DNA of 39,800 bases from Gemmobacter caeni (GTDB lineage: Bacteria > Pseudomonadota > Alphaproteobacteria > Rhodobacterales > Rhodobacteraceae). The stretch's first letter is position 1. Each line of letters opens with the position of its first letter. The notes below the pieces were generated by a model that saw only the letters and a program-made list of their open reading frames with translations, did not search any database and was not told the DNA's origin. Below are positions 1-39,800 of this stretch, one piece after another. The stretch lies in the NCBI RefSeq assembly GCF_003054195.1, contig NZ_QBKP01000026.1, positions 1-39,800 of the forward strand. Direction: 5' to 3'. Made by a program: the position numbers and the translations under genes.

Positions 1-113
1 ACTGCCTCCCCTTCAACGTCGCCCGCGCATACGACGAAGCAAAAGGCATCGACACTCCCAAAATCTGGACCGCACAACGCGATCAACAAATGTGGGAAGC
101 CCTGCAAGGCTGA
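1..113 (+). CDS. C-terminal fragment of an unidentified protein (5' end outside window)
   Basis: An open frame enters from the left edge (first whole codon at base 3) and stops at TGA 111-113. The 36 visible residues are hydrophilic, with a short Lys/Asp/Tyr-rich stretch and a C-terminal Trp-Glu-Ala-Leu-Gln-Gly. Codon choice looks like the neighbouring real genes. It lies 60 bases upstream of the FAD monooxygenase on the same strand. From memory, an MBL-fold hydrolase often sits here in related genomes, but nothing in this fragment proves that, so the function is left open. Confidence 0.5.
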   Translation, partial: CLPFNVARAYDEAKGIDTPKIWTAQRDQQMWEALQG

Positions 114-120
114 TCCCTTC

Positions 121-143
121 GGGGGTCGGCAACCCCGGCCCCC
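121..143 (+). terminator. GC-rich hairpin between the partial gene and the monooxygenase
   Basis: GGGGGTCGG (121-129) pairs with CCGGCCCCC (135-143), including one G-T wobble, around a five-base loop. No T tract follows, so it is either a weak terminator or an mRNA-processing/stabilising hairpin just after the upstream stop codon. Confidence 0.4.
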
Positions 144-173
144 GCTCCCGACATTTCCCCGGAGGATGCTGAC

Positions 174-1799
174 GTGCTGAACGATCGTTACAGCCTGGCT
201 TTCAAGCTATACCCCTACGAACGCTCCTCTGATCAGGATGCGGCGCAGCCCGTGCGGCATCCGGTGGTCATCGTCGGCGGCGGCCCCATCGGCATCGCCA
301 CGGCGCTGGATCTGGGCCAGCAGGGCATCCCCGTGCTGGTGCTGGACGATCACGAGGGCATCGGCATGGGCAGCCGGGCCATCTGCTTTGCCAAGCGCAC
401 CCTTGAAATCGCCGACCGCTACGGTTGCGGCAGGCCGATGGTGGAAAAGGGCGTGGTCTGGAACCTTGGCAAGGTATTCCACGAGGATCGCCAGATCTAT
501 GACTTCAACCTGCTGCCCGAGGCCGGGCACAAGTATCCGGCCTTCATCAACCTGCAACAGCCCTATTTCGAGCGCTTCATGGTGGAGCGTGTGCGTGAAT
601 TGCAGGCCACCGGCACACCGATTGAAATTCGCGGCAAGAACCGGCTGGACGCCATCGAAGTGAGGGACGATCACGTCGTTCTGGACATCATGACGCCGGA
701 AGGACCGTACCGGATCGAGGCCGACTGGCTGATCGGCTGTGATGGGGCCTCGTCCCCGCTGCGCGGCATGATGGGGCTGGATTTCGAGGGGCGGGTGTTT
801 CAGGACAGCTTCCTGATCGCCGACATCCGCATGCACAATGACGATTTCCCGACCGAGCGCTGGTTCTGGTTCGAACCCACGCATGGCGCGGGGGCCTCGA
901 CCCTTCTGCACAAACAGCCGGATGATGTGTGGCGGGTCGATTTCCAGATCGGCTGGAACGTCGACCGCAAGGAAGAGATGAAAGAGGAAAACATCCGCCG
1001 CCGGCTGGATGCTTTCCTTGGCGAAGGGCTGGGCTATGACATCGTCTGGTCCTCGATCTACACGTTCCAGTGCCGCCGCATGAAGCGGTTCCGCCATGGC
1101 CGGGTGCTGTTTGCCGGGGATTCCGCGCATCAGGTTTCGCCGTTCGGGGCACGCGGGGCCAATTCCGGCATGCAGGATGTGGATAACCTTGGTTGGAAAC
1201 TGGGTCTGGTGCTGAAGGAGCAGGCGCCTGAAAGCCTGATGGACAGCTATGATACCGAACGGTGTTTCGCGGCGGACGAGAACATCCTGAACTCCAGCCG
1301 TTCCACCGATTTCATCACGCCGAAATCGAAGATCAGCCACACTTTCCGCAACGCGGTTCTGCAACTGGCGGAAAAGCATGCCTTCGCCCGCCCGCTGGTA
1401 AATTCGGGGCGGCTGTCACTGCCCTGTGTCTATGACAACGGGCCGCTGAATGGCGAGGATGCCCTGCCCGAGGCCCCCGCGCGCACGCGGCCGGGTGCGC
1501 CCTGCCCCGATGCTCCGCTGGCTGATGGTTTCGTGCTGGACAGGCTGGGCGGGGACTTCGTGCTGCTGACAATCGACGCCGATGCGCCGGAACAACTGGA
1601 TGTGGGGGGCATTGCGCTGCGGCGCGTCAAGCTGTCGGTCAACGATGATGCGACCGGCGCACTGGCAGAGCGGTATCTGGGCGGGGCCACGTCAGCCGTG
1701 CTTTTGATCCGCCCCGACCAACATGTCGCCGCCCGCTGGGCCGCTTTTGACGAATCCGCTGTGCGACGCGCCGTTGGTCATGCCTGCGGCAAGGAGTAA
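174..1799 (+). CDS. FAD-dependent aromatic-ring monooxygenase (MhpA/PheA-like class A flavoprotein hydroxylase)
   Basis: A 541-residue cytoplasmic NAD(P)H- and FAD-dependent monooxygenase that probably hydroxylates a phenolic or related aromatic acid. Visible motifs are the Rossmann dinucleotide signature GGGPIG (residues 35-40), the DG fingerprint in the CDGASS segment (about 190), and the ribityl-binding GD motif in AGDSAHQ (about 315) followed by a Gly-rich segment ending in DVDNLGWKL. A C-terminal thioredoxin-like region follows, as in MhpA/PHHY enzymes. The GTG start at 174 is chosen because GGAGG lies at 161-165 with 8-base spacing. The DUF2783 gene follows four bases after the stop, so the two are probably co-transcribed. 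The substrate cannot be assigned from sequence. Confidence 0.88.
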   Translation: MLNDRYSLAFKLYPYERSSDQDAAQPVRHPVVIVGGGPIGIATALDLGQQGIPVLVLDDHEGIGMGSRAICFAKRTLEIADRYGCGRPMVEKGVVWNLGKVFHEDRQIYDFNLLPEAGHKYPAFINLQQPYFERFMVERVRELQATGTPIEIRGKNRLDAIEVRDDHVVLDIMTPEGPYRIEADWLIGCDGASSPLRGMMGLDFEGRVFQDSFLIADIRMHNDDFPTERWFWFEPTHGAGASTLLHKQPDDVWRVDFQIGWNVDRKEEMKEENIRRRLDAFLGEGLGYDIVWSSIYTFQCRRMKRFRHGRVLFAGDSAHQVSPFGARGANSGMQDVDNLGWKLGLVLKEQAPESLMDSYDTERCFAADENILNSSRSTDFITPKSKISHTFRNAVLQLAEKHAFARPLVNSGRLSLPCVYDNGPLNGEDALPEAPARTRPGAPCPDAPLADGFVLDRLGGDFVLLTIDADAPEQLDVGGIALRRVKLSVNDDATGALAERYLGGATSAVLLIRPDQHVAARWAAFDESAVRRAVGHACGKE

Positions 1800-1803
1800 G
1801 AAG

Positions 1804-1995
1804 ATGGATCTGATCCTGACCCCGAATATTACCGATCCCGATGGTTTCTATGCCCGGCTGATCGCCGCCCATGACGGGCTGAGCGATGAGGAAAGCGCGG
1901 CGCTGAATGCGCGGCTGATCCTCGTCCTGGCCAACCAGATCGGGAATGCGGCGGTGCTGGAACAGGCACTGGCCCTGGCACAGGTGGGCAAGTAA
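1804..1995 (+). CDS. DUF2783 family small protein
   Basis: A 63-residue acidic, largely helical protein with no signal peptide or cysteines. Its length and the pattern 'D..GFY..L...H.GL...ES..LNARLILLLANQIG' fit DUF2783, which is typically encoded next to FAD-dependent oxidoreductases in Rhodobacterales. AGGAG just upstream (about 1791-1795, inside the end of the monooxygenase gene) supports the ATG at 1804. It is likely a partner or accessory of the upstream monooxygenase, but no biochemical role can be read from the sequence. Confidence 0.8.
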   Translation: MDLILTPNITDPDGFYARLIAAHDGLSDEESAALNARLILVLANQIGNAAVLEQALALAQVGK

Positions 1996-2023
1996 ACCCA
2001 CTGAGCGCGCCGTCGCGAGCCTG

Positions 2024-2914
2024 TCAGACAGAGGGAGTGGCCTCTCGGTCGGCCCGCACATGGGCCGCCAGAGCCGTTTCGGGGCGCTCGTCACAAGGCC
2101 CGATGGCGGCGCGCAGCCGGTGCAGTTCCGGCGCCATGATGGCGGTCTCGGCGGCTTGTGCCGGGGATGACAGCCGCAGCAGATCCGGCGCGCTCAGTTC
2201 CCCGGCGATGATCTGCGCCAGCGCGCCCAGGCTTCGGGCCGCGCCGGAGCCGATGTCAAAAGCTCCCGTTGCGCCTGACAGCAGCAGTGTAACGATGCAG
2301 TGCGCCACATGGGCGGTCGAAGCAAAATCGCGGATCAGACCCGATGCGCGGACCTCTGCGGGCTGGCCTTGTCGTATGGCGTCGATCAGCGATGGCACCA
2401 GCCTGCGCCGATCCTCGCCCGGCCCATAAAGGTGAAACAGGCGCGCCCAGACCAGCCCGGTGCCACAGACCGCCGCCAGATCGCAATGCAACTCCGCCTT
2501 GGCCTGCCCGTAGGGGGTTGAGGGGGCGATCAGACGGTCTTCATTCCATGGTCCCGCGATCTGCGCATCGTACTCTGCACAGGTGCCAAGCGCCAGAACC
2601 CTTGTCCCGCCCGCCGCGCAGAACCGGCGTATCAAATCCAGCGATGCGGCCTGCCATGCCGTGTTGGAGGGGGCGGTCCAAAAGCTGCCATGCGGCACCT
2701 CCCAGGCGGCGTGGATCAACAGCGGCGCCAGCCCTGCAACACGCGCGCGGTCTTCCTTGCGCAACAGGTCTGCCCGATGCCAGATCACCCCGGTTTGGGC
2801 CGGGCCGGGATGGCGGCTGACCGCATGGACCGGGATGCCGCGAAACCGCAGCTCTGCCAGAATGGCCCGACCGACGAAGCCGGTAGCGCCGGTCAGCGTA
2901 ACCGGATCAGCCAT
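2024..2914 (-). CDS. NAD-dependent epimerase/dehydratase family 4-ketoreductase (nucleotide-sugar)
   Basis: A 296-residue extended SDR. It has the N-terminal NAD(P) motif GATGFVG (residues 9-15) and a catalytic Tyr-x3-Lys in TPYGQAK (about 133-138). The start at 2914 gives the canonical MADPVTLTGATGFVG beginning and overlaps the epimerase stop by 8 bases. It is the last gene of the sugar cassette. By family and position it probably reduces the C4 keto group of the methylated, epimerised CDP-6-deoxy-4-ketohexose (RmlD/TylCIV-like role), but a second epimerase role cannot be excluded. It converges on the DUF2783 gene with only 28 bases between. Confidence 0.85.
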   Translation of the reverse strand: MADPVTLTGATGFVGRAILAELRFRGIPVHAVSRHPGPAQTGVIWHRADLLRKEDRARVAGLAPLLIHAAWEVPHGSFWTAPSNTAWQAASLDLIRRFCAAGGTRVLALGTCAEYDAQIAGPWNEDRLIAPSTPYGQAKAELHCDLAAVCGTGLVWARLFHLYGPGEDRRRLVPSLIDAIRQGQPAEVRASGLIRDFASTAHVAHCIVTLLLSGATGAFDIGSGAARSLGALAQIIAGELSAPDLLRLSSPAQAAETAIMAPELHRLRAAIGPCDERPETALAAHVRADREATPSV

Positions 2915-3440
2915 GTACAAAATCCGGCCAGTCGCGGTCACGGCCCGAGATGGCCGCGGGCGGTGCTGCCCAGCGGATGCCAAAGGCCGGGTCGTCCCAG
3001 CGGGCGCCGCGTGCGGCCTCGGGACTGTGCGGCACATCCATCAGATATTCCACCACGGCGCCGGGGGTCAGCGTCAGAAACCCGTGCGCAACCCCGCGCG
3101 GCAACAGCAGCGCCGCACCGTTTTCCGCCGAAAGCTCCACCGCATGCCAGCGCAGATAGCCGGGGCTTTCGGGCCGCAGGTCAAGCGCGACATCCTGAAT
3201 GCGGCCCGCCACACAGCGCACCAGCTTCTGTTCGCCCTTCGGTTCGGCCTGCCAGTGCAGGCCGCGAAGGGTATGAGGAGCCGTATTGGTGGACAGGCTG
3301 GCCTGAACGGGCGTGAAATCGACCCCTGCCGCGGCAAAGCTTGCGGCGCACCATGACCGCCGGAAACCGCCCCGCGCATCTTCGTGGCTTTGGCTTTCCA
3401 CCAGCCAGACGTCGGGCAGGGGTGTCGGGGCCTGCCGCAT
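2907..3440 (-). CDS. RmlC-type sugar-nucleotide 3,5- or 5-epimerase
   Basis: A 177-residue cupin of the dTDP-4-dehydrorhamnose 3,5-epimerase family, near the usual 180-185 length. The RGLHWQ motif holds the catalytic-base His (H62), and PRGVAHGF (about 114-121) and the late WDDP (148-151) are both present. The Tyr that normally precedes the (S/A)PE motif and serves as the general acid is His here (H138 in VPHSPE), so the substrate or position of epimerisation may differ from RmlC. The ATG at 3440 shares its A with the stop of the methyltransferase (TGATG junction), which indicates translational coupling. With rfbF/rfbG alongside, the substrate is probably CDP-linked rather than dTDP-linked. 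Confidence 0.88.
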   Translation of the reverse strand: MRQAPTPLPDVWLVESQSHEDARGGFRRSWCAASFAAAGVDFTPVQASLSTNTAPHTLRGLHWQAEPKGEQKLVRCVAGRIQDVALDLRPESPGYLRWHAVELSAENGAALLLPRGVAHGFLTLTPGAVVEYLMDVPHSPEAARGARWDDPAFGIRWAAPPAAISGRDRDWPDFVHG

Positions 3441-4666
3441 CAGAGCCGCCGCATTTCCGGCACTGCGGTCCACAGACCCCCGGCAAATCCGGCGCTGCGC
3501 AATTGGCCGACGATCTCGGGCGCGATGTTCCAGGGCAGGATCAGAATCTCGTCCGGCCCCATCGCCAGCAATTCGTGCGGGGCAATCACCGGAATATGGC
3601 TGCCGGGCAGCAGGCGGCCCTGTTTGGCGGCTGACAGATCGGCCACCGCCAGCAGATCTTTAGGGCGCACCCGCGCGGCATTCAGGAAGGTATTGCCCTT
3701 CGCCGCCGCGCCATAGGCTGCTACCTTGCGGCCCATGTCGGTCTTGGCCGCCAGCCAGGCCTGAAAGCCTTGCAGCACCTTGCGGACGCGGGCGTTGAAG
3801 CCCCTGTAGAAATCGTCGCTGTCCAGCCCGCGCGCTGCCTCTTCCGCGCGCAGCGCCAGAAGCGCGGGCGAGGCCGGGCGCACAGTGGCCGAAGCGAGAA
3901 TGCGCAGGCTGCCGCCATGGGTAGGCAAAGTTTCGACATCGAAGACCTGAAGCCCGTGGCGGGCGAACAGCCGCTCCACCGCCAGCAGCGACCAATAGGC
4001 ATAATGCTCGTGATAGATCGTGTCGAACTGCACCTGATCGACGAGGTTCAGCAGATGCGGCACCTCAACCGACAGCACGCCTTCGGGCGCCAACAGTAGG
4101 GCGAGACCGGCGACAAAGCCGTTGATATCGGGCACATGCGCCAGCACATTGTTGGCTACCACCAGATCGGCGCGGCCATGCCGGGCGGTCAGTTGCCCTG
4201 CGGTTTCCGGCGTCAGAAAGGCCACTTCCGTCGGCACATCGGCGGCGCGGGCGACCTCGGCCACATTGGCCGCAGGCTCGATCCCGAGACAGGGGATGCC
4301 AGTCGCCACGAAATTCTTCAGCAGATAGCCGTCGTTCGAGGCGACCTCGATCACCAGCGATTTCGGGCCAAGACCCAGCCGCGCGGTCATCGTATCGCAA
4401 AACGCCCGCGCATGACCGAGCCACGAGGCGGAGGCAGACGAGAAATAGGCATAATCGCTGAAAATCGCGCTGGCATCGACCACATGGTCAAGCTGGACCA
4501 TGCGGCAGGTGGAACAGACTACCGTTCGCAAGGGAAAGCGCGGTTCGGTGGCCCTGTCCGCATTTGGCGGCAGGTAGGAGTTGGCGACGGCCATGGTACC
4601 AAGATCGCACAGGACCGGGCCGAAAGGGGCATCGCAGGCGCGGCAACGGGTTACGGCATCGGCCAT
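3440..4666 (-). CDS. SAM-dependent sugar C-methyltransferase (NovU/TylCIII/TcaB9 family)
   Basis: A 408-residue enzyme with the three-part architecture of nucleotide-sugar C-methyltransferases. The N-terminal zinc domain has CxxC pairs at C8/C11 and C51/C54. A Rossmann SAM domain carries EVASNDG (107-113). A C-terminal domain ends in ILILPWN. The catalytic segment YHEHYAYWS (218-226) matches the Tyr/His-Glu-His motif of the 3-C- and 5-C-methyltransferases. The predicted reaction is transfer of a methyl group to carbon next to the ketone of a CDP-4-keto-6-deoxyhexose, which makes a branched sugar. The ATG at 4666 lies one base after the rfbG stop codon. Confidence 0.9.
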   Translation of the reverse strand: MADAVTRCRACDAPFGPVLCDLGTMAVANSYLPPNADRATEPRFPLRTVVCSTCRMVQLDHVVDASAIFSDYAYFSSASASWLGHARAFCDTMTARLGLGPKSLVIEVASNDGYLLKNFVATGIPCLGIEPAANVAEVARAADVPTEVAFLTPETAGQLTARHGRADLVVANNVLAHVPDINGFVAGLALLLAPEGVLSVEVPHLLNLVDQVQFDTIYHEHYAYWSLLAVERLFARHGLQVFDVETLPTHGGSLRILASATVRPASPALLALRAEEAARGLDSDDFYRGFNARVRKVLQGFQAWLAAKTDMGRKVAAYGAAAKGNTFLNAARVRPKDLLAVADLSAAKQGRLLPGSHIPVIAPHELLAMGPDEILILPWNIAPEIVGQLRSAGFAGGLWTAVPEMRRL

Positions 4667-4667
4667 G

Positions 4668-5708
4668 TCAGATCTCCAGATAGCGGCTGATGGCCTGATC
4701 GCTGTGCGCGGCCATATCGGTGTCGCGGGCCCAGGCATCGTACCAGCGGGCCGTTTCGGTCAGGGCCTGTGCCGTGCCAAGGCGAGGTGCCCAGTTCAGA
4801 CGGTGGCGGGCCAGACCGCTGTCAAGCGCGAGGCGTGATTTCTCGGGCATCGGGGGCGCATCGGAAAGACGCCAGTCCAGCGGTCGGCCCGTCGCCGCCT
4901 GCCAGCCGGCCAGAAGGTCGCGCACCGGAAGTTCGGCCTCGGCCGGCCCCAGGTTGACGGCTGGCGGGGCATCACCCGTGGCCAGGGTCTCGGCCAGCAG
5001 CAGATATCCTGCCACCACATCCAGCACATGTTGGAACGGCCGGGTCGCGTCGGGGTTGCGCAGACGCAGCACTTCGCCTGCCTGCTGCGCCCGGACCAGA
5101 TCGGGGATCAGCCTGTCCGGCCCGAAATCCCCGCCGCCGATGACATTGCCCGCCCGCGCCGTCGCAAGCGCGGGCAGATCGGCAAAGCTGGCCCGGTGGC
5201 TGGAAACCAGAATCTCGCAGGCGGATTTGGAGGCGGAATAGGGATCATCGCCGCCCAGGGCATCGGTCTCGACGAAGGCGGGGCTGCCGTCATTGCGGTA
5301 AACCTTGTCCGAAGTGACGATGACCGCCGCTGTGGCACCGGAGCCGCGCAGGGCCTGCAACAGGTGCAGGGTTCCGGTGACATTGCTGTCCCATGTGCCT
5401 TGCGGATCACGGTATCCGGTCGAGACGATCGCCTGCGCCGCCAGATGCAACACGACCTCCGCCCCGGCGACGGCCTGCCTGACCGCCCCAGCGTCCCGCA
5501 GGTCGCCGCGCAGATCCCGCGCCAGATCCTGGGCCACGTTCAGTGCCCCGAAGGCCGCAGGCCCGGCTGCGGGGGGGAGGGCGAAGCCGGTGACATCTGC
5601 ACCAAGCGCGGCCAGCATCCGCGCTGCCCAGGCACCCTTGAAGCCGGTATGCCCCGTCAGCAGCACGCGGCGCCCGGCCCAGTACCGGGGATCGGGGCGC
5701 CTTACCAC
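4668..5708 (-). CDS. rfbG: CDP-glucose 4,6-dehydratase
   Basis: A 346-residue NAD-dependent SDR converting CDP-D-glucose to CDP-4-keto-6-deoxy-D-glucose. The N-terminus shows YWAGRRVLLTGHTGFKG, the RfbG-type variant of the NAD motif. SDKVYRND (about 133) and YSASK (about 157) carry active-site residues. I choose the GTG at 5708, which overlaps the rfbF stop (GTGGTAA) and gives the usual short lead before the motif. A GTG at 5738 is also open and adds 10 residues, and neither start has a strong ribosome site. The enzyme takes the product of the overlapping rfbF. Confidence 0.9.
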   Translation of the reverse strand: MVRRPDPRYWAGRRVLLTGHTGFKGAWAARMLAALGADVTGFALPPAAGPAAFGALNVAQDLARDLRGDLRDAGAVRQAVAGAEVVLHLAAQAIVSTGYRDPQGTWDSNVTGTLHLLQALRGSGATAAVIVTSDKVYRNDGSPAFVETDALGGDDPYSASKSACEILVSSHRASFADLPALATARAGNVIGGGDFGPDRLIPDLVRAQQAGEVLRLRNPDATRPFQHVLDVVAGYLLLAETLATGDAPPAVNLGPAEAELPVRDLLAGWQAATGRPLDWRLSDAPPMPEKSRLALDSGLARHRLNWAPRLGTAQALTETARWYDAWARDTDMAAHSDQAISRYLEI

Positions 5709-6472
5709 AGCTTCCACGGCGCCCGGCCCTCTTCCCACAGGCTCTGCAACTGATCGCGGTCGCGCAGCGTGTCCATCGGCTGCCAGAAGCCGTGATGGTC
5801 GAAGGCCATCAACTCACCATCCCGCGCGAGGCTCTTGAGCGGCTCCTGCTCCCAGACGGTCATATCGTCCCTGATCCGGTCCAGCACTTCCGGCGACAGG
5901 ACAAAGAAACCACCGTTGATCATGCCGCCGTCGCCTGCCGGTTTCTCGGTAAAGGCGCCGACAAGGTTGCCTTTCCGCTCCAGCGCCCCGAACCGGCCCG
6001 GCGGCGTTACGGCGGTAACCGTGGCCTGCCGCCCGTGTGCACGGTGAAAGGCGACCGCGGCACCGATGTCCACATCGCCGACCCCATCGCCATAAGTCAG
6101 ACAGAAGGCAGGGTCATCGCGCAGCAGGTGCCCGACCCGCGCCAGACGCCCGCCGGTCTGTGTTTCCTCGCCGGTGTCGATCAGCGTCACCCGCCAGGGT
6201 TCGGCGGCGGGCCGCAGCACTTCGACGGCACCATTGGCCAGATCGACCGTAAGGTCCGAGGAAAGCTGACCGTAGTTCAGAAAGTATTCCTTGATCTGCC
6301 AGCCGCGATAGCCAAGGCAGATGATGAAATCCTGAATACCATGAGCGGCATAGATCTTCATGATATGCCACAGGATCGGGCGGCCACCGATCTCGACCAT
6401 GGGCTTGGGTCTCAGCCCGGTTTCTTCAGAAAGCCGCGTGCCGCGCCCGCCTGCCAGAATGACTGCCTTCAC
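5702..6472 (-). CDS. rfbF: glucose-1-phosphate cytidylyltransferase
   Basis: A 256-residue nucleotidyltransferase that makes CDP-glucose from CTP and glucose-1-phosphate, the committing step of CDP-hexose synthesis. The N-terminal MKAVILAGGRGTRLSEET and the LRPKPMVEIGGRPILWHIMK segment are diagnostic of RfbF. TYGDGVGDVD (about 126) supplies the metal-binding Asp. Length matches the family (about 257). The start ATG overlaps the glycosyltransferase stop by four bases (ATGA). Its presence indicates that the cassette uses CDP, not dTDP or GDP, as carrier. Confidence 0.95.
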   Translation of the reverse strand: MKAVILAGGRGTRLSEETGLRPKPMVEIGGRPILWHIMKIYAAHGIQDFIICLGYRGWQIKEYFLNYGQLSSDLTVDLANGAVEVLRPAAEPWRVTLIDTGEETQTGGRLARVGHLLRDDPAFCLTYGDGVGDVDIGAAVAFHRAHGRQATVTAVTPPGRFGALERKGNLVGAFTEKPAGDGGMINGGFFVLSPEVLDRIRDDMTVWEQEPLKSLARDGELMAFDHHGFWQPMDTLRDRDQLQSLWEEGRAPWKLW

Positions 6473-8763
6473 TCGGATGCCACCTTTCTGGCCAGATCAT
6501 AGAAATTCCGGGTGAACCGCGCGGGCTGGCCCAGAGGGTTCGCGGCGATCTGCGCGCGCAGGCCGTGGCGCAGCGCAAGGCGGCGGGCGGGATGGGCCAC
6601 CAGACCGGCGGCGGCGGACACATAATCGGCGACCGACAGCGTCGCCAGATCGCCCAGCCCCGCATTGGACAGGTTCGAATAGCTGAGCCGCTCGGGAAAG
6701 CCCGCGCCGACAAGGCTGACCGTGGGCACCCCCATCCAGAGCGCCTCGCAGGTCGTGGTGCCGCCGACATGGGGCAGGGTATCCAGCGCGATGTCGATTT
6801 CGTTGTAGTGGCGCATATGATCGCCACGGACACCGATGAACTCCAGCCGGTCCGGGTCGACATCGCGGCGGGCGAAGGCGGCTCTCGCCCCCGCGACAAA
6901 GCTTCCGACCCCGGCTTCGGGCCGCAGGAACAGGAACCGCGATCCCGGTACGACCCGCAGTACCGCCGCCCAGGCGTCCAGACAGGCGGGGGTGTATTTG
7001 TACGGATTGTTCGCCGTGCCGAAGGTCAGATGGCCCTTGCGCGTCTGCGGCGTGCCCTCCGCGATCTCGTGCGGCCAGAACAGTCGCGACAGAGCGACCC
7101 AGGTTTCGGGCATCGCGAAGGGCCGTTCGATCAGCAGGCGCGGGTCTTCGGGCTGGAGATAGGGATCGGTCAGGATCAGGTCGATCTGTTCCAGCCCCGC
7201 CGAATGCGGATAGCCCAGCCAGCTTGCCCCCAGACGCGCGGGCCGTCGGGCCATCACCTCCAGCTTGTTCATCGCCGTGGACCCGCCGAGTTCGAACAGG
7301 ATATCGAGCCCGTCCGCCGCGATCCCTTCGGCCACCTGATCATCCGGGCGCTTCGGCCAGTGACGAAAGCCGGTCACCTGCGCTTCCAGATGACGCTGCA
7401 CCTGATCGGGTTCCTTCTCGCTGAAGGAATAACAGAAGACTTCGACCGCATCGCGATCATAGTTTTCCAGCAACGGCAGGGTGAAATAGGTGATCGGATG
7501 GTGCCGCAGATCGGAGGACATGAAGCCCACGCGCAGCTTGCGGCCACCGGCAAGCGCCGGCAGGGCGACGGGCGGAACCGGGGTGATCTGGCGGGCAACG
7601 CGGCGTCCCCATTGCCGATGCCAGTCCACCAGCTTCAGCCGGTCGTCCAGGGTCTGCACCTGCCCCAGTTCATAGTGAACCGAGGAATGCAATCCTTGGG
7701 CCTGCCAAAGCGGCAGCAGGTTGTCCAGGCTGCCGGTCTGCGCCATCCGGTCTTCGTCCAGCACCCGTTGCAGGATGGTCCGCAGGGTACGCGCGGCCTC
7801 GGGGATGCGCGTTGGAAACCGTTCCATCAGCCGTTTGGCCAGATGGTAGGCCCGTTCGATATGATCCGCCTCGTTGCCATACCGGCTGCGCGACAGGCTT
7901 TCGGTCAGCCGGTCCAGCGCCACGAAACTGTCGGGATGACCCGCGACCGCCCGTTCCAGCGCCCGGTTCACCTGTTCGCGATCACTGTCCCCGATCAGGT
8001 TGGCCAGTTGCAGGTTGGCGGCCAGATGTGCCGGGTCCTGCGCCAGAACCGCGTTCAGGATGGCCTGAGCCCGTGCCACATCGCCGCTGCGAAAGGACAG
8101 CCGCGCGTCGATGACAGCCAGTTCGCTGTCCCCGGGCCGCTCTTCGCACAGCTTTGCAATCAGGGCGCGCGCCTCGTCCACGCGCCCGGCAACCTGAAGC
8201 GCCTGAACCAGAAACGCCGTCATCTCGGTATCGCGCGGCGCCAGAGCCAGGCCACGCCGGAAGGAATCGCAGGCTTCCTCTGTTTGCGACAGTGCCATCT
8301 GCTGACGCCCCAGAAGCCGCCAGAGCGTTGCCGATGTCGGCTCGATCTTCAGGGCACTGCGGAAACAGGCCGCCGCCTTATCCGGCTGGCCCAGAGCCTC
8401 ATAGACATTGCCAAGGTTCTGCCAGGGTGACCGGTCATGCGGGCGCAGCTTGCGGGCAAGCTCCAGAACTTCGGCAGCCTTTCCAAGCCGCCCGGCGCGT
8501 TTCAGCAGAACCCCCATCAGATTGACAGTGGCGCCATCCTTCTGCGCCTTGGCAAACAGGGGCTTGAAAGCTTCCACTGCCTCGGCGTGGCGGCCCAGTT
8601 CGGACAGCGCAAGCGCATGGCCGCGCGCGGTCAGCCGTGTCGAGGCGCCTGCTGCCCTTGCCTGGGCAAAAGCGGTGACCGCACCCTGAAGATCCCTGCG
8701 ATCCAGCGCCTCCTGCGCAGAGGCAAGGGCAAGCTCGGCGGGGGTCAGGCGGATGTCTTTCAT
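6469..8763 (-). CDS. TPR-containing GT41 (SPINDLY/OGT-like) protein O-glycosyltransferase
   Basis: About 764 residues. The N-terminal half (about 10-390) is a run of TPR-like helical repeats. The C-terminal half (about 405-760) is a bacterial GT41 domain. GT41 marks include VGFMSSDLRHHPI (catalytic-type His near 420), the late FGTANNPYKYTP segment with the conserved Lys (about 589), and LPHVGGTTTCEALWMGVPTV. No signal peptide or membrane helix is seen, so it should act in the cytoplasm on protein Ser/Thr or hydroxylated residues, with the TPRs selecting targets. The ATG at 8763 is preferred over an in-frame GTG at 8775. It sits between the sigma/anti-sigma pair and the CDP-sugar genes, so the cassette sugar is its likely donor, though that is inference. 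Confidence 0.88.
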   Translation of the reverse strand: MKDIRLTPAELALASAQEALDRRDLQGAVTAFAQARAAGASTRLTARGHALALSELGRHAEAVEAFKPLFAKAQKDGATVNLMGVLLKRAGRLGKAAEVLELARKLRPHDRSPWQNLGNVYEALGQPDKAAACFRSALKIEPTSATLWRLLGRQQMALSQTEEACDSFRRGLALAPRDTEMTAFLVQALQVAGRVDEARALIAKLCEERPGDSELAVIDARLSFRSGDVARAQAILNAVLAQDPAHLAANLQLANLIGDSDREQVNRALERAVAGHPDSFVALDRLTESLSRSRYGNEADHIERAYHLAKRLMERFPTRIPEAARTLRTILQRVLDEDRMAQTGSLDNLLPLWQAQGLHSSVHYELGQVQTLDDRLKLVDWHRQWGRRVARQITPVPPVALPALAGGRKLRVGFMSSDLRHHPITYFTLPLLENYDRDAVEVFCYSFSEKEPDQVQRHLEAQVTGFRHWPKRPDDQVAEGIAADGLDILFELGGSTAMNKLEVMARRPARLGASWLGYPHSAGLEQIDLILTDPYLQPEDPRLLIERPFAMPETWVALSRLFWPHEIAEGTPQTRKGHLTFGTANNPYKYTPACLDAWAAVLRVVPGSRFLFLRPEAGVGSFVAGARAAFARRDVDPDRLEFIGVRGDHMRHYNEIDIALDTLPHVGGTTTCEALWMGVPTVSLVGAGFPERLSYSNLSNAGLGDLATLSVADYVSAAAGLVAHPARRLALRHGLRAQIAANPLGQPARFTRNFYDLARKVASE

Positions 8764-8777
8764 GTGCTGCGGCACCG

Positions 8778-9548
8778 TCAGTTGAACCGATGGCGCAGCA
8801 CTTCCGCGCCGCGCCGCAAATCCGTGGCGGTGCCGGAATTGTCGACCAGCACAAAGGCGGTGCGGTTGCGTTCAAAGAACGCCAGCGCGCCGTCTCCACG
8901 GGCGGTCGCCGTGGCGGGCATGTCCGGTCCGTCGACACTGCGCAGCACGCTGAACAGCAGGATTTCCCCCAGATCAGGCGTTTCGATGACCAGGGCGACG
9001 CCCGGACGTTCCGGCGTGGCCACGATCTGCGCGGCGCGGATCGACCAGCCCTGCGGCAGCCGTGGCAGATCAATGCCCAGCCGGGCCGCGATGCGGGTGG
9101 GATCTTTCGGCATCGGGCCAAGATCGTTGCTGAGCGCGATGCGCAGGCTCACGGCATCCTGCACGTCCAGTGCGGTCTCGAAAAGCCGGGCAATATCGCC
9201 CGAGGGGGTTTCGGGCGTCCGGGGGTAAAGGCCCTGTGCGGTCCAGCCCATGACAAACATCGCCGCCGCTGCGGCGAAAGGTAGCCAGCGGCGCAGTGAC
9301 TGGCGCTGCGCAAGCCCTGTCTCCAGTCGGCTTGCGGCCAGCCGCATCTGCGGCGGAGGGGGGCTTTCCACCGCAGCCATGGCCAGCCGCAAACCTTCGG
9401 TGAGGCGCATTTCGGCCATCACTTCTGCGGCGCGCCCCGGATGCCGCGACAGATGTTCTGCCACCGCATAGCGTTGCTCGCCGTCAAGCTGATCGTTGAT
9501 GAAGGCGGCGATATCCGTCTCGATCTGGTCCTGGGGATCACCTGTCAT
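8778..9548 (-). CDS. membrane-anchored anti-sigma factor
   Basis: 256 residues. The cytoplasmic N-terminus (1-88) contains a helical EHLSRHPGRAAEVM segment typical of anti-sigma domains but has no HxxxCxxC zinc site. One membrane helix spans about 89-106 (Trp-Leu-Pro-Phe then an Ala-rich stretch). A periplasmic domain of about 150 residues ends at the C-terminus. The start at 9548 overlaps the sigma gene stop by 11 bases, the usual arrangement for a co-translated sigma/anti-sigma pair. It is expected to hold the ECF factor at the membrane until an envelope or redox signal is sensed, but the signal cannot be read from the sequence. Confidence 0.85.
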   Translation of the reverse strand: MTGDPQDQIETDIAAFINDQLDGEQRYAVAEHLSRHPGRAAEVMAEMRLTEGLRLAMAAVESPPPPQMRLAASRLETGLAQRQSLRRWLPFAAAAAMFVMGWTAQGLYPRTPETPSGDIARLFETALDVQDAVSLRIALSNDLGPMPKDPTRIAARLGIDLPRLPQGWSIRAAQIVATPERPGVALVIETPDLGEILLFSVLRSVDGPDMPATATARGDGALAFFERNRTAFVLVDNSGTATDLRRGAEVLRHRFN

Positions 9549-10068
9549 CTTGGCCTCGCACCAGTTTGAGGGAAGGGGGAACCGCCCGGGCGGCGGGGCC
9601 GTCTTCGAAACGCCGCAGGGCGGCACGGGCCCGGCCGACCCGTGACATGACTGTTCCGGCCGGGATATTGAGGATTGTGGCGGCCTCGGTCACGCTCAGC
9701 CCCTCGACCCCCATCAGATGCAGCGCCTCGCGCTGTTCGGCGGGCAGCGCGAGAAATGCCTGGCGGAGTTGCTCCAGCCGGACGACATGTTCGCCTTCGG
9801 GCGGCGAAAATCCGGGGTTGCTGTCGGCCCAGGCCTGTTCACGTGCGACCGAAGCGCGGTGCGCGCGCCTTTGATCGATAAAGAGATTGTGCAGGATCGC
9901 CATGAGCCAGACGCGCAGGTCCGCGCCCGCCCGGAAGCTGCCGCGCCGTTCATAGGCCTTCAGCAGGGCGCCCTGAACCAGATCGTCCGCTTCCGTTTCG
10001 GCACGCGTCAGAACCCGTGCGTAACGGCGCATCGGCTCCAGATGGGGGGTCACGTCAAAACTCTTCAT
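9538..10068 (-). CDS. ECF-family RNA polymerase sigma factor
   Basis: 176 residues with sigma2 (about 10-75, containing RAETEADDLVQGALLKAYE and the LRVWLMAILHNLFIDQRR core-binding/-10 region) and sigma4 (about 105-160, containing LPAEQREALHLMGVEGLSVTEAA and the GTVMSRVGRARAALR recognition helix). There is no sigma3 domain, as expected for ECF factors. It lies 27 bases after the dioxygenase gene and overlaps the anti-sigma gene. A candidate self-promoter (GGATG-N16-CGTAT) lies immediately upstream. It would make the mRNA nearly leaderless, and no clear ribosome site precedes the ATG. Confidence 0.93.
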   Translation of the reverse strand: MKSFDVTPHLEPMRRYARVLTRAETEADDLVQGALLKAYERRGSFRAGADLRVWLMAILHNLFIDQRRAHRASVAREQAWADSNPGFSPPEGEHVVRLEQLRQAFLALPAEQREALHLMGVEGLSVTEAATILNIPAGTVMSRVGRARAALRRFEDGPAARAVPPSLKLVRGQDDR

Positions 10069-10075
10069 GCCCGGT

Positions 10076-10101
10076 ATACGGAGCGGCGCGCGGTTTCATC
10101 C
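10076..10101 (-). promoter_or_regulatory. candidate ECF promoter upstream of the sigma gene
   Basis: Read on the minus strand: GGATG (10101-10097), 16 bases, CGTAT (10080-10076). The same elements, and the surrounding GGATGAAA and CCGCGC, recur upstream of the dioxygenase gene. The spacing is typical of ECF promoters (GGAAC-N16/17-CGTT type). The -35 overlaps the dioxygenase stop codon, and the predicted start point falls at or next to the sigma ATG, so part of the match may be chance. Confidence 0.4.
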
Positions 10102-11235
10102 CGCGCGATAGCCCGATCCTTTCTCTCCGACCAGTGCCGCATTGCGTTCGCGCAGATGCGCGGCGGCATCGTCATACAGGAATGGCAGAAACGCATAGCG
10201 ACGTCCCCGGGTTACGCGGCTCACCTTGTGCAGAAGCGAGCAGGAAAACACCACTGCCCCGCCCGGCGGTGCCTTGAAGCCGCGCGGCCCGTATTCGGGA
10301 AAGCTGACCTCGCCGCCGTCGAAATCGTCGTTGAGGTTGACCGAAACCGCAAACCGGCGATGCGCGGTGCCAGAGGTGGTATTGTCGCGATGTGCCGCGA
10401 AATGGCCACCATCCTCGGCAGCATAGCAGGAAACGATATACCGCTCCATCCGGGTGACCCTGAACTGGTGTGCCCTGGCGATTTCCGGCACGACGCGCCG
10501 CAGGAAGCGGCTTTGCAGGCTGGCGATCAGATCCTTGTCGGTGATGTCAAAATCGCTGCGCTGCTTGTGCTTGCGGTCTGTCATGCCGATAGTGCGGCCG
10601 TTGACCTGCCGCATGAAGCCGCTTTCGGTGCCGCCATGGGACTCGTAAAGTCCGATCAGATGACGGCAAAGGTCAGGCTCGAACAGCCGGGGCAGGAACA
10701 GGACCGGCGCCTGAAGATCAATGCCGGCAAAGCGTCCGGGGGCGGGCTGCGCCTCCACCAGCGCCAGGAACTCGGCCACATCGCCGCCATCGGCGCGGAA
10801 TGGGATTGTGGCCACCACCCGCAGCGTCGGGTCCAGCAGAAGCCAGAAGCGGTTCATGGCCAGCTGTCTGGCGGCTGTATCCGCATCGGCCGGAACCGCG
10901 CCATATAGTTTGGCCACCGACAGGTCGAAATCCCAGAACACCCGGAAGCCGGGTGTGCGGTTGGCCAGACGGCCCTGCGCCTCGTCGCCGGGATCATTGC
11001 TGACCGCGAAGAAGCAGGCGTGTTCGTCGTCGAACAGGTCCGTCCGGGCCAGAACCGCGCGGATGGCGGCCTGCGCCTGTGCATCCCGCGTCGAGCCCAG
11101 AAAGCAAAGCGCGATATGGCGTCCGGCTGTGGTATCGAAGGCAAAGCGGGGATTGGCTGGGGTGCGCTGGTAGAACCACGGGGCCGGATCGCCGGGCAGC
11201 GGCATGGTCGCGGAAATGGCAAAGGCGTCTGACAT
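10096..11235 (-). CDS. fusion of redoxin-like domain and 2OG-Fe(II) dioxygenase (prolyl-4-hydroxylase-like)
   Basis: 379 residues. Residues 1-165 look like a peroxiredoxin/AhpC-fold domain (PLPGDPAPWF start) but lack the peroxidatic Cys motif: the expected TxxC region reads FLGSTRDAQ. Residues about 180-355 form a P4H-type 2-oxoglutarate/Fe(II) oxygenase, with iron ligands H282-x-D284 (HRDN) and H336 (SLLHKV), and R346 (RGRRYAF) for 2OG binding. It would hydroxylate a protein or small-molecule side chain in the cytoplasm. It is the first gene of the nine-gene minus-strand run and carries a candidate ECF promoter. The ATG at 11235 has no strong ribosome site. Confidence 0.85.
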   Translation of the reverse strand: MSDAFAISATMPLPGDPAPWFYQRTPANPRFAFDTTAGRHIALCFLGSTRDAQAQAAIRAVLARTDLFDDEHACFFAVSNDPGDEAQGRLANRTPGFRVFWDFDLSVAKLYGAVPADADTAARQLAMNRFWLLLDPTLRVVATIPFRADGGDVAEFLALVEAQPAPGRFAGIDLQAPVLFLPRLFEPDLCRHLIGLYESHGGTESGFMRQVNGRTIGMTDRKHKQRSDFDITDKDLIASLQSRFLRRVVPEIARAHQFRVTRMERYIVSCYAAEDGGHFAAHRDNTTSGTAHRRFAVSVNLNDDFDGGEVSFPEYGPRGFKAPPGGAVVFSCSLLHKVSRVTRGRRYAFLPFLYDDAAAHLRERNAALVGEKGSGYRAG

Positions 11236-11267
11236 GCTGGCCCGTGTTCAGGGGAAATTCCTGACAC

Positions 11268-11294
11268 ATACGAAGCCATGCGCGGCTTTCATCC
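11268..11294 (-). promoter_or_regulatory. candidate ECF promoter of the dioxygenase-sigma-glycosylation operon
   Basis: Minus strand: GGATG (11294-11290), 17 bases, CGTAT (11272-11268), leaving a leader of about 26 bases before the ATG at 11235. It resembles the element upstream of the sigma gene (GGATGAAA, then CCGCGC, then CGTAT), which suggests that the sigma factor transcribes its own operon. Inference from two sites only. Confidence 0.45.
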
Positions 11295-11333
11295 CGAAAA
11301 AGATCCGCGCGCCCCGGCGTTACCCCCCCGAAC

Positions 11334-11369
11334 GGAAACCACCGCCCCGGATCCGGGGCGGTGGTTTCC
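11334..11369 (-). terminator. perfect 36-base palindrome after the ABC permease gene
   Basis: Two 17-base arms (11334-11350 and 11353-11369) are exact reverse complements around a central GGATCC. The outer ends are GGAAACC/GGTTTCC and the core is GC-rich. It lies 15 bases beyond the permease stop and upstream of the dioxygenase promoter. It most likely terminates the ABC operon and insulates the next one. No long T tract is present. Confidence 0.7.
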
Positions 11370-11383
11370 CTGCGGCCGGCGGA

Positions 11384-13333
11384 TCAGGCGGCGGATTGCG
11401 CGGCGCCCAGCTTTTTCCGGCGGCCTGCGGCCCAGGTCAGCAGCAGGTGATCCGCCATCAGCCCCATGAAGGCGACGGCAAAGCCAAGCACCAGCCCCTT
11501 GCCCACGTCAGTGGACGACAGGGCGCGCTGCATTTCCTGCCCCAGATCCTGTGTGCCGATGAAGGCGGCGATGATGACCATGAAGAGGGCGAACATGATC
11601 GACTGATTGGCGCCGATCACCAGCGTGGGCACGGCCAGCGGCAGTTTCACATGCCACAGAACCTGTCGGGGACCGGCGCCTGACATGGCGGCGGCCTCAA
11701 TGGTTTCGGCGGGCACGCCGCGCAGACCCTCGATGGTGAAACGCAGAATCGGGACCGTGGCAAACACCATCACCGCCGCGATCACCGCCACGTCATTGAC
11801 GCCGAACAGCATGACCACCGGGATAAGGTAGATGAAGCTGGGGAAGGTCTGAAGCGTGTCGCAGATCAGGATAAACCGGCTGGCGCGCGCAGGGCGCCCC
11901 GCGGCCCATACCCCCAGCGGCAGGCCGATCAGCAGCGCGATGACAACGGCCACCGTGACGGTATAGACCGTGATCATGGCGCGGTCCCACCAGCCCGACA
12001 GGGCAATCGGCAGGATGAAGGCCAGACAGATCAGCGCAGACCGCGCGCCGCCGACCAGCCATCCCAGCCCGGCCAGAAAGGCCAGCACCGCCGAAAAGGG
12101 CAGCCACAGGAAGCCGTCGCGCAGCGGGATCAGAACCCAGGTGATCAGGAACCAGCGCAGCCAGTCGGTCAGCGGGGTGACCAGGCGGATGAAGCCGTCC
12201 ACCCCGGCATCTATCGGTCCGGCGAGGGTCAGCGCCTGCTTGCGCTCGACCACCGCGAAATAGGGATGCAGGGCAGCCAGCGCGAAGCCGGCAGCGCAAA
12301 GCCCCAGCCAGATCAGCAGATGCCGGTTGCGCACCATCCAGGATGCGCCCGCAGTCAGATGCTCGGGCTGTTTCAGCGCCCAGGCCTTCGACAGCCGGTC
12401 CAGCACCACGGCCAGCAGTACGATGGTGATGCCGATTTCCACCGACAGCCCGATCTTCAGCGATTGCAGCAGGTTCAGCAGCTTCTGCCCCAGCCCCGGC
12501 ATGCCGATGAACGAGGCCAGCACCACCATGGCAAGGCTTTGCATGATGACCTGGTTTATCCCGATCAGCAGCTCGGTCCGGGCCGCCGGAATGCGGACGC
12601 TGCGCATCAGCTGCCATTTGGTTGTGCCGCTCATCTTGCCGCTTTCGATGATCTCGGGCGGCACAGCGCGCAGGCCCAGCAGCGTCATGCGGATCATCGG
12701 TGGCACCGAGAAGATGATGGTGACGATGGCGCCCGCTTTCGGCCCGACGCCGATGAACACCACAACCGGAATCATATAGGCGAAATGCGGCAGCGACTGC
12801 GCGATGTTGAGGATCGGGTTCATCACCCGCTCGACCCGGCGGAAGCGCCACGCGAGCGTGCCCGCCAGTATCCCCAGCAGCACCGAGAAGGGCGCCGCGA
12901 CCACGATGACGGAAAGCGTCTCCATCGCCCATTTCCACTGGCCCATGACCGCGATCCAGACGAAGGTTCCAGCCGACAGCAGTGCCAGGCGCCATCCGGC
13001 CAGAACATAGCCCGCCATACCCATGGTGGCGGCGATCACCACCCAGGGGATCGGCCCCAGCATGGGCCAGCGCGATTTGCCGTAAAGCAGGTTTGCCGTC
13101 ACATCGAGGCAGAATTCCACCGCATCCGAAATGGCGCGGGTGACCACCATCAGGCCCAGATCATCGCGCAGGAAGGCAAAAGCCGTGTTGATCCAGCGGG
13201 CAAAGGGCAGGATCAACGGCTCCGGCAGGCGCATCAGCCCGTCCGGCAGGATGAAGCGGCCGAGGCACAGCAGCGCCGCAAGGCAGAACAGGGCCAGCGC
13301 GGGCCGGGGAAGGCGGGACAGGGCGCCGCTCAT
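11384..13333 (-). CDS. double-length permease of a glycine betaine/TMAO-type ABC transporter
   Basis: 649 residues with two ABC permease units in one chain. Each has a binding-protein-dependent transport (EAA) loop: EIIESGKMSGTTKWQLMRSV and, near the C-terminus, ETIEAAAMSGAGPRQVLWHV. About a dozen hydrophobic helices are visible, so the protein sits in the inner membrane. Single-domain ProW is about 350 residues. This duplicated form resembles the long permeases of osmolyte systems in marine alphaproteobacteria, including TmoW-like ones. The start overlaps the ATPase stop (ATGA). Substrate choice between glycine betaine, choline, carnitine and TMAO cannot be settled from the permease alone. 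Confidence 0.9.
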   Translation of the reverse strand: MSGALSRLPRPALALFCLAALLCLGRFILPDGLMRLPEPLILPFARWINTAFAFLRDDLGLMVVTRAISDAVEFCLDVTANLLYGKSRWPMLGPIPWVVIAATMGMAGYVLAGWRLALLSAGTFVWIAVMGQWKWAMETLSVIVVAAPFSVLLGILAGTLAWRFRRVERVMNPILNIAQSLPHFAYMIPVVVFIGVGPKAGAIVTIIFSVPPMIRMTLLGLRAVPPEIIESGKMSGTTKWQLMRSVRIPAARTELLIGINQVIMQSLAMVVLASFIGMPGLGQKLLNLLQSLKIGLSVEIGITIVLLAVVLDRLSKAWALKQPEHLTAGASWMVRNRHLLIWLGLCAAGFALAALHPYFAVVERKQALTLAGPIDAGVDGFIRLVTPLTDWLRWFLITWVLIPLRDGFLWLPFSAVLAFLAGLGWLVGGARSALICLAFILPIALSGWWDRAMITVYTVTVAVVIALLIGLPLGVWAAGRPARASRFILICDTLQTFPSFIYLIPVVMLFGVNDVAVIAAVMVFATVPILRFTIEGLRGVPAETIEAAAMSGAGPRQVLWHVKLPLAVPTLVIGANQSIMFALFMVIIAAFIGTQDLGQEMQRALSSTDVGKGLVLGFAVAFMGLMADHLLLTWAAGRRKKLGAAQSAA

Positions 13334-14361
13334 GCCGCAGGCCCCAGCAGAAGATCCAGCGCGGCGGCACGGTCGATCACGCCGCTGATCCTGCCATCCG
13401 CACCGCTGACCGGAATCATCGGCCGGTCGTCCTGAAGGATGCGGCGGGCCAGCGTGTGCAGCGTTTCGGTAGCGGGCAGCGCCGTGCCCTCGACGGACCG
13501 CCCACTCACCGGCAGCGCCAGCGCCCCGGCATGTACCACCCTTGCACGATCCACCGCCGAGGTGAACTTGGCGACATAGGGCGTGGCGGGGGCCATGACG
13601 ATGCGTTCGGGCGTGTCGATCTGTTCGACCGCGCCGTCCTTCATGATGGCGATACGGTCGGCAAGGCGCAGCGCCTCGTCGAAATCATGGGTTATGAAGA
13701 CGATGGTCTTGGCCATCATGGCCTTGAGTCGCAGGAATTCATCCTGCATCTCGCGCCGGATCAGCGGGTCCAGCGCCGAAAAGGGTTCATCCAGAAACCA
13801 GATGTCCGGCTCTACCGCCAGACTGCGGGCGATGCCGACACGCTGTTGCTGCCCGCCCGAAAGCTCGCGCGGGAAATAGCCTTCGCGCCCACCCAGACCA
13901 ACCAGATTGAGCATCTCGCTGGCCCGCGCGATGCGCGAAATCCGGTCCTGCCCACGCATTTCCAGCGGAAAGGCCACGTTTTCCAGAGCGGTGCGATGCG
14001 GCAGCAGGCCGAAGCTCTGAAACACCATGCCCATCTTGCGGCGGCGCAGGTCGATCAGCTCGGTTTCCGTCATCGCGCCCAGATCGCGACCTTCGACCGT
14101 GATCGCCCCGGAGGTAATGTCGATCAGCCGGGCAAGACAGCGGATCAGCGTGGATTTGCCCGAACCGGACAGCCCCATCACCACCAGCATCTCGCCGCGT
14201 GCGATATCGAGAGAGACGTTGCGCACCGCCGCGATATGGCCGCTGGCGCGCAGTTCCTCCATCGTGGTGTCGGGGCCCAGCCGGCCAGCCAGCTGCGCCG
14301 GGTGATCGCCGAAAACCTTCCAGACATTCTTGCAGGAAATCACACTTTTGTCTTGAGCCAT
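13330..14361 (-). CDS. ATP-binding subunit of a glycine betaine/TMAO-type ABC transporter (ProV-like)
   Basis: 343 residues. Walker A is GLSGSGKST, the ABC signature LSGGQQQRVGIARSL, Walker B IWFLDEPFSALD, and the switch His lies in FITHDFDEA. The N-terminal 'CKNVWKVFGDHPAQL' and the insert before Walker A are typical of ProV/OpuAA. A C-terminal tail of about 80 residues (VSGADGRISGVIDR) looks like a partial CBS module, used in this family for osmotic gating. I chose the ATG at 14361 because GAGG precedes it by 9 bases. An upstream in-frame start at 14391 has no such support. Confidence 0.92.
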   Translation of the reverse strand: MAQDKSVISCKNVWKVFGDHPAQLAGRLGPDTTMEELRASGHIAAVRNVSLDIARGEMLVVMGLSGSGKSTLIRCLARLIDITSGAITVEGRDLGAMTETELIDLRRRKMGMVFQSFGLLPHRTALENVAFPLEMRGQDRISRIARASEMLNLVGLGGREGYFPRELSGGQQQRVGIARSLAVEPDIWFLDEPFSALDPLIRREMQDEFLRLKAMMAKTIVFITHDFDEALRLADRIAIMKDGAVEQIDTPERIVMAPATPYVAKFTSAVDRARVVHAGALALPVSGRSVEGTALPATETLHTLARRILQDDRPMIPVSGADGRISGVIDRAAALDLLLGPAA

Positions 14362-14387
14362 TGCCGGACCTCGCAGGGAAGAAAGGG

Positions 14388-14408
14388 CCACCCGGCCAGG
14401 CCGGGTGG
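14388..14408 (-). other. intercistronic hairpin between binding-protein and ATPase genes
   Basis: CCACCCGGCC (14388-14397) and GGCCGGGTGG (14399-14408) form a perfect 10-base inverted repeat in the 96-base gap between the first and second ABC genes. Hairpins at this place in other ABC operons block 3' decay or partly terminate, so the binding protein is made in excess. That role is inferred here from position. Confidence 0.55.
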
Positions 14409-14457
14409 AGTTGGGCGTGCTGTCACAGGGAAGTGACGGACGTACGCTCGGGCGAAG

Positions 14458-16276
<1,819 letters not shown>

Positions 16277-16296
<20 letters not shown>

Positions 16297-19162
16297 ACGG
16301 CACAGGCGCGGACAGTACGGACAGCGTGTCACGCAGATCATGCTCCGCCCGCGCGACAGCAGCCCGCAAGGCGGCGAGCGTGGCTTCATCCGGCAGCGCA
16401 TCCGTCCGGTTCAGCCCGGACAGAAGCGCCAGAAGCTCGGGCATGTCAAAATTACCGACCGCGCTTTTCAGCTGATGCGCCTGGCGTGACAGCGCCGTCC
16501 GGTCCCCGGCGCGGACCGCCGCGATGACAGCCTCGGCCCCCGGCCGCAGCGATTCCAGCATCAGCCGGACAAGGGTGCGGGTCTGGTCCGGCCCGAGGTC
16601 GGCCAGTGCTGCCTGGACCGAGGCGGCCACTGCGGGGGCCTGGCTGTGGCGGTTCAGCACGGCAACCAGCGTTTCCGGCGACAGCGGCTTGGCGATGATG
16701 TCATTCATGCCCGCAGCCCGGCAGGCCTGCACATCTTCGGGCTGCACATGGGCCGAAAGGCCGATGACCGGCAGCCGCGCGGCCATCGGGCCGGACAGGG
16801 CGCGGATGTTGCGGGTTGCCTCGATGCCGGAAATGCCGGGCAGATTCACATCCATCAGCACGGCGTCAAAGCCGCCCTCAGCCACCAGCGCCACCGCTGC
16901 CTCGCCGGTTTCCGTCAGGGTGCAATGGTGCCCGAGCGTCCGCAGGAAGGATCGCGCGACCTCCTGATTGACCGGGTGATCCTCGACCACCAGCACCTTC
17001 AGCGGCCGTGCGGCGGGTTCCGGCAGGGTGATCATCCTGTCGGCAGGCGCGGCCTCGGCGCGCTGGAACGGCACGGTCAGGGTGAACGTCGCGCCCTTGC
17101 CCGCGCGGCTTTCGGCGGTCAGAATCCCACCCATCAACCCGGCCAGCCTGCGCGAGATCGACAGGCCAAGCCCGGTGCCGCCATAGGTGCGGGCGGTCTG
17201 GGCGTCTTCTTGCTGGAAGGGGGTGAAAATCCGCTCCATCGCCTCGGGTGCGATGCCCTTTCCGGTATCCTCGACCTGAAAGCGCAGGCGCAACACGCCG
17301 TCGCGCCCGTCGGTCGGCAGAAGAATGGCGCGCAGCACCACTTCGCCTGTGGCGGTGAACTTGACGGCATTCGACAGCAGGTTGAACAGGATCTGCCGCA
17401 GCTTGCCCATATCGCCCTGCAAGGGTGGGACCGGCGCTTCCGGCAGCACCGTGCGCAACTGCAAGCCCTTCTCCTCGGCCACCGGCGCCATCAGCAGGGT
17501 GATATCATGCAGCGCCTCCGTCAGGTCGAAGGCCATGCTTTCAGTGTCGGCGGTGCCCTGATCCAGTTTGGAATAATCCAGAATGCTGTTCAGAAGCCCC
17601 ATCAGGCCATTGCCCGAGGCGAGGGCAACATTGATGCGGGCGGCCTGATGATCCGTCAGCCCTTCCTGCGGCAGGCTGCGCAACATGCCCAGAACCCCGT
17701 TCATCGGCGTGCGGATTTCATGGCTCATCATCGCCAGAAATTCCGACTTTGCGCGGTCCGCCGCTTCGGCACGGGCCCGGGCGGCATCATGCGCCGCGAC
17801 CTCGCCGCGCAGTTGTTCCGTCTGTTCGTCCACCAGTTGCTGAAGCTCGTTGCGGTGGCGGTGCAATTCCTGCAGATGGCGCTCGCGCTCGGTCGCGAAG
17901 GCGCGGTTCGCGATGGCTTGCAGACGGAACACCTCGACTGCGCGTTCCATCCCTGCAATCTCGTCGGCGCCGTCCGGCTGGATGATCGGGCCAAGATCAC
18001 CCTCGGCCAGCCCGGTCATCCGGGCCGACAGCGCATCCAGCCGCCGGATCAGGTTGCCCCGCACATAAAACCACAGCACCGCCATCGACAGAACCAGCGC
18101 GAGCATGGCCGAAAAGGCATAAAGCCGCTGCGTCGCGGTGATCGCCTGTTCGGCGGCCCGTCCTGCCGCGACCGCGCGTGCCTCGATCCCGTCGGCAAGC
18201 GCCGCCGCCGCAAGTTCCAGCGTCACAGCGGCCTGACGCAGTTCGGTTTCCGCTGTGGCGATGTGATCGGTCAGCACCAGAACCGAACCGGCGGTTTCGA
18301 ACAGCGTGGCAGTTTCCGGCGGTGTCGCCACCCCCGAGCCGATGGTGCGCAGCAACACCAGCGCCCGTTCGGCGCGGCGTGGATCGTTCACCGAGGCCAG
18401 ACGCCGCGCGATCACCTTGGCGCGCAGGTCCAGATCCTGCCGGATGCCATCGAGTTCGTCCTGACTGCGTACCCCCGCCACACGGTTCAGCAGCAAGCCG
18501 ACCTCCGAGGCATGGGCGCGCAGTTCGAACATCAGGCCCATCTGGAACAGATCGACCTCGATCAGCTTGTCCAGTGCCTCCAGCCGGGTATGCAGGCCCG
18601 AGGCCGGGTCCATTTCAAGGTCATAGAGGCTGGAAATGACCGCTGCCGCACCCATTTCGGCATTGGCCACAAGCGTATCGGCGATTTCGGTCAGTTCGAC
18701 TGCGGCAATGCGGCCCGCCTGCAACTGTGCGTCACGGCGGGCGATCAGATGGATGCGCTGCCGGACCTGCCCGTCGATTGCCACCAGAGCCTGACGCACC
18801 GCCGCCTCTGCCTCCAGCACGCGGGCCAGCGCCTCGCCCCGGACTGCGGGTTGCCGGGTCAGGCGGTCCCGCAGCGCGTCCGCCTGCGCGAACAGGAAGG
18901 CGGATCGTTCGGTGCGCTGCGCCTCGTCGGTGACGGCCGCCAGTTCGGGGGCCATGGCGACGACCCGACTGGTTTCCTCGGCAACGCCGCGCACTTCGGA
19001 AATCGCCGGAATCGCCTCGGTCACCACGCGCGACTGAATGCGCGCCACATCCTGCAACTCGAACCAGCCCAGAATGCCGGTCGCGACCGGAAAGCCCGCG
19101 ATCAGCAGGACGGCCAGCATGAGCCGCCCGCCGAGGCTCGATTTGTAGTCGAGGATACGCAA
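16277..19162 (-). CDS. TorS/DorS-like hybrid sensor histidine kinase with receiver and Hpt domains
   Basis: 961 residues. Membrane helix 1 lies at about 14-34 and a long helical periplasmic sensor follows. Membrane helix 2 (about 345-368) leads into HAMP, then a coiled-coil linker. HisKA contains MMSHEIRTPMNG (phospho-His about 481), and HATPase has NLLSNAVKFT, DTGKGI and GTGLGLS. The receiver has VLMDVNLPG (Asp about 771), and Hpt has QAHQLKSAVGNFD (His about 895). This tripartite layout and the TorT-like neighbour point to TMAO (or related N-/S-oxide) sensing. Translation probably starts at TTG 19162, with GAGG six bases upstream. Confidence 0.9.
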
Positions 19163-19179
19163 TGCTTGCCTCTGGGGTG

Positions 19180-19200
19180 CTGTTCACCGCAGGTTAACAT
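19180..19200. promoter_or_regulatory. two tandem TorR-box-like decamers between torS-like and torT-like genes
   Basis: CTGTTCACCG (19180-19189) and AGGTTAACAT (19191-19200), spaced 11 bases, resemble the decamers seen upstream of the ABC operon (7 of 10 matches to CTGTTCATAT for the first). They occupy the short divergent region between the kinase and the periplasmic sensor genes, and so could autoregulate both. Confidence 0.35.
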
Positions 19201-19229
19201 CATTTCCGCTGAAGGGGAGAGGGGGGAAG

Positions 19230-20300
19230 ATGCGCAAACTGCCGGGCCTTACCCTTGCACTTGCCGGATGGCTGGGCGCCAGCCTGCCCGCCCTTGCCGA
19301 AACGGTCTGGAAGCTGGAGGCGCGCAGCTTTCCCTTCGATGACAGCAGCCCGGCCCATCCGGTAAACTATCACCCGCTGGATCATGCCACGCGGCCGTGG
19401 CGGCTGTGCATTCTTTATCCGCACCTGAAAGACGCCTACTGGCTGTCAGTCAATTACGGGATGGTCGAAGAGGCGCGGCGGCTGGGTGTGGCCTTCGATG
19501 TGTTCGAGGCTGGCGGATACCCCAATCTCGACCGGCAGGCTGAGCAGCTGAAAGGCTGTTCGGGGGCTGAATTCGATGCCGTGATTCTGGGAACGGTCTC
19601 TTATGACGGGCTGACCCCGCTGGTCGAGGCTCTGGCGGCGCGCAAACCCGTTATCGCGGCGGTGAACGACATCGACGATCGGGGAATCTCCGGCAAGGCC
19701 AGTGTTCCCTGGACGGAAATGGGCGCCGCCGCCGGGCGTTTCATCGCCGCGCGCCATCCGCGCGGCAGCGCGCCGGTGCGGCTTGCATGGTTTCCGGGGC
19801 CGACAGGGGCGGGCTGGGTCAGTTTTGTCGAACAGGGGTTCCGGTCGGCCATCGCCGGCAGTTCAGCAGAAATCGTGACGACACTTTATGGGGATACCGG
19901 GCTGGAGCAGCAGGTGCTTCTGGTCGAAGAGGCGTTGGATCAGCGGCCCGACATCGACTATCTGGTGGGAAGTGGCCCGATGGCCGAAGCCGCCGTGTCG
20001 ATCCTGCGGGCGCGGGGCGCGACGGATCGCGTGCGGGTTGTTTCGACCTATCTGAGTCATGCCGTCTATCGCGGGGTGATCCGGGGGCGGATCATGGCAG
20101 CGCCCACCGATTTTCCCGTTGAGCAGGGTCGGCTTTCGGTCGAGATGGCGGTTCGGGCGCTGGAGGGGCGGCTGGAGCTGACACATGCCGGGCCGCCGAT
20201 CCTCGTGGTAACCGCGGAAACTGCCGGCCCTGCCGTGGTCGAAGGCTCACTGGCTCCGGCCAGTTTCGTGCCGGTCTTTTCGCTGGCCCCGCCGCCCTGA
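19230..20300 (+). CDS. TorT-like periplasmic TMAO-binding sensor protein
   Basis: 356 residues with a Sec signal peptide (cleavage after PALA, residue 23). The mature part is a type-I periplasmic binding fold. The segment CILYPHLKDAYWLSVNYGMVEEARRLGV is the hallmark of TorT, which presents TMAO to the TorS sensor domain. A strong purine-rich ribosome site (GAGGGGGGAAG) precedes the ATG. It is divergent from the TorS-like kinase with 67 bases between. No torCAD or dorCDA genes are in the window. Confidence 0.9.
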   Translation: MRKLPGLTLALAGWLGASLPALAETVWKLEARSFPFDDSSPAHPVNYHPLDHATRPWRLCILYPHLKDAYWLSVNYGMVEEARRLGVAFDVFEAGGYPNLDRQAEQLKGCSGAEFDAVILGTVSYDGLTPLVEALAARKPVIAAVNDIDDRGISGKASVPWTEMGAAAGRFIAARHPRGSAPVRLAWFPGPTGAGWVSFVEQGFRSAIAGSSAEIVTTLYGDTGLEQQVLLVEEALDQRPDIDYLVGSGPMAEAAVSILRARGATDRVRVVSTYLSHAVYRGVIRGRIMAAPTDFPVEQGRLSVEMAVRALEGRLELTHAGPPILVVTAETAGPAVVEGSLAPASFVPVFSLAPPP

Positions 20301-20333
20301 TCCGGCGCTGGTGCCGGGCTGTTCAACGGCAAT

Positions 20334-20367
20334 TTTGTTTGCAGGCAAACAAATAATTCATTATTTT
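20334..20367 (+). promoter_or_regulatory. nadA promoter with two abutting perfect palindromes
   Basis: TTTGTTTGC-AG-GCAAACAAA (20334-20353) and AAATAAT-TC-ATTATTT (20351-20366) are both perfect inverted repeats sharing three bases. A sigma70-like promoter fits over them: TTGCAG (20339-20344), 17 bases, TATTTT (20362-20367). One palindrome thus covers the -35 and the other the -10, as expected for repressor operators. The AT richness stands out from the surroundings. The regulator is unknown, but an NAD-responsive repressor would make sense. Confidence 0.6.
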
Positions 20368-20437
20368 CAATAGATTGCGACTCAGCCCCTTCTTGTGTAG
20401 AGCCTGCGCAGCCCCTTGCTGCCCGGAGGAACGCCCG

Positions 20438-21496
20438 ATGTCGCCCAGCCTGACCGAAATCCGGCAGAACCTTGCCCATGCCTATGATCTTGCCCCCTCG
20501 CTGGATCTGGCAGAGCAGACGCGTGAGATCTGGGGCCGTATGGCGCGGGTGGTGCCCTTTGCCGACTGGGCCATGCACGCGCCCTATGTTCAGGCGATCA
20601 ACCGGCTGAAGGCGGAACGCGGCGCGGTGGTTCTGGCGCATAACTACATGACGCCCGAAATCTATCACGGGATCGCCGATGTGGTGGGCGACAGCCTGCA
20701 ACTGGCCATCGCCGCGACGCGGGTGGACGCGCCGGTGATCGTGCAATGTGGCGTGCATTTCATGGCCGAGACCTCGAAAATTCTGAACCCCGGCAAAACG
20801 GTGCTGATGCCCGACATGGCGGCGGGCTGTTCGCTGGCCGAGGCGATCACGCCGGAAGGCATCGCCGTGATGCGCGCGCGGTATCCAGGGGCGCCGGTGG
20901 TCAGCTATGTCAACACCACGGCGGCGGTGAAGGCGGCCTCGGACATCTGCTGCACCTCGGCCAATGCGGCGCAGATCGTGCGGGCACTGCCGGGCGATAC
21001 TGTCATTATGACGCCCGACAAGTATCTGGCGCAGAACGTGGCGCGGCAGGTGCCGGAAAAGCGGGTGGTCTGGTGGGACGGGGCCTGTATCGTCCACGAA
21101 CGCTTTACCGCGCAGGATCTGCGGGATTTCCGCGCGTTCCAGCCCGATACGACCATCATCGCCCATCCCGAATGTCCGCCCGATGTTGTGGCGGAGGCGG
21201 ATTATACCGGCTCTACCTCGGGCATCATTGATTTCGTCGCGCGCGAACGCCCGGCGAAGGCCCTGCTGGTGACGGAATGTTCGATGGCCTCGAACATCGC
21301 CGACGCCCATCCGGCGGTGGAGTTTGTCGGCCCCTGCAACATGTGCCCCTACATGAAGATGATCACGCTGGAAAAGGTGCTGTGGTCGCTGCATTCCATG
21401 ACGACCCCGGTCGAGGTGGCGGCGGAACTCGTGGCCCCCGCCCGCGCGGCGGTGGAGCGGATGATCGCGCTTTCCGCCGCGAAGGCCGCCGCATGA
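20438..21496 (+). CDS. nadA: quinolinate synthase A
   Basis: A 352-residue 4Fe-4S enzyme that condenses iminoaspartate with dihydroxyacetone phosphate to quinolinate, in de novo NAD synthesis. Diagnostic segments are LAHNYMTPEIYH, CGVHFMAETSKIL, CCTSANA and GPCNMCPYMKM. The cluster-binding cysteines are spread among these. The start ATG 20438 is chosen because GGAGGA lies 7 bases upstream, and an in-frame start at 20375 lacks this. The stop overlaps the nadB start (ATGA), so the pair is translationally coupled. Confidence 0.96.
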   Translation: MSPSLTEIRQNLAHAYDLAPSLDLAEQTREIWGRMARVVPFADWAMHAPYVQAINRLKAERGAVVLAHNYMTPEIYHGIADVVGDSLQLAIAATRVDAPVIVQCGVHFMAETSKILNPGKTVLMPDMAAGCSLAEAITPEGIAVMRARYPGAPVVSYVNTTAAVKAASDICCTSANAAQIVRALPGDTVIMTPDKYLAQNVARQVPEKRVVWWDGACIVHERFTAQDLRDFRAFQPDTTIIAHPECPPDVVAEADYTGSTSGIIDFVARERPAKALLVTECSMASNIADAHPAVEFVGPCNMCPYMKMITLEKVLWSLHSMTTPVEVAAELVAPARAAVERMIALSAAKAAA

Positions 21497-23040
21497 TCGA
21501 GACCGGCCGCATCGTCATTCTGGGGGCGGGGATTGCCGCGCTGACGGCGGCACTGCGGCTGGCCCCGCGTCCGGTTCTGGTGATCTCGCCCGATCCTCTG
21601 GGGCAGGGCGCCTCGTCGGCCTGGGCCCAGGGCGGCGTGGCGGCGGCGCTGGGGCCGGATGACAGCGTGGCGGCGCATGTGGCCGATACAGTAGTGGCGG
21701 GGGCGGGCATCGTCGACGTCGCCGTCGCGCAGGCCGTGGCCGAGGCGGCGCCCGAGGCGGTTGCGGCACTCGTGGCGTTGGGTGTGCCGTTCGACCGCGA
21801 TGCCGCAGGGGCCTTCGCCCTGTCGCGCGAGGCGGCGCATGGGCAGGCGCGTGTCGCAAGGGTGCAGGGCGACAGCGCCGGAGCCGCCATCATGGCGCGG
21901 TTGATCGCCGCCCTGCGCAACACTCCTTCGGTTCAGGTGCTGGAGGGGTTTGCGGCGGAACGGCTGGCGCTTTCGTCCGGCTGCGTCACCGGCGTCTGGC
22001 TGGGGCGCGCGGACGTGCCCTCGCAGCCCGTTCTCCTGAAGACGCCTGCGGTTCTGCTGGCCTCGGGCGGGGCGGCGGGGCTTTATGCGATCACTACCAA
22101 TCCGGGCCGGGTGCGCGGGCAAGGGCTGGGCCTTGCCGCACGGGCGGGGGCGCGGGTGGCGGATGCGGAATTTGTGCAGTTCCATCCCACCGCCATCGCC
22201 TGCGGCGGCGACCCCGCGCCACTGGCGACCGAGGCGCTGCGGGGCGAGGGCGCGTTGCTGGTCAACAGCCGGGGGCTGCGCTTCATGGCGGGCGCGCATC
22301 CGGCGGCCGAGCTTGCGCCGCGCGACATCGTGGCCCGCGCGGTCTTTGCCCAAAGCCAGTCCGGGCTGGCGCCGGCGCTGGATGCGCGGGCGATCTTTGC
22401 CGGAAACGGAAAAGCGCATTTCCCGACGGTGGCCGCCGCCTGTGCGCAGGCAGGGATCGACCCGGCGCGACAGCCCATCCCCGTCGCCGCAGCCGCGCAT
22501 TACCACATGGGCGGCGTGGCTTGCGACCTGCGTGGTCGCAGTTCGTTGCCGGGGCTGTGGGTGGCGGGCGAAGTGGCCGCGACCGGGCTGCATGGTGCGA
22601 ACCGCCTGGCCTCCAACGGACTGCTGGAGGCGCTGGTGATGGCTACACGCGCGGCGGCGGATCTGGCAGAGAACCTTCCCCCTGGGGAAGCCCCGGAGGT
22701 GCATCTGGCACCGCAAGTCGTTGGGCTTGGCCCTGACCCTGCCATGGTGGCCGATCTGCGTGGCCTGATGACCGATTGTTGCGGCGTGATCCGCAGCGAA
22801 TCCGGCCTGCGCCGTGCGCTGGGGGATCTGGCCCTGATGTCCCGGCGCGCGCTGCCGGAACCGATGCTTAACATGGTGGCGGCGGCAACGCTGATTGCTG
22901 CTGCCGCGCTGTTGCGGTGCGAAAGCCGGGGCGGGCATTTCCGCGCCGACCATCCGCAACCCGATCCCACTCTGGCCCGCCGCAGCCGCCTGACGCTGGC
23001 GGAGGCCGAGGCGCTTCGTGATGAAAAGGTACCTGCCTGA
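21493..23040 (+). CDS. nadB: L-aspartate oxidase
   Basis: A 515-residue flavoprotein of the succinate dehydrogenase/fumarate reductase flavoprotein family. It oxidises L-aspartate to iminoaspartate for NadA. The N-terminal IVILGAGIAALTAAL is the FAD motif. SSAWAQGGVAAALGPDDS, EFVQFHPTA, HYHMGGVACD and the GLHGANRLASNGLLEALV segment are typical NadB. It starts with ATG at 21493 inside the nadA stop and ends in a TGATG junction with nadC. Confidence 0.96.
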   Translation: MIETGRIVILGAGIAALTAALRLAPRPVLVISPDPLGQGASSAWAQGGVAAALGPDDSVAAHVADTVVAGAGIVDVAVAQAVAEAAPEAVAALVALGVPFDRDAAGAFALSREAAHGQARVARVQGDSAGAAIMARLIAALRNTPSVQVLEGFAAERLALSSGCVTGVWLGRADVPSQPVLLKTPAVLLASGGAAGLYAITTNPGRVRGQGLGLAARAGARVADAEFVQFHPTAIACGGDPAPLATEALRGEGALLVNSRGLRFMAGAHPAAELAPRDIVARAVFAQSQSGLAPALDARAIFAGNGKAHFPTVAAACAQAGIDPARQPIPVAAAAHYHMGGVACDLRGRSSLPGLWVAGEVAATGLHGANRLASNGLLEALVMATRAAADLAENLPPGEAPEVHLAPQVVGLGPDPAMVADLRGLMTDCCGVIRSESGLRRALGDLALMSRRALPEPMLNMVAAATLIAAAALLRCESRGGHFRADHPQPDPTLARRSRLTLAEAEALRDEKVPA

Positions 23041-23876
23041 TGCTGCCCGACCTTCTTCTGGAACCCCTGGTCCGCAACGCCCTGACCGAGGATCTTGGCC
23101 CGACCGGCGATGCGACCGTCGCGGCGGTCATCCCGCCGGGGCTGCGCCAGGCGGTGCGGCTGAACGCGCGCAGTTCCGGGGTTGCCTCGGGCCTGCGGCT
23201 GGCGGCGATGGCGTTCCGCATGGTCGATCCGGCGCTGCGGGTTGTGGCGCTGGCTGAGGATGGCGACCGTTTCGAACCCGGCACGACGCTGATGACCGTT
23301 GAAGGGGCGGCGGGGTCGATCCTGATGGCGGAACGGGTGGCGCTGAACTTTGCCGGGCGCATGACGGGCATCGCCACGCTGACTGCCGCCTTCGTGGCCG
23401 AGACGCGGGGCACCCGCGCCCGCATCACCTGCACCCGCAAGACCACGCCGGGCCTGCGCGCGGTGGAAAAGGCTGCCGTGCGGCACGGTGGCGGCTCCAG
23501 CCATCGCTTTGGCCTGTCGGATGCCATTCTGATCAAGGACAATCACATCGCCGCTGCCGGGGGAATCCGGCCGGTGCTGGAGGCCGCGCGGGCGGCGCGG
23601 TCCCATATGATGCGGGTCGAGATCGAAGTGGATCGTCTGGACCAGCTTGAGGAGGTGCTGGCGCTGGGCGTGGCGGATGTCGTGCTTCTGGACAATATGA
23701 CGACCGCGACACTGGCCGAAGCCGTTGCCATGACGTCGGGGCGTGTGGTGCTGGAGGCGTCGGGCAACATGGCACTGCCGCGCATCGCCGAGGTGGCGGC
23801 GACCGGGGTCGATTACATCTCGGTCGGGGCGCTGACGCATTCTGCCCCGGTGGTCGATCTGGGGCTGGATGCCTGA
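23040..23876 (+). CDS. nadC: nicotinate-nucleotide pyrophosphorylase (carboxylating)
   Basis: A 278-residue enzyme that converts quinolinate and PRPP to nicotinate mononucleotide with loss of CO2. It shows the N-terminal EDLGPTGDATV, CTRKTTPGLRAVEKAAVRHGGG with the substrate-binding Arg/Lys/His residues, LIKDNHI, and the barrel-end GVDYISVGALTHSA. It is the last gene of nadABC, sharing one base with nadB. It converges on the HD-domain gene with a 12-base gap and no visible terminator. Confidence 0.96.
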   Translation: MLPDLLLEPLVRNALTEDLGPTGDATVAAVIPPGLRQAVRLNARSSGVASGLRLAAMAFRMVDPALRVVALAEDGDRFEPGTTLMTVEGAAGSILMAERVALNFAGRMTGIATLTAAFVAETRGTRARITCTRKTTPGLRAVEKAAVRHGGGSSHRFGLSDAILIKDNHIAAAGGIRPVLEAARAARSHMMRVEIEVDRLDQLEEVLALGVADVVLLDNMTTATLAEAVAMTSGRVVLEASGNMALPRIAEVAATGVDYISVGALTHSAPVVDLGLDA

Positions 23877-23888
23877 GCGCGGGGCGCG

Positions 23889-24509
23889 TTAGGCGTCGAT
23901 CTCGGCCAGAAGCTGCTGGTGGCGGGCGGTGTAATCGGCGCGCACCTGCACCGGCGGGCGCAGCCGGATCGACAGATCGGGGACCAGCCCATGCGGCGGG
24001 CGTCCGAACAGGCGGTCAGCCTCGTCCCGCGTGAATCCCGCGATCTGCACCGCCTCGGCCCAGGCGGAAACCGTATCGGCGGCCTTGATCGCCTTCTTGA
24101 TGGCAACGGGCAGCGCGGCGGGCAGGCCAAAGCGCAGATGGATGGCGGCGGTCAGGCGCTGGTCAAGCTCGGCATAGTCCGGGCCGATGGCGGCTTTCAC
24201 CGGGCTGATCATGTCGCCGATCACATATTCCGGGGCGTCATGCAGCAGGGCCGCCAGCCGCCAGCGCGCCGCGATGCCGGGGTTCTGCCGGGCGAAGATA
24301 TGTTCCACCAGCAGCGAATGTTCCGCCACTGAATAGGGCCAGTCGCCCGAGGTCTGCCCGTTCCAGCGCGCGACGAAGGCCAGGCCATGCGCGATATCGG
24401 CGATCTCGATATCCATGGGGGTCGGGTCCAGCAGGTCCAGCCGCCGACCGGACAGCATCCTTTGCCAGGCCCGCGCCGGTTTGCCCCGATTGTTTCCTGA
24501 TCTCGTCAT
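23889..24509 (-). CDS. HD-domain phosphohydrolase (YfbR-like)
   Basis: 206 residues. The metal-site residues of an HD hydrolase are visible: H64 in YSVAEHSLLVEH, H90-D91 in ALLHDAPEYV, and D145 in IKAADTVSAW. The pattern and length resemble YfbR-type 5'-deoxynucleotidases and related alphaproteobacterial HD proteins. Nucleotide monophosphates are therefore a possible substrate, but this is family inference only. It is divergent from ahcY, and its ATG at 24509 gives an 86-base shared upstream region in which I see no clear operator or riboswitch. Confidence 0.85.
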   Translation of the reverse strand: MTRSGNNRGKPARAWQRMLSGRRLDLLDPTPMDIEIADIAHGLAFVARWNGQTSGDWPYSVAEHSLLVEHIFARQNPGIAARWRLAALLHDAPEYVIGDMISPVKAAIGPDYAELDQRLTAAIHLRFGLPAALPVAIKKAIKAADTVSAWAEAVQIAGFTRDEADRLFGRPPHGLVPDLSIRLRPPVQVRADYTARHQQLLAEIDA

Positions 24510-24595
24510 AGATTTACCACTGGACCCGTGACAATTGCCGCACGAGTTACAGAGTGCTATCTCAGCGTCAAACGGAAATGCAAGGAGACCGGCGC

Positions 24596-25990
24596 ATGCC
24601 GCAGGATTACATCGTCAAGGACATCGCTCTCGCGGATTTCGGCCGCAAGGAACTGGATATTGCGGAAACCGAAATGCCCGGTCTGATGGCCTGCCGCGAG
24701 GAGTTCGGCGCATCGCAGCCGCTGAAGGGTGCGCGCATCGCCGGCTCGCTGCACATGACGATCCAGACCGCCGTTCTGATCGAAACGCTGAAGGCACTGG
24801 GCGCCGATGTGCGCTGGGCTTCGTGCAACATCTTCTCGACGCAGGATCACGCGGCGGCGGCCATCGCGGCCTCGGGCACGCCGGTCTTCGCGATCAAGGG
24901 CGAAACCCTTGAGGAATATTGGGAATATACCGACCGCATCTTCCAGTTCCCGGAAGGCACCTGCAACATGATCCTCGATGACGGCGGGGATGCGACGCTT
25001 TACATCCTTCTGGGCGCGCGGGTCGAGGCGGGCGAGACCGGCCTGATCGATGTGCCGACCTCGGACGAGGAAGTCTGCCTGTTCAACCAGATCCGGAAGC
25101 GTCTGGCTGCAAGCCCCGGCTGGTTCACCAAACAGCGCGACGCGATCAAGGGCGTTTCGGAAGAAACCACCACCGGCGTGCATCGCCTGTATGATCTGCA
25201 CAAGAAGGGCCTGCTGCCCTTCCCGGCGATCAACGTCAACGACTCGGTCACCAAGTCCAAATTCGACAACAAATACGGCTGCAAGGAATCGCTGGTCGAC
25301 GGTATCCGCCGCGCCACCGACACGATGATGGCCGGCAAGGTCGCCGTGGTCTGCGGCTATGGCGATGTGGGCAAGGGTTCGGCTGCCTCGCTGCGGGGCG
25401 CAGGCGCCCGCGTGAAGGTGACCGAGGTCGACCCGATCTGCGCGCTGCAAGCGGCGATGGACGGCTATGAGGTCGTCGTGCTGGAGGATGTGGTGCAGGA
25501 TGCAGACATCTTCATCACTACCACCGGCAACAAGGATGTGATCCGCATCGAGCATATGCGCGAGATGAAGAACATGGCCATCGTCGGCAACATCGGCCAT
25601 TTCGACAATGAAATCCAGGTTGCCGCGCTGAAGAACCACAAATGGACCAACATCAAGGACCAGGTGGACATGATCGAGATGCCCTCGGGCAACAAGATCA
25701 TCCTTCTGTCCGAAGGTCGTCTGCTGAACCTTGGCAATGCCACCGGCCATCCGTCTTTCGTGATGTCGGCCTCGTTCACCAATCAGGTCCTGGCGCAGAT
25801 CGAGCTGTGGACCAAGGGTGCCGAATATGCGCCGGGCGTCTACATCCTGCCCAAGGCGCTGGATGAAAAGGTTGCGCGCCTGCATCTGAAGAAGATCGGC
25901 GTGAAACTGACCGAACTGCGCGCCGATCAGGCCGATTACATCGGCGTGAAGGTCGAAGGGCCGTTCAAGTCGGATCACTATCGTTACTGA
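24596..25990 (+). CDS. ahcY: adenosylhomocysteinase
   Basis: A 464-residue NAD-dependent enzyme that splits S-adenosylhomocysteine into adenosine and homocysteine, clearing the product of SAM-dependent methylation. Seen: [15 protein letters not shown], the active-site segment [13 protein letters not shown], the NAD motif [20 protein letters not shown] and the C-terminal KSDHYRY. The length is that of the long proteobacterial form. The ATG at 24596 is supported by AAGGAGA (24582-24588), while an in-frame start at 24554 is not. Confidence 0.97.
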
Positions 25991-26000
25991 ATCATCTGAA

Positions 26001-26028
26001 CGGGCGCGGGGCGTTTGTCCCGCGCCCG
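26001..26028 (+). terminator. hairpin terminator after ahcY
   Basis: CGGGCGCGGG (26001-26010) and CCCGCGCCCG (26019-26028) form a perfect 10-base stem with an 8-base loop, 11 bases after the ahcY stop. Only a short pyrimidine run (CTTC) follows, so termination may be partly Rho-assisted. Confidence 0.7.
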
Positions 26029-26162
26029 CTTCATCGGCGTGCAGGTCGGGCCGGATTTCATCAGACAAGGCTTTGCCGCGCGATAATTACAGCTTTTGTT
26101 GGAAAAAACCGGCGGGATCGCGGTCTTCCAAGGCAAAATCAGATCAATGAGTGAGGCGGGAT

Positions 26163-26732
26163 ATGGCAGAAGAAACCAAACGTGAAAAACTGCGCGGTCG
26201 CATGCTGGAAAGCATGCCCAAAGGGGCGCGGGTGGCAGAGATCGGCGTCTGGGAAGGCGCTTTCAGCAAGCGTATCATGGAAATCTGCGATCCGGCGGAG
26301 CTGCATCTGATCGACCCGTGGCTGTATCAGCCCGAATTCGGCAATACCGGCTTTGGCCGCAAGAAGAACGAAAACCTGATGGAGCAGAAGTATCAGGACG
26401 TTTGCGACATGTTCAAGGATGACGCGCGGGTGAAGATCCATCGCGACATGTCGGATGCGGCGCTGGCCTCGCTGCCCGATGCCTCGCTGGACTGGGTCTA
26501 TATCGATGGCAACCATAACGAGCCCTTCATCGGCCAGGATATCGCGCTGTGCCTGAAGAAGGTGAAGCACGACGGCATCATTGCGGGTGATGATTTCAAC
26601 TGGATGTCCGATGCGCAGGGCGCCCCGGTGAAACGCGCCGTGGAGGCCATGGTGGAAGAACTTGGCGATCAGGCCGAGCTGAAGCTGATGGCGAACCAGT
26701 GGATCGTGAAGCTCAACCGCCCGGCAGCCTGA
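26163..26732 (+). CDS. class I SAM-dependent methyltransferase (Methyltransf_24-like)
   Basis: A 189-residue cytoplasmic protein. Motif I is VAEIGVWEGAFS (residues 24-35), an acidic LIDPW follows, and the later DWVYIDGNHNEPF segment carries the metal/substrate-type Asp-His seen in Methyltransf_24 and TylF-like enzymes. Then comes GGIIAGDDF-type GIIAGDDFNW. The ATG at 26163 has a GAGGCGGG site; a GTG 12 bases earlier is less likely. The substrate is unknown. It follows ahcY, whose enzyme removes the by-product of such reactions, but a terminator separates the two. Confidence 0.82.
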   Translation: MAEETKREKLRGRMLESMPKGARVAEIGVWEGAFSKRIMEICDPAELHLIDPWLYQPEFGNTGFGRKKNENLMEQKYQDVCDMFKDDARVKIHRDMSDAALASLPDASLDWVYIDGNHNEPFIGQDIALCLKKVKHDGIIAGDDFNWMSDAQGAPVKRAVEAMVEELGDQAELKLMANQWIVKLNRPAA

Positions 26733-26738
26733 CCCTTT

Positions 26739-26760
26739 CGCCAGCGGGGAACCCGCGGCG
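26739..26760 (+). terminator. short GC hairpin after the methyltransferase gene
   Basis: CGCC plus GCGGG (26739-26748, one bulged A) pair with CCCGC plus GGCG (26752-26760) around a three-base loop, seven bases after the stop. No T tract, so it is a weak terminator at best. Confidence 0.4.
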
Positions 26761-26836
26761 ATAATTCCCTTTGTCGTGGCCCGGCGATGGCCTAGGCTGC
26801 CGTCGTGGCCCGCGAGGGGCGAAAAAGGAGCACGGG

Positions 26837-27178
26837 ATGAGCAAAAGAGACGAACTGATCGCCAAATATGCCGATGACCTGCGCAACAAGTGCAAGATGG
26901 ACCCGGATATGGATCTGCTGCGCAAGGTGACCATCGGTTGCGGACCGGCGATCTACAACGCGGACAGTGAAACCGTTGCCGCCTCGCAGCCGGACGAGCT
27001 TGAAACCGTGAAGAAGAACTTCCTGATGAAGAAGCTGGGTCTGGCCGACAGCCCGGCGCTGATGGAAGCGATACATGCGGTCGTGGAGATTTATGGCCGG
27101 TCCGAGCGCAACAAGTATCGCGCGGTCGTCTACTACATGCTGACCAAGCATTTCGGTAAAGAAGCCGTTTACGGCTGA
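26837..27178 (+). CDS. DUF2853 family protein
   Basis: 113 residues, Lys-rich, predicted all-helical, no signal peptide. The N-terminal KRDELIAKYADDLRNK and the C-terminal RSERNKYRAVVYYMLTKHF match the DUF2853 pattern, a family with a known fold but no assigned function. The ribosome site AAGGAG (26825-26830) sets the start at 26837. It ends just before a strong Rho-independent terminator, so it is likely monocistronic. A weak sigma70-like promoter (TTGTCG, 16 bases, TAGGCT, ending at 26798) may drive it. Confidence 0.85.
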   Translation: MSKRDELIAKYADDLRNKCKMDPDMDLLRKVTIGCGPAIYNADSETVAASQPDELETVKKNFLMKKLGLADSPALMEAIHAVVEIYGRSERNKYRAVVYYMLTKHFGKEAVYG

Positions 27179-27198
27179 TCCGCCCGGCAGATGCACAG

Positions 27199-27225
27199 CG
27201 CCCGCAGATCCTGCGGGCGTTTCGC
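27199..27225 (+). terminator. Rho-independent terminator of the DUF2853 gene
   Basis: CGCCCGCAG (27199-27207), loop ATC, CTGCGGGCG (27211-27219), then TTTCGCATTTT. A perfect 9-base stem with a T-rich tail, 20 bases after the stop codon. Confidence 0.85.
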
Positions 27226-27277
27226 ATTTTAAGGACTTGGTCTTTGCAATGCCTGACCGAGTCGCGCTATGGTCAAT

Positions 27278-27380
27278 CCATGGACAGGATGTCCGGGGCC
27301 TTTTTCAGAACACGCGTGGTGCTAAGGGAGCGCGTGGGGTGGATGGAGGGCCCCTTTGGGGTTGGGGCCCTCCATTTTTT
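27278..27380 (+). ncRNA. candidate orphan small RNA with three stem-loops and T6 terminator
   Basis: No coding frame explains this stretch. A promoter-like pair lies upstream: TTGCAA (27244-27249), then 16 bases, GCTATG (27266-27271). From about 27278 the strand can fold into GGACA/TGTCC (27282-27294), CACGCG/CGCGTG (27311-27336) and a strong terminal hairpin of 11 base pairs (27344-27354 with 27364-27374). Six Ts (27375-27380) follow directly. The preceding gene already has its own terminator, so this terminator needs its own transcript. Both ends are inferred. It does not resemble 6S, SRP or tmRNA. Confidence 0.5.
27344..27380 (+). terminator. strong Rho-independent terminator (plus strand)
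   Basis: TGGAGGGCCCC (27344-27354) and GGGGCCCTCCA (27364-27374) with a 9-base loop, then T6. The T tract runs into the stop codon of the EVE gene coming from the other side. Read on the minus strand the hairpin is not followed by Ts. Confidence 0.85.
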
Positions 27381-27798
27381 ACGGCTCGACGCCCCCCATC
27401 CGGCAGACGATCTTCCATTCGGCTTCCGTCACCGGCTGCACTGACAGGCGCGACGTCTTGACCAGCGCCATCTCCTCCAGCCCCGGTTCGGTCTTGCAGG
27501 CCTCCAGCGTTACAGGCCGTGCAAGCGGGCGAATGGCGCGGATATGTACGCAATCCCAGCGGGGATCATCGCTGGTGCTGTCCGGCGCGCTTTCGGCGCT
27601 GACCTCGACGATGCCGACGATCTCTTTCCCCTGATTGGAGTGGTAGAAGAACCCCCGGTCACCGATCTTCATGGCGCGCATGTTGTTGCGGGCCTGATAG
27701 TTGCGCACGCCGCCCCATTCCTCGCCCGCGTCCCCTTTGGCGACCTGCTGGTCCCAGCTCCAGGTGTCAGGTTCGGATTTGAACAGCCAGTAGTTCAT
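27379..27798 (-). CDS. EVE domain-containing protein
   Basis: 139 residues, essentially one EVE/PUA-like domain. The start MNYWLFKSEPDTWSWDQ, then GVRNYQARNNMRAMKIGDRGFFYHSN and the ending VSVQPVTEAEW-type segment are diagnostic. EVE domains are thought to bind modified bases in DNA or RNA through an aromatic cage, so a role in nucleic-acid modification or quality control is possible. Its ATG overlaps the yciI stop (ATGA), which makes it the last gene of the tsaD-gpsA-yciI-EVE run. Its stop codon abuts the T tract of the facing small-RNA terminator. Confidence 0.9.
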   Translation of the reverse strand: MNYWLFKSEPDTWSWDQQVAKGDAGEEWGGVRNYQARNNMRAMKIGDRGFFYHSNQGKEIVGIVEVSAESAPDSTSDDPRWDCVHIRAIRPLARPVTLEACKTEPGLEEMALVKTSRLSVQPVTEAEWKIVCRMGGVEP

Positions 27799-28067
27799 CC
27801 TATCACCTTCTTCCATTCGGTGATCTGCACGCTTTCGAACAGCCCGGCCTTGGCATAGGGATCGGCAGCGGCCCAGTCGCGCGCCTGATCCAGCGTCTCG
27901 ACCTCAAGGATCACCAGCGAGCCGCACATCTCGCCCGCCTCGTTCAGGAACGGCCCGGCCATCTCGACCACGCCGGTCGACCGGATGTGTTCCAGATGGG
28001 CGGGGCGGTTTTCCTGCCGGATATGCAGGGATTGCGGTTTGTCCTTGCAGACGAGGGCGACGCGCAT
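27795..28067 (-). CDS. YciI family protein
   Basis: A 90-residue ferredoxin-like-fold (dimeric alpha/beta barrel) protein. The typical features are RPAHLEHI near residue 21, then an AGPF segment and DPYAKAGLFESVQITEWKKV. Family members carry a His-Asp pair proposed for hydrolase or lyase chemistry, but the function is unknown. It begins three bases after gpsA and overlaps the EVE gene by four bases, so all three are probably on one mRNA. Confidence 0.88.
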   Translation of the reverse strand: MRVALVCKDKPQSLHIRQENRPAHLEHIRSTGVVEMAGPFLNEAGEMCGSLVILEVETLDQARDWAAADPYAKAGLFESVQITEWKKVIG

Positions 28068-28070
28068 GGG

Positions 28071-29006
28071 TTACTCCTGTTTCAGGGGGCGGGAAAGAAG
28101 GCTCTGGATGGCCTCGGTGACGGTGATGCGGCCATCGACCAGCGCGGCAACGGCGGTCGAAACCGGCAGATCCAACGCCTGCTTGCAGCCGATTTCAGCG
28201 ACAGCGCGGGCGGTCGCGGCGCCCTCTACCGTGGTTGCGGGGTCGAAACTTTCGCCCCGGCCCAGCGACAGGCCAAAGCTGAAATTGCGCGATTGCGCGG
28301 ATGTGCAGGTAAGAACAAGGTCGCCGAAGCCCGACAGACCGGCCAGCGTTTCGGCCCGCGCACCGCGTGCCAGCGCAAAACGCAGCATTTCGGCATAGCC
28401 GCGCGTCATCAGGGCGGCGCGGGCGGAATCGCCAAGGCCCGCGCCGATCACCACGCCCGCCGCAATGGCCATGACGTTCTTCAGGGCGCCGCCCAGCTCG
28501 GCTCCGATGACATCCGGGGTGCGATAAAGCCGCAGAACCGGGGTCGAAAGCCGTGCTTGCAGATGCGCACCAAGCGCATCGTCCCGGCAGGCGAGGGTCA
28601 GTGCGGTGGGCAGGCCGATGGCAATGTCGGCGGCGAAGCTTGGCCCGGTCAGCACGGCGGGGGCGGGACCGCCGAGCGTGTCGAGGATTTCGACAGGGCC
28701 CAGTCCGGTGGTCAGATCGACCCCTTTGCAGCAGGCGACCAGCGGACGGCTGGCAAGCCGCGCGCCATGATCCGCCACGAAGCGGCCAAGGGCCTGCATC
28801 GGCACCGACAGCAGCAGCAGATCGGCGTCATCGGTCTCGGCAAGATCGGCGGTCACGGTCACGCTGCCGGGCAACACCAGCCCCGGAAGCCGGCGGATCT
28901 CGCGCCCAGCCTGACCACGCCCCCACAGCACCACGGGGCCTTCGCGGCCAAGCGCGGCGGCCAGCGCCGCGCCGAATGCGCCAGAGCCGAGAATGGCAAT
29001 CTTCAT
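28071..29006 (-). CDS. gpsA: NAD(P)H-dependent glycerol-3-phosphate dehydrogenase
   Basis: A 311-residue soluble enzyme that reduces dihydroxyacetone phosphate to sn-glycerol-3-phosphate for phospholipid synthesis. N-terminal [14 protein letters not shown] is the dinucleotide motif (a Ser replaces the usual Ala). [32 protein letters not shown] with the catalytic Lys, and [13 protein letters not shown] are all canonical. The start overlaps the tsaD stop by four bases (ATGA). Confidence 0.96.
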
Positions 29007-30085
29007 GCCTTCGCCCCCTTCTTGCCCGATCCCAGAAGGGCCGGGCTGGTGCGGTCCAGCGGCCAGCGCGGGCGGGCAGACAGATCCAGCCCGTCAGGGC
29101 CACGCGTTGCCAGTTGCTCGATCCCTGCCCAGGCAATCATGGCGGCATTGTCGGTGCAAAGCGCAAGGGGCGGGGCTAGGAAAACCGTCTCTGATCCGCT
29201 GCACAGGGCCTGAAGGCGCGCGCGGATTTCGGTATTGGCCGCCACCCCGCCTGCCACGGCGAAGGTCTGGACCGGATGCGCAGCCAGTGCGCGGCGCGAT
29301 TTCTCGAACAGCACATCCGCCACGGCCTGCTGAAAGCCTGCGCAAAGGTCCGCACGATCCTGCCGCCGCAGCCCGCCGTGTTCGGCAATCAGCGCATCGC
29401 GCTGCCGCAACACCGCAGTTTTCAGGCCCGAGAAGGACATGTCGCAGCCCGGCCGGTCCAGCAACGGGCGCGGCAGGGCAAAACGCTTCGCGTCGCCCGT
29501 TGCCGCTTCGGCCTGAACGGCGGGGCCGCCGGGTTGCGGCAGACCCAGCACCTTGGCGACCTTGTCGAAGGCCTCGCCCGGCGCGTCGTCGATCGAGCCG
29601 CCCAGACGGATGAAATCATCCGGCCCGTCCACGCGCAGGAACTGGCAATGCCCGCCCGAAACCAGCAGCATGAGATAGGGATAGGCGATTTCGTCGGTCA
29701 GCCGGGGCGTCAGCGCATGGCCCGCCAGATGATTGACCCCGATCAGTGGCAGCCCGGTCGCGGCCGCAAGTCCCTTGGCGCACATGACGCCGGACAGGAC
29801 GCCACCGATCAGCCCCGGTCCCGCTGTCACGGCGATGCCGTCCAGATCGGCCAGACCCAACCCCGCCGCAGCCAGCGCACGTTCGACGCAAAGGTCGATG
29901 CGCTCTGCATGGGCGCGGGCGGCGATTTCCGGCACCACGCCGCCGAAATCGGCATGCAGCGCCACCTGCCCCTCGACAACTGAGGACAGGATTTCCGGCG
30001 CGGCGCCCGCGCGGCGGCGCACCACGGCGGCGGCAGTATCGTCGCAACTGCTTTCGATGCCCAGCAGGGTCAGGCTTTCGGTCAT
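29003..30085 (-). CDS. tsaD: tRNA N6-adenosine threonylcarbamoyltransferase
   Basis: A 360-residue Kae1/TsaD ASKHA ATPase that transfers threonylcarbamoyl to A37 of ANN-reading tRNAs, with TsaB and TsaE. Visible are GIESSCDDT at the N-terminus, the metal-binding His pair in [16 protein letters not shown], the [12 protein letters not shown] segment and the C-terminal [10 protein letters not shown]. The ATG at 30085 gives the canonical start. A longer in-frame extension to 30178 crosses the divergent hemD promoter and is rejected. Confidence 0.96.
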
Positions 30086-30131
30086 GGGCTTTCCGTTGAA
30101 ACGCAGATGCGACCGGGGTAACACCGCAGTC

Positions 30132-30905
30132 ATGCTCAGGCAATCCCGCGCCCCCGCTGCGGTGCGGCCTGCGGTCATCCTGACCCGGCCCGCTGCGCAA
30201 TCCGCCCGTTTCGCCGCGCAGCTTCATGCGCGGCTGGGCGAGGGATTCGATATCCTGTGCTCGCCGCTGATGGAGCCGGAGTTTCCCGCAACCCGCCTGC
30301 CCGATGGCCCGTTTGAGGCGCTGATCCTGACCTCGGGCACCGCGCTGGAGGCCCTGCCGCATCTGACCGGTTCCTTACCCCCCCGTGCCTTTTGCGTCGG
30401 GCGCCGCACGGCTGATGCGGCACGGGCGCACGGGTTCGATGCCGTTTCCGCCGATGGGGATGCCGAGGCTCTGCTGGCCCTGTTGCTGGATCAACGCCCG
30501 CAGGGTGGCCTTCTGCACCTGCACGGGGAAGAGCCGCGTGGCGATCTGGTTGCGCGGCTGCGCGCTGCCGGGCTGCGCGCCGAGGGGCTGTGTGTCTATC
30601 GCCAGCGGCCAAGGTCGCTGGCCGCTGCGGTGATCGCCCGGCTGGAACAGCCGGGGTATGTCCTGTTCCCGGTCTTTTCCCCACAATCGGCCCAAAGCCT
30701 CGCCGAAGCGCTGCGCGTCTTGCCGCGTCCGGCCGCCATGATGCAGTTCACGGCAATTTCCCGTGCAACCGCCGAACCGCTTCTGCGTTTCTGTCTCGGG
30801 CCGGTGTCTGTTGCGGCGCAGCCGGATGCCGGGGCGATGCTGGATCTGCTCGATCCGCCGCCATGGGACAATCCGTGCCTTGAGGCACCGGGATCGAAAG
30901 ACTAA
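30132..30905 (+). CDS. hemD: uroporphyrinogen-III synthase
   Basis: 257 residues. HemD cyclises hydroxymethylbilane with inversion of ring D in haem synthesis. The family is poorly conserved. Recognisable parts are [14 protein letters not shown] near the start, [32 protein letters not shown], and the second-domain [18 protein letters not shown] and [12 protein letters not shown]. It is divergent from tsaD with 46 bases between. Location upstream of the mitofilin-like gene and hemY is the standard alphaproteobacterial arrangement and strengthens the call. Confidence 0.88.
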
Positions 30906-30938
30906 CTTCGGGTGGAAGCGCAGGAAAAGGGGGATGGA

Positions 30939-32009
30939 ATGGCCGAGACCGGGGACCGCGCAGCGGATCAGAAGGCGGAGCCCGTCACCCTGACGGAGCC
31001 GGAACAGGAAATGCCGGTTGCAGAGCCGGATATAAAGCCCGTGTCAGAACCCGCGCCCGTCGCAGCTGAGCCACCCCCCGCCAAAGGCGGCGGATTCGGC
31101 CGTTTCGTTGGGTCGACCTTCGGGGGTGTCGTGGCAGCAGGGCTTGGCTTTGGGCTTGCGACCTTCGGCGCGCGTGAGGGCTGGCCGCTGGTCACGCCGC
31201 CGCAGGCTGGCGTCGAGGCCATGCAGCAAGAGATCACGAGCCTGCGCGCGCAGCTTGAGACCGCGACCGCGCTGGCGGGACGTATTGATGCGCTGGAACA
31301 GCGTCCTGCCCCCGTGGCAGATCTGGCACCGCTGGAGAATCGCCTGACGAAACTTGAATCGCAGGGCGATGGCGGGGCCGCACTGGCGGCGCTTCAGGCG
31401 CAGGTGGCCGATCTGGCTGCGAAAGTGGCGGCGCAGGCCGGGGATGCGGGGCGGATCGCCGAGGAAATCCAGAGCCAGGTGCAGGAGCGGCTGGATGCGG
31501 CCGAGGCGGAAACCGTGAAATTGCGCGCCGATGCCGAACGTCGCGCGGCGCTGCTTGAGGTGGAAACCGCGCTGCAAAGCGGTAGTGGCCTTTCTGCCGC
31601 CGTCAGCCGGGCCGAAGCGGCTGGTGTGACTCCCCCTGCCGCGCTGACGGAATTTGCGGCCTCCCCGGTGACGCTGACCAGCTTGCAGGACACCTTTGCC
31701 GATGCCGCGCGAGCGGCGATTTCGGCGGATGCAGGCACCACAGCGGAGGCGGGTCTGGGCGAGCGGATGGCGAGCTTTCTGGTCAGCCAGACCGGCGCCC
31801 GATCGCTTGAACCGCGGGAGGGTGACGATACTGATGCCGTGCTGTCACGGGCTGAAGCGGCGCTGCGGCAGGGCGATGTGGCGGCTGCGCGCGGATTGGT
31901 CGGGCAATTACCCGAGGCGGCCCAGACCGCGATGGCAGGCTGGTCGGCCGAGGCGGATCGCTGGCTTGCCGCACAAACGGCGATTGCCGATCTTCTTTCG
32001 GCCGGTTGA
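30939..32009 (+). CDS. Mic60/mitofilin-like inner-membrane protein (COG4223)
   Basis: 356 residues. Order: a cytoplasmic Pro/Glu-rich N-terminus (1-50), one Gly-rich membrane helix (about 56-77), a periplasmic coiled coil (about 93-195, rich in Ala/Leu/Glu heptads), and a C-terminal mitofilin-type helical domain. This is the layout of the alphaproteobacterial Mic60 relative, which is known to sit in haem loci and to shape intracytoplasmic membranes. An AGGGGG site favours ATG 30939 over a GTG at 30912. It is 12 bases upstream of hemY. Confidence 0.82.
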   Translation: MAETGDRAADQKAEPVTLTEPEQEMPVAEPDIKPVSEPAPVAAEPPPAKGGGFGRFVGSTFGGVVAAGLGFGLATFGAREGWPLVTPPQAGVEAMQQEITSLRAQLETATALAGRIDALEQRPAPVADLAPLENRLTKLESQGDGGAALAALQAQVADLAAKVAAQAGDAGRIAEEIQSQVQERLDAAEAETVKLRADAERRAALLEVETALQSGSGLSAAVSRAEAAGVTPPAALTEFAASPVTLTSLQDTFADAARAAISADAGTTAEAGLGERMASFLVSQTGARSLEPREGDDTDAVLSRAEAALRQGDVAAARGLVGQLPEAAQTAMAGWSAEADRWLAAQTAIADLLSAG

Positions 32010-32021
32010 CAGGAGAACCCG

Positions 32022-33542
32022 ATGCTTTGGACGCTTGTGAAAGTTCTTCTGTTCTTTGCGATTGTCGCCGGGTTGACCTGGGGCGGCGTGATGCTGCTGG
32101 AAAACGGCGAGCCTGTGCGCATCGTGGCGGCAGGGCAAGAGTTTACGCTTGGGCCGCTTCAGGTTGTCGTCGGGCTGTTTGTCCTGCTGTTCGGGCTGTG
32201 GCTGCTGTTGAAGGTGGTCAGCCTGCTGTTTGCGGTGCTGCGCTTCATCAATGGCGATGAAACCGCGCTCAGCCGTTATTTCGACCGCAACCGCGAGCGA
32301 AAGGGCTATCGCGCGCTTGCCGATGGCATGGTTGCGCTGGCGGCGGGCGAGAATCGCGTGGCGCTGTCGCGGGCTTACAAAGCCGAAAAGCTGCTGGGCG
32401 AGCCGGAACTGACCGACCTTCTGGTCGCACAGGCCGCTGAGGCGGCGGGCGACAATGCCAAGGCGACCGAGGCCTACAAACGGCTGCTGGAACATGACCG
32501 GACCCGGTTTGTCGCCATCCGGGGCCTTCTGTCGCAGAAGGTGGCAGAAGGAGACCGCGAGACCGCGCTGAAGCTGGCTGAAAAGGCGTTTGCGCTGAAG
32601 CCTCGTCATGCCGAAACGCAGGATATTCTGCTGAAGCTTCAGGCCGATGCGCAGGACTGGAAGGGCGCGCGGCAGACGCTTCAGGCCAAGATGCGTGGTG
32701 GTGGGCTGACGAAGGATGTGTTCCGCCGCCGCGATGCGGTGCTCGCGCTGCAAGAGGCGCAGGGGATCATGGATGAAAGCGCCTCGATCGAGGCGCGCGA
32801 GGCGGCGATTGCCGCCAACAAACAATCCCCTGATCTGATTCCCGCGGCCGCTATGGCGGCCCGCAGTCTGGCGCTGGCCGGGAATGCCAAGGGCGCGACC
32901 CGCATCCTGAAAAAGGCGTGGGTGGCGCAGCCGCATCCCGATCTGGCGGCGGCTTTCGCCGAGATCGAACCGGAGGAAAGCGCCGATGCCAGGCTGAAAC
33001 GCTTCCGCGCTTTGACAGCGGTGCATCCCGATCACCCGGAAACCCGGATGCTGCTGGCCGAGCTGAACATCGCGGCCGAGGATTTCCCGGCGGCCCGTCG
33101 TGCGCTGGGCGATCTGGTCGAGACCAAACCCACCGGGCGGGCGCTGGCGCTGATGGCGGCCATCGAACGGGGCGAAGGTGCCGATGAGGCGGCGGTGCGC
33201 GGCTGGCTGGCCAAGGCGCTGACCGCGCCGCGCGGCCCGCAATGGTGCTGCGACAAATGTCAGGCGATCCATGCCGCCTGGGCGCCGATCTGCGACAATT
33301 GCGGCGGCTTCGATACGCTGAGCTGGCGCGAGCCGCCGCAGACTGCGACACCTTCGCCCACCGGGACGGAAATGCTGCCGCTGCTGGTTAATCCGCCCGC
33401 GCCGCCTGCTGCCCCGGAACCGGAACCCGAAGTTGCCGAGGTGATCGAGCCGGAGGTGATGGACCCGCCGCAACCTGCACCGAAGCAGGCGAAGGACGAC
33501 GAGCCGATCGACCTCGCGGCGATTGTCCGCAGCGCAAGCTAG
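32022..33542 (+). CDS. HemY-like TPR membrane protein with C-terminal zinc ribbon (COG3898)
   Basis: 506 residues. Two membrane helices (about 3-24 and 45-70) anchor it, then TPR-like repeats fill about 85-400. A four-cysteine metal site follows (C410, C413, C424, C427), then a Pro/Glu-rich tail. The HemY_N region with LRFINGDETALSRYFDRNRE is characteristic. The role in haem synthesis is inferred from linkage. The Cys4 ribbon after TPRs recalls LapB of lipopolysaccharide control. AGGAGA before ATG 32022 fixes the start. Its stop overlaps that of the facing araC-type gene. Confidence 0.88.
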   Translation: MLWTLVKVLLFFAIVAGLTWGGVMLLENGEPVRIVAAGQEFTLGPLQVVVGLFVLLFGLWLLLKVVSLLFAVLRFINGDETALSRYFDRNRERKGYRALADGMVALAAGENRVALSRAYKAEKLLGEPELTDLLVAQAAEAAGDNAKATEAYKRLLEHDRTRFVAIRGLLSQKVAEGDRETALKLAEKAFALKPRHAETQDILLKLQADAQDWKGARQTLQAKMRGGGLTKDVFRRRDAVLALQEAQGIMDESASIEAREAAIAANKQSPDLIPAAAMAARSLALAGNAKGATRILKKAWVAQPHPDLAAAFAEIEPEESADARLKRFRALTAVHPDHPETRMLLAELNIAAEDFPAARRALGDLVETKPTGRALALMAAIERGEGADEAAVRGWLAKALTAPRGPQWCCDKCQAIHAAWAPICDNCGGFDTLSWREPPQTATPSPTGTEMLPLLVNPPAPPAAPEPEPEVAEVIEPEVMDPPQPAPKQAKDDEPIDLAAIVRSAS

Positions 33543-34513
33543 GGGCGCGAGGCCGCCGGGCTGCCGCCCGTCCATTTGCGGAAGGCGCGGTAAAAGGCGC
33601 TGGGCTCGCTGTAGCCCAGTTCGGTCGCGATATCGGCAACCGACAGGCTTGCCTCTTGCAGAAACTGCCGCGCCAGTGTGGCGCGGCGCGCGTCCTTGAG
33701 CGCGGCAAAGCTTTGGCCTTCGGCATGCAGGCGTCGGCGCAGGGTAGCGGTGGACATCCCGAAGCTGCGCGCCAGTTCCGGAAAATCGGGCCAGTCCGCG
33801 GGTGCCTGGCTGGCCAGCAGGTGCCGCACCCGCGCCGCCATGCCACCATCCTCACGATAGCGCACAAGGATATTGCCCGGCGCCCCGCGCAGAAACCGTT
33901 GCAGTGCGGCCTCGTCCCGGTTCACTGGCAGGCGCAGCCAGGTGGCCTCGAAGCTGAGGCTTGTGACCGGCTGGCCGAACAGCACCGGCGCGCCGAAGAA
34001 GCTTTGATAATCCTCGCGCTGCGGCGGGGCCGGGCAGGCGAAGCTGACCTGACGCAACGGGATGCGCCGCCCGATCAGCCAGCAGGCCACGCCCATCAGG
34101 ATCAACCAGTAGGTGCGATAGGCGAAGGCGCTGCGCGGTTCGGCGGTGGTCAGTTCGATCACAGCAAGGCCATCGCGGATCGTCAGTTCCCCGCGCGGGT
34201 CATCCAATACCACGGCCAGAAAGGCGATGGCCCGGCGCAGCGCGGGGGCCAGTGTCTCGCTGCCAAGGCTGGCGTGGCACAGCAGGGCAAAACTGCCGGG
34301 CCGCATCGGGCGGGCGGCAAGGCCGAAAAATTCATCCCCCGTCACCCGCGCAATCTCGGTCCACAGGCGGCCATATTCCGTTGTGCTGAGGGGGCTGGCC
34401 CCATCTTCCGGCAGGCCGAGGCGGGCCAGCAAAGGGGCGGGCGCAATTCCGGCAAGCGGCAGGCAGGACAGGGCATCTGCCACGAAGCCGGGGGTGATGG
34501 GGCGGTCTTCCAT
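33539..34513 (-). CDS. AraC-family transcriptional regulator
   Basis: 324 residues. The N-terminal 200 residues form an 'arabinose-binding-domain' (OruR/ArgR-like) sensor. The C-terminal AraC double helix-turn-helix (about 225-320) contains LARSFGMSTATLRRRLHAEGQSF and VADIATELGYSEPSAFYRAFRKWTG. It is divergent from the SDR-thiolase pair, with an exact 9-bp direct repeat between, so it most likely controls those genes. The ligand is unknown, perhaps an acyl compound or short-chain alcohol given the targets. No Shine-Dalgarno sequence is evident. Confidence 0.9.
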   Translation of the reverse strand: MEDRPITPGFVADALSCLPLAGIAPAPLLARLGLPEDGASPLSTTEYGRLWTEIARVTGDEFFGLAARPMRPGSFALLCHASLGSETLAPALRRAIAFLAVVLDDPRGELTIRDGLAVIELTTAEPRSAFAYRTYWLILMGVACWLIGRRIPLRQVSFACPAPPQREDYQSFFGAPVLFGQPVTSLSFEATWLRLPVNRDEAALQRFLRGAPGNILVRYREDGGMAARVRHLLASQAPADWPDFPELARSFGMSTATLRRRLHAEGQSFAALKDARRATLARQFLQEASLSVADIATELGYSEPSAFYRAFRKWTGGSPAASRP

Positions 34514-34532
34514 TGGGATATAGTAAAAACGA

Positions 34533-34563
34533 TCATTGAATTAGGCAATGAATGTCATTGAAT
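34533..34563. promoter_or_regulatory. direct-repeat operator between araC-type gene and SDR gene
   Basis: TCATTGAAT occurs exactly twice, at 34533-34541 and 34555-34563, 22 bases apart start to start (two helical turns). An inverted partial copy (CAATGAAT) lies between them. Tandem half-sites with this spacing are typical AraC-family operators. Confidence 0.6.
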
Positions 34564-34615
34564 GCAAGGCGGAAGGGCCTACCCTTGCGCGCGGAGGATG
34601 AAGGGAGGCGAAGGC

Positions 34616-35383
34616 ATGGAAATCAGGGATCGGGTCGTTCTGGTGACCGGCGCCGGATCGGGCCTTGGGGGCGCAGTGGCGCGCATGGTGGTGGAGGGCG
34701 GCGGTAAGGTCGTCCTGCTGGATGTGAATGCCGAAGCGGGCGCCGCGCTGGCGGCGGAGCTTGGCACGGCCGCGCTGTTCCACCGTACCGACGTGACCAG
34801 CGACGCCGAGGGGCAGGCGGCGATCGCCGCCGCGCTGGGCAGCTTTGGCCGGGTGGATGCGCTGGTGAACTGCGCAGGCATCGCGCCGGGTGAGCGCATT
34901 GTCGGTCGCGACGGGCCGCATGCGCTGGACAGCTTCGCCCGTACCATCTCGATCAACCTGATCGGCACCTTCAACATGCTGCGCCTCGCCGCCGCCGCCA
35001 TGGTCGGCAACGATCCCGGCCCGGATGGCGAACGCGGGGTGATCGTCAATACGGCCTCCATCGCGGGGATCGAGGGGCAGATCGGCCAGGCCGCCTATGC
35101 CGCTTCGAAAGGCGGGGTGATTGCCCTGACGTTGCCCGCCGCGCGGGAGCTTGCGCGCAGCGGTATCCGCGTGTTGACCATCGCGCCGGGCATCTTTGCC
35201 ACGCCGATGATGGCGGGCCTGCCGCAGGATGTGCAGGACAGCCTTGGCGCGGCGGTGCCCTTCCCCTCGCGTCTGGGGCAGGCGGCGGAATACGCCGCGC
35301 TGGTGCGTCATATCTTTGAGAACCGCATGCTGAACGGCGAGGTCATCCGGCTGGACGGTGCGCTGCGCATGGCGCCGCGCTGA
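34616..35383 (+). CDS. short-chain dehydrogenase, 3-hydroxyacyl-CoA dehydrogenase type (HSD10-like)
   Basis: 255 residues. NAD motif TGAGSGLG (residues 10-17), Asp at the end of strand beta2 (VVLLDVN), which suggests NAD over NADP, NCAG, catalytic Ser in NTASIAG and Tyr-x3-Lys in YAASKGG (about 161-165). The segment after that ([21 protein letters not shown]) is typical of HSD17B10-like enzymes that oxidise 3-hydroxy-2-methylacyl-CoA. A GGGAGGCG site supports ATG 34616. It is 21 bases upstream of the thiolase gene, giving two consecutive beta-oxidation steps. Confidence 0.88.
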
Positions 35384-35404
35384 AGCCGGGAACAGGAGGA
35401 AATC

Positions 35405-36595
35405 ATGGCACGAACTGACGATCCCGTTGTCATCACCGGCTATGCCCGCACGCCGATGGGCGGCTTCATGGGCGATTTCGCCGGGCTTTCCGCCAGCGAA
35501 CTGGGGCTGGTGGCTACGAAAGGCGCGCTGGCCCGCAGCGGACTCGACCCGCAGTCGGTGGAGCAGCTTTACTTCGGCTGCGTTCTGCCCGCCGGTCAGG
35601 GGCAGGCGCCCGCGCGGCAGGTGGCGCTGGCTGCAGGGCTGCCGCTGTCCACCGGGGCGGTGACGCTGAACAAGATGTGCGGCTCTGGCATGATGGCCGC
35701 GATGCTGGCACATGACGCGTTGCTGGCGGGCAGCGCTGAAGTCATCGTGGCGGGCGGGATGGAAAGCATGTCAAATGCGCCCTACCTGCTGCCCAAGGCC
35801 CGTGCAGGTTACCGTATGGGCCATGGTCAGGTGATGGACCACATGTTCCTCGACGGGCTGGAAGATGCCTATGACAAGGGTCGCCTGATGGGCACCTTTG
35901 CCGAGGATTGCGCGCAGACCATGGGCTTTACCCGCGAGGAACAGGATGGCTATGCGCTCACCTCGTTGTCGCGGGCGCGTGCTGCGATTGCCGATGGCAG
36001 TTTCGCGGCCGAGATCGCGCCCGTGGTCCTGAAGGGCCGTGGCAGCGAAACCGTCATCGACACGGACGAACAGCCCGGCAAGGCGCGGCCTGACCGTATC
36101 CCGACCCTGCGCCCGGCCTTCCGCGAGGGCGGCACGGTGACGGCGGCCAATTCCTCGTCGATCTCGGACGGGGCGGCGGCGCTGGTGCTGATGCGCCGGT
36201 CCGAGGCGGAAAAGCGCGGCCTGACCCCACTTGCCGCGATTCGCGGCCATGCCACCCATGCCGACAAGCCGGGCCTGTTTCCGACCGCCCCCATCGGCGC
36301 CACGCGGCGGCTGATGGATCGCGCGGGATGGTCGCTGGCCGATGTGGACCTGTTCGAGGTGAACGAGGCTTTCGCGGTGGTGGCCATGGCCTCCATGCGC
36401 GAGCTGGACCTGCCGCACGACAAGGTGAACGTGCATGGTGGTGCCTGTGCGCTTGGCCATCCGATCGGCGCTTCGGGCGCGCGGATCATGGTCACGCTGC
36501 TGTCTGCCTTGCAGAAATATGGCCTGAAACGCGGCGTTGCCTCCATCTGCATCGGCGGTGGCGAGGCAACGGCGGTGGCGCTGGAGTTGCTGTAA
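35405..36595 (+). CDS. acetyl-CoA acetyltransferase / thiolase
   Basis: 396 residues, the usual thiolase length. The nucleophile C92 is in NKMCGSGM. H352 is in GGACALGHPIGASG and the acid-base C382 in CIGGGEA. The FEVNEAFAV segment is also present. It joins or cleaves acetyl-CoA units. Thanks to the adjacent HSD10-type dehydrogenase, breakdown of short or branched acyl-CoA is more likely than polyhydroxybutyrate synthesis, but both are possible. A strong AGGAGGAA site precedes the ATG. Confidence 0.93.
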   Translation: MARTDDPVVITGYARTPMGGFMGDFAGLSASELGLVATKGALARSGLDPQSVEQLYFGCVLPAGQGQAPARQVALAAGLPLSTGAVTLNKMCGSGMMAAMLAHDALLAGSAEVIVAGGMESMSNAPYLLPKARAGYRMGHGQVMDHMFLDGLEDAYDKGRLMGTFAEDCAQTMGFTREEQDGYALTSLSRARAAIADGSFAAEIAPVVLKGRGSETVIDTDEQPGKARPDRIPTLRPAFREGGTVTAANSSSISDGAAALVLMRRSEAEKRGLTPLAAIRGHATHADKPGLFPTAPIGATRRLMDRAGWSLADVDLFEVNEAFAVVAMASMRELDLPHDKVNVHGGACALGHPIGASGARIMVTLLSALQKYGLKRGVASICIGGGEATAVALELL

Positions 36596-36602
36596 GGATC
36601 GG

Positions 36603-36653
36603 GTGCAACAGCCTTTCACCGCCAACCCCATGGCAAAGGAATAGCTGTTGCAC
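36603..36653 (+). other. long-loop inverted repeat after the thiolase gene
   Basis: GTGCAACAGC (36603-36612) and GCTGTTGCAC (36644-36653) are perfect complements. Inside, CTTT..GCC and GGC..AAAG can extend the fold. There is no T tract. It could be a 3'-end structure of the thiolase mRNA. Confidence 0.4.
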
Positions 36654-36768
36654 GTCTTCCTGCGCTCGTTTAAACGAAGCCGCGATGCTTGGGTCAGGTG
36701 ACTGACCGCGACAGCAGGAAAGACTTGTGCGAGCGGCCCGCCCGTTGTAGGCCGCAGCAGAGAAGAAT

Positions 36769-36844
36769 GCCGGTGTAGCTCAGCTGGTAGAGCACGTCAT
36801 TCGTAATGATGGGGTCGGGGGTTCGAGTCCCTTCACCGGCACCA
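36769..36844 (+). tRNA. tRNA-Thr (anticodon CGU)
   Basis: A full cloverleaf: acceptor GCCGGTG/CACCGGC, D arm GCTC/GAGC, anticodon arm CGTCA/TGATG with loop TTCGTAA (anticodon CGT, reading ACG), variable loop GGGTC, T arm with TTCGAGT loop and two G-U pairs, and an encoded CCA end (36842-36844). 76 bases. Confidence 0.96.
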
Positions 36845-36913
36845 CTAACCAAATGAAGACAAGCGGTTAGTGGTGCGAATTTCTTCTCAGCTCCGATCAG
36901 CAGAAAATTCGCA
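36841..36913 (+). terminator. two tandem hairpins directly after tRNA-Thr
   Basis: ACCACTAACC (36841-36850) pairs with GGTTAGTGGT (36865-36874), taking in the tRNA 3' ACCA. TGCGAATTT (36874-36882) pairs with AAATTCGCA (36905-36913). The second arm ends in a short T run only on the opposite strand. They probably serve tRNA 3' maturation or termination. Confidence 0.45.
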
Positions 36914-36927
36914 GGCCTTTGACCCGC

Positions 36928-37524
36928 TCATGGGCTGACGCAAGCTGCCTTCGCCAGGATGGTTTCCTGCCCTTCCGCGATGCGGATGACGACCCCCTGT
37001 GGCGAGGTCAGGTTGTGCAGGGCAGGCAGATCCCGCCCTGTCAGCAGCCCGCGCAGGACCAGCAGAACCACCTTATGCGCCACGATGATGGTAGGTCGTT
37101 GCATGTCGTCCAGAAATGCCCGGAGCCGGAGGGTCAGCTTTTCCAGCCCCTCGCCGCCCGGAGCGTTCTGGTAGAGGCCGAAATCATCCTTGCAACTGGC
37201 CGCCAATACCGGGAATTGCGCGGCGCGTTCGGCGGGGGTCAGCCCTTCCCACGCCCCGCAATCCAGTTCGCGCAGGCGCGCATCCGTCACGGGAACCACC
37301 CCGCCAAGCGCGATGGCAGCGGTGCGTTGCGCGCGGGGCAGGGGGCTGGCGTAACAGGTATATCTGCGCAGGTCCGGCAGATGGGTGGCAAGAATACGCG
37401 CCTGTTGTTCGGCCTGCCGCAGGCCCAGTTCGGTCAGCGGCGAGTCCTTGCTGCCCTGAATGCGCCCTTCCCGGTTCCATTCGGTTTCGCCATGGCGCAA
37501 CAGCAGGATTTCGGCGGCGCTCAC
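36928..37524 (-). CDS. histidine phosphatase family protein (phosphoglycerate-mutase-like)
   Basis: 198 residues. The phospho-His motif LLLRHGETEWN (H11), ASPLPRAQRTA with a phosphate-binding Arg (about 64), LRELDCGAWEG (acid Glu about 86), and a second His (H150) in VAHKVV. A Lys follows H150 where Gly is usual. It starts at GTG 37524, which overlaps the ABC ATPase stop (GTGA), so it is translated from the transporter mRNA. It may dephosphorylate a substrate brought in by that system, which is inference from coupling only. Confidence 0.88.
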   Translation of the reverse strand: MSAAEILLLRHGETEWNREGRIQGSKDSPLTELGLRQAEQQARILATHLPDLRRYTCYASPLPRAQRTAAIALGGVVPVTDARLRELDCGAWEGLTPAERAAQFPVLAASCKDDFGLYQNAPGGEGLEKLTLRLRAFLDDMQRPTIIVAHKVVLLVLRGLLTGRDLPALHNLTSPQGVVIRIAEGQETILAKAACVSP

Positions 37525-38579
37525 AGCAGCACCGCGCTGTCGGTATTGGCGGAAAGATGCACGGCGGTGCCGGGTTCGAACCAGTCCTGCCCGGCGCTGT
37601 GGCTTTGATCGACCACGATTTCGGCGCCGCCTGCCTGCACCAGATAGCGGATCTGGCTGCCCAGAAACTCGCGGTGCAGGATCTGACCGGAAAGCGCATT
37701 CGCGCCTGCCTCGCGGCGCAGCGTGATGTTCTGCGGCCGCAGCACCATGCGCGTGCCGGTCCGGCCTGCGCTGGAAGGCAGCGACAGCGTATCGCCGGTG
37801 CGGGTGCGGAAGCGGGCGCCGCCGGGATCGGCCTCGACCGTGCCTTCCAGAATGTTCGCCGTGCCCAGAAACTGTGCCACGAACAGGTTGACTGGCGTAT
37901 CGTAAAGCTGCTGCGGCGTGCCGACCTGCTGGATCACGCCGCCATCCAGCACCGCCATGCGGTCTGCAGTGGTATTCGCCTCCTCCTGATCATGGGTCAC
38001 GAAGATGGTGGTCAACCCGAGCTTGCGTTGCAGCGCCAGAAGCTCGCGCCGCATCTGCACGCGCAGGCTGGCGTCGAGGTTCGACAGCGGCTCGTCCAGA
38101 AGCAGAACCTTGGGCGCGATGACCACCGTGCGGGCCAGTGCGATGCGCTGCTGCTGCCCGCCCGAAAGCTGGTTCGGCATGCGGTCGGCCAGATGGGCAA
38201 GGCCCACCAGCTCCAGCGCCTCATCCACGCGGCGGCGGATCTCGGCGCTGGCCACCTTGCGTTCGCGCAGGCCGAAAGCCACGTTCTCGCGCACCGACAT
38301 ATGTGGCCAGAGCGCGTAGGACTGGAACACCATGCCGACATCACGCTTCCACGGCGGCAGATCGGCGACAGGCCGCCCGCCGATGCGGATTTCGCCCTGC
38401 GGACGTGGCCCGAACCCGGCAATCGACCGCAGAAGCGTCGATTTTCCAGAGCCGGAGGGGCCGAGGAAGGCGAAGAATTCGCCCGGTTCGATGGTCAGGT
38501 TGACCCCGGTCAGCACATTGGTGCTGCCGAAGGACAGATGCAGGTCGCGGATTTCGATTCCGGCCATTTCGCTGTGCAT
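37521..38579 (-). CDS. ABC transporter ATPase (FbpC/PotA-like, with TOBE domain)
   Basis: 352 residues. Walker A GPSGSGKST (40-48), Q-loop MVFQSYALWPHM, signature QLSGGQQQRIALARTV, Walker B VLLLDEPLSNLDASLR, switch FVTHDQEEA, and a C-terminal TOBE domain (about 275-350). This type serves ferric iron, polyamine, thiamine or 2-aminoethylphosphonate importers. AAGGAG lies 8 bases before ATG 38579. It is downstream of the double permease, 24 bases away. Confidence 0.93.
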   Translation of the reverse strand: MHSEMAGIEIRDLHLSFGSTNVLTGVNLTIEPGEFFAFLGPSGSGKSTLLRSIAGFGPRPQGEIRIGGRPVADLPPWKRDVGMVFQSYALWPHMSVRENVAFGLRERKVASAEIRRRVDEALELVGLAHLADRMPNQLSGGQQQRIALARTVVIAPKVLLLDEPLSNLDASLRVQMRRELLALQRKLGLTTIFVTHDQEEANTTADRMAVLDGGVIQQVGTPQQLYDTPVNLFVAQFLGTANILEGTVEADPGGARFRTRTGDTLSLPSSAGRTGTRMVLRPQNITLRREAGANALSGQILHREFLGSQIRYLVQAGGAEIVVDQSHSAGQDWFEPGTAVHLSANTDSAVLL

Positions 38580-38603
38580 GTGAAGAACTCCTTGCAGCTT
38601 GTC

Positions 38604-39800
38604 TCAGTGCTCGCGCCCGGCGGTGCGCAGCTTCTTGTCGCGTTCGATGATGATCTGGGACAGGACCGTGCCCAGTGCGACGATGACCACGGCCAGCATT
38701 CCCAGCGCTGCCCCGGCGCCGCGCCCCGACGGGGTCTGCATGAACAGGTAGATGCCATAGGCCAGCGGGCTGTCACGGTCCGAGGACACCAGCATGATGG
38801 TGGCCGACAGTTCCACCGCCGCTGTGGCGAAGCTGGTCACGAAGCCCGCAAGAATGCCGCCGGTCATCAGCGGCACCACGATCTTGCGGATCGAACGCAG
38901 CTTGGTGGCGCCAAGACTTTCGGCCGCTTCCTCCAGCGCGAGGCTGACCTGTTGCAGCGCCGCCATGCAGGCGCGCAGCGCGTAGGGCAGGCGCCGGATG
39001 GTCAGCGCCAGCGCAATGATGACCCACCAGCTTGCCAGCGGCTTGTCGAGGAAGGGCACGTTCACATCCTGGAAGGTGCGCAAGTAGCCGATCCCGAGTA
39101 CAACCCCCGGCACGGCCAGCGCGGCAGTGGCAAGGTAATCCAGCCACTTGCGCCCTGCGATGCCGGTCCGCAGCACGATATAGGCGATGGCGGTGCCGAT
39201 CAGCACGTCCAGCGTAGCGGCGAGGCCCGCGTAAAGGATGGTGTTGACGACATAATCCTGCGACGCCTCCCACATCCGGGCGTAATTGGCGAGGGTATAG
39301 CCGTCGGGTAGCGGCGCGAAGCTCCAGATCGTGCCGATGGACAGCAGGAACAGCCCGATATGGGGTGACAGGACTACGGCGAGGATGAACAGCACCACGC
39401 CATAGGCCAGCACCTTTTCGCGCGGGGCGAGGTCGCGTTTGGCCAGCCCGCCGCCCCCCTTCTGCACCGTCGCGTAATCCTTGCCGCGCATCACGAGGAA
39501 CGAGGCCCAGAGCGACAGGATCGAGAAGGCGACCAGGATGACCGAGATCACATAGCCCATCGGATCGCTGATCCCGACCGAGGTGATGCGCAGATAGGCC
39601 TGCGGTGCCAGCATGTTGTTGACGTTCAGCAGCAGCGGCGTGCCCAGATCGTCGAACACCTTGATGAACACCAGTGCCGCCCCGGCCACATAGCCCGGCG
39701 TTGCCAGCGGAAACACCACGCGGCGGAACAGCCGCAGCCCGTGCGCGCCAAGGTTTTGCGCCGCTTCTTCCATCGAACGGTCAATGTTGCGCAGGCTGGC
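38604..39800 (-). CDS. ABC transporter double permease, 5' part outside window (FbpB-like)
   Basis: 399 codons are visible and the frame is open to the right edge. Two EAA loops are seen: EEAAQNLGAHGLRLFRRVVFPL near the edge and EEAAESLGATKLRSIRKIVVPL. The chain therefore contains two permease units, as in FbpB (about 700 residues in full). About nine membrane helices fall within the window. The substrate is not evident. A periplasmic binding protein gene should lie beyond the right edge. Confidence 0.9.
   Translation of the reverse strand, partial: ASLRNIDRSMEEAAQNLGAHGLRLFRRVVFPLATPGYVAGAALVFIKVFDDLGTPLLLNVNNMLAPQAYLRITSVGISDPMGYVISVILVAFSILSLWASFLVMRGKDYATVQKGGGGLAKRDLAPREKVLAYGVVLFILAVVLSPHIGLFLLSIGTIWSFAPLPDGYTLANYARMWEASQDYVVNTILYAGLAATLDVLIGTAIAYIVLRTGIAGRKWLDYLATAALAVPGVVLGIGYLRTFQDVNVPFLDKPLASWWVIIALALTIRRLPYALRACMAALQQVSLALEEAAESLGATKLRSIRKIVVPLMTGGILAGFVTSFATAAVELSATIMLVSSDRDSPLAYGIYLFMQTPSGRGAGAALGMLAVVIVALGTVLSQIIIERDKKLRTAGREH

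Follow-up and report, generated by a model that had tools for sequence, protein, structure and literature searches.

A predicted ECF-controlled operon with a 2OG-Fe(II) hydroxylase, a TPR-GT41 glycosyltransferase and a putative CDP-branched-sugar supply in Gemmobacter caeni

In the Skp1 system of Dictyostelium, a prolyl-hydroxylase-like enzyme is combined with a cytosolic glycosyltransferase. Bacterial and plant systems provide further parallels to the locus reported here, as far as the portions of the sources drawn on here describe them. FlmG of the alphaproteobacterium Caulobacter crescentus combines TPRs with a GT-B domain and a dedicated sugar supply in cytoplasmic O-glycosylation (PMC7591256), and SPINDLY (PDB 7y4i, 8dtf-8dti) is a plant protein O-fucosyltransferase in which Tyr744 lies near the fucose (PMC9715652). 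Flagellin glycosylation islands of enterobacteria contain a GT41 enzyme with a SPINDLY domain, accompanied in one type of island by CDP-4-keto-6-deoxyglucose genes (PMC4875605). C-methylation of NDP-4-keto-6-deoxyhexoses is represented by the deoxysugar pathways of the D-mycarose 3-C-methyltransferase and TcaB9 and by a proposal for virenose (PMC3539893).

The window analysed here, a stretch of 39,800 nucleotides from Gemmobacter caeni, contains nine open reading frames on the minus strand, which run from 11235 to 2024 in the order peroxiredoxin-like/2OG-Fe(II) hydroxylase, ECF sigma factor, anti-sigma factor, TPR-GT41 glycosyltransferase, rfbF, rfbG, C-methyltransferase, RmlC-like epimerase and reductase. 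The original prediction had described nine genes on one strand with overlaps or gaps of at most 27 bases and had read their functions from motifs; the arrangement was confirmed with unchanged coordinates and strand, and the family identities are borne out by Pfam, TIGRFAM and NF matches. This gene content, like the conservation, promoter-like sites, folds and active-site residues described below, is read from the sequence or from predicted models. The expected synteny of dioxygenase, GT41, rfbFG and C-methyltransferase also recurs in relatives, as the identical gene order is found again in four loci (L018, L020, L024 and L035). In comparison with L018 and L024, the anti-sigma gene has pN/pS values of 0.41 and 0.66, and the other eight genes lie at 0.19-0.45. 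Synonymous sites have already diverged widely (pS 0.43-0.62), and the nine-gene locus is not a chance observation. Base composition gives no sign of a recent import (66.3% G+C in the locus versus 65.7% in the rest upstream). By eye, the flanks in the window look like genes for an ABC transporter of the glycine-betaine type and for a flavin monooxygenase, and no flanking gene that could provide an acceptor is common to the cassette loci, as judged by eye from noisy gene calls. The locus is set apart from the transporter genes upstream of it by an interval with a perfect palindrome of 36 bases (11334..11369), which has no T-run and is a possible transcription boundary.

The ECF sigma factor gene (9538..10068, minus strand) matches the equivalog model NF009164 with 224 bits at a cut-off of 185 bits. 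The anti-sigma gene (8778..9626, minus strand; probable start ATG 9548) is assigned from its position and a weak family match: NF052375 scores below its cut-off (32 versus 100 bits), no Pfam family matches at E ≤ 0.001, the protein contains no Cys, and its most hydrophobic 19-residue window is not the segment that would be expected to serve as a membrane anchor. Two ECF-type sites on the minus strand, P1 (CGGGATG-N15-TTCGTAT, 11268..11296) upstream of the 2OG gene and P2 (CGGGATG-N14-CTCCGTAT-type, 10076..10103) just upstream of the sigma factor start codon, are predicted promoter-like sites that would tie the locus to the sigma pair. Loci were compared according to the presence of the trio of hydroxylase, ECF sigma and anti-sigma genes, with 26 trio and 54 non-trio loci fetched. 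A P1-type site (of the type GGGATG-N15-TCCGTA) precedes the hydroxylase gene in the window and in all 26 trio loci, always with a spacing of 15, and is found in none of the 54 non-trio loci; matrix scores are at least 14.9 in the former, while the best score in the latter is 11.5. P2 is present in three of the five same-strand cassette loci, the window included, since the window (23.5), L018 (21.3) and L024 (14.4) score, whereas it is absent in L035 and degenerate in L020 (10.5); trio loci that lack the cassette never exceed 8.1. The claim that the locus is one unit under one sigma/anti-sigma pair is supported by its ECF-type sites. The original prediction had noted neither these two sites nor the peroxiredoxin-like N-domain of the hydroxylase.

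Further sites are found beyond the locus. A matrix scan of the window with a threshold of 11 detected a third site (score 15.3), which lies on the minus strand at 16104 and does not belong to the locus. In the whole genome, the exact pattern GGGATGN{14,16}TNCGTA matches twice, both times in the locus, no more often than the reversed-pattern control (3); this count and the third site speak against the ECF-controlled reading. With up to two mismatches it matches 218 times versus 88 in the control; at least nine places with one mismatch occur among the matches listed (about 100 of the 218). A wider ECF regulon may exist.

The trio is a recurrent module, to which GT41 and the sugar cassette are an add-on. 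The cassette adjoins five of the 26 trio loci and none of the 54 others, leaving 21 trio loci without it. Two independent modules would account for this pattern, with the trio serving a stress response and a surface-sugar cassette riding in the operon without a mechanistic link. We regard this as a plausible, though less than probable, explanation. The solitary state of most trios agrees with it, as do the erosion of the cassette in L040 and pRCB133 and the many sugar genes that occur without GT41 (see below), but the trio tree places the cassette-bearing loci in two separate clades, and P2 sites that score 14 or more are confined to cassette loci. In L040, moreover, the inverted and divergent cassette has an ECF-like site of its own, even if a weak one (13.5), which also speaks against unconnected modules. 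Divergent ECF-like sites are likewise seen in L022 (14.5) and, weaker and read by eye, in L035; gene clustering on noisy calls revealed no neighbour conserved in three or more of the divergent-site loci.

The hydroxylase (10096..11235, minus strand) consists of a peroxiredoxin-like N-domain and a PKHD/prolyl-hydroxylase-like 2OG-Fe(II) oxygenase domain that matches PF13640. Its HxD...H...R site (H282, D284, H336 and R346) is intact and invariant in 31 aligned rows, and the C-domain shares its fold with PHD2, with the prolyl hydroxylase of EF-Tu and with PiuC, as expected for a prolyl-hydroxylase-like oxygenase. It is the recurrent and most conserved predicted output of the sigma module. A peroxidase role for the N-domain was rejected, as the Cys residues of 2ywn and 5ovq align with non-Cys columns.

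The intact site and the fold, together with the shared operon, its ECF-type sites and the recurrent linkage, are compatible with a two-step system of the Skp1 kind. The 2OG enzyme would hydroxylate a residue such as proline, and GT41 would add the CDP-branched sugar to the new hydroxyl; that a peroxiredoxin-fused hydroxylase and a SPINDLY-like GT41 together attach a C-methyl-branched 6-deoxysugar in this way under sigma control appears improbable to us. Of 394 genomes of the family, 30 have the hydroxylase (E ≤ 1e-60) and four have the GT41 ortholog (E ≤ 1e-100); three of them have both. This model is weak because 27 of the 30 hydroxylase genomes lack a window-type GT41 and one GT41 genome, G288, lacks a hydroxylase match, so the two are not always found together. 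The anticipated co-occurrence in relatives therefore holds from the side of GT41 (three of four genomes) but not from that of the hydroxylase (three of 30), which makes the coupling partial, and hydroxylation followed by glycosylation as an obligate sequence was not upheld. TPR-GT41 genes linked to flagellin in genomes off the hydroxylase list, described below, also count against the two-step model, and the Dictyostelium Skp1 transferase is not known to be a GT41 enzyme. Were this unlikely model nevertheless correct, oxygen, 2-oxoglutarate and an envelope signal would gate a glycoprotein. In Fuscovulum blasticum the hydroxylase and GT41 genes are both kept, on separate contigs, and no ECF site in the cassette stretch reaches a score of 11. 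In G288, a GT41 (58%) lies beside a reductase gene, and another contig contains rfbF, rfbG, C-methyltransferase and RmlC-like genes with no reductase match; judged by sequence, G288 carries the same gene set, split.

The sugar cassette, entirely on the minus strand, begins with rfbF for glucose-1-phosphate cytidylyltransferase (5702..6472; TIGR02623, 432 bits versus a cut-off of 300) and rfbG for CDP-glucose 4,6-dehydratase (4668..5738; TIGR02622, 347 versus 278 bits). It continues with a sugar 3-C-methyltransferase (3440..4738; PF08421/PF13489/PF08484; probable ATG 4666), whose nearest relative is the D-mycarose 3-C-methyltransferase (E 3e-80), an RmlC-like epimerase (2907..3473; PF00908; probable ATG 3440) and an NAD-dependent epimerase/reductase-family protein (2024..3037; PF01370; probable ATG 2914), which is by sequence a probable 4-ketoreductase. 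With the RfbF and RfbG equivalogs and a 3-C-methyltransferase assigned by similarity, the gene content agrees with the original prediction of a complete CDP-sugar pathway, here to a CDP-3-C-methyl-6-deoxyhexose. The RmlC-like step departs from it, as this protein does not reach the cut-off of the RmlC equivalog model (141 versus 156 bits) and lacks the aligned Tyr of the YxPE motif, which we take to have a catalytic role; the position is His in five and Phe in one of the six full-length copies, the window included, so that a canonical RmlC epimerase is not indicated. rfbF is present in 64 of the 394 family genomes. The idea that the sugar genes belong specifically with GT41 was rejected, because 27 of 30 rfbF loci with flanks of about 1.5 kb gave no GT41 match (E ≤ 1e-10), and neither did any of six longer stretches.

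The TPR-GT41 glycosyltransferase (6469..8775, minus strand) combines TPR families with a GT41 domain well above its cut-off (PF13844, 124 versus 25 bits) and is the only GT41 match in its genome at E ≤ 1e-20. It keeps the active-site His and Lys of the family: H426, K593 and T673 align with H495, K665 and T748 of SPINDLY, and K593 corresponds in addition to K341, the residue mutated in 5djs. The position of SPINDLY Tyr744 is occupied by H669, and by His in all eight window-type GT41s, which does not suggest an O-fucosyltransferase of the SPINDLY type. For the predicted model (pLDDT 90.5), SPINDLY takes Foldseek E-value ranks 1-8, followed by human OGT. By geometry, however, the model fits Xanthomonas OGT 2jlb (rmsd 3.9, TMt 0.83) more closely than it fits SPINDLY (rmsd 14-24), and in GT-domain sequence TtOGT 5djs ranks ahead of SPINDLY. 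The GT41 and reductase trees carry no starred branch and are unresolved. A protein O-glycosyltransferase is the best reading of this sequence because a genome of the same family has a distant TPR-GT41 and similar sugar genes beside flagellin. The likely donor is the CDP-branched sugar of the adjoining cassette.

In that genome (G083; locus L194), genes for TPR-GT41, rfbF, rfbG, C-methyltransferase, RmlC-like and reductase-like proteins lie between DUF1217 and flagellin. In L199 (genome G024), a TPR-GT41 gene follows flagellin, and in L195 one occurs together with rfbF; neither G083 nor G024 is on the hydroxylase list. Flagellin is hence one candidate acceptor. By this account the GT41 would place the branched sugar on the cell's own flagellin, as FlmG of Caulobacter does with pseudaminic acid, a possible but rather doubtful assignment. 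The FlmG precedent (PMC7591256) and the enterobacterial islands with GT41 and, in one type, CDP-4-keto-6-deoxyglucose genes (PMC4875605) lend it credit, as do the single GT41 match of the genome and flagellin genes in six of seven GT41-bearing genomes searched. Yet the locus is unlinked to flagellin here, with the two on separate contigs (C26 and C12), and it encodes a different GT41 subfamily, its GT domain being 27-28% identical to those of the flagellin-linked enzymes. ECF control would be unexpected for flagellin, and no flagellin match was found in ten of 12 distant GT41 stretches, nor in 2.1 Mb of sequence from the L020 genome.

We consider it just on the probable side that the locus is an ECF-controlled operon in which the hydroxylase accompanies a TPR-GT41 with its own CDP-branched-sugar supply for cytoplasmic protein O-glycosylation. 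The sigma/anti-sigma pair would control its own operon from P1, before the hydroxylase gene, and P2, before the sigma gene, and release of the sigma factor by the anti-sigma factor would lead to production of the operon proteins. One output would be the peroxiredoxin-like/prolyl-hydroxylase-like 2OG enzyme as the recurrent product of the module; the other would be TPR-GT41 with five enzymes that supply a CDP-activated C-methyl-branched 6-deoxyhexose. GT41 would bind a protein through its TPRs and O-glycosylate it in the cytoplasm. Promoter activity, location, donor, acceptor, signal and the service of both outputs to one response are what we infer. If true, this would be an inducible, self-contained operon in which a GT41 is genetically tied to the sugar that it probably uses, and therefore the range of GT41 donors beyond GlcNAc and fucose would become directly testable. 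It would also define GGGATG-N15-TCCGTA as an ECF-type site and make a widespread peroxiredoxin-like/2OG-hydroxylase fusion the most conserved predicted target of the sigma factor.

Searches of open-licence PMC papers showed, among those listed, none on the nine-gene operon or on a link between ECF, 2OG and GT41 proteins. Unlike in the Dictyostelium Skp1 system, with its transferase of another GT family, the pairing of hydroxylase and GT41 is not obligate here. SPINDLY shares the best Foldseek E-values and the aligned His, Lys and Thr with the window GT41 but differs in Tyr744, replaced by His, and in its donor, GDP-fucose instead of the likely CDP-branched sugar. The portion of PMC7591256 used here describes FlmG with pseudaminic acid as the sugar and mentions neither an ECF pair nor a 2OG enzyme nor genes for a CDP sugar. 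The enterobacterial islands differ from our locus, which lies apart from flagellin, and the main text of PMC4875605 nowhere uses the word C-methyltransferase. rfbF and rfbG point to a CDP carrier, whereas the virenose proposal, in the corresponding portion of PMC3539893, weighed TDP and GDP. A TPR-GT41 with a dedicated nucleotide sugar is of a known kind; ECF control and the 2OG partner are unusual.

The nine minus-strand genes occupy positions 11235 to 2024 and follow one another as 2OG-Fe(II) hydroxylase (2OG), ECF sigma factor, anti-sigma factor, TPR-GT41 transferase, rfbF, rfbG, C-methyltransferase, RmlC-like protein and reductase, and neighboring genes either overlap or are separated by at most 27 bases. 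Family matches agree with the gene identities that the original prediction had drawn from motifs. In comparison with L018 and L024, two related loci from other genomes, the pN/pS values of eight genes were 0.19-0.45, and those of the anti-sigma gene 0.41 and 0.66. A perfect 36-base palindrome lacking a T-run is located at 11334-11369, between transporter genes and P1, the ECF-type site that precedes the 2OG gene.

Among the best 80 of 298 confirmed 2OG-protein relatives, ECF and anti-sigma genes are found directly downstream of the 2OG gene in 26 loci. In all 26 of these trio loci and in the window, a putative promoter site, [G/A]GGA[T/C]G followed after exactly 15 bases by NNCGTA, precedes the 2OG start. 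With a matrix constructed from these 27 sites, scores within 300 bases upstream of 2OG were 14.9-25.5 in the trio loci, versus a maximum of 11.5 in the 54 pair-less loci (upstream sequences of other lengths for L089 and L096); because the matrix was derived from the trio loci themselves, the contrast with the 54 loci is the informative part. Reversed sequences contained 14 matches scoring ≥13 in 1,446,244 bases. The window has a second site, P2, before the ECF gene (score 23.5, spacing 14), which also occurs in L018 (21.3) and L024 (14.4), is degenerate in L020 (10.5) and was absent from L035 in the matrix scan; at this position, trio loci without the GT41 and sugar genes showed no score above 8.1. 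Since the P2 carriers are related, these occurrences do not count as independent events. Two matches to GGGATGN{14,16}TNCGTA, both at the nine-gene locus, were found in the own genome, a count that proves nothing because the reversed control has three; the evidence for the predicted site is its place and conservation. A stricter TCCGTA pattern matched in 14 of 20 trio genomes searched, exactly once in 12 of these 14, and 14 of the 18 matching sequences are hydroxylase promoters. Outside the locus, the window contains a third matrix site (16077-16104, minus, 15.3), roughly 500 bases upstream of the ORF encoding the transporter's binding protein. In L022, a divergent ECF-like site (around 9886, minus, 14.5) adjoins the 2OG promoter in the opposite orientation, and no conserved gene was seen behind it.

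The GT41-sugar cassette is an add-on to this recurrent ECF-2OG module. It adjoins the trio in 5 of 26 trio loci versus 0 of 54 others (some loci being short), on the same strand in L018, L020, L024 and L035 and inverted on the other side in L040, where erosion has affected the sugar genes in the middle and a divergent ECF-like site is weak (13.5). In a 27-row tree of 2OG and ECF, the cassette falls in two clades with four label changes in all, at least three of them forced by starred branches; 37 of 500 shuffles were equally low in changes. The R. capsulatus plasmid pRCB133 (L098, 14001-16520) carries an eroded cassette: rfbF, an rfbG fragment, a reductase gene that is mostly retained, and a truncated GT41, which shares 87% identity with the window's enzyme across 247 residues. 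Fuscovulum blasticum (G385, with which the genome of L019 was equated by place and promoter sequence) has the trio and a complete cassette on separate contigs, and the matrix scan of the cassette stretch revealed no ECF-type site scoring ≥11.

Across 394 family genomes, GT41 (E≤1e-100) was detected in four (G000, G288, G385, G402), the hydroxylase (E≤1e-60) in 30, both together in three, and rfbF (E≤1e-60) in 64; G381, the sole other member of the window's genus among them, had no match to any of them at these limits. In G288, a 58% identical GT41 is followed by a reductase gene and no hydroxylase match was found (E≤1e-60); rfbF, rfbG, C-methyltransferase and RmlC-like genes are on another contig, without a reductase match there. 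GT41 (E≤1e-10) was present in 3 of 30 rfbF loci with flanks of about 1.5 kb (window, L018 genome, F. blasticum) and not found in 27, that of L194 being just outside the flank; longer rfbF stretches contained it in none of six cases. The partial co-occurrence of hydroxylase and GT41 counts against a Skp1-like two-step model, which we consider improbable and in which the hydroxylase would hydroxylate a residue and GT41 would then add the sugar to it. The model of the 2OG protein has a pLDDT of 85.7 (weakest of five models 67.5). Its C-terminal domain resembles PHD2, PiuC and the EF-Tu prolyl hydroxylase, and all 31 aligned rows keep H282, D284, H336 and R346; the N-terminal domain is peroxiredoxin-like without the peroxiredoxin cysteine. 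The same fusion occurs without an adjoining sigma pair in many Alphaproteobacteria and Polaromonas (L032, L042-L097 except L051, L068, L091). In Niveispirillum (L120, NZ_CP025614.1 91792-108862), a 46% identical 2OG homologue lies between two sigma/anti-sigma-type pairs at 5414-10626, where an OpgC-domain gene is also present.

The best-supported reading is that a GT41 enzyme with its own branched-sugar supply was taken into the operon of the ECF-2OG module. The C-methyltransferase most resembles D-mycarose 3-C-methyltransferase, and in six full-length RmlC-like copies, including the window's, the RmlC tyrosine of YxPE is replaced by histidine (five) or phenylalanine (one). We infer that GT41 glycosylates a cytoplasmic or pre-export protein, with flagellin as a candidate acceptor. 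The first 149 family genomes contained 15 GT41 matches besides the window's (E≤1e-20; 12 genomes with a match), and we inspected 12 stretches covering 14 of the 15, plus one around the own flagellin. Two of the 12 were flagellin-linked and ten were unlinked. L194 has TPR-GT41, rfbF, rfbG, RmlC-like, CmcI-like, reductase-like and C-methyltransferase genes between DUF1217 and flagellin genes, and is the one linked stretch whose sugar genes are of the same types as the cassette's; in L199, flagellin, FlaF and DUF1217 precede TPR-GT41. In L195, TPR-GT41 adjoins rfbF and a CmcI-like gene, and the stretch had no flagellin match. Flagellin was found in six of seven GT41-bearing genomes searched (that of L035 not being among them), and the own genome has one match, on contig C12. 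By eye, a distant TPR-GT41 in L197 (G148:C4, about 4808-9705) follows ABC- and HlyD-type secretion genes amid transposase-like ORFs, a context that suggests another kind of secreted acceptor. In Rhizobium ruizarguesonis (L042, 2802-5451), a stretch resembling flagellin (40% to that of the own genome) is about 1 kb from a 2OG homologue with no adjoining sigma pair.

SPINDLY structures occupied Foldseek E-value ranks 1-8 for the AlphaFold model of GT41 (pLDDT 90.5), with human OGT next, and the global rmsd to SPINDLY was 14-24. The shorter Xanthomonas OGT (2jlb) superposes more tightly (rmsd 3.9, TMt 0.83), and the GT-domain sequence alone ranks TtOGT 5djs (7.5e-49) above SPINDLY (2.4e-45). The tighter fit to another OGT, the third site and the weak L040 site are minor counter-evidence. 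As in SPINDLY, where the equivalents are H495, K665 and T748, the window GT41 has H426, K593 and T673; unlike SPINDLY, whose Tyr744 is proposed to steady the fucose (PMC9715652), it has His669, and histidine is found here in 8 of 8 window-type proteins. Published precedents for the proposed protein glycosylation are FlmG (PMC7591256) and enterobacterial flagellin islands that carry GT41, one type together with CDP-4-keto-6-deoxyglucose genes (PMC4875605). The parts of the locus are of known kinds; what is new lies in how they are combined and controlled.
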